Assembly: GCA_019923655.1 (NCBI GenBank)
Contig: JAHXGL010000004.1
Span: forward strand, 1-38,310
Direction: 5' to 3'
DNA: 38,310 nt
Source: Candidatus Nealsoniibacteriota bacterium
GTDB lineage: Bacteria > Patescibacteriota > Minisyncoccia > Minisyncoccales > RBG-13-42-11
The notes beneath the pieces are model-generated. The model did no database searches. It was given only the letters and a program-made list of their open reading frames with translations, and was not told the DNA's origin. Numbering within the stretch: the stretch's first letter is position 1; every line of letters begins with the position of its first letter. This document shows, piece after piece, positions 1-38,310 of the stretch. Position numbers and translations under genes: made by a program.

Positions 1-1849
1 CTCTTCTTCTTCTGACAACTTTAACATAAGCGCATCCCTGATCTTTAATATCTTGCAGAACTCTAAAGCCAATGCCTCTAACCCTAATAAGGTCGTCTAA
101 TGAATCAAAGGGGCGATTATCTATTATTCTTTGAGCCCTAACTTTTCCAATTCCTTTCAAAAAATCTAAATGTTCAAACGAGGCAGTATTAATATTAACT
201 CTCCTTCCATCTGCGCAAGGATTATAGACTGTCTCGTCTTTTTTCAGCGGTATTTCTTCTATCACAGGGCTTTGGTTCTGCTTTCCAGGGGTTGGAGGCT
301 GAAGCTCAAAATCATTTTGATTATTGCCTGTGTCTTGGTAAGCTTGATTGTTTTCGTCCCATTTTCTTCCCATGCTTTCTCCAGAAACAGGATTTTCAGC
401 CGGAGCGGTTTCAAAATGTTGCGGCTTGCCCCAGCCAATTTTGTCAACTATTTCTTGATTTGGATTTCTTAAAACCAAGGAATTGTTTTCTGTTAAGGTT
501 AAACCAGGCAAAACAATATCAGGGGTTTGAGAAGTATCAGCGGTTTCAAGAGTTCTGGCAATCAGAAAATGGCTTTTGGGTTGAATTGTCTTTCCTTCAA
601 ATTCGGCTGAAGGGACAAGAGAATGCCAGAAACGTCCGGTTTCTGTTTTTCTTTGAATATACCAGCCAGTTAGATTAATTTCCTCATCATTGGGATTGTA
701 AAGTTCAATAAACCTTTGTTCGATCGGTAAAATTTGAATTTCTGAAATTAGAATTTTTGGCGCTGGCGCTGGCGCTGGCGCTGGCGCTGGCGCTGGCGCT
801 GGCGCGCCGCCTCCTCCTCTGCCAACAAAAACAGGAGTTTTAATAACATAAGCGCATCCCTGATCTTTAATATCTTGCAGAACTCTAAAGCCAATGCCTC
901 TAACCCTAATAAGGTCGTCTAATGAATCAAAGGGGCGATTATCTATTATTCTTTGAGCCCTAACTTTTCCAATTCCTTTCAAAAAATCTAAATGTTCAAA
1001 CGAGGCAGTATTAATATTAACTCTCCTTCCATCTACGCAGGGATTATAGGCTATCTTGTCTTCATCTTTTTTATCTTTATCTTCTTCTTCCTTTTCTTCT
1101 TCTTTATCTTCTTCTTCAGCTAATTCTTCGTCTGCATCTTCTTCAATTTCCTTTTGTTCGTCAAGTTCTTGCTCTTTAATTTCCTTGTCTTTAATAAACT
1201 CCTGCCTTACTTTCACAATCTCATCTACTCTTTGGCTAAGAGAATCAATTCTTTCAGCAATATCATCTAACATTTCCTGAATTTCAGCCAAAGACATTCT
1301 TGGCTGTGGTTCTTGTTCTTGCTCTATTGCCATGTTTGGCTCTGGCATATCCGTTGTTCCTGGCTCCTGTTCTGTTATTTCTGCCTCTTCTATTTCTTCT
1401 GCTTGTTCTACTTCTAGAATCGCATTTGATTCAAAGGGATTGATTGCTTGAATCCCGTCCCAGACCCTTTGAAATATCCTGTTAAAAAATTTTTCTATTC
1501 TCCCAGAAATATTTTCTGCCAATTTTCTTATGCTTTCCCACACACCAGGAGTTTTTTCTAAAGGATGCTCTATTTGCGAGTGTTCGCTATTTTGTTCTGC
1601 ATTTATTTCAGGAACAGGAATGGGTTTGTGCCAATTTTTTCCAAATTCATATTGTTTTACTTCTGTTTCAATAAATTCTCTGTTTCCCGGCAAAGACAAT
1701 ATTTTTTGCATTTGAGAATAAGTAATGTCTTGAGATAAATCAAAGAATTGCAATGCCCTATATTCTAAAGATTTCTGCTCTACCAGTGCATCAGATGGCC
1801 CTAAAAATACAACAATTATTAAAGCAAAAATAATTATTTTTTTAAGCAT
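1..1849 (-). CDS. Secreted protein with two ComEA-like helix-hairpin-helix modules flanking a lamin-tail (LTD) domain; C-terminus runs off the window
   Basis: Manual translation of the minus strand from ATG at 1849 is open to position 1 (not in the ORF track because it has no stop in the window): MLKKIIIFALIIVVFLGPSDA signal; Glu/Lys-rich coil; VNINTASFEHLDFLKGIGKVRAQRIIDNRPFDSLDDLIRVRGIGFRVLQDIK twice; APAPAP linker; ISEIQILPIEQRFIELYNPNDEEINLTGWYIQ (LTD). Confidence 0.85.
   Translation of the reverse strand, partial: MLKKIIIFALIIVVFLGPSDALVEQKSLEYRALQFFDLSQDITYSQMQKILSLPGNREFIETEVKQYEFGKNWHKPIPVPEINAEQNSEHSQIEHPLEKTPGVWESIRKLAENISGRIEKFFNRIFQRVWDGIQAINPFESNAILEVEQAEEIEEAEITEQEPGTTDMPEPNMAIEQEQEPQPRMSLAEIQEMLDDIAERIDSLSQRVDEIVKVRQEFIKDKEIKEQELDEQKEIEEDADEELAEEEDKEEEKEEEDKDKKDEDKIAYNPCVDGRRVNINTASFEHLDFLKGIGKVRAQRIIDNRPFDSLDDLIRVRGIGFRVLQDIKDQGCAYVIKTPVFVGRGGGGAPAPAPAPAPAPAPAPKILISEIQILPIEQRFIELYNPNDEEINLTGWYIQRKTETGRFWHSLVPSAEFEGKTIQPKSHFLIARTLETADTSQTPDIVLPGLTLTENNSLVLRNPNQEIVDKIGWGKPQHFETAPAENPVSGESMGRKWDENNQAYQDTGNNQNDFELQPPTPGKQNQSPVIEEIPLKKDETVYNPCADGRRVNINTASFEHLDFLKGIGKVRAQRIIDNRPFDSLDDLIRVRGIGFRVLQDIKDQGCAYVKVVRRRR
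23..240. repeat. Direct repeat copy A (encodes the C-terminal HhH module)
   Basis: Near-identical to 845..1062 at an offset of 822 bp; only a few substitutions, all near the end (e.g. ctgcgcaagg vs ctacgcaggg). Confidence 0.95.
759..806. repeat. (GGCGCT)n hexanucleotide microsatellite encoding an Ala-Pro linker
   Basis: ggcgctggcgctggcgct... about 7-8 uninterrupted units, GC-rich in an AT-rich context. Confidence 0.95.
845..1062. repeat. Direct repeat copy B (encodes the internal HhH module)
   Basis: See copy A at 23..240. Confidence 0.95.
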
Positions 1850-1880
1850 AGATACTTTATTTTAATTCATTATCCAAATA

Positions 1881-1987
1881 TGAACTACCACTAGGCTAAA
1901 GACCTATTGGCTTCTCGGGTCGTAAGACCTGCTATTGCAGTATCCTCGCTAAAGGGCAGAACCTGCCCTAATTTTAAGATATTTTTT
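1881..1987 (-). mobile_element. Detached tnpB 3' end / right-end relic
   Basis: Nearly identical to 16217..16233 + 16282..16370 of the intact element. Minus frame encodes ILKLGQVLPFSEDTAIAGLTTREANRSLA*, matching the C-terminus of the tnpB at 16272..17408. Confidence 0.85.
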
Positions 1988-2014
1988 TATATATATTTTT
2001 CTTCTTTAATAGCT

Positions 2015-2539
2015 CTATTCTGTCTGAATCAGAGCGCGCAGATGTTTTAAGCCGCGATGAATCATTACTCTTACTGTTGTTTCTGGTTTATTTAATATTT
2101 TAGCTATTTCTGAAACAGACAAATCATCTAAATAATGCCAAATAATGACATCTTGATAGTCCTGCTTTAATCTTAATAGTCCTTTTCTGATTTGCTCAAT
2201 ATCTGAATCAATAGCTGCTTTTTCTTCTAATCCTATGCCGGGGTCAACAATTTCCATATTTTCAATTGAAACAGTCTGTTTTTTCTGTTTCTCCCGATAA
2301 TGATCAATCACTAAATTGCGGGCAATTTGGTATAAAAAAGCGGAAATGTTTTTAATTTTGTTCTGGGGCATAGGACAAGGATTGTAAGCTTTTTTGAATG
2401 CTTGCCATCCTCGCAAAAAAACCTCTGAAGTTATGTCCTGGGCAATTTCTTGAGAATTCACCTTCAAATAAACAAAACGATATATCTTGTTAATATGTTG
2501 GTCAAAAATTCTGCTAAATTTTTTTTTAAAATCAGGCAT
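2015..2539 (-). CDS. RNA polymerase sigma-70 family (ECF-like) sigma factor
   Basis: FDQHINKIYRFVYLKV..QEIAQDITSEVFLRGWQAF (region 2) and YQDVIIWHYLDDLSVSEIAKILNKPETTVRVMIHRGLKHLR (region 4 HTH). Confidence 0.9.
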   Translation of the reverse strand: MPDFKKKFSRIFDQHINKIYRFVYLKVNSQEIAQDITSEVFLRGWQAFKKAYNPCPMPQNKIKNISAFLYQIARNLVIDHYREKQKKQTVSIENMEIVDPGIGLEEKAAIDSDIEQIRKGLLRLKQDYQDVIIWHYLDDLSVSEIAKILNKPETTVRVMIHRGLKHLRALIQTE

Positions 2540-2552
2540 AATTGCGTATACA

Positions 2553-2577
2553 TGCTGTCGGGGTCAAACCCCGACAG
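2553..2577. repeat. Perfect hairpin CTGTCGGGG-TCAAA-CCCCGACAG with a GGGGTCxxACCCC core
   Basis: Read directly from sequence; core shared with sites near 25363, 32152 and 32473. Confidence 0.8.
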
Positions 2578-2637
2578 CCACCGATAGCCAATTGCGGTTT
2601 AAGAGATAGGACATTTTACCTTTTTTAGCCGAGAAAG

Positions 2638-2919
2638 CTCCGTTGATTTTAGTCGTGGAGATGAATCGGCTTGATTTCTTTAAGTGTTTTGATAAAATAA
2701 ATATAGGTAGACTTTCAAAGCGGTTATACCGACTGGAATTTCTCGCAACATCAATTCTCTGTTGCGTGTAAAGTCGCAAGAGTATTTCTAACAGGGCTGG
2801 GCAAAGTTCAGTGCGTGCTCTCATTGGAGATGTCTAAGGCTGAACATTATCCCTTCGCTGAGAATACAACCTTATTCGTTGAAGCGAGAATCTTCTGACT
2901 TTAGTCATGGAGAGTGTCA
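2638..2919 (+). mobile_element. Decayed IS200/IS605-type tnpB-like remnant(s) with two right-end-like hairpins
   Basis: GATTTTAGTCGTGGAGATG (about 2645) and GACTTTAGTCATGGAGAGTGTCA (about 2897) are similar, each within a hairpin. The preceding + frame reads ARVFLTGLGKVQCVLSLEMSKAEHYPFAENTTLFVEARIF*, resembling a tnpB C-terminal tail. Confidence 0.45.
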
Positions 2920-3332
2920 ATTTCCTTTAATGCCTGTAAAATCTTTTTTTGCCTCTTTGATATCACGCGCGGCAATGTCTCTTGATGGTTTTTCCCGGAA
3001 ACAGAAAAACCCCTTTCAAGGGTTCCACTCTTTTTTTGCAGCTCGGAATTCTTTAATTCTTGTTTTAGTTTAGAATATTCCTGTTGAACATATAAAACAT
3101 CGTAAGGATTAACCCAGTTTTGAATTTTAGCCACCTCAAAAAAACTATTAAGAACCTCAAAGTCTTTTTCGTTTTCAGGGGCAAGCTTGGGATTGCTCCT
3201 TATCAAAACCACTAAAATATCATCGGCTAATTCCCGCATTTTATACCTTAAAGGTTCTTTTTTCGGAAAAAACAAGGTTAGCCGATAAAGATTAGTTGTA
3301 AGCTGGATTGAAAATTCTTTATTCACCAACAT
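2901..3332 (-). CDS. Hypothetical protein with an apparently truncated C-terminal helix-turn-helix
   Basis: MLVNKEFSIQLTTNLYRLTLFFPKKEPLRYKMRELADDIL...SKRQKKILQALKEIDTLHD*. SKRQKKILQALKE looks like helix 1 of a DeoR/HTH-type domain that then stops inside the tnpB-like relic. Confidence 0.65.
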   Translation of the reverse strand: MLVNKEFSIQLTTNLYRLTLFFPKKEPLRYKMRELADDILVVLIRSNPKLAPENEKDFEVLNSFFEVAKIQNWVNPYDVLYVQQEYSKLKQELKNSELQKKSGTLERGFSVSGKNHQETLPRVISKRQKKILQALKEIDTLHD

Positions 3333-3566
3333 ATTCTAAAAAATAAAATTGTGAAAATATATTATAGCATAACTAAAAACTCTGTCAAATTTTCTGTCAA
3401 TTTTCAGATTCCAAAGATATTATTTAATATAGCAAAATTAAAAAACAGGTCAAGGGGGCAATTATACCAAAGGTTTTTTTGTTTTGTAAGCGCAATACCA
3501 GCCCGTAAAAATTTTTTAAAGCTCATTCCTTTGGATGATACGATAACTATGATATAATTAAAAAAG

Positions 3567-3640
3567 CGGGGTGTGGTGTAATGGCAGCATAAGCGCTTTG
3601 GGAGCGTTTGGCCCGAGTTCGAATCTCGGCACCCCGACCA
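3567..3640 (+). tRNA. tRNA-Pro (TGG), CCA encoded
   Basis: CGGGGTG...CACCCCG acceptor, GCGCTTTGGGAGCG anticodon arm, CCGAGTTCGAATCTCGG T-arm, ACCA end. Confidence 0.93.
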
Positions 3641-3666
3641 ATCTCATAGAGATCAAAGAATACTGT

Positions 3667-3740
3667 GCGGGTGTCGTATAGTGGTAATACCCCAGTTTTC
3701 CAAACTGGCGCCAGGGGTTCGATTCCCCTCACCCGCTCCA
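3667..3740 (+). tRNA. tRNA-Gly (TCC), CCA encoded
   Basis: GCGGGTG...CACCCGC acceptor, CCAGTTTTCCAAACTGG anticodon arm, AGGGGTTCGATTCCCCT T-arm, TCCA end. Confidence 0.93.
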
Positions 3741-3831
3741 GAATCAAACTTTCGGATTTTATCATATAAATGCTTGTAATAAAATTAATCATAATCTAAG
3801 ATCGTAGTTTATTTTTCCACTCTCCTATTTT

Positions 3832-3968
3832 TAGATGATAAATTTGAACAAATGTTAAGAGCTAAAACCATATTTAACAGTCCTAAATTTATTTCTTTAC
3901 AAATTAATCACTACGAGGGGGGAAAGTTAATTAATATAGATGATGAAGTTATTAAAAATTTCAGCTAA
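3832..3968 (+). pseudogene. Possible C-terminal gene fragment
   Basis: Open + frame DDKFEQMLRAKTIFNSPKFISLQINHYEGGKLINIDDEVIKNFS* with protein-like composition but no good upstream start. Confidence 0.3.
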
Positions 3969-3971
3969 TTT

Positions 3972-5696
3972 TTAAATAGTATTACCACGTCCCAATATTT
4001 CTGACTCGACTGCTACACGTTTTTTATCAAACTTGCGGAAAAGTGGCCCCATTTTTTGGGGAAATTTTATTTCTTCACGGGGTAGTTTAAATTTCCAATT
4101 ATTTACTCCCTTTATTAAGGGTGTACTACGAGGATATCCAAGTAATGTGTTTAGAGATTCTGCACTATCTGGCATAAAGGGATAAAGAAGAATTCTTAGT
4201 GCATCAATAATAGCAATGTTGTTCTGGATTACGGCTTTAATTTTTTCTTTATTTTGAGCATTAATTTCCCAGATTTTATATTTATCTACATATTGATTTC
4301 CAAAAGAAACCAAATCTATAATTTTTTTCAGTGCTTCCTTAAATCTTCCTTGCTCTAGACAAGAAGATGAATCTCGAAAAGTTCCCTCAATGTTTTTAAT
4401 AACCTCTTTATCGAAAGCACTTTTGGTAAATCTTAAGTTAAAACCAAAGCTCTTAACGGTAAATGTAATTACGCGATGGATAAAATTGCCAATAGTAGCT
4501 ACCAATATATTATTATTAGTTTCGATAAAATCATTCCATCGAAAATCTAACTCTTTTTGTTCCGGCATATTAAATGCTAAATAAAATCTGATGCTATCTA
4601 CCGGATAATTTTCTAATAAATGTTGAGTATTTATGTACCAGTGACGACTTTTGCTCATTTTTCTTCCTTCTAGCAACAAAAATTTATTAACAAAAACATT
4701 TTTGGGCAAATTAATTTTTTTATCATAGGCGATTAATTGAGCTGGCCAGTTAATAGTATGGAAAACTAAATTATCCTGACCAACAAAATAAAAAGTTTCG
4801 CCATCTGGGCTATAAAAAAATTCTTTCCAATAATCTGGGAGTTTTATACGCTGGGAATATTCAATTGCCGCAGAAAGATATCCGATTACAGCCTCAAACC
4901 AAACATAAAATACTTTATTTTTAATATTTTCTATTTTTTGGTCTCTTGAAATATATTTAGTTGGCAAAGGAACCCCATAGTCCATGTCTCGAGTAATCGC
5001 TCTTTCCGTCAGTCCCTCTTTAATCCATCCTAAGGCTTCTTTTTTTACCCACTCTCGCATCTCTTTTCTAGAAATTAACCATTTTTCAATAGGTTTTTGA
5101 AGCTTCTCAAGGTCAAAAAAATAATTCTCAGTAGGTTTTATTGTTAAACTACTTTTATCAATTTTAGAAATTGGATTAATAAGTTCTAGGGGCTCAAGTA
5201 CTCTTCCACAAGCTTCACACTGGTCCCCGCGTGCCTCTTCCGAGTAACAATAAGGACACCCTCCTTTAATGTATCTATCTTGAAGAAATTTTTGTGATTT
5301 TTCTGAATAAAGTTGTTTCGTCTTAAGAATTTTAATATAACCCCCTTTCATTAGTCGTAAAAACATATCCTGAACGGTTTTTTTATGAATATTGGTATGG
5401 GTTGAGGTATAGATAGTATATTCTATTCGGAATTTCTTTAAATACTCTTGATTAAGCTTATGGAATTTCATAGCAATCGCTTCGGGTTTAACCCTTTCTT
5501 GAGAGGCTCGAATAGTAATGGGTGTACCATGAAAATCAGAACCAGAAACCATTAATACCTCGTTTCCAGAAAGTTTGTGAAAACGAGCAAAGATATCTGG
5601 AGGTAAATAAGCTCCAGCAAGATTACCGATATGAAATAAATCATTTACATACGGCCAAGCAACACCAATAAAGATTTTTCTTCTTGGATTTAACAT
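3972..5696 (-). CDS. metG: Methionyl-tRNA synthetase
   Basis: FIGVAWPYVNDLFHIGNLAGAYLPPDIFARF (HIGH-like), zinc knuckle CPYCYSEEARGDQCEACG, KMSKS motif. Start at MLNPRRK preferred over the 5831 ORF start. Confidence 0.93.
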   Translation of the reverse strand: MLNPRRKIFIGVAWPYVNDLFHIGNLAGAYLPPDIFARFHKLSGNEVLMVSGSDFHGTPITIRASQERVKPEAIAMKFHKLNQEYLKKFRIEYTIYTSTHTNIHKKTVQDMFLRLMKGGYIKILKTKQLYSEKSQKFLQDRYIKGGCPYCYSEEARGDQCEACGRVLEPLELINPISKIDKSSLTIKPTENYFFDLEKLQKPIEKWLISRKEMREWVKKEALGWIKEGLTERAITRDMDYGVPLPTKYISRDQKIENIKNKVFYVWFEAVIGYLSAAIEYSQRIKLPDYWKEFFYSPDGETFYFVGQDNLVFHTINWPAQLIAYDKKINLPKNVFVNKFLLLEGRKMSKSRHWYINTQHLLENYPVDSIRFYLAFNMPEQKELDFRWNDFIETNNNILVATIGNFIHRVITFTVKSFGFNLRFTKSAFDKEVIKNIEGTFRDSSSCLEQGRFKEALKKIIDLVSFGNQYVDKYKIWEINAQNKEKIKAVIQNNIAIIDALRILLYPFMPDSAESLNTLLGYPRSTPLIKGVNNWKFKLPREEIKFPQKMGPLFRKFDKKRVAVESEILGRGNTI

Positions 5697-5843
5697 AAAT
5701 TTAATAAGATGATTAACAATAATTATGTCCCAGCCTCCCAAGGGCGGGGCTACTTTATCAAAACAAAAACTTTGGCAATTTTCAAGAATTTTTGATAAAA
5801 TAAGTTCGAGCGTGGTTGTAAATATACTCAATGCAAAACCCTG

Positions 5844-7373
5844 CTATTTTGCGTATTCAATTACTCTTGTTTCCCTGATAACATTAACTTTTATCTCTCC
5901 TGGATATCTTAATTCTTCCTGAATCTGATTGGCAATCGCTCTCGCTAAATTCCTGGCTTCTAAATCGTTAATCTCTTCCGGTTTAACAAAAACTCGGACT
6001 TCCCGACCGGCCTGCAATGCCCAAGACTTTTCTACTCCGGGAAATCTCAAGGCAATATTTTCCAGATCTTTTAATCTTTTCAAATAATTTTCCAGCGTGT
6101 CTTTTCTCGCCCCGGGCCGAGCTCCGGAAATTTGGTCAGCTGTCTGAATTAAAAGCGCTTCAATGGTCTCAGCCGGATATTCTTCATGATGAGATTTCAT
6201 CGCGGAAATTATTTCTTTTTCTATGCCGAACTTTTCTAGAATTTTAATTCCAATATCAACATGGGTTCCTTCTACCTGGTGATCAACCGCTTTGCCAATA
6301 TCGTGCATTAGCCCGGCTTTTTTGCAAACCAACGCATCAGCCCCCATCTCTGAAGCTAAAGCTGAAGCTAAATAAGCAACTTCAATTGAATGAGTTAAAA
6401 CATTTTGGCCATAACTTGTTCTAAATCTTAGCCGTCCCAATAACTGGATTAATTTAGGGTCAAAACCAATAATCCCAATATCAAAAACCGCGGCCTCTCC
6501 AGCCTCCTGGGTCTGCTTTATAACTTCGTTTTCCGCTGATTTAACTTGCTCCTCAATCCTGGCTGGCTGAATTCTTCCGTCTTTGATTAGCTTCTCTAAA
6601 GCAATTTTAGCGACCTGGCGCCGAATAGGACTGAAACAGGAAAGAATAACTGTTTCCGGGGTCTCGTCTATTATTATTTCAACGCCGGTTAATTTTTCTA
6701 AAGCCCTGATATTTCTTCCTTCTTTGCCAATAATTTTGCCCTTGATTTCGTCAGAAGGCAAAGCAACTGAACTGGTGCTTATTTCTTGCGTTTGACTTAA
6801 GCTGTACTTTTGAATAGCGGTTGCTAAAAATTTTTTAGCCTCTCTTTCGTATTTTTCCCAGCCCTCTCTCTCCATTTTCCTGATTCTTTCTAAAATTTCT
6901 TGCTGATATATTTTTTCTAAGTTCTGAACCAGTTCTTTTTTGGCTTCTTCCTTGGAAAGATTGGAAACCCTTTCCAGATTTTTCAAAGACTCCTCCCTTA
7001 ATTTTTCCAAGTCTTGTTCTTTTTTGCTAACCCTTTCTATTCTTTTTTGAAATTCTTTTTGGTCATCTTCAAAAACAGAAACTTTTTGATTTAAGAAATT
7101 TTCTCTTTTTAATAAAATCTGCTCGGTTTTAAATAATTCATAACGTCGGCCATCTGTTTCTTTTTTACCTACTGCCAAAATTCCTTCAGCTTTCTGCTGG
7201 GCATTGCTTATAATCGTTTCAGAATCTTGCTTTGCTTTTAAAACCTTTTTTTTAATCCTGGCCTCTACGGTGCCAGCTTGCTTTTGAGCAATTGATTGCC
7301 GGGCATAATAACCGAAAACTATTCCAAAAACCAAGACTATTATCCCTGCCATCAACAGAATAAACAAATCCAT
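5844..7373 (-). CDS. rny: Ribonuclease Y
   Basis: N-terminal TM, coiled coil, KH domain (IKGKIIGKEGRNIRALEKLTGVEIIIDETPE), HD domain (THSIEVAYLASALASEMG..AGLMHDIGKAVDHQVEGTHVDIG). Confidence 0.96.
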   Translation of the reverse strand: MDLFILLMAGIIVLVFGIVFGYYARQSIAQKQAGTVEARIKKKVLKAKQDSETIISNAQQKAEGILAVGKKETDGRRYELFKTEQILLKRENFLNQKVSVFEDDQKEFQKRIERVSKKEQDLEKLREESLKNLERVSNLSKEEAKKELVQNLEKIYQQEILERIRKMEREGWEKYEREAKKFLATAIQKYSLSQTQEISTSSVALPSDEIKGKIIGKEGRNIRALEKLTGVEIIIDETPETVILSCFSPIRRQVAKIALEKLIKDGRIQPARIEEQVKSAENEVIKQTQEAGEAAVFDIGIIGFDPKLIQLLGRLRFRTSYGQNVLTHSIEVAYLASALASEMGADALVCKKAGLMHDIGKAVDHQVEGTHVDIGIKILEKFGIEKEIISAMKSHHEEYPAETIEALLIQTADQISGARPGARKDTLENYLKRLKDLENIALRFPGVEKSWALQAGREVRVFVKPEEINDLEARNLARAIANQIQEELRYPGEIKVNVIRETRVIEYAK

Positions 7374-7462
7374 AATACAATTTTAGACTAGCAATTAACA
7401 TTATTAATAATTAACATTTATTTCTAGCGCCTGTTTCAGGATAGCAAAAGTTGTCAAAAATG

Positions 7463-7497
7463 TCAAAACCCTGGCTCCAAAGAGCTAGGGTTCTTTA
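7463..7497 (-). terminator. Hairpin terminator downstream of the 7537..9039 gene
   Basis: AACCCTAGCTC TTTG GAGCCAGGGTTTT on the minus strand. Confidence 0.55.
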
Positions 7498-7536
7498 ATA
7501 AACATCTTTTTCAAAAAACGAATTACATAAACTCAA

Positions 7537-9039
7537 CTAATGTGGGTTCAAGCCCACGCTCCCAGATCCCATAACAAGGAAGTTGCTTATTATATCTCCT
7601 TTTCTGAAAGGAAAAATCTCTTTAAATGTTTCAATAATAATCGCCATAAACGGAATCTCTAAAGGCAGCCACATAAATGGCGGAACTTCTCTCCAAATCG
7701 GCAAAGGCAAAGTAGGTGTCAATTCCCTGGTAATAGAACAGACAAATCCGCTATGATCTTCAACTTGTAGTTTAACAGTATGTTTTACATGACCAGTAAA
7801 AACATGGGTTGCATGTTGAACATTTGTCCTGTCCCATATGCCGTCATGTGGGATAGCAAAATCAAAATCCCATCTCCAACTACTGCAAGTTGTTGTGGCG
7901 CTCCCAGCAGCAAAACAAACAGATCTGTCAGTAAATTGGACTACCTCTCCAACAGCCGGTGGATCAGGCGACCAGATAAAATTACGGGGGTTTGGGGGTG
8001 TCGCACCTGGAGGATCCTGGTCTGGAAATGGATGAGCAACAGTAGAAAAAGAAGGTCCAGTTACCCATTCAGACGCTAAACCATGATTATCCCAAACTTT
8101 TACTCGCCAATAATAAAGAGTATTAAAAGCAAGCCGTCTTTCTAGGGGTGGGGGCACTACGAGTAAGTTTGGAGATCCCCCAGCTGTTTTCCCGGTATCT
8201 ACAACAAAGGGGCTAAAAGCAGTATTAGTAGCTATTTGAACTCGAAAAGCTGATTGGAAATCTTTAGGAGGACCAATATCAGGATCACTAAATTCCCACC
8301 TGACCCGAACCGGGGGATAACCAGTCCTCCCGCAATACTCAATTGGGTTATGGGGATCCTTTGAAAGGTTTATTGCTGTAGGGGGTTGATTAAGTCTAAA
8401 AGTAGTTGTCACTTGATGGTCAATAGGGCCAGCAGGCAGAGATTCTTTATCATTGAAACTAATCCAGCCAACCACATCATCGCCCCAGGCCCAGCCGCGA
8501 AATTCATTAGGAGCAGGCGCAGGCACAGTTTCTAACCAAACTCCGTATTCTGTATTGGTTCCTGTTTCTCTTCCTCTCATACTTATCCAGCCATCCCAAC
8601 CGCCAAGTGTCTGGCCTTCGGGTGTTATTGCTCTTTCAGCCCTTGCCCAGCCAGAAACATTGCCAGTAGCTAAATCAACTCTACTGGAAGTAGCTGTTGT
8701 TCCAACCCCGGTTGGAAAAGGGCCTGCTGGATCAAAATGAATCCAGCCAATATTTGAAGACCAGGCATAACCAACTAATCTCCCTCTCCTGGGAATGGGT
8801 AAGTGGCCGCATAGAGTATCAGCATCCCCGGTACAAATATGAACCCCGTAATTTATTCCTCTAAAACTAATCCAGCCGATATTTCCTGACCAAGCCCAGC
8901 CAGCAACATTAGGTACCGCTCCAGCTATAACCAAAGAGCTTTTATAAAAATCAAAAACTATTTGGCTCATTCCTAAAAAACCAAAAATTATTAAAAAAAT
9001 CAATAGATATTTAATTTTTTTCATCTTCTTAGAAATCAA
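7537..9039 (-). CDS. Secreted protein with repeated GxAWSxNIGWIxF motifs and a PKD-like domain
   Basis: Signal peptide; GWAWSGNIGWISF, GYAWSSNIGWIHF, GWARAE..GWDGWISM, GWAWGDDVVGWISF; later PAVGEVVQFTDRSVC..SWRWDFDF..ATHVF PKD-like motif. Confidence 0.75.
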   Translation of the reverse strand: MISKKMKKIKYLLIFLIIFGFLGMSQIVFDFYKSSLVIAGAVPNVAGWAWSGNIGWISFRGINYGVHICTGDADTLCGHLPIPRRGRLVGYAWSSNIGWIHFDPAGPFPTGVGTTATSSRVDLATGNVSGWARAERAITPEGQTLGGWDGWISMRGRETGTNTEYGVWLETVPAPAPNEFRGWAWGDDVVGWISFNDKESLPAGPIDHQVTTTFRLNQPPTAINLSKDPHNPIEYCGRTGYPPVRVRWEFSDPDIGPPKDFQSAFRVQIATNTAFSPFVVDTGKTAGGSPNLLVVPPPLERRLAFNTLYYWRVKVWDNHGLASEWVTGPSFSTVAHPFPDQDPPGATPPNPRNFIWSPDPPAVGEVVQFTDRSVCFAAGSATTTCSSWRWDFDFAIPHDGIWDRTNVQHATHVFTGHVKHTVKLQVEDHSGFVCSITRELTPTLPLPIWREVPPFMWLPLEIPFMAIIIETFKEIFPFRKGDIISNFLVMGSGSVGLNPH

Positions 9040-9200
9040 TCTCTTAACTCTATTCTTATTCTATGTCAACCAATCTTTTATGTCAAGCCCTGTTTTCCAA
9101 AAATTTCTCAAACCCTGGTTCAATTTCATGACATTTAGAATTTTATTTTTTTGCGACATAATTTTTTGTTTTAATTTAGAAGTTTCAAATGCTCCTTTTT

Positions 9201-9776
9201 TTAGCCAATCACTTCGTCAATAATGCCGTATTCTTTTGCTTCTTGGGCTGATAAATAAAAATCGCGGTCAGTGTCTTTTTCCACTTTTTCCAAGAGCTGG
9301 CCAGTGTGTTTGGCTAAAATTTTATTGAGTTTTTCTTTTATTTTAATGATTTGCTTGGCTGTAATCTCAATTTCCACTGCTTGACCGGTTACGCCGCCAG
9401 CCACCTGATGAAGTAAAATTTCAGCATTGGGCAGGGCAAAACGTTTTCCTTTAGCCCCGGCCGCTAAGAGAGTAGCGCCCATTGAACCGGCAATGCCAAT
9501 ACAAACCGTGGAAATAGGACATTTAACATACTGCATTGTGTCATAAATTGCCATACCAGCTGTCACCACCCCCCCTGGGCTATTGATGTAAAGTTGAATA
9601 TCTTTATCCGGCCCCTTAGAAGCCAAAAACAGCATTTGAGCAATCACGGAATTGGCGACCGGGTCAGTAATCGGTCCTGCCAAAAAAATAATTCTGTCTT
9701 TCAAAAGACGGGAATAGATGTCATAGGCGCGCTCTCCGTATTGGTTTTTTTCTATTACAGTAGGTATAAGATTCAT
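9201..9776 (-). CDS. clpP: ATP-dependent Clp protease proteolytic subunit
   Basis: [31 protein letters not shown] (catalytic Ser and His motifs). Confidence 0.96.
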
Positions 9777-9789
9777 TACTTGAAAGTTA

Positions 9790-10683
9790 TTATTGAGCCA
9801 AGCTCTCTAAAAACTTAAAGACCTTCTCGCTTTTAATTACTTCTTTAGTATAGTTTTTTAACCTTTCTATGTCAATATCTGTTTGAGGAGTGTTTTTTTG
9901 AGAAGGGTTTTCTAAAATTTTATTTACCTCATCATCAATTTCGCTTTCAGAAACTTCAATCTTTTCTTTTTTTCCAATTTCTTTCAGAATTAAAGAATTT
10001 TTAATCCTTTTTTCAACCTCTGGCAAAAAAGAATCTATTATCTCTTTTTCTGTTTTGTTTATTTTAGCCAAATAATCTTCAAAATTTTTAAACTGAAGTA
10101 TTTGGAAAACCTGAAACTTCAAGTCTTCCAACATTCGCTTTTTTTCCGCTTCTATCAAAACTTCCGGGAGTTCAACTTCTAAATTTTCCCCTATTTTATC
10201 TAAAATTTCCTGACAAACTCTTTGGCTTTCAATTTTTTCTTTTTCCTTCTTTATCCTGGCAAGCTCGTCATCGGTTATTATAATATTTTTTTGTTTTTTT
10301 ACTTTAGAACCAATTTGCCTGTAATCCGACAAGTAAATGTCAGGAAGAATCGCTACCTTAGCTTTAAATTCTAAGGGATTGCCTTGCGCCAGTTTAAGAA
10401 GAGTAATCTCTGGCTGGCCAATCGCTTCAATTTTATTTTCTTTGATTGCTTTAAGATAATTGGTTTTTATCGCCGCTTCTGAAGCCATTTTTAAAATTTT
10501 ATCCCTTCCAACCTCTCTTTCAATTATTTCCTTTGGCGCTTTTCCTTTGCGAAATCCCGGAAACTCAAGGCTCTGTCCTGAATCCAAAACAGCTCTTTCA
10601 ATAAAATCTTGAAATTCCAAAACCGGAATTTCAATTTTAAGTTCTATTTCTGATTTTGGCAGTTTTTGAATATTGATTTTCAT
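9790..10683 (-). CDS. tig: Trigger factor-like chaperone (short form)
   Basis: [19 protein letters not shown]-terminal signature; C-terminal helices; the PPIase domain appears reduced or absent at 297 aa. Confidence 0.85.
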
Positions 10684-11876
10684 GCTGGTTTTTTCTTTTT
10701 TGGTTTACGCGGTTTGTCGCCTTGTTCGCTCTTATCTTCCTGGTTGCTCTCTATTTTTCTAACATCTATTTTCCAGCCGGTTAATTTTGCCGCCAATCTG
10801 ACATTTTGACCCTCTTTTCCAATAGCCAAAGAAAGCTGATCTTCAGCCACAAAACAAAGCGCTCTGTTTTTGGGCAAAATCTTTACTTCTAAAACTTTGG
10901 CCGGCGCCAAAGAATTAGCAATCAATTTCTCTGGCTGGTCAGACCATTCAATAATGTCAATTTTTTCTCCGCCTAACTCATTAATAACCGCTACCACCCT
11001 GGTTCCTTTTTGGCCAACCAGACTGCCGATTGGGTCTATTTTCTCATCATTAGCAAAAACAGCGATTTTGGAACGAAAACCAGGCTCCCGGGCTAAAGAT
11101 TTTATTTGAACCTGACCCGAAGCGATTTCCGGCACTTCTAATTCAAAAAGCTTGGAAATTATTTTGGGATAAGCCCGAGATAAAAAAACAGCTGGTCCCT
11201 TAGAGGTTTCTTCTGTCCTTAAAATATAAACCTTAAACCGCTGACCCGGCCGATAAAACTCTCCTGGCGCCTGTTCTTCTTTTAATAAAATGCCTAAGGT
11301 TTTACCAATATCTAAAAAGACATTATTATTGTCAACTCTCTGAACAATGCCGGAAACTATTTCTCCTTCCTTTGCCTTGTATTCGCTGAAAATACTATCT
11401 TTCTCAGCCTTTCTTATTTGCTGGATAATTACTTGTTTGGCGGTCTGGGCAGCTATTCTGCCATAATCTTCTCGGACGGCTAAGGCTGTTTTTATTTCCT
11501 GACCAGCTTTTATCTTTGGTTTTGATTTTTTAGCTTGCTCAAGCATAATATGCTTTTCCGGATTAAAGCGAACTTTTTCCTTGTCAAATTCAAGACATTT
11601 TTTATCTTCATCCTTTTTCTTGTTTTTTGCTTTTGCTTTTTCTGTTTCTTCTTCAAAATAGACCCCGTCTTTATCTACTACTAATTTTATTTGCCAAAAT
11701 TTAACTTCACCTGTTTTCGGGTCAAGTTTAGCTTTAATAATCTGGCCTTTTCGGCCGTAATCTTTTTTATAAGCAGCAGCAAAAGCAATTTCAACGGTTT
11801 CCAAAACCTTGTCTGAAGAAATTCCTTTTTCTTCGGCAATTTGGGCAATAGCTGATGTAAAATTTTTTAGATCCAT
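10680..11876 (-). CDS. nusA: Transcription termination/antitermination factor NusA
   Basis: S1 domain (GEIVSGIVQRVDNNNVFLDIG), KH domains (GSLVGQKGTRVVAVINELGGEKIDIIEW; LAIGKEGQNVRLAAKLTGWKIDV). Confidence 0.95.
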   Translation of the reverse strand: MDLKNFTSAIAQIAEEKGISSDKVLETVEIAFAAAYKKDYGRKGQIIKAKLDPKTGEVKFWQIKLVVDKDGVYFEEETEKAKAKNKKKDEDKKCLEFDKEKVRFNPEKHIMLEQAKKSKPKIKAGQEIKTALAVREDYGRIAAQTAKQVIIQQIRKAEKDSIFSEYKAKEGEIVSGIVQRVDNNNVFLDIGKTLGILLKEEQAPGEFYRPGQRFKVYILRTEETSKGPAVFLSRAYPKIISKLFELEVPEIASGQVQIKSLAREPGFRSKIAVFANDEKIDPIGSLVGQKGTRVVAVINELGGEKIDIIEWSDQPEKLIANSLAPAKVLEVKILPKNRALCFVAEDQLSLAIGKEGQNVRLAAKLTGWKIDVRKIESNQEDKSEQGDKPRKPKKKKPA

Positions 11877-12003
11877 AATAATAACTTAAAATTCAAAATG
11901 TAAAAAGAAATAAATTAAAAATGTCTGTTTTCCAACAGACAAAATTAAATATCATTCCAGGCTAGTTTTAATTTAGCAAAACAAAATAGTTTGTCAAGGA
12001 TTA

Positions 12004-12627
12004 CTAACGGTTTCGCTGAAAATTTTTCTCTAAAACTTTCATAAATTCAACTAAAACCGGGTCGTCCAAATTTTCCTTAGCCCATCTCATCCAAAGCCTG
12101 CGCTGGATTTTCCCGTGTTTTTTCCAATATTCTAAACCTTGCAAGATGTTCTCAACTTTATCCACCTGTTTAACAAACCTTCCTTCTTTGGTTAATCCTT
12201 TTTCAAAATCAAGCCAAAGATTTTTTATTTCAGCTTTTAATCCCGGGGGCAATTTAAAAATAAGCTTATCTAAAGCTTTATTCTCTATTTTGTATTTGTC
12301 TTGGTGTCTTTTTATTTTTAGAGCGGGGGTAAATTTTGGCCAATGTTTAAGAACCTCTATTATCTTCTTTTTATCTTTAGGCAGAAGAGGGTCATAGGGA
12401 GTTATATCCGGAGAATAGACTTCGCATAAATCATGAACTAAAGCCATCTTAATTGCTCTTTCCATATTCAATTTCCTGTTTCTGCCCAATGTCCAGGCAA
12501 TAATCGCCATTCGAAAAATATGCTCTGCTGTAGTTTCTGAATTCCTTATCCCGTGAACTTGCCAGCCCCTTCTCTCTTTTCCTTTTAACTTACCAACTTC
12601 AATTAAAAAATTAAGAAGATTTTCCAT
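12004..12627 (-). CDS. HD-domain hydrolase (YfbR-like), paralog 1
   Basis: TAEHIFRMAIIAW..ALVHDLCEVYSPDITPYD HD motifs; likely start MENLLNFLIEVGKLK. Confidence 0.85.
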   Translation of the reverse strand: MENLLNFLIEVGKLKGKERRGWQVHGIRNSETTAEHIFRMAIIAWTLGRNRKLNMERAIKMALVHDLCEVYSPDITPYDPLLPKDKKKIIEVLKHWPKFTPALKIKRHQDKYKIENKALDKLIFKLPPGLKAEIKNLWLDFEKGLTKEGRFVKQVDKVENILQGLEYWKKHGKIQRRLWMRWAKENLDDPVLVEFMKVLEKNFQRNR

Positions 12628-12634
12628 ATATCGT

Positions 12635-12664
12635 GAAGACCACTGAATGAATTCAGTGGTCTTC
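12635..12664. promoter_or_regulatory. Perfect 14-bp inverted repeat immediately upstream of HD paralog 1
   Basis: GAAGACCACTGAAT-GA-ATTCAGTGGTCTTC. Confidence 0.8.
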
Positions 12665-12725
12665 TTGCCCAAAGCTCTATAAAGAAGGAGGGTTTATTTC
12701 CCCTAAAGGGAATATCAAAAATTTA

Positions 12726-13421
12726 TTAATTAGCATTTTTTTGACCTTTATTTTGCGTTTTTTTGCTATTATTCTTAAAACTTGTCAGATATTTCCTCTT
12801 TTTTGATGAGAGAAATTTTTTATCAAGACATTCCATAAATTCAAGCAAAACCGGGTCGTCAAAATATTCTCTTGCCCACCACCACCAAGGCATAAGAGGA
12901 GGTTTTTTATGTTTCTTCCAATACTCTAAAGCCTGTAAGAGATTTTCCATCTTGTCTGCCTGACGGGCAAACCTTCCCTCTTTGCTCAATCCTTTTCTGT
13001 AATCCAGCCAGAGATTTTTAATTTCTTTTTTTAATTTTGGCGCCAAATTTTTAGTAAGCTTTAACAACGCTTTCCATTCTTTTTTATATTTTTCTTGTTC
13101 TGTTTTTTCTTTTTGGCTTTTTGAAAATCTTGGCCATGTCCTCATTAGTTCCGCTAATTTCTTTTTATTTTTCGGAAGAATTCTATCATAAGGAGTTATA
13201 TCTCCGGCATAAACTTCGCAAAGGTCGTGAATCAAAATTATTTTAAGAAGTTTTTCTCTGTTCAGTCCCTTTTTTTCACCTAAAATCCAAACCATTACCG
13301 ATGTTCGGAAAATATGGTCGGCAATGCTTTCGGGATTTTTTATTCTATTTATCACCCAGCCCCTCCTCGGCATTCTTTTTAATTTCCCAATCTCAATAAA
13401 AAAATCAACAAGTTCTTTCAT
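12726..13421 (-). CDS. HD-domain hydrolase (YfbR-like), paralog 2
   Basis: IADHIFRTSVMVWILG..ILIHDLCEVYAGDITPYDRILPKNKKK; strong colinear similarity to paralog 1. Confidence 0.85.
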   Translation of the reverse strand: MKELVDFFIEIGKLKRMPRRGWVINRIKNPESIADHIFRTSVMVWILGEKKGLNREKLLKIILIHDLCEVYAGDITPYDRILPKNKKKLAELMRTWPRFSKSQKEKTEQEKYKKEWKALLKLTKNLAPKLKKEIKNLWLDYRKGLSKEGRFARQADKMENLLQALEYWKKHKKPPLMPWWWWAREYFDDPVLLEFMECLDKKFLSSKKRKYLTSFKNNSKKTQNKGQKNAN

Positions 13422-13472
13422 ATATGTATATATATGTATATTCAATTTAACACAATTTCAAAAAAATAAAAA

Positions 13473-13514
13473 GACCCCGCCCTGCCGCGAACGTATTCGC
13501 GGCTGGCGCGGGGC
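13473..13514 (-). terminator. Rho-independent terminator of greA
   Basis: Minus strand GCCCCGCGCCAGCCGCGAATACGTTCGCGGCAGGGCGGGGTC followed by TTTTTATTTTTTT. Confidence 0.85.
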
Positions 13515-13523
13515 ATAATTTGG

Positions 13524-14000
13524 CTAGACTCTTTTATACTCTATTTTTTTTATTTTATAAGTTGTCTTGACCACAGATTGGACCGTGACTACGTCTCCAA
13601 CCTTATGTCCCAAAAGAGCTTTACCTACTATCGATTCATTAGAAATTATACCCAGGGAAGGGTTGGCTTCTAATGTGCCTAAAATAGTGAATTCGTCAAG
13701 CTGTTTGTCAGCTTCAATTACAACAGTTGCTCCTAAATTGATAATATCTTGTTTTGACTTAGAGGGAATTTTAATCAATTCAACATTTTTAAGGGTATTC
13801 TCAATATCCATTAATCTAGATTCCAGAAAATTTAAGTCCTCCTGAAAAGCAAGGTATTCAGGGTTTATGTCTTCAGAATGCAAAAGCTCGGGCAATTCCC
13901 CCTTTGTTTTAGCAAGCTTAAATTCTTTAAGGCTGTTATACTCCTTTTTTGTTTTTTCTAATCCCTTTTTAGTTAAATAAAAAACTCTTTCTTCTGCCAT
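13524..14000 (-). CDS. greA: Transcription elongation factor GreA/GreB family
   Basis: YLTKKGLEKTKKEYNSLKEFK..GATVVIEADKQLDEFTILGTLEANPSLGIISNESIVGKALLGHKVGDVV. Confidence 0.92.
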   Translation of the reverse strand: MAEERVFYLTKKGLEKTKKEYNSLKEFKLAKTKGELPELLHSEDINPEYLAFQEDLNFLESRLMDIENTLKNVELIKIPSKSKQDIINLGATVVIEADKQLDEFTILGTLEANPSLGIISNESIVGKALLGHKVGDVVTVQSVVKTTYKIKKIEYKRV

Positions 14001-14228
14001 ATTTGTGCGAAAACCCCTGTGGCTAAGGGGTTGATATAAAAAAGATAAATATTTTTTTCAACCCTTTCAGCAAATCGTTTTTTCAAAAAGAATTCCTAAA
14101 ACGCCATTAATTTGTTTTGAGACAATGGCAATTTTGTGATAATTGTTTTTCTTTTTGCTTTCTCTGGTCATTTTTAATTAACCCTAATGCTTTGAATTCT
14201 ATCATTGCCAACGCACTTGTCAAGCTCT

Positions 14229-15161
14229 CTAAAGGGAGTTTTCCACAGTTTCCTTTTGTTCAAAAATTTTCTCAAAAAGAGGAACAATTTGTTTTTTTCT
14301 TGACATTAAACCGCTAACCCAGAAAGAATTATTTTTAAATTTCCCCTCAAACGCTCTTTCTATTTTTTCTTCCTGTTCAGAACAAAAAATTTCGCTGCCT
14401 TGCTTGAAAATATCCGTTAAAATAAGAACTATTAAATCGTATTTTTTCATTTTTTTAATTTCCTCCATACTCTTAATAATTTCTTGTTTTTTATTTTTTC
14501 TAAGAAATTCGTCAATTTCAAGGACTTGAATTTGGCTAATTCCTGTTTTGCGGCCGGAAAAAAAATACTCCTTAAAATCGCGTTGGATTAAATCTTTAAT
14601 CGGAGCGTCAAAATCCATTCCGGCTTTCTTTATTTCTTTGCCGAAAAGAACGAGGTCAAGTTTTAAGTTTTCATTTAATTTTTGAGCAATCTCTTTATCA
14701 AGAATGGTTGTTGTCGGACACTTAAAAATAATCGTATCTGATAAAATTGCGGAAATCAAAAGACCAGCCAGGTTTCTTGGAATTTCTAAATTTTTCTTAA
14801 AAAATTCTTTAGCCAAAATTGTCGCTGTTGACCCAACTGCTTCGCAATGAATAAAAATCGCTGACGGATAAGAAAAATTAAAACGATGATGGTCCCAAAT
14901 TTCTAAAATTTCAAAGTCGCCATCAGGTCTATGCTCTTTTTCGTTGTGGTCAACTAAAATCAATTTAGTTCCTGAAACATCTTTAATTAAGTCCGGTTCA
15001 ACAAAACTGAATTTTTCTAAAACAAATTTGGTCTCCGGATTAATCGGACCAGGCCTTAGGGCTTTTGCTTCCCGTCCTTGTTTTCTCAAAAAATAAGCAT
15101 AGGCAATAGCGGAAACAATTGAATCAGTATCTGTATTTTTATGACCGATTACATAAAGCAT
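14229..15161 (-). CDS. ppaC: Manganese-dependent inorganic pyrophosphatase (DHH family)
   Basis: VIGHKNTDTDSIVSAIAYAYFL, LILVDHNEKE, IWDHHRFNF, SDTIIFKCPTTT. Confidence 0.93.
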   Translation of the reverse strand: MLYVIGHKNTDTDSIVSAIAYAYFLRKQGREAKALRPGPINPETKFVLEKFSFVEPDLIKDVSGTKLILVDHNEKEHRPDGDFEILEIWDHHRFNFSYPSAIFIHCEAVGSTATILAKEFFKKNLEIPRNLAGLLISAILSDTIIFKCPTTTILDKEIAQKLNENLKLDLVLFGKEIKKAGMDFDAPIKDLIQRDFKEYFFSGRKTGISQIQVLEIDEFLRKNKKQEIIKSMEEIKKMKKYDLIVLILTDIFKQGSEIFCSEQEEKIERAFEGKFKNNSFWVSGLMSRKKQIVPLFEKIFEQKETVENSL

Positions 15162-15164
15162 ACG

Positions 15165-16187
15165 TTAAAACATTAAAAGCTTAACCACAAATAAAAGATA
15201 AATCAGAAGATACATCATTCCTTCCCAGATATGAATCCTTCTGGATATCCCGGAAATAACAAAAAGCAGAGTCGCTACCACTAAAAACGGAAGTCCAATG
15301 GTAAAAGTCAGGTTGTCCACAATTAAAGGACGAATTAAGCTTGGAATTCCGACTACCATTAAAACATTAAAGATATTTGAACCAAGAACATTTCCCAGGG
15401 CAATTTCGTATTTTTTTGCCCAGGCAGCCCCTACAGAAACTATCAATTCCGGCAAAGAAGTGCCAATGGCAACAGCAATAATGGCAATAAGAGAAGTAGG
15501 AACCCCGAGAAAACCAGCCAGCATGATTACTGATTCAATGGTAAAATAGGCGCTTATAGTCAAACCAACTATTCCGAGAACTAAAAAAAAGAGAACTCTT
15601 GAGCCAATTTTAGGTCCAAGAACTGCCTGTTTTTTTGAATCCATTTTCTTCCTTCTTTCAACATGAGACGGCAAAATTTCAACCATTTCTTCGGGGGTTA
15701 CTCGAAAAACTCCTTTTTCTTTTGGCTTGTTTTCTTCTCCTCTGTTGAAAATTGTATATAAGAGATAAATAACAAAAGCGCAAAGAAGCAAAGCTCCTTC
15801 CCAGGCAACAATCTTTCTGTCCCACATAATAAAAACAAAAAGTGCTGTTGACGCCGCCAAAAGAGGAGCGTCTAAGTCAATCAAAGATTTCCTTACAATA
15901 AGAGTTCGGGCAACTATAGACGAAAGGCCGACAATCAAAAGAATGTTGGCAATATTGGAACCCACCACATTAGCAACTACAATTTCAGTGGCGTCCTTGA
16001 AAACAGCGACAAGCGATGTAATCAACTCTGGAAAAGAAGTGCCAATAGCGACTATTGTTACGCCAATAATAAAAGGAGAAATCTTAAGAGCTAATCCAAT
16101 TTTCTCGGCGCTATTGACAAGCCAATCAGCTGATTTTACTAAAACCGCTAAACTTAAAATGAAAATTAAAATCCAAAAAATTAACAT
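15165..16187 (-). CDS. Calcium/sodium antiporter (CaCA family)
   Basis: Two alpha repeats: GVTIVAIGTSFPELITSLVA..VVANVVGSNIANILLI and AIAVAIGTSLPELIVSVGAA..ALGNVLGSNIFNVLMV. Confidence 0.94.
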   Translation of the reverse strand: MLIFWILIFILSLAVLVKSADWLVNSAEKIGLALKISPFIIGVTIVAIGTSFPELITSLVAVFKDATEIVVANVVGSNIANILLIVGLSSIVARTLIVRKSLIDLDAPLLAASTALFVFIMWDRKIVAWEGALLLCAFVIYLLYTIFNRGEENKPKEKGVFRVTPEEMVEILPSHVERRKKMDSKKQAVLGPKIGSRVLFFLVLGIVGLTISAYFTIESVIMLAGFLGVPTSLIAIIAVAIGTSLPELIVSVGAAWAKKYEIALGNVLGSNIFNVLMVVGIPSLIRPLIVDNLTFTIGLPFLVVATLLFVISGISRRIHIWEGMMYLLIYLLFVVKLLMF

Positions 16188-16216
16188 GTTTTTATTCTAA
16201 CATAGTTTCATTCAAG

Positions 16217-16400
16217 TGAACTACCACTAGGCTAGGAGTGTAAGCTTCTCAATCTGATGTGGATTCGAATCTCACACTCCTAAAGACCTATTGGCTTCTT
16301 GGGTCGTAAGACCTGCTATTGCAGTATCCTCGCCAAAGGGCAGAACCTGCCCTAATTTTAAGATATTTTTTGCCGCATTGACATCTCTGTCACCTATATA
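16217..16400 (-). ncRNA. Putative omegaRNA / transposon right end overlapping the tnpB 3' end
   Basis: Conserved with 1881..1987 down to AGCCTAGTGGTAGTTCA (minus), then flanks diverge abruptly; contains a 48-bp hairpin (16234..16281). The omegaRNA role is inferred from IS200/IS605 TnpB biology; the 5' limit is unknown. Confidence 0.5.
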
Positions 16401-17408
16401 CAAACACTCCGGACAGTAGTGTGTTCTCTGTGAAAGCGACTTCTGGACAATCGCTCCACATTGTGAACATTTTTGCGATGTATATACAGGATTGACTTTA
16501 ATAAACGTTCTGGAGAGTATTTGCAACTTATACTCCAGCATACTTAAAAAAGTAGCCCAGCTTGCGTCTGATATTGACAAACTCAAATAACGGTTTCTAA
16601 CCATTCCCGCCACATTCAAATTTTCTACAACTACCACATCATTTTCATTTGCGTATTTGTGGCTTAGTTTATGTAACCAGCCTCTTCTTTGTCTTTGAAT
16701 TGTTAAATGATTTTTAACTACAATCTGTCTTACTTTATTCCTATTCTTCCCTTCTTTTTGTTTTTTACTTAACTGTCTTTGGTTTCGTGCTAATTTGTAT
16801 TGTGCTTTTCTAAAAAACTTGGGCGCTTCAATTTTATTGCCACTGCTATCCGCAATAAAATATCTTAACCCCAAATCTAATCCTATCTGTTTATCTGTTT
16901 TTTTAACTTTGACTGACTTTATTTCGCAAATAACTTGAATATAATAACCATCTGCTCTTTTTACCAACCTTGTTAGTTTTGGTGTTCCTAAAAAATCTCT
17001 GTGTTGAATTACTTTAATTCCATTTGTTTTTGAAATATACCATTTGCCGTCTTTGATTTTCCCTTGTGTATAATCCCTGAAAGCAAAACTTGACCATCGT
17101 TTATACGATTGAAAGCGTGGAAAGCCAATCTTTTTACCTTGTTTTAACCCTCTAAAAAAGTTAGCAAAACTTCTATGTAATCTATCTAGTGTGGTATCTA
17201 CAAATTGAGCAGGGATATTTGGATATATCTGCTTGTTGTAATTCTTGTCTTGGGTGAAACGATTAAGATATTTACCAGTTTTTTCGTAATAGTCTATAAG
17301 CTCTTGTAAAGCATTGTTATACAAACATTTTGTTTCCCATAGTAAACTATCCAGTAATTTTACCTGCTTTTTGTTAGGCCTTAATTTATATTCAAAGATT
17401 TTATTCAT
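16272..17408 (-). CDS. tnpB: IS200/IS605-family RNA-guided endonuclease TnpB
   Basis: N-terminal EYKLRPNKKQVKLLDS; RuvC motifs IGLDLGLRYFIADS, VVVENLNVAGM, GDRDVNAAKNIL; zinc ribbon CSQCGAIVQKSLSQRTHYCPEC. Confidence 0.95.
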   Translation of the reverse strand: MNKIFEYKLRPNKKQVKLLDSLLWETKCLYNNALQELIDYYEKTGKYLNRFTQDKNYNKQIYPNIPAQFVDTTLDRLHRSFANFFRGLKQGKKIGFPRFQSYKRWSSFAFRDYTQGKIKDGKWYISKTNGIKVIQHRDFLGTPKLTRLVKRADGYYIQVICEIKSVKVKKTDKQIGLDLGLRYFIADSSGNKIEAPKFFRKAQYKLARNQRQLSKKQKEGKNRNKVRQIVVKNHLTIQRQRRGWLHKLSHKYANENDVVVVENLNVAGMVRNRYLSLSISDASWATFLSMLEYKLQILSRTFIKVNPVYTSQKCSQCGAIVQKSLSQRTHYCPECLYIGDRDVNAAKNILKLGQVLPFGEDTAIAGLTTQEANRSLGV

Positions 17409-17485
17409 AACTTAAATATAGGCGAGTAGAAATTATTTGTCAACCGCCCCGCTAAAGACAATGCGGTTTGCGGGTGGGCATTCAA

Positions 17486-17517
17486 ATCAAAATGCCCGGC
17501 CAACCGGGCATTTTGAT
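17486..17517. terminator. Perfect 14-bp stem hairpin (likely bidirectional terminator)
   Basis: ATCAAAATGCCCGG-CCAA-CCGGGCATTTTGAT between tnpB and the zinc-ribbon gene. Confidence 0.8.
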
Positions 17518-17533
17518 AATATAACCAAAAGGC

Positions 17534-17737
17534 CTAAAACCTTCTTGGTCTTTGTTCTCGGAATTTACGCAGACAGTCCCGGCAGCGAATAGAATCCAAT
17601 CTTGAAGGATCGGGTTCAAAAGGCAACTGGGTTATTGGCGTTTCGCAATCGCGGCATTTAATGTTTAGATTAGAAACATCAAACATCTGACGTTGGAAAT
17701 TTCCTCCCTGAGAACCTTCATCAAACTTTTTAAACAT
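17534..17737 (-). CDS. Small zinc-ribbon protein
   Basis: CRDCETPITQLPFEPDPSRLDSIRCRDCLRKFREQRPRRF, two CxxC knuckles. Confidence 0.75.
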   Translation of the reverse strand: MFKKFDEGSQGGNFQRQMFDVSNLNIKCRDCETPITQLPFEPDPSRLDSIRCRDCLRKFREQRPRRF

Positions 17738-17897
17738 TGTATTGTGTTCTTTGCTTAATTCTAATTAAAAAGCGACCTTTATTAACTCTAAGCCGCCTTA
17801 ATTAGGTTCTTCGCTAATTTTTAAAACAAACTATGAAGCCTTAGTTTAAGATATTCGACTTATCGTAATAATATTATATCCTATCTTGTTTAATATG

Positions 17898-18860
17898 TCA
17901 AACAGCGCTCCACTTGCCGCAGCGATCCCCCCACCTTGAAACTATTTTCTTGTCAATTCTTGTTTCTATTACCTCGCATTGATTAGGACAGCCAGCGCAT
18001 TGAAAAGAAGCGCATTTAATGTCTTTGTCTGAAATTTCAAATCCTAAAAACTTAGTTTTCTCAGGCATTTTTTCCTTAACCAAAAGAGCGGCTCCAAAAG
18101 CGCCAATTACTGTATTATGAGGCGGGACAATAATTTTTTGACCCAAAGCCAGCTCAAACGCTTTTCTCATCCCTAAATTTTCAGAAACTCCGCCTTGAAA
18201 AACTATTGGCCCTGAAATATTTTTCCCTTTTGCTACAGCTGAAAAATAATTTCTAACCAAAGAATGACAAAGTCCGGCCGCAATGTCTTCAATTGAATGT
18301 CCGATCTGCTGTTTATGAATCATATCGCTTTCTGAAAAAACAGTACATCTCCCGGAAATATAGGTTGGCTTGACTGATTTCAAGGATATTGCGCCAAATT
18401 CCTCAATCGGAATTTTTAAGCGATTGGCTTGAGCATCAAGAAAAGCTCCTGTGCCGGCTGCGCAGATCAAAGACATTGCAAAATCAACGACAACACCATT
18501 TTCCAAAATTATAATTTTTGAGTCCTGACCCCCGATTTCAATCACTGTCCTAACGCCAGGAACAAAAAAACTGGCTCCTTTGGCGTGAGTGGTAATTTCG
18601 TTTTTAATTAAGTCCGCCCCGATAATTACTCCGGCTAAATAACGAGCCGAGCCAGTAGCGCCCACTCCGATAATTTCAGTATTTTTTGGAATTTGGTTTC
18701 TTAATTCTTTTAATCCTTGCTGGACAGCCCTAATTGGGTTTCCTTGAGTCCGAAGATATAAAGAAGATAAAACTTGGTTATTAATGTCAATTAAAACCAA
18801 ATTAGTGGAAATAGAACCAACATCAATTCCTAAAAAAGCCCTAATGTTTTTTGTTTTCAT
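17898..18860 (-). CDS. 2-hydroxyacyl-CoA dehydratase activator-like ATPase (BadF/BadG/BcrA/BcrD family)
   Basis: LGIDVGSISTNLVLID, GVGATGSARYLAG, TVIEIGGQDSKII, CAAGTGAFLDAQANRL, GGVSENLGMRKAFE. Confidence 0.93.
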   Translation of the reverse strand: MKTKNIRAFLGIDVGSISTNLVLIDINNQVLSSLYLRTQGNPIRAVQQGLKELRNQIPKNTEIIGVGATGSARYLAGVIIGADLIKNEITTHAKGASFFVPGVRTVIEIGGQDSKIIILENGVVVDFAMSLICAAGTGAFLDAQANRLKIPIEEFGAISLKSVKPTYISGRCTVFSESDMIHKQQIGHSIEDIAAGLCHSLVRNYFSAVAKGKNISGPIVFQGGVSENLGMRKAFELALGQKIIVPPHNTVIGAFGAALLVKEKMPEKTKFLGFEISDKDIKCASFQCAGCPNQCEVIETRIDKKIVSRWGDRCGKWSAV

Positions 18861-19914
18861 AATGATTTTTAACTACATCAACAAAGGCTTCAAGACGGGT
18901 ATTAATTCCGGCTTCTGCTACTTGCTCGTCTAATGATAAGGATAAAAACGGGAGGCCGCTTTCTTGATGAATTTTGGTCAAAATCGGTCGGACAGTAACC
19001 TCTGGCAGACAGCCGAAAGGTAGCAGCTGAATCACGCCGTCAAAATCATTTTTAACGCAGTCTAACATTTCTTTTATTGCGTCTCTACCATGACCCCCAA
19101 CCGTGGAACAAAGATAAGGCATTATTTTTCTTTGAAGAAACCAATCTATCCAGGGAAACGCAGTTTTTTTAATATGATGGGAAAGGTTCATTTCCCGATG
19201 AATTTCTATCCCTTGTTGTCCCAGTTTTTTCTCTAAATCAAAATTTAGAGAGCTATCGCTTATAAGATAAATTTCGCCAACCAGCCCAACTTTTGGAGGA
19301 TTCAATTTTTTATCAATTTTGATTTGAGAAAATTTCCAAAGGGTCTGTTTTTGAAAAGAGGAAATTTCTTGAAACTTTTTAATTTTAATTTTTGACAACC
19401 TTTCAAAGCATTGGGATAAAATCTTATCTGTTTGGCCGGGGCATATTTCTCTTGGTCTGAGAAAATTAGCTTTTTTTTCTAATTCTTCAATAAGTTTAAT
19501 TATCTTAAAAGCGAGTAAAAACGCTTTTAGACATTGCCATAAAGAGATTTTGTTTTCGTTTTTTATCTTTTTTATTTCAGAAAAAAAATTTTTAGAATTT
19601 AAGTTCAGCACCTTGACTTTATACCCCGCTTCTCTTAGAATTTTCTGCTGAACTATCCAATAATACCTTAAACGACAGCTGCCCCTGATATTCTCCCACA
19701 TAAAAATAGTATTAGCTCCTTTTTCAAGAGCCGGCAAATAATTGCCGACATTTACCTTAAACGGAAAACAAAAAAGCTCTGGGGAAAACTTTACTCCTTG
19801 TTCAATTGTTCTGGAATTGGTTTTTTCAGGAAGAATAACTGTTATTCCCAGATTTTCAAGCAAAACCCTAAAAGCAATGGTATAATTCCCCCAATAAGGA
19901 AAAGTGGCTATCAT
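18841..19914 (-). CDS. DUF2229 / HgdB-like acyl-CoA dehydratase component
   Basis: FPYWGNYTIAFRVLLENLGITVILP..FSPELFCFPFKVNVGNYL..LPFGCLPEVTVRPIL..LSLDEQVAEAGINTRLEAFVDVV. Confidence 0.85.
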   Translation of the reverse strand: MIATFPYWGNYTIAFRVLLENLGITVILPEKTNSRTIEQGVKFSPELFCFPFKVNVGNYLPALEKGANTIFMWENIRGSCRLRYYWIVQQKILREAGYKVKVLNLNSKNFFSEIKKIKNENKISLWQCLKAFLLAFKIIKLIEELEKKANFLRPREICPGQTDKILSQCFERLSKIKIKKFQEISSFQKQTLWKFSQIKIDKKLNPPKVGLVGEIYLISDSSLNFDLEKKLGQQGIEIHREMNLSHHIKKTAFPWIDWFLQRKIMPYLCSTVGGHGRDAIKEMLDCVKNDFDGVIQLLPFGCLPEVTVRPILTKIHQESGLPFLSLSLDEQVAEAGINTRLEAFVDVVKNHYENKKH

Positions 19915-20807
19915 AAGGTATCAATAAACGCTTCTAATCTGGTTTGGATTCCAACATCAGCAGTATGTTCATCTATTAATAGATATAAAAAAGGAATTTT
20001 CCTGTCTTTGAACTCTTTTTCAACAAATTCTTTGAGCACTGCGTCGCAGCCGCATTGAAAAGAAGAAATCTCAATTGCCCCGGTGATGTCGTATTTCAAA
20101 ATTTCCTGAATTTGGCGCATTATCTCCTTACCGAACTCCCAATGAAACTCTGGATTTCCAAACTTTACTCCTTTTGAAATTTGAGTTTCTGCAAGCGGAA
20201 CTTCATCTATAAAGAGCGGTTCTGCTTCCAATTTGGTCAGCTTTTCTTTCATCCTTAAATTAAGATGTTCATCATATAAATTATAAGGATGGGAAATTAA
20301 AACTATTTTGGGTTTCTTGGATTGGATTTTTCTAAAAAAATCCTGCCCTGCTTTTTCTTTTAATTCTTGTTCTTTCAGGATAGCGGTTTTTATCGCTTTG
20401 TCTATTGTTTTTTTGTCTTTTTTTAATTTCCTGCCTAATTTTTCAAGAGTTTTTTCAATCTTTTCTTTTCTTCGGTCAAAGGTTCCGGTCAAAATAGGCG
20501 TCTTAATTAAAATCTTTGCCAAATCAGGCAATCCAAAAAATTTAGGGCAATACTCAAGCCCCTGTTCATTGGTTTTTAACAAAGGAACAAAAATATAATC
20601 TGCCCTGTCCGACAACCAGAGAAGATGTCCCCAAAAAACCTTATTTGAAAAGCAAGTTTCAGGGTCAGCCGCCTTAACTCCTTTTTCAATAATTTCTTTA
20701 TTGGTCAAAGGAGAAACAAGAACTTGATAGCCAAGTATTTCAAAAAAAGTTTCCCAAAAATAGGGGTTTTTCCAATAAAATAAACCTCTTGGTATCCCTA
20801 TGGTCAT
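19911..20807 (-). CDS. DUF2229 / HgdB-like acyl-CoA dehydratase component
   Basis: TIGIPRGLFYWKNPYFWETFFEILGYQVLVSP..ADPETCFSNKVFWGHLLWL..EISSFQCGCDAVLKEFVE..LLIDEHTADVGIQTRLEAFIDTL. Confidence 0.85.
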   Translation of the reverse strand: MTIGIPRGLFYWKNPYFWETFFEILGYQVLVSPLTNKEIIEKGVKAADPETCFSNKVFWGHLLWLSDRADYIFVPLLKTNEQGLEYCPKFFGLPDLAKILIKTPILTGTFDRRKEKIEKTLEKLGRKLKKDKKTIDKAIKTAILKEQELKEKAGQDFFRKIQSKKPKIVLISHPYNLYDEHLNLRMKEKLTKLEAEPLFIDEVPLAETQISKGVKFGNPEFHWEFGKEIMRQIQEILKYDITGAIEISSFQCGCDAVLKEFVEKEFKDRKIPFLYLLIDEHTADVGIQTRLEAFIDTL

Positions 20808-20841
20808 GATTAAAAAAGAGTGTCTTGTTTGGACGGCTTTT

Positions 20842-21840
20842 TTAAAAAAAGTTAAGCAACAAAGAAGTAATTAAAAAATAAATCACCAAACTAGTAATAT
20901 CGGAAGCTATGGCGCAAAAAGGTCCTGAACTCAAAGCTGGATCTTTTTTTAGTTTTTGCAAAATCCAAGGGATTGAAATAGCGCTAACAATGGCAGTCAT
21001 TATTGCCAAAAAAAGAGAAAGACTTAAAACAAAACCGATATATAACTGAATGGAAAACAATAGAGATACAAAAAAAAGTAAAACTGCCAAGAAAAAAGCT
21101 ATTAAAACGCTGGTTTTTATCTCTTTGAAAAAGTAATTTTTTTGTGAAAATTCAGCTAAGGCTAAGTTTCTAATAAATAATATCTGACTCTGGACGCCAA
21201 CAGCATGAGACATATAGAGGATCAAGGGAATAAAAGCGGCTAAAATGAAATGGTCTCTAAGAGGGGTTTCAAAAATAGTGACTATCTTTGCCGCTAAAAC
21301 TCCTCCAAAAAGACCTAAAACCAACCAGGGAAGCCTGAGTTTAGTTAAAACAACAGGGGAAGCTTGAAGAAATTTATCTGCAAAAGTATTGTATTTAGAA
21401 ACTCCGGCAAAGCGCAAAATATCTTCAACATGTTCTGAGTGTAAAATTTCCAGAATAACATCTGAAGTCACAACTCCCAAAAGCCTGTTCTCTCTGTCCA
21501 CTATTGGAATTGATTTAAGGTTGTGTTTTAAAGCCAAAATCGCTACCTTTTCCTGATCAGTATGGGGGCAAACTTTAATAATGCTTCTGGCTATTAAATC
21601 TTCAATTTTAGTTTCTTCTGGTTTTTGAAAAACATCCTTTAAGGAGAGAACTCCGGCTAATTTTCCTTCTCGGTCAACAATATAAATATAGTTTAAGGTT
21701 TCAAATTCCTGGGCTTTTTCAAAAAGTCTTTTCCGAACATCTAAAATCCTTTCTTCTGGCAAGGCCGTAGGAATATTGCTTATCATTCTTCTGCCGGCTG
21801 ACTCTGGCGGATATTTGTTTTTTTTGTCTTGATTATTCAT
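20842..21840 (-). CDS. MgtE-like divalent cation transporter lacking the N-terminal MgtE_N domain
   Basis: YPPESAGRRMISNIPTALPEE, paired CBS domains, MgtE-type membrane domain (SHAVGVQSQILFIRNLALAEF, ASDITSLVIYFLI). Confidence 0.85.
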   Translation of the reverse strand: MNNQDKKNKYPPESAGRRMISNIPTALPEERILDVRKRLFEKAQEFETLNYIYIVDREGKLAGVLSLKDVFQKPEETKIEDLIARSIIKVCPHTDQEKVAILALKHNLKSIPIVDRENRLLGVVTSDVILEILHSEHVEDILRFAGVSKYNTFADKFLQASPVVLTKLRLPWLVLGLFGGVLAAKIVTIFETPLRDHFILAAFIPLILYMSHAVGVQSQILFIRNLALAEFSQKNYFFKEIKTSVLIAFFLAVLLFFVSLLFSIQLYIGFVLSLSLFLAIMTAIVSAISIPWILQKLKKDPALSSGPFCAIASDITSLVIYFLITSLLLNFF

Positions 21841-21900
21841 CTACCCGAATCGCAATGTAGGGTTAAGAAGAGATTTATCTCTTCGACTAGCTGTTTTTAA

Positions 21901-23148
21901 TTAAAATAGGGTTTTTTGTTTTAAAAGCGTTTTTTGTTCGCCCGGAGAAAAAATTTTTATTTTCCCGTAAACTCCATCGTAGCCGGGATCTTTAACCACC
22001 TTCCCTTCTCTCGCTCTTATTATTGCCTCACTGATTTCAGGAAGAGTTGCGGTCTGCAGGCTTTCTGGCGGCACCTCAAGAAGAATATTAAATTCTGAGC
22101 CCAATTTTTCAATTAAATTTTTGTATTCTTTTTCAACTCCCTTGGTTCCGGCAGAACAACCTAAGGCATCGGCAATAATCTCTTCTAAAGGAACTAAACT
22201 TTTAAAAGGTATTGCTCCTTCCGGCTTGAAACCTTTCTCTCTATCTGCTAATTCTTCAACTCGGTTTAAAACTCCGATTGTCAAAGGTTTTCCGCAACTC
22301 GGACATATCCCATTGTATTTTTTTGTCTCTTGGGGGGATAAACTGATTTCGCAGAGACGGTGCCCGTCATAGTGATATTTTCCTTCTTCGGGAAAAAATT
22401 CAATGGTGTATAAAAATTTTTTAGAATCTTTTGCTTTGATTGCGTCAATAATCGCGGGATAGCTTACGTCCGTATCAAAAACATTTGCCTCTCTGCCTAT
22501 TTTTTGCGGCGAATGCGCATCGCTGTTAGAGATTAAGGTAATTTTATCCAGGGAAGATAATCGCCAATTCATTTCAGGGTTGCTGCTTAATCCTGTTTCA
22601 ATTGCATAAATATATTTTGAGTAATCTTCAAAACATTCTTCAATTGAGTCAAAGCCAGATCTTGAACCAAAAATAGAAAACCATGGAGTCCAGGCGTGCG
22701 ATGGCACTATTAAACAATCTTCAGAAATATTTAAAACAATTTTCAGAAGTTCTTTAGCATCTAATCCTAAAATTGGCCTGCCGTCAGATTTTAGATTGCC
22801 AATCCAACTCAGCTGAACATTAATTTTTTCAACCGCCTCAAAAGATGGAGCAAAAACAATAATATGAATTTTTCGAACCTTGCCACCTTTGGAGTAAATG
22901 CAACTAATTTCAGCGGTTAAAATAAAACGAGTTTCAGAATCAGAATTTTTTAATTTTAATAAACCTGCTTCAGCCGGCTCTAACTTTTCTTTTATGTTTT
23001 TAAACCATTCCGGATGGGTAAAATCACCGGTTCCTAAAACTTTGATTCCCTTAATTTTTGCCCACTTGTCAAGGTTTTCCAAATCCATCTGAGGGGAAGT
23101 GGCTCTTGAATATTTTGAATGAATATGAAAATCAACAATAAATTGCAT
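21901..23148 (-). CDS. Endonuclease Q-like PHP-domain protein
   Basis: DFHIHSKYSRATSPQMDLENLDKWAKIKGIKVLGTGDFTHPEW, PSHAWTPWFSIFGSRSGFDSIEECF, SNSDAHSPQKIGREANVF, zinc motif CEISLSPQETKKYNGICPSCGKPLTIGVLNRVEELADR. Confidence 0.9.
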   Translation of the reverse strand: MQFIVDFHIHSKYSRATSPQMDLENLDKWAKIKGIKVLGTGDFTHPEWFKNIKEKLEPAEAGLLKLKNSDSETRFILTAEISCIYSKGGKVRKIHIIVFAPSFEAVEKINVQLSWIGNLKSDGRPILGLDAKELLKIVLNISEDCLIVPSHAWTPWFSIFGSRSGFDSIEECFEDYSKYIYAIETGLSSNPEMNWRLSSLDKITLISNSDAHSPQKIGREANVFDTDVSYPAIIDAIKAKDSKKFLYTIEFFPEEGKYHYDGHRLCEISLSPQETKKYNGICPSCGKPLTIGVLNRVEELADREKGFKPEGAIPFKSLVPLEEIIADALGCSAGTKGVEKEYKNLIEKLGSEFNILLEVPPESLQTATLPEISEAIIRAREGKVVKDPGYDGVYGKIKIFSPGEQKTLLKQKTLF

Positions 23149-23153
23149 ATAAA

Positions 23154-23388
23154 TGGGTAAAGTTCGATTTCCCGGACCGATTTCAGAAGCGAGGCAATAG
23201 GTTTCAAGGCAGCTTTCGCAGGCTTGTTGGCATGGTTCCCGAACAAAGTGAGGGACAACAAGCCGAGAACGCAGGCTGTAAAATCTCGCTGGGATTTTAA
23301 CAGCCGGTGACTTGAAACTTGATTGCTGAGCTTCTGATGCTTTAAGCTAAATTACGAACAAATAGGTCCGTTTTTCAGACTTTACCCA
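23154..23388. other. Large nested palindrome / candidate structured RNA element
   Basis: Nested arms: 23154-63/23379-88, 23173-78/23365-70, 23183-90/23330-37, 23194-98/23322-26, 23201-08/23311-18. Two inner hairpins: 23221-29/23256-64 and 23274-85/23293-305. Confidence 0.85.
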
Positions 23389-23393
23389 ATAAA

Positions 23394-24536
23394 TTAAAAC
23401 TTAAAGAAGAACTGGGAAATTGCTCCCAAGATAAATATGCCGATTAAAAAATATAATAAAACTTGAGGCGCCTTTAAGCTGTATTCTGGCTGCCTGTTTC
23501 CCAAAGTTTTTGCTTTTTTGAAAATCAAAACTATAGCCACTCCTTCAACAACGCCAAGAATAGTGCCGACAAAACCAACCACTGCAATAAATTCACGGAA
23601 GCCAATTAAAAATAAGATTAAGGGCATACCGCAAGAAATAATAGCTGGAAAGGGTCTGGGAACCTTGAAATCATAAAATAGAGAGTTTTTCAAATAATTT
23701 CCTAAAATTAAAAAAGAGGTCGCAATAGCTAATATGCCGAAAAGAGCTCCCAACATAATGATTTTTTGTCCTAAAAAAGGCAGCAGCCCTTGAAGAGCTT
23801 CCTTTGTGGTATTCTGGCCAGACACCCCGACAACCGACAGAATAAAAAGAAAATAAAGAAAAACGACTATTAAGCTGGATAAGATAATCACTTTTTTTAT
23901 TTTTCTTTTCCCGTCAGGGCTTTCAAAAATTTCTGAAAGAATAGGAATGGCTGGCCAGCCAATTAAAGAGAACAAAATTATGCCGTAGGGCAGAAAAATA
24001 TTTTCCGGGTTAATCAAAATAAAATTTTCAAGGTTTATTTGAGGAAGCGCAAAAAAGAAAATCAAAAAAATTATAAGAATAAAAGCAATGCTCATTAGAA
24101 GCTGAACCGGGGCAATTAATTTTATACCCCTAAAAATAAAAAAAGTAAGGATTGCCCAAAAAATTAAACTAAAATAAAATGAAGAAATATCTAAAAAGGG
24201 AGAAAAAACAATTTTTAAAAAATCTCCCCCGATAATAATGTAAGCCAAAAGAGCTCCAGTAATAGCTAAAAAAGTTGAAAAAGCAACTATAATTTTGGCT
24301 TTTTCTCCTAGATATTTTTCAGCAAAGCCAGGCAGACGAAGTTTTTCTTTTGTTCTTAAAACTATTTCTCCGAAAAACAGATGAATTAATAATACTGCTC
24401 CGCTTAAAATTAAAAAATAAAAAAAGCCGGGAATAATTCCGCTTTTTGAAATCACATAAGGAATACCAAAAATGCCTGCTCCAATAATTGTCCCGGTTAA
24501 AACAGCTAAGGCAAGAATAAAATTTTTCTGAAACAT
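23394..24536 (-). CDS. Aromatic amino acid permease-like transporter
   Basis: VLTGTIIGAGIFGIPYVISKSGIIPGF; about 11 TM segments. Confidence 0.85.
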   Translation of the reverse strand: MFQKNFILALAVLTGTIIGAGIFGIPYVISKSGIIPGFFYFLILSGAVLLIHLFFGEIVLRTKEKLRLPGFAEKYLGEKAKIIVAFSTFLAITGALLAYIIIGGDFLKIVFSPFLDISSFYFSLIFWAILTFFIFRGIKLIAPVQLLMSIAFILIIFLIFFFALPQINLENFILINPENIFLPYGIILFSLIGWPAIPILSEIFESPDGKRKIKKVIILSSLIVVFLYFLFILSVVGVSGQNTTKEALQGLLPFLGQKIIMLGALFGILAIATSFLILGNYLKNSLFYDFKVPRPFPAIISCGMPLILFLIGFREFIAVVGFVGTILGVVEGVAIVLIFKKAKTLGNRQPEYSLKAPQVLLYFLIGIFILGAISQFFFKF

Positions 24537-24595
24537 ATCAATAAAGACCCTGCTCAGCGGAGCGCGTGTTTAATCCTGTACTCCTAATTAATATC

Positions 24596-24626
24596 TCTGA
24601 AACACAGAAATCTGAAACACAGAAAT
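24596..24626. repeat. Two tandem copies of TCTGAAACACAGAAA
   Basis: tctgaaacacagaaa tctgaaacacagaaa. Confidence 0.85.
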
Positions 24627-24633
24627 TAAAACT

Positions 24634-24897
24634 CTACAATTTATACACTTTATATCCTTCTCGAACCTTTTGAGTAATCTTAAAACCAACTGAATCGCCC
24701 TTTTTGGCCTCTTCAACTTTTTTGTGGTCAACTTCCATTGATTCAATGATTTGGGTGAAATCAGTTTCGCCCCCAACAATGCGAAGAGTATCTCCTATTT
24801 TAACAGGTTTAAAGAGTCCAATAACAGCTACTCCGATATTGCCAAAATAGTGGCTAATTCTGCCTATTAATTGTCCTTGCTCAATCTTTTCTTCCAT
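24634..24897 (-). CDS. Small EF-Tu domain 2-like beta-barrel protein
   Basis: IGRISHYFGNIGVAVIGLFKPVKIGDTLRIVGGETDFTQIIESMEVDHKKVEEAKKGDSVGFKI. Confidence 0.75.
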   Translation of the reverse strand: MEEKIEQGQLIGRISHYFGNIGVAVIGLFKPVKIGDTLRIVGGETDFTQIIESMEVDHKKVEEAKKGDSVGFKITQKVREGYKVYKL

Positions 24898-24999
24898 AGC
24901 ATAATTTTGAATTTTTATCTTTATTGTTCGACCTTTTCTGAGTTTTTTTCTACTCCTATTCTAACACATTTTTTGAAAAAAAACGCCCCCAGGTTATAG

Positions 25000-25105
25000 T
25001 ATTCCAAATTCGTAGGATTTGGAAACGCAGTATTCCAAATTCGTAGGATTTGGAAACGCAGTATTCCAAATTCGTAGGATTTGGAAACGCAGTATTCCAA
25101 ATCCT
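25000..25105. repeat. 31-bp tandem repeat, about 3.3 copies, with CCAAAT/ATTTGG palindromes
   Basis: TATTCCAAATTCGTAGGATTTGGAAACGCAG at 25000, 25031, 25062, partial at 25093. Confidence 0.95.
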
Positions 25106-25360
25106 TCCTGGTCTTGGAAGTGAATTTAAAAACTTTACTCCGTTGGGGGCGGATGATAATCTATTAATGAGGGGGAAAAGCTCTTGACAAACTTGACGCC
25201 TGTTTAAGTTTTCTGATTGGATAATAATCAGGCAGCTGCTTTTCGGAGTCTCCTCTATCAAAAACCTTTATCCATAGAGAACATGTCTCGCACCCCCTCA
25301 TTAGACTTTCATTATACTTATATTAAGAACCCTGTCAAGCTTTTTGCGCTAGATGTTAAA

Positions 25361-25404
25361 ATGGGGTCTGACCCCTTAGGCACAAACCAGGAATCTGACC
25401 CCAT
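25361..25404. repeat. Palindromic pair ATGGGGTCTGACCCC ... TCTGACCCCAT
   Basis: Read directly. Confidence 0.8.
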
Positions 25405-25411
25405 AGTCATT

Positions 25412-26119
25412 TTATCTTCTCCTTCCAAAGATTTTGCCAGCCATATAAAAAGGCAGAGAAAAAACCAAAGCTAAAAATCCCAACATTGCGCCCAAAACCA
25501 ATATCTGTCCCAGACGCTCATTAAAAATTATTCCTAAAAAATAAGGCAGAAAATCCAAATAATAAAACGCAATTCCTAAAATAAAAATGATTAACAACCC
25601 AACAAAAGCATTTTTGAAATCCTGCTTAGACGGAACCAAACAGATAATTATTGAAATAGCTAAATAGACAAAAAACCAGAATTGCCATTTCAACCAATAG
25701 GACTGAACAAAAACAGGAATTCCCTGAAAAGCAATGACAGCTCCCTGAACAAATGGTTGAGAAAAATCTATCCCGCCAAAAACAATCCCTAAATTAAAAA
25801 GCCAGGCAACAAGCCAAAGAGCGCCAATCCCGCCTAAAATAGGCGCGAAACTAATGAAAATTTTGCCGATAATCGGAATTTTAGGCGGATAATGCCTAAC
25901 ATAACCCCCTTGAGAAGAAAAAAGATTAATTTCCTGAATTTTTGCTCCGGATAAAAAACAGGCAAGCGCGTGAGAAAATTCATGAATTATTATTCCGGGA
26001 GCGATAAAAATACGATATTTTATTCCAAAAAGAATCTTATTCCAAAGATTGGTTAAAACAAAACTTAAACCAAAAACCAATATTAACCAAAGAAAAACAT
26101 TAAAACTTTGCTCAAGCAT
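25412..26119 (-). CDS. M50-family (site-2-protease-like) membrane metalloprotease
   Basis: GIIIHEFSHALACFLSGAKI (HExxH), multiple TM segments. Confidence 0.82.
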   Translation of the reverse strand: MLEQSFNVFLWLILVFGLSFVLTNLWNKILFGIKYRIFIAPGIIIHEFSHALACFLSGAKIQEINLFSSQGGYVRHYPPKIPIIGKIFISFAPILGGIGALWLVAWLFNLGIVFGGIDFSQPFVQGAVIAFQGIPVFVQSYWLKWQFWFFVYLAISIIICLVPSKQDFKNAFVGLLIIFILGIAFYYLDFLPYFLGIIFNERLGQILVLGAMLGFLALVFSLPFYMAGKIFGRRR

Positions 26120-26138
26120 AAGTAAAAAATTTTACAAA

Positions 26139-27083
26139 TTAATTCCGAGAAATCCTAATTAGTCCTGAACAAACAACAATTTCTATTCCCTGCTTTTCCA
26201 ACTCATCTAAAAACAGATTCATTCCTATGGAATCAGAGGAAATATGGCCGGCAATAATAACATTGATATTCGCTTTTTCCGCTTCTTCCCGATGTTTTTC
26301 TGAAATATGCATTCCAATAACAGTGCCTGCTCCAGCTTGAGCTAATTTCTCATAAATCTCTGGCGCGCCTTCAGTGCCGCCGGTAATTTCTGTCAAAACA
26401 ATTTTGCCGCATCGGCTTTCTTTATTTCCAACAAAAATTTTAGGGCCGGCGCCAATAGCCTTTGCCTGTTTATATTCTGGAATTTCCTTCAAGGACTTTA
26501 TTATTTGTTCCAATAAAATTGGCTTGTCTTTTTTCAATTTGGCATCAACGAATTTAGCCACTAAATTATCACAGGGAGTATGGATGGATAAAAAAGGTAG
26601 ATTAAGATGTTGAGCCATATCAACTGCTCGGTTATGATTGACTGGAGAAATCCCTCTGGCGACTTCTTCTATCCTTTTGTTTAAAAGTTTTTCAGCAATA
26701 TTTATTGGCACGCCGTATTGAGCCAAAACATCAATCTGCAATTGCATAACATCGTCAAGGCCAGACAATGCTTTGCCCCTGGGATGATGGGTAATAACCA
26801 AATCAATGTTTTTGAGCTTAGTCGCCAAAAGCAGTTCCTCGCCGTCAATATCAACTCCGATTAAAATCTTTTTCACTTCCTTTTTTGGATCTCCAAATAA
26901 AATTCTGGTGTCAGAAAAAGGATTTTCTAATCTTTCCAAATCAAACTCTTGCTTTTCCTCTTTTCTCATTTTGCCATACTTTTCTTTGAGCCGTCCAAGC
27001 ATTTTTTCAATTTCTTGTTTGCCGCGAAAATCGCTTTCTATTCCCATTTTTATGGCTAAATTGTAGATTTCTTGAATAGTCAT
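26139..27083 (-). CDS. NIF3-like protein
   Basis: ILIGVDIDGEELLLATKLKNIDLVITHHPRG; NHNRAVDMAQHLNLPFLSIHTPCDN. Confidence 0.7.
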   Translation of the reverse strand: MTIQEIYNLAIKMGIESDFRGKQEIEKMLGRLKEKYGKMRKEEKQEFDLERLENPFSDTRILFGDPKKEVKKILIGVDIDGEELLLATKLKNIDLVITHHPRGKALSGLDDVMQLQIDVLAQYGVPINIAEKLLNKRIEEVARGISPVNHNRAVDMAQHLNLPFLSIHTPCDNLVAKFVDAKLKKDKPILLEQIIKSLKEIPEYKQAKAIGAGPKIFVGNKESRCGKIVLTEITGGTEGAPEIYEKLAQAGAGTVIGMHISEKHREEAEKANINVIIAGHISSDSIGMNLFLDELEKQGIEIVVCSGLIRISRN

Positions 27084-27100
27084 AATTTTGTCTTAATAAA

Positions 27101-27232
27101 TTATATCGCTAAAAATTTTTTGTATAATTCATTAATTAATTTCTCTTGTTCTTTGACATTCAAAATTTCCCGGCGAATCCGGGCTTTTTCTCTGCGAATA
27201 AATTTTCTCATGCTTTTTGGCAAACGTTTCAT
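27101..27232 (-). CDS. Small basic protein, 43 aa (below ORF-track cut-off)
   Basis: MKRLPKSMRKFIRREKARIRREILNVKEQEKLINELYKKFLAI*. Confidence 0.5.
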   Translation of the reverse strand: MKRLPKSMRKFIRREKARIRREILNVKEQEKLINELYKKFLAI

Positions 27233-27358
27233 ATCTTCGCGACACTAATTTATAAACAACACATGAATGCACAAGCTTTATAAATAAAATAAGTATCATT
27301 ATAAATTAAGAATTCTCCGGGGCCTTAGGAGTGTGGAATTTGTAATTGGTGTCGCTCC

Positions 27359-28798
27359 TTACTCTCCTTTAATAACAGCTAATGGTGTTAATCTCGCAAC
27401 TTTTTTTGAAAGTCCTGCTTGATGAACAACATCAACTACCTGCTCCACGTCTTTGTAAGCCAGGGGCGCTTCCTCGGCAATCCCTCTTACAGAAAGACAT
27501 TTTACAATAATTCCCTTTGATTCTAATCTTTTTATCACTTCTTGTCCAGAAACAGCTCTCATTGCCGCGTGCCGCGACATTCTCCGTCCAGCGCCATGAG
27601 AAACCGAATGCCATGTTTGTTTTGACATCTCTTTGCCAGCGCAAATAAAAGAAGATGTGCCCATAGTGCCGGGAAGCAAGACCGGTTGTCCGACATTCTT
27701 ATATTTCTCCGGTATTTCCGGATGTCCAGGCGGAAAAGCTCTGGTTGCTCCTTTGCGATGAATAATCAGTCTTGTCTTCTGTCCATTTACTTCATGCTCT
27801 TCTATTTTGGCAATATTATGGGCAACATCATAAAGTAGTTCTAATTCTGTTTTTTCTCCTAATATTGTTTTCCAAGCCCTTCTTATGTAATGAGTTATCA
27901 TCTGTCTATTTGACCAAGCGTAATTACAAGCAGCAGACATTGCCTTAAAAAATCTTTGACCCTCCGGAGAACTAAACGGCATACAAGCCAACTCTTTATC
28001 TGGCAACTTTATTTTATATCTTGCTAAAGCATTCATTGCTGTGTCTAAATAATCTGTACAATTTTGATGTCCCAAACCGCGGGAGCCACTGTGAACCATT
28101 ACGACGACCTGTTTCTTAAATAACCTAAAATTCTTTGCTGTATCTTCGTCAAAAATTTCATCAACTTTTTGAACTTCTATAAAGTGATTTCCTGACCCAA
28201 GAGTGCCAACCTGATCCCTTCCTCTGTTTTTGGCCCGCTCTGAAACGCAAGAAGCATCTGCCTGTTCCATTTTTCCTTTTGCTTCACAATTTTCAACATC
28301 TTCTTTCTCACCGTATCCCTTTTCTACCAAATACGGCACTCCGGCCTCTAAAATTTTATCTATTTCACCAATTGAGAGTTTAATTTGTCTTCCCTTGCCC
28401 AAACCCGATGGCACTTGTTTTTGTGTCTCGGTTGCTAATTTATCCAAATAGGGTTTAATGTCTTGTTCAGAATATTCTGACAATAACAAACGAACCCCGC
28501 AATTTTCGTCGAATCCAATAAATCCGGGGGAAATAACACCATCTGATAAGCGCATTGCTCCTACCCCTCCAATCGGCGGGCCAAAACCAGAATGAATATC
28601 AGGCATTCCTATAGCGTATTTCACAATGCCCGGCAAAGTGGTTATATTTATTAATTGCGTTAAAGCATTCTCCTCTACTTCCCGAAGCATTTCTTCAGAA
28701 ATATAAATCCTTGCCGGAACTTTCATATCCTGCCTAAAAGATTGAGGAATCTCCCATAACCAGTCATTGATTTTCTTGAAGTCCTTTTTGTCTGTCAT
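27359..28798 (-). CDS. rtcB: RNA-splicing ligase RtcB
   Basis: GMPDIHSGFGPPIGGVGAM, GFDENCGVRLLLS, GTLGSGNHFIEVQ, VMVHSGSRGLGHQ, SVSHGAGRRMSR. Confidence 0.95.
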   Translation of the reverse strand: MTDKKDFKKINDWLWEIPQSFRQDMKVPARIYISEEMLREVEENALTQLINITTLPGIVKYAIGMPDIHSGFGPPIGGVGAMRLSDGVISPGFIGFDENCGVRLLLSEYSEQDIKPYLDKLATETQKQVPSGLGKGRQIKLSIGEIDKILEAGVPYLVEKGYGEKEDVENCEAKGKMEQADASCVSERAKNRGRDQVGTLGSGNHFIEVQKVDEIFDEDTAKNFRLFKKQVVVMVHSGSRGLGHQNCTDYLDTAMNALARYKIKLPDKELACMPFSSPEGQRFFKAMSAACNYAWSNRQMITHYIRRAWKTILGEKTELELLYDVAHNIAKIEEHEVNGQKTRLIIHRKGATRAFPPGHPEIPEKYKNVGQPVLLPGTMGTSSFICAGKEMSKQTWHSVSHGAGRRMSRHAAMRAVSGQEVIKRLESKGIIVKCLSVRGIAEEAPLAYKDVEQVVDVVHQAGLSKKVARLTPLAVIKGE

Positions 28799-29075
28799 AA
28801 TTTTAATTTTTGATATTCTTGGTTTGTCTTGAGCATCATAAGAATTTATTTCGTTAACCCCCTTCAAAGCAGAGTTCGGAGTTTCAGCTAACATTTAAGT
28901 ATATATGATGTTGCGAAACGAACTTGTGGTATTATAGCATTTTCACCACAAGTGAGTGAAGCAATATGGGACGAGGAGTGGTCAGCGACGAGCCATATAT
29001 ACTATGTTAAGAAACCTGAACGATCCGCCAGCTGGCAGAAAGCGAAAATGCAATGTGGCCGAGCGAAGCGAGGAG

Positions 29076-29090
29076 TAAATTTTGCCTTAA
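29076..29090. repeat. Left arm of a 15-bp inverted repeat flanking the methyltransferase gene
   Basis: TAAATTTTGCCTTAA; exact reverse complement of 29721..29735. Confidence 0.9.
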
Positions 29091-29711
29091 TTATTTAGTA
29101 GCAGCGGCTTCAATAAAGAAACTTTTATAGGTATGATAGGTTGAAGAAGTTTTTCTGATCTTTAGCACCCTGAACTTTTTAAGTTTTTCTGCCATGTATT
29201 CTTTGCTGAAAAAATGTCTAATATGACCTTGGCGCAGATACATATCTTTTTCGATTTTTTTACCCCTGCCGTAAAGATGATCGTCGGTAGATTTACACTT
29301 AATAAAAAATAAACCTTTTGGTTTAAGAATTTTGTAAAGTCTATTGAATATTTTTGTGGTGGTTTGATCATCAAAATAGTGGAGACTCAAGTGGGCGTAG
29401 ACTACATCAAAAGAGTTAGGTGGAAACTTAAAATCTGATATATCTTCCTGTAGAAGGATAATATTTTTAATTTTTTTGTGTTCAATAGTTTGTTTAAATT
29501 TTCGAATTCCGCTTTCAGAAAAATCTACAGCAGTAACTTTTAGCCCGTTTTGAGCAAAAAAAATTGAGTCGACACCTATTCCACAACCAATATCAAGGAG
29601 AGATATTAAAGGTTTATTTTTTATTTCAGAAAAACTTCTTTTGGCAAAGTTATTAGAAAGCAACCTATCATCCCTATTCCAAATTTGATTCCAAAGTTTC
29701 TTTTGATCCAT
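29091..29711 (-). CDS. Class I SAM-dependent methyltransferase (TehB-like)
   Basis: LLDIGCGIGVDSIFFAQNGLKVTAVDFSESGIRKF; FDVVYAHLSLHYFDDQTTTKIFNRLYKILKPKGLFF. Confidence 0.9.
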   Translation of the reverse strand: MDQKKLWNQIWNRDDRLLSNNFAKRSFSEIKNKPLISLLDIGCGIGVDSIFFAQNGLKVTAVDFSESGIRKFKQTIEHKKIKNIILLQEDISDFKFPPNSFDVVYAHLSLHYFDDQTTTKIFNRLYKILKPKGLFFIKCKSTDDHLYGRGKKIEKDMYLRQGHIRHFFSKEYMAEKLKKFRVLKIRKTSSTYHTYKSFFIEAAATK

Positions 29712-29720
29712 ATTTTAAAT

Positions 29721-29735
29721 TTAAGGCAAAATTTA
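29721..29735. repeat. Right arm of a 15-bp inverted repeat flanking the methyltransferase gene
   Basis: TTAAGGCAAAATTTA. Confidence 0.9.
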
Positions 29736-29819
29736 TTTCTCTTAACGTTTGGGATAAAAGAAGTTGCCGAAGGCATTTGGGCGAACGAAGTGAGCCCCGC
29801 AGGGTTCCCGAAGGCGCCG

Positions 29820-30644
29820 TTAATATAAAACTCTACTTTTCAAATCATTTCTAATTTTATACGCTTTTTCAGCATCTTTCAAAATAGCTGTATCAACTTC
29901 TTGAACAAACATTTCCTCTTTATTATGTTCAAGCCTTTTAATCGCTCCCATAAACGGAACAGCAATTTGAGAATGTCCGAGCAATTTTCCCCTAAATTTC
30001 GGAAGAATTAGATTCCCAGCAGGATTACAATAAACCATAATTATTTCATTTTCAAAAGCCCTACCGACACACAACGCATCAACAAGTTTGGCATCAGAAT
30101 TTTTATCGTATTTCAAACCAACAGAAGCATCTTCAAAAGTCCAATAGCTGGGACAGATTACTATATTGACTCCTTTCTTTGCCATCTTTCTGAAAACTTC
30201 AGGAAAAATCAAGTCCCAGCAAATGATTAATCCGATTTTGCCAAATTTGGTATTGAATACAGAAACTTCATTTCCCGGATTAAGATAATGTTTTTCGGGA
30301 TGCCACAAATTTATTTTTCTGTATCTTGATTTTATTTTTCCGTTTGAGTCAATATAGTAGGTAATATTGTAAAAACCGAGCTTGTCTTTTTCAATGATTG
30401 AGCCGGGAACAATATCAATTTTATATTTTTTAGCGAGGTTTTGAAAAAATTTGCGATATTTATTTTCAGAATCAGCAAATTCCAATTTTCCAGCTATTGG
30501 CCCTGTAACAAAATCTTCAGGAAATACGATAATCTTGGCTTTTGAAAATGAAGCTTTTTTAACAAATTCTTCCGCCTTCTTTAGATTTTTATCAGGGGAA
30601 AATTGCTTAATCTCAAATTGCACAACAGCTATTTTGAATTTCAT
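29820..30644 (-). CDS. Carbon-nitrogen hydrolase (nitrilase superfamily)
   Basis: Catalytic Glu in IIVFPEDFVTGP, Lys in YRKINLWHPEKHYL, Cys in GLIICWDLIFPEVFR. Confidence 0.9.
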   Translation of the reverse strand: MKFKIAVVQFEIKQFSPDKNLKKAEEFVKKASFSKAKIIVFPEDFVTGPIAGKLEFADSENKYRKFFQNLAKKYKIDIVPGSIIEKDKLGFYNITYYIDSNGKIKSRYRKINLWHPEKHYLNPGNEVSVFNTKFGKIGLIICWDLIFPEVFRKMAKKGVNIVICPSYWTFEDASVGLKYDKNSDAKLVDALCVGRAFENEIIMVYCNPAGNLILPKFRGKLLGHSQIAVPFMGAIKRLEHNKEEMFVQEVDTAILKDAEKAYKIRNDLKSRVLY

Positions 30645-30788
30645 ATTATAATGATTTGAAAAGATATTTATTAAAGTTTCGTTATTAGGCGCCGTAGGGA
30701 ATTACAGATAACTCGTTTCTATGCGAATTGAATGTATATTTCAAACGCGACTGTCGCTTTTTGGTCCCGAGTAAAATTACGAACAAAA

Positions 30789-32009
30789 TTAAATTAATGC
30801 TTTTTTAAATTCTTCTCTAACCACTTGCCTGTCGTCCCATGGTATTTTCTTATTATTAGCAAGGCAGAGCCATGGCTCACATCCTTTGCCTGTAATGATT
30901 ACCACGTCGCCAGGTTTTGCCAGTCCCAAAGCTTTTTTAATTGCCTCTCTCCTGTCTAAAATTTTTCTATAGTTTGAAAATTGCGAAAATCCTTTTTCAA
31001 TATCACTTAAAATATGTAAAGGGTTTTCGTCATACGGATCTTCATTGGTCAGGATTATTTCATCGCAATAACGCGAAGCAATCTTTCCAAATTCCGGCCT
31101 TTTCCATCTATCGCGTCCGCCGCCGCAAGAACCAAAAACACAAATCATTTTTGAGTCTTGAATTTTGAATTTTGAATCTTGAATAGTTTGGTAGACCTTT
31201 TCTAAGGCATTAACAGTATGAGCATAATCAACAATTACTGTAAATGGTTCTTTAATAACAACCTCCATTCTGCCGGGAATTCCTTCTATTTTTTCCACTG
31301 CTCTTTTGCAAATTTCCAAACTAATCCCCTCGGATAATCCAGCAGAGATTGCCGCGGCAGCGTTATAAAGATTAAACTCGCCTAATAATCTTAAATTAAG
31401 AGGAATCTGATTTCTATCAATTAAGATTTGACCTTCTTTAACTTGGTAATTTATTTTTTTCTTTGCCGGAAACTGTAAAAAATATTCAGCGTTTTCGTCG
31501 TCCAAATTAACAATGTGAACTTCTTTGGCAATTTGGAAAAGCTTCTCATTTTCAATCCGCATTTTTTCAAAAGAGCCGTGCGCCTCAATATGTTCCGGTG
31601 TAATATTGGTTAAAACCGCTGTCTTAAAATCAATAAATCTATGGCGGTGCTGTTTAATCCCTTCGTCGGTTGTCTCCAAAACCGCGTATTGACAGCCAGC
31701 CCTTACCGCGTCTCTTAAAAATCGCTGAAGCTTAAGCCTGCCGGGCATAGTCATTTTCAGGGTATTTTTCCATTCTTTTTTGCCGATTTTAAAGAAAATA
31801 GAAGAAAGAAAAGCTACTTTATAGCCCGCTTCCTCTAAGATTTGACTAATCAAAAAAACAGTGGTTGATTTGCCATCAGTGCCAACAACGCCAATAACTT
31901 TTATTTTCCCGGAAGGAAATCCATATAAGACAGCGCCAATGGCTGGCAGAAACCAATGATACCAGTTAAGTAAAAAATTAGGCGCAATTTTTTTAATGGC
32001 ATTTTTCAT
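30789..32009 (-). CDS. Mur ligase family protein (MurE-like)
   Basis: GVVGTDGKSTTVFLISQIL, TNITPEHIEAHGSFEKMRIEN, VDYAHTVNALEKV, CVFGSCGGGRDRWKRPEFG, LTNEDPYDENPLHIL. Confidence 0.9.
   Translation of the reverse strand: MKNAIKKIAPNFLLNWYHWFLPAIGAVLYGFPSGKIKVIGVVGTDGKSTTVFLISQILEEAGYKVAFLSSIFFKIGKKEWKNTLKMTMPGRLKLQRFLRDAVRAGCQYAVLETTDEGIKQHRHRFIDFKTAVLTNITPEHIEAHGSFEKMRIENEKLFQIAKEVHIVNLDDENAEYFLQFPAKKKINYQVKEGQILIDRNQIPLNLRLLGEFNLYNAAAAISAGLSEGISLEICKRAVEKIEGIPGRMEVVIKEPFTVIVDYAHTVNALEKVYQTIQDSKFKIQDSKMICVFGSCGGGRDRWKRPEFGKIASRYCDEIILTNEDPYDENPLHILSDIEKGFSQFSNYRKILDRREAIKKALGLAKPGDVVIITGKGCEPWLCLANNKKIPWDDRQVVREEFKKALI
31150..31186. repeat. Heptad-like tandem repeat inside the Mur ligase gene
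   Basis: tgagtcttgaattttgaattttgaatcttgaata, encoding IQDSKFKIQDSK in frame. Confidence 0.8.
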
Positions 32010-32151
32010 TAATTTAATTATAGCTTTAATCTGACTTTATCGCAATTATTCAACCAGGAAAGCCCTGCTTTTCAAAGCCGGGGATGAGTACAAACGCAAT
32101 ACTTGACAAGGTTTTTGTAAATGATAACCTAAAAGGTAGAGGGTGACTAAA

Positions 32152-32164
32152 GGGGTCTGACCCC
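32152..32164. repeat. GGGGTCTGACCCC palindrome 5' of rpsT
   Basis: Read directly. Confidence 0.85.
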
Positions 32165-32185
32165 CCTCTTTTGCATTTGAAATAT

Positions 32186-32452
32186 ATGCCTATTACTAAA
32201 TCAGTAAAAAAAGCTCTCCGTCAAAATATAAAAAGAAGGGCGCGAAATGTCCAGAAAAAAAGAAAATTAAAAAAAGTCTTAAAAGAGATAAAGGGTTTGA
32301 TTTCTCAGAAAAAACCAAAGGAAGCTGAAAAACTCTTGCCGCAAACTTATAAATTGCTGGATAAAGCGGGAAAAACCGGATTGATTAAAAAAAATACCGC
32401 TTCGCGGCTAAAATCAAGAATCACCAGGTCAATGAGGAGCAATGAACAATGA
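32186..32452 (+). CDS. rpsT: 30S ribosomal protein S20
   Basis: MPITKSVKKALRQNIKRRARNVQKKRKLKKVLKEIKGLI..LLDKAGKTGLIKKNTASRLKSRI. Confidence 0.9.
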   Translation: MPITKSVKKALRQNIKRRARNVQKKRKLKKVLKEIKGLISQKKPKEAEKLLPQTYKLLDKAGKTGLIKKNTASRLKSRITRSMRSNEQ

Positions 32453-32472
32453 ACAATGAACAATTGCCTAGT

Positions 32473-32497
32473 GAGGTCTGACCCCGGGTTTGACCCT
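32473..32497. repeat. GAGGTCTGACCCC / GGGTTTGACCC palindromic repeat 3' of rpsT
   Basis: Read directly. Confidence 0.7.
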
Positions 32498-32505
32498 GCT
32501 TAGAA

Positions 32506-33441
32506 TTAAATTTCCGCAATTAATAAATCAAGAGCAATTTCCGGGCTTTGCTGTCCGGTTTTTATTTGAAGATCCGCTTGAAAAATTCTCTGAAAGATTT
32601 TTTTTAGTTCTTGAACGCTAAACTTTTGCGCCTGAACGCAAGTTTTTTTTATAACATAAGGATGAAAATTGGTCTCTTTTGCCAGGGCATAAAAAGGACA
32701 ACCTTTTTCAAGAAGATCTTTTATTATTAAAAGATTGCGAAATTGAAAACTAATCATTGAAAGAAGGTATAAAGGATTGTCGCCTTTTTCTAAATGCTTA
32801 TGAATTAATAATATCGCTTGTTTTCTGTTTTTTGTCGCCAGGGCGTCGATTGTTTTGAAAATATCTATCTCAATTTCCGGCTTGATTAAGGTTTCAATGT
32901 CTTGTACTCGGATTTTTCCTTTTTTTTTGAAATTAACCAGTTTTCTCACTTCATTACTCAATCGCCAAAGATCCCTGCCAACAAAATAAACAAGCTTATC
33001 CAAAGCTTCCGGGCTAATTTCTTTTTGATAACAGCTAAATTCTTTTCTTGCCCAGTTTTTTAATTTTTCGCCTTGTAAAAAATTAAACACTTGAGATTTG
33101 GCATTTTTTTCAAGAAACCTAAAAAGCCGAGTTCTTTTGTCCGGCTCTCCTTTTTCAAGAATTAAAATTATGTCTTTTGATTTTAAGAATTTTTCTCCTT
33201 GCTCTGGGAAACTTTCCCTTGCCTCCTGTCCTAAAAAAAGATTTGTTAAAATGAGCAATTTTTTTTCTTCAAACATTGAAACTGTCTGAAATTCATCAAT
33301 AAAATTCTGGAATTTGCTTTCCTTAAAATCAAAATGTTTTAAGTTTAATCCGGTTTGGTGGGTTTTCTGATAATGAGCAACAATTTCGTTTAGTTTTTGC
33401 CGGGACCGATAAACGTCTATCCCGTAAAGAAAAATAATCAT
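32506..33441 (-). CDS. holA: DNA polymerase III subunit delta
   Basis: IIFLYGIDVYRSRQKLNEIV..LEKGEPDKRTRLFRFLEKNAKSQVFNF..FVGRDLWRLSNEVRKLVNF..PLYLLSMISFQFRNLLIIKDLL. Confidence 0.9.
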   Translation of the reverse strand: MIIFLYGIDVYRSRQKLNEIVAHYQKTHQTGLNLKHFDFKESKFQNFIDEFQTVSMFEEKKLLILTNLFLGQEARESFPEQGEKFLKSKDIILILEKGEPDKRTRLFRFLEKNAKSQVFNFLQGEKLKNWARKEFSCYQKEISPEALDKLVYFVGRDLWRLSNEVRKLVNFKKKGKIRVQDIETLIKPEIEIDIFKTIDALATKNRKQAILLIHKHLEKGDNPLYLLSMISFQFRNLLIIKDLLEKGCPFYALAKETNFHPYVIKKTCVQAQKFSVQELKKIFQRIFQADLQIKTGQQSPEIALDLLIAEI

Positions 33442-33448
33442 GTTTTAG

Positions 33449-33582
33449 TGTTCCAAATTCGTTTCCAAATTCGTTTCCAAATCCCTTTAGGATTTGGAAG
33501 ACTCCCAAAGGGATTTGGAAGACCCATGAAGGGATTTGGAAACTTTAGTCTTCCAAATCTAAAGGGATTTGGAAACTTTAGA
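33449..33582. repeat. Array of TTCCAAAT / ATTTGGAA palindromic repeats
   Basis: ttccaaattcgtttccaaattcgtttccaaatccctttaggatttggaagactcccaaagggatttggaagacccatgaagggatttggaaactttagtcttccaaatctaaagggatttggaaactttag. Confidence 0.95.
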
Positions 33583-34482
33583 AATTAAACTATAAAATTC
33601 TAATTCTCTAAGAACTTTGACGACTTTTTCTTTGTCGTATTCGCCAAAATGACATTTTTCTAAATTAAAATCTATTAAAACGTCTGTTTTAATCTCCACT
33701 AACATCTTGGAAACAAAAACCTGGTCTTTGTATTTTAGCAGTGTTTCTTTCAGCTTTGGTTTGATTTTTTGAGCCTTTTCGGATCCTTTTTTAATTTCAA
33801 AATAAAGATTTTTCAAACTATTAAATTCTAAAACAAGCTTGGTCGCTGTTTTTTTTCCCACCCCGGGAGCTCCGGGGATATTATCTGAAGGGTCTCCAGC
33901 CAAAGCCTTAAAAGCAACAAGTTGTTCCGGTTTTAATCCTTGAAATTTGGTCTTTATTAATTCTTTATCGTATAAAGCAATGTCTTTCACTCCTTTTCTC
34001 AAGGCAAAAACTTTTGTTTGAGAATTAATCAGCTGAAAAGTGTCTGAATCTCCGCTTAAAATAATCGTCTCCCCCTCTTCTTTTTTTTGAGAAAAAAGAA
34101 GAGGGGCCAATTTAGCGATAGCGCCAATAATATCATCAGCTTCAAATCCTTGTTTGGTAAAAATTGGAACATTAAAGCTTTTTAAAATTTCTTTTATTTT
34201 TGGAATTTGTTGAGAGAGTTGTTTTGGGGTTGGCGGCCGATTGGCTTTATATTCTTTAAATTGTTCATGTCGAAAAGTCAATCCTGGCAAATCAAAACAA
34301 GCGACAACAAAATCCGGCTGAAAGTCCTTTATTGCTTTTAAAAAAACCAATAGAAATCCGTAAACAGCGCCCACTATTTCTCCCTTTTTTGTCATTAATG
34401 GCGGTAAAGCGTGAAAAGCCCGATGAATAATAGAATTACTGTCAATGATAATTAAACGTTTTTTACTGTTTTTCATAGTCAT
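33559..34482 (-). CDS. Stand-alone 5'-3' exonuclease (PolI exonuclease-domain family)
   Basis: IIDSNSIIHRAFHALPPLMTKKGEIVGAVYGFL, KEYKANRPPTPKQLSQQIP, GFEADDIIGAIA, LSGDSDTFQLI, LAGDPSDNIPGAPGVGKKTATKL. Confidence 0.92.
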   Translation of the reverse strand: MTMKNSKKRLIIIDSNSIIHRAFHALPPLMTKKGEIVGAVYGFLLVFLKAIKDFQPDFVVACFDLPGLTFRHEQFKEYKANRPPTPKQLSQQIPKIKEILKSFNVPIFTKQGFEADDIIGAIAKLAPLLFSQKKEEGETIILSGDSDTFQLINSQTKVFALRKGVKDIALYDKELIKTKFQGLKPEQLVAFKALAGDPSDNIPGAPGVGKKTATKLVLEFNSLKNLYFEIKKGSEKAQKIKPKLKETLLKYKDQVFVSKMLVEIKTDVLIDFNLEKCHFGEYDKEKVVKVLRELEFYSLISKVSKSL

Positions 34483-34958
34483 ATCTTTTCTATTACAATT
34501 TTTCTCTTTGTTTCGGTTATAAAGTCAATTTTTATCCAAATTGTATTTTTCGGCATAATCTTTTTGATTTTATCAGCCCATTCAATAACAACAATACTTT
34601 TAGGGTTAGAAATAATTTCCTTAAACCCCAAATCTAAAATTTCTTTTGAATTTTCAATCCGATAACAATCTATATGATAGAATTCTTGAAAATTGAAGCT
34701 TGCCCGCTTTATAGGTTCGCTCTTCGGGGAAACTTGAAACCTTTTTAACAAAACAAAGGTTGGGCTTAAAACTTTTTCTTTTATTCCTATGCCTTTGGCA
34801 AAGCCCTGGATAAAGGTTGTTTTTCCCGTTCCTAAATTTCCCTCTAAACCAATAATAATTGCTTTCCCTTTTGTTTTTTTAAAAACAGCGAAGCGGGCGA
34901 AAAATTCTCCTAATTTTTTGGTCTGGAAATGGTTATTAGTAATGTATTCCAATGACAT
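34479..34958 (-). CDS. tsaE: tRNA threonylcarbamoyladenosine biosynthesis ATPase TsaE
   Basis: IIGLEGNLGTGKTTFIQGFAKGIGIKEKVLSPTFVLLKRF; FYHIDCYRIENSKEILDLGFKEII; VVIEWADKI. Start at MSLEYI preferred over the 35072 ORF start. Confidence 0.92.
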   Translation of the reverse strand: MSLEYITNNHFQTKKLGEFFARFAVFKKTKGKAIIIGLEGNLGTGKTTFIQGFAKGIGIKEKVLSPTFVLLKRFQVSPKSEPIKRASFNFQEFYHIDCYRIENSKEILDLGFKEIISNPKSIVVIEWADKIKKIMPKNTIWIKIDFITETKRKIVIEKI

Positions 34959-35003
34959 AGGAGTGTTGACTTTCCTGTTTGCCTGGTTAAAATATAATAA
35001 GCT

Positions 35004-36338
35004 ATGGAACAATCTTTGAAAAAAATCACTGGCGAAATAGAACTTTCTCCGTCCCTTCTCAATATAGCACAAAACATAAAAAATGTTTCTGATTTTGCAA
35101 AAGAAGCCAATAATTTTCTTGGAAAAAGCATCACTGAATTCTTAGAAATCATTTTAGGGGCTGGAATTTTTCTCAAAACTTCTGATATTCATATTGAACC
35201 CCAGGAAGAAAAAGCTAATATACGGCTAAGATTAGACGGGATATTGCAAGAAGTAATGTCTTTTGACTTAAAAATCCTTCAAGCGCTTACTTCCAGAATC
35301 AAACTTCTTTCAGGGGTAAAATTAAACATTACAGACAGGCCTCAAGACGGCCGCTTTTCAGTATTAATCACGGCCGCAAACGAGCAAACCATGGCAATTG
35401 AAATCAGGGCTTCTTTTCTTCCCTCTGAACATGGAGAGTCAATTGTTTTCAGAATCTTAAACCCGCAAAGTTTAATCAGCTTAGAAGCTTTAGGACTAAG
35501 AAAAGATTTATTGGCTCTTTTTGAAAAAGAAATCAAAAAGCCCAATGGAATGATTATTGTTACAGGGCCAACCGGCTCGGGAAAAACAACCACTCTTTAC
35601 GCTTTTTTAAAAAACATTCAAAGACCGGAGATTAAAGTTATTACCATTGAAGACCCGATTGAATATCATCTAAAAGGAATTTCTCAAACTCAAACAGTTC
35701 CTGAAAAAGGATATGATTTCGCTTCTGGCTTAAAATCAATTATGCGCCAGGACCCGGATGTAATTCTGGTTGGGGAGATCAGGGACCTGGAAACTGCTGA
35801 AATTGGACTCCAAGCCGCTTTAACCGGCCATTTAGTTCTGACCACCCTTCACACTAATGACGCGGCCGGCACTATTGCCAGATTAATCAGTTTAGGTTCC
35901 AGCGCTTCTAACATCGGCCCGGCAATAAATATAGCTATTGCCCAGAGATTGGTCAGGCGAGTTTGTAAAAAGTGTTCAACCCTTCAAACAATCCCGGTTT
36001 CAGCTTTGGAAAAAATAAAAAAAGAATTACAGAATCTCCCAAAAAAAATAGAGATTCCAAAATTATCTCAAGAATTAAAAATTGCCAAAATTAAAGGATG
36101 TCCGGATTGTAATTTCACTGGCTACCGAGGCAGAATTGGCATCCTTGAAGTCTTAATAGTTGACGGAGAAATGGAAAAATTCATCTTGACATTGCCCTCT
36201 ATCACAGGATTAAAAGAAAAAGCAATAGAAAAGGGAATGGTCCCAATGCTTCAAGACGGATTAATAAAGGTCTTGGAAAAGATTACCACTTTAGAAGAAA
36301 TAGAAAGGGTAATAGGAATCTCAAGCAAAGAGCCATGA
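35004..36338 (+). CDS. Type II secretion/type IV pilus assembly ATPase (GspE/PilB family)
   Basis: SDIHIEPQEEKANIRLRLDGILQEV, GPTGSGKTTTLYAFLKNI, ITIEDPIEYHLKGISQTQ, ILVGEIRDLETAEIGLQAALTGHLVLTTLHTNDA, CKKCS..CPDC zinc motif. Confidence 0.95.
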   Translation: MEQSLKKITGEIELSPSLLNIAQNIKNVSDFAKEANNFLGKSITEFLEIILGAGIFLKTSDIHIEPQEEKANIRLRLDGILQEVMSFDLKILQALTSRIKLLSGVKLNITDRPQDGRFSVLITAANEQTMAIEIRASFLPSEHGESIVFRILNPQSLISLEALGLRKDLLALFEKEIKKPNGMIIVTGPTGSGKTTTLYAFLKNIQRPEIKVITIEDPIEYHLKGISQTQTVPEKGYDFASGLKSIMRQDPDVILVGEIRDLETAEIGLQAALTGHLVLTTLHTNDAAGTIARLISLGSSASNIGPAINIAIAQRLVRRVCKKCSTLQTIPVSALEKIKKELQNLPKKIEIPKLSQELKIAKIKGCPDCNFTGYRGRIGILEVLIVDGEMEKFILTLPSITGLKEKAIEKGMVPMLQDGLIKVLEKITTLEEIERVIGISSKEP

Positions 36339-37441
36339 AAATAATAATAGCTGTTTTAATTTTCGTTCTGTCCGCTGTTCCTGTTTTTCAGCAATCTGAA
36401 ATTTTAGCCGCAAGGAAAATAGACATTAACACTGCTTCTTATGAAGAGCTGCAAGAAATAATCTGGGTTGGCCCGGCTATAGCCCGAAGAATAAGAGAGT
36501 CCAGGCCGTTTTATTCTTTAGACGACATTATTAAAGTGAGGGGTATAGGCAAAAAACGGCTTGAAGACATTAAAAAACAAGGATTGGCTTGGGTTAATCC
36601 GGAAACAAAACCTAGCCCAGAGCTTGAGCGCAAAATACAGCCAGAACAAGAGCAGAAGCCGGTACCAGAGCAAGAACTGCAACCCAGCCCTGAACCGCAA
36701 GCCATTGTTTATCCTTCTAATGTCTTAATAAATGAAATCCTGCCTTCGCCAGAAGGCCCGGACGCTGAAGAAGAATGGATTGAAATTTTTAACCAGAATA
36801 ATTTTGAGGTTAATCTTTTCGGCTGGCAAATAACAGACACTATTGGCAGAACTAAAATCTATGTTTTTCCTACTAAAACCTTGATTGAGCCAAAAAGATT
36901 TTTAGTTCTTAGCCGACCAATCAGTAAAATTACTCTAAACAATGACCAGGATGCCTTAAAGCTTTTACGTCCAGATGGAAAAATTGCTGATTCAGTGAAA
37001 TATGAAAAAGCGCCAAGAGGAAAATCATACAACCGGCCCCTATTAGACAATGACAATTTAACAGACGCAAATAGCCCTGAATGGTTTTGGAGTTCTGTTT
37101 TAACCCCTGGAATGGCAAATATCAGCCCTGTTGTCTTTTCAGCAGAAGAGGCAGTAAAACAAACAGAAGAACAAAAAGCAAAATTTACTGAAGAGCCCTT
37201 AAAAAGAGAGCCTGCCCTGAAATATGGATTAGGGGCTATTAAAGAACAGGTTCATTTTCCAGAGCAACGAAATAAAGTTTCCAAATCCGAATGGATTTGG
37301 AAGACTAAAGTTTCCAAATTCTTTGGGTTTTGGAATGCCCTTGAAAGGAAAAATATGCCTGTTTTCGTAATCGCCTTGGTTGTTGCTCTCTTCTCCGGGA
37401 CAATAATTTTAATCCTTAAAAGAAAAATTAAAACAAGTTAA
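36335..37441 (+). CDS. Secreted/anchored HhH (ComEA-like) + lamin-tail domain protein with C-terminal TM
   Basis: KIDINTASYEELQEIIWVGPAIARRIRESRPFYSLDDIIKVRGIGKKRLEDIK; LINEILPSPEGPDAEEEWIEIFNQNNFEVNLFGWQITD; C-terminal MPVFVIALVVALFSGTIILILKRKIK. Confidence 0.88.
   Translation: MKIIIAVLIFVLSAVPVFQQSEILAARKIDINTASYEELQEIIWVGPAIARRIRESRPFYSLDDIIKVRGIGKKRLEDIKKQGLAWVNPETKPSPELERKIQPEQEQKPVPEQELQPSPEPQAIVYPSNVLINEILPSPEGPDAEEEWIEIFNQNNFEVNLFGWQITDTIGRTKIYVFPTKTLIEPKRFLVLSRPISKITLNNDQDALKLLRPDGKIADSVKYEKAPRGKSYNRPLLDNDNLTDANSPEWFWSSVLTPGMANISPVVFSAEEAVKQTEEQKAKFTEEPLKREPALKYGLGAIKEQVHFPEQRNKVSKSEWIWKTKVSKFFGFWNALERKNMPVFVIALVVALFSGTIILILKRKIKTS
37276..37335. repeat. In-gene copy of the CCAAAT/ATTTGG palindromic repeat
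   Basis: gtttccaaatccgaatggatttggaagactaaagtttccaaattctttgggttttgga; same motifs as 33449..33582 and 25000..25105. Confidence 0.85.
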
Positions 37442-37498
37442 AAAAATAGAAAACAAGAGATCTCCTTGAAATTTTGCCATTTTTCTTTTTAATGTGTA

Positions 37499-37536
37499 TA
37501 AATCTATGAAAGAAAAAATTAAAAACAAAAAAATAG
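37499..37536. repeat. 38-bp perfect direct repeat, copy 1 (start region of NYN gene)
   Basis: TAAATCTATGAAAGAAAAAATTAAAAACAAAAAAATAG, identical to 38259..38296. Confidence 0.97.
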
Positions 37537-38105
37537 AAAATGAGAATGTAATTTATGTTTTTATTGATGCATCAAATGTTTGGAGCGCCGTAAAGTCGGT
37601 GAAGAAGTTTATTGAATACAAAAAGCTTAAAAATTATTTTAGAAATAATTTTAATGCTAGCAATGTTGAAATTTTTTATTATGACGCCTACCCAAAAGAA
37701 GGAACAAGAGAACATAACTTGGATGGAAAACATAAATTCTACACATATCTCAAGAAAGGCCTTGATTTTACCGTAAGGAAAAAAGAATTGAAAAGAATTT
37801 CTATTATTAGCGAAAATGGAGAATCTATTATGGAAAAAGGGAATATGGATGTGGAAATAACTATTGACGCCCTGCATAATATGAATAAATACGATACAGC
37901 TGTTTTATTTAGCGGTGATGCTGATTTTTTGGCATTGGTAAGTTATTTGAAAAATCGCAACAAAAAAATTTATATTTTTTCATCAAAAGATAATATTTCT
38001 CATGAATTAAAAACTGGCTGTGATGGTTATTTTGACCTAAAAAATATAAATGAATTTTGGGGTAAAGATTTAAAATATCGCATAAAAAAAACTACCCTCG
38101 ACTAA
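37506..38105 (+). CDS. NYN-domain (LabA/DUF88-type, PIN-like) putative nuclease
   Basis: VIYVFIDASNVWSAVKSVKKFIEYKKLKNYF, EIFYYDAYP, KGNMDVEITIDALHNMNKYDTAVLFSGDADFLALVSYLKNRNKKIYIFSSKDNISHELKTGCDGYFDL. Confidence 0.9.
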   Translation: MKEKIKNKKIENENVIYVFIDASNVWSAVKSVKKFIEYKKLKNYFRNNFNASNVEIFYYDAYPKEGTREHNLDGKHKFYTYLKKGLDFTVRKKELKRISIISENGESIMEKGNMDVEITIDALHNMNKYDTAVLFSGDADFLALVSYLKNRNKKIYIFSSKDNISHELKTGCDGYFDLKNINEFWGKDLKYRIKKTTLD

Positions 38106-38200
38106 GAGGGTAGCCCTGGGATGTATAACCCTAACGGTTCTATGGAAGAACCGAAAGACATTATCAGTGTAGCAAGCTAATACCCATTGTCAAGTGTTGA
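38092..38200 (+). other. Candidate structured RNA downstream of (and overlapping the stop of) the NYN gene
   Basis: Hairpin CTACCCTC-GACTAA-GAGGGTAG (38092..38113) with the stop codon in its loop; hairpin CGGTTCT-ATGGA-AGAACCG (38135..38153); compact, less AT-rich segment in an AT-rich context. Confidence 0.5.
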
Positions 38201-38258
38201 AAACTAAAAAATCGTAAAAATAGCAAAATTTAGTTTTTGGAAATAAAATATATGAAAA

Positions 38259-38296
38259 TAAATCTATGAAAGAAAAAATTAAAAACAAAAAAATAG
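38259..38296. repeat. 38-bp perfect direct repeat, copy 2 (start of a possible next cassette)
   Basis: Identical to 37499..37536; reads MKEKIKNKKIGTFPN into the window end. Confidence 0.97.
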
Positions 38297-38310
38297 GGAC
38301 TTTTCCGAAT

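Follow-up and report, generated by a model that had tools for sequence, protein, structure and literature searches.

The window analysed here is a stretch of 38,310 nucleotides that corresponds to contig C15 of a 463-kb genome (G000). Near its right end the plus strand carries a gene for a NYN-domain (PIN-like) nuclease at 37506-38105 (PF01936, E=1.7e-22). NYN is the sole Pfam domain found in the protein, and no ToxN, CptN or TenpN family was detected. Similarity to relatives begins at about residue 11-14, with a conserved core from about residue 14, and D21, N24, D115, D138 and D140 are invariant in an alignment of 57 sequences. The protein is assigned to the family by both its profile match and its conserved acidic active-site residues. 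An AlphaFold2 model (pLDDT 85.6) found its best PDB matches in 2QIP and the MARF1 NYN. Fold and acidic site are shared with VPA0982 (2QIP), MARF1 NYN and the Bacteroides CRISPR-associated NYN RNase; however, these are single proteins or CRISPR accessories, unlike the window NYN, and to our knowledge no sRNA partner has been described for any of them. For the Bacteroides enzyme, Mn-dependent and non-specific endonuclease activity on ssRNA has been proven (PMC11346440), and family membership suggests that the window NYN is a nuclease as well. A viral origin of the gene was rejected, as no relatives were found in viral_contigs or phage records, and plasmid relatives reach only about 33% identity.

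Opposite to the 3' end of this gene, on the minus strand, lies a predicted sRNA gene of about 76 nt with three hairpins (38084-38159). It is convergent with NYN and is equipped with a predicted sigma70-type promoter at 38166-38193 (-35 TTGACA at 38193-38188, 16-nt spacer, -10 TACACT at 38171-38166), which places the +1 approximately near 38159. The last hairpin (38092-38113) together with the U-tract at 38084-38091 forms an intrinsic terminator that overlaps the last NYN codons, so that the sRNA ends at the NYN stop codon. A structured segment had been noticed here in the preliminary description; the structure itself is real (z=-3.9), but the strand was missed, since the structure belongs to a minus-strand gene. 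A covariance model matches the sRNA at 38077-38169 on the minus strand with 91.2 bits. The homologs show the same order on that strand, i.e., promoter, two hairpins, an invariant stretch and, on the NYN side, the terminator hairpin and its U-tract, and the TTGACA-N16-18-TATACT promoter is conserved across them. The minus strand is settled because the stem cells read in this direction contain 213 G-U versus 2 A-C combinations; promoter, terminator and these counts together rule out a structured 3' UTR on the plus strand.

Covariation was evaluated on 86 RNAs aligned to the covariance model. In this alignment 98.6% of the cells are paired and 13 of the 21 pairs have changed on both sides, which exceeds 500/500 shuffles and all slid controls; the independent MAFFT alignment A2 gives 9/21. 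Invariant unpaired bases are present in the GGGUNNUACAUC region of the sRNA, across NYN proteins differing by up to 50%, and no variable or guide-like stretch was seen in the aligned RNAs. The window RNA has no Rfam match at E<=1. The best sub-threshold candidate, BTnc231, was discarded as it aligns loosely and scores 24.9 bits against a cut-off of 80.4, and a scan of the L171 and L091 RNAs gave nothing near the gathering score.

Close NYN homologs (49-86% identity) occur in many Patescibacteria groups, in Saccharibacteria and in one Bacteroidota isolate. They comprise 80 named loci, two of which duplicate a third locus, leaving 78 distinct ones, and the sRNA lies directly after the NYN stop codon in 78/78; no close NYN without it was found in this set. 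A tandem NYN paralog whose homologs lack a linked RNA, named in the preliminary description as the counter-case, is therefore not what is found. When about 470 genomes were searched with the RNA model, 12 strong matches were obtained, eight of them next to an intact NYN, three next to a truncated or decayed NYN and one next to a DUF3800 gene; matches below about 40 bits are mostly ordinary terminators. The DUF3800-linked copy of the NYN-type RNA (L171) follows its partner gene within a type I restriction locus. Two further loci, L086 and L134, have broken NYN genes and still an intact sRNA. This asymmetry fits an antitoxin outliving its toxin, but is only suggestive because the NYN-anchored and the RNA-anchored searches started from different partners.

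Several of these loci show peculiarities of their own. In L079 (5543-6654) two modules stand in tandem, a GIY-YIG ORF with a decayed NYN tail and intact sRNA being followed by an intact NYN with its sRNA. L133 (JAQUZI010000004.1, Candidatus Paceibacterota STD2_257) reads UGA as tryptophan: 19 in-frame UGA codons occur in an isoleucyl-tRNA synthetase-like ORF, many of them where Trp is typically found, and in the NYN gene two invariant Trp sites are encoded by UGA. The L133 gene was therefore dropped from the count of broken NYN genes. At L036/L067 (G065:C24) an intergenic repeat made up of a terminator and a promoter is present in three partial copies, which stand ahead of an unknown gene, of the NYN gene and of a radC-like gene.

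The module of the window is enclosed by a direct repeat. Reported before as 38 bp, it is 39 bp long and 100% identical (37498-37536 and 38258-38296, both on the plus strand, start-to-start distance 760 bp). The left copy contains the ATG and the first roughly ten codons of NYN, and the right copy opens an ORF, MKEKIKNKKIGTFPN, which runs off the contig; the sequences upstream of the two copies are unrelated. These features had all been recognised correctly. By contrast, the suggestion that leader, nuclease and RNA form a repeating array in this genome did not hold up, since G000 has one NYN match only, and no second NYN is opened within the 14 bp that remain between the second copy and the contig end at 38310. 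Tandem NYN-sRNA modules do occur once in a relative, the L079 locus mentioned above.

The 23-bp core of the repeat has a chance expectation of 0.00 in the window. In the whole genome it is found exactly four times, twice here and twice on contig C14, where the two copies are 726 bp apart and flank a RHH/HigB-RelE toxin-antitoxin pair. From 38258 onwards, 55 bp share 80% identity with the right-hand repeat of this C14 cassette, and the last 15 bases of the window are absent from every other contig of the genome. The position of the second copy, only 14 bp from the contig end, could point to an assembly artefact. However, the 14 bp that follow it are unlike the sequence behind the first copy and agree with the homologous context on C14, and the same geometry is present at other loci deep inside contigs, which makes an artefact very improbable indeed.

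Exact direct repeats with a length of 20 bp or above enclose 14 of 82 NYN-sRNA modules, several of these repeats (e.g., L111, L132 and L094) resembling dispersed repeats and not target duplications, compared to 4 of 931 within-locus control placements; for repeats of at least 30 bp the numbers are 11 modules and no control placement. At the other loci the repeats are 22-104 bp long and unrelated in sequence between loci. The one at L130 is local sequence and corresponds to the 3' end of the methyltransferase gene next to the module. Within G000, four other cassettes lie between exact direct repeats of 25-49 bp: RHH with HigB (C14:30110), PIN with a small partner (C17:31392), HigB-like with AbiEii and DUF6922 (C4:10075) and a D12 methylase with a possible endonuclease (C1:30427). 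On C3 a palindromic repeat stands on both sides of a stomatin-like gene, and the other repeat pairs of the genome fall within genes.

For the 39-bp repeat, a long target duplication is the best reading. Restriction-modification systems are known to insert with long and variable target duplications (PMC3031569; review PMC3874152). Like these, the modules described here stand between long direct repeats that vary and consist of local sequence, whereas in Patescibacteria the repeats surround a nuclease-sRNA module and type II toxin-antitoxin pairs. Nobusato 2000 and Furuta 2010 are the names reportedly connected with restriction-modification insertion of this kind. A competing explanation is that the repeats are recombination sites of an integron-like or recombinase-mediated cassette system. 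Two unrelated cassettes of this genome, those on C14 and C15, have one 25-mer in common as their flanking repeat, and the similarity of their right-hand copies extends over the 55 bp given above. Integron cassettes would share an attC-like core and come with an integrase, and here the repeats vary by locus save for this 25-mer. The unrelated repeats of the other loci and the derivation of the L130 repeat from a neighbouring gene render recombination sites rather unlikely. Long target duplication thus stays the preferred reading: the module would move between genomes and would here have been inserted at the start of a host ORF, whose duplicated start would have become the new start codon of NYN. 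The earlier idea of an inserted NYN/RNA unit that duplicates and uses the start of another ORF is supported in this form. Close relatives of the window NYN come from different named lineages. One copy in a Bacteroidota isolate (L108, Niastella vici DJ57) is located in a 405-kb contig and groups with a Nomurabacteria copy, suggesting transfer of the module between phyla.

Further repeated sequences were observed. A 21-mer core was found at gene starts in 15 of 99 relatives and was discarded as a sign of a dispersed element because it mostly occurs singly, next to genes that are unrelated. At G006:C4 52580, 53700 and 54305 and in these 15/99 relatives, the gene-start sequence ATCTATGAAAGAAAAAATTAA is met again at the starts of unrelated genes; the copies are exact except for two mismatches at 52580 and often stand directly after TATAAT-like boxes, and the reversed pattern had zero occurrences in the same survey. 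It is likely that the recurrence of the 21-mer partly reflects convergence of AT-rich, near-leaderless gene starts. Two REP-like palindromic repeats of the TTTCCAAATCCGAATGGATTTGGAA type are present within the CDS of the gene upstream of NYN (37273-37335), and similar sequence flanks the stomatin-like gene on C3. At the other end of the window a 191-bp perfect direct repeat (22-212 and 844-1034, 822 bp apart) falls in a single minus-strand ORF with helix-hairpin-helix-like repeats.

The modules are frequently found next to restriction-modification genes. Among the immediate neighbours (n=143) N6_Mtase and Eco57I were counted eight times each, HSDR_N_2 seven times and N6_N4_Mtase and ResIII four times each. 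None of these families ranks in the top 25 by frequency in a set of 143 distant control genes; the comparison concerns the 25 commonest families listed per set, and rarer ones may exist among the controls. In the window itself, 38208-38246 on the plus strand reads KIVKIAKFSFWK* and is probably what remains of a restriction-methyltransferase gene at its 3' end. It resembles the C-termini ...FIKFAKEQKFSFI* and ...EWAKKEKLSFWK* of the HSDR_N/N6_Mtase genes which directly precede NYN at loci L074 and L130, and the similarity score tops 500/500 mononucleotide shuffles, albeit narrowly (32 versus 31). This lends modest support to the view that the module once resided behind such a gene and that the segment is a scar from that time.

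Taken from these sequence features, NYN and its convergent sRNA probably form a mobile toxin/RNA-antitoxin module in which the sRNA binds the nuclease in a type III-like manner. The NYN endoribonuclease would be the toxin and the structured sRNA, driven by its own strong predicted promoter, the antitoxin. Most likely the folded sRNA would be bound by the NYN protein and inhibit it; the conserved fold and the invariant unpaired bases favour a protein partner. The sRNA would be made in excess and be labile, and loss of the module or a transcription shut-off, e.g., by a phage, would therefore free the nuclease. Toxicity, inhibition and binding by the sRNA, the trigger and the insertion mechanism are all conjectural at this stage. 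The preliminary description had left open a mobile or an RNA-processing module. Mobility with a conserved RNA is retained, while for RNA processing the evidence speaks rather for an RNA-antitoxin module.

The main rival is a type I-like control, in view of the complementarity between the sRNA and the NYN mRNA at its 3' end: the sRNA would pair with the 3' UTR and silence the message, and the protein would never be bound. In the window the sRNA overlaps the last NYN codons and no separate plus-strand terminator is evident; across the loci it overlaps few NYN codons or none and is complementary to the 3' end and any read-through 3' UTR. The partner switch to DUF3800 would suit a cis-antisense unit as well. 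There is also a precedent in yonT/SR6, a type I pair in which the antitoxin SR6 and its toxin gene overlap at the 3' end of the latter (PMC5848175). The yonT toxin has 58 aa, however, compared to about 200 aa for the nuclease here, and a type I antitoxin needs no conserved protein-facing fold. As a cis-antisense RNA is complementary whatever its sequence, it requires neither covarying stems nor invariant unpaired GGGUNNUACAUC bases, and here the RNA also remains intact where NYN is broken. Silencing by pairing is therefore regarded as unlikely.

The convergent layout is not confined to the close NYN homologs. It was scored by one fixed promoter-plus-terminator test, and more distant accessory NYN genes were gathered with the L045 protein as query. 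These show the layout in 18 of 21 cases, a result that rests partly on consensus scans; their RNAs differ, but place and orientation are unchanged. Housekeeping NYN genes show it in 0/6 cases and other genes in 10/624, and at least four of these ten are DUF3800, PemK or NYN genes. DUF3800 genes were positive in 10/30 cases, and so were PemK genes in 11/30, all 11 belonging to the divergent half and none to the canonical half, where the halves follow score ranking and were divided after the data had been seen. An adjacent upstream protein antitoxin accompanies 12 of the 15 canonical PemK genes, which lack the layout, and at most 2/15 of those with it. Hence, for PemK, the family on which this comparison was made, the sRNA is seen where no protein antitoxin is present. 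Convergent sRNAs accompany the divergent PemK genes of L290-L305 (except L298), which have no obvious protein antitoxin, and many of these sRNAs carry a ...ACAAAUGGCUUCGGCC...-type motif. DUF3800 genes with convergent sRNAs are found at L126:6995-7630, L137:3622-4248 and L249-L275, the sRNAs belonging to several families, e.g., UGGGCUUCCGGAUGGUUGCUCG. None of the RNAs scanned near the other toxins, including those of L126 and L137, matched a Rfam family at the gathering score.

The PemK pattern also bears on the possibility that the sRNA is part of a ribonucleoprotein, being processed by NYN or activating or positioning it against foreign RNA, and is not an antitoxin. Such a role would agree with the strict linkage of sRNA and NYN and with the frequent siting beside restriction-modification genes, and PADLOC returned NYN together with a weak match to the candidate defence family HEC-09. 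However, the aligned RNAs have no variable or guide-like stretch, and PemK shows the sRNA layout precisely where its protein antitoxin is missing, which makes a ribonucleoprotein quite improbable. An antitoxin role is thus preferred, and it can be extended to a broader proposal, for which we see an even balance of chances: Patescibacteria may possess a class of toxin-antitoxin systems in which unrelated RNases (NYN, divergent PemK and DUF3800) are each paired with a convergent sRNA that replaces the protein antitoxin and terminates at the toxin stop codon. Each toxin clade would have its own co-evolved RNA family, and the systems would spread by insertion with long target duplication and by residence with restriction-modification genes.

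In type III systems a structured non-coding RNA binds and neutralises a toxic enzyme, which in ToxIN, CptIN and TenpIN is an endoribonuclease (PMC5086642), and for AvcID release upon transcription shut-off was shown (PMC10511110). The module resembles ToxIN, CptIN, TenpIN and AvcID in the pairing of an enzyme with a structured RNA, which is predicted from sequence here. It departs from type III in two defining features. The type III RNA is made of tandem repeats, is pseudoknotted and lies upstream in the toxin operon, whereas here a single unit of about 76 nt with its own promoter lies downstream and is convergent; and the toxin is NYN/PIN-like instead of having the ToxN fold of the ToxN/CptN/TenpN families. 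Rfam already contains RNA motifs near DUF3800 and pemK genes. Weinberg and co-workers are said to have described these DUF3800-I to -XI and pemK RNA families. They likewise link a structured RNA to a nuclease-like gene, but their covariance models do not match the window RNA. No description of a NYN/sRNA module was found in the open-licence literature.

If the proposed reading is true, RNA antitoxins of a general but unrecognised design are in use throughout a division of bacteria that is large and mostly uncultured, and several new sRNA families exist outside Rfam. Genes annotated just as 'NYN domain' or 'DUF3800' would gain a testable role, and the association of DUF3800 genes with RNA motifs, known yet unexplained, would gain a concrete hypothesis. 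The split within PemK, with either a protein antitoxin or a convergent sRNA and rarely both, makes the antitoxin role directly testable. The flanking repeats are evidence that insertion with long target duplication is how toxin-antitoxin and restriction genes move in these genomes.
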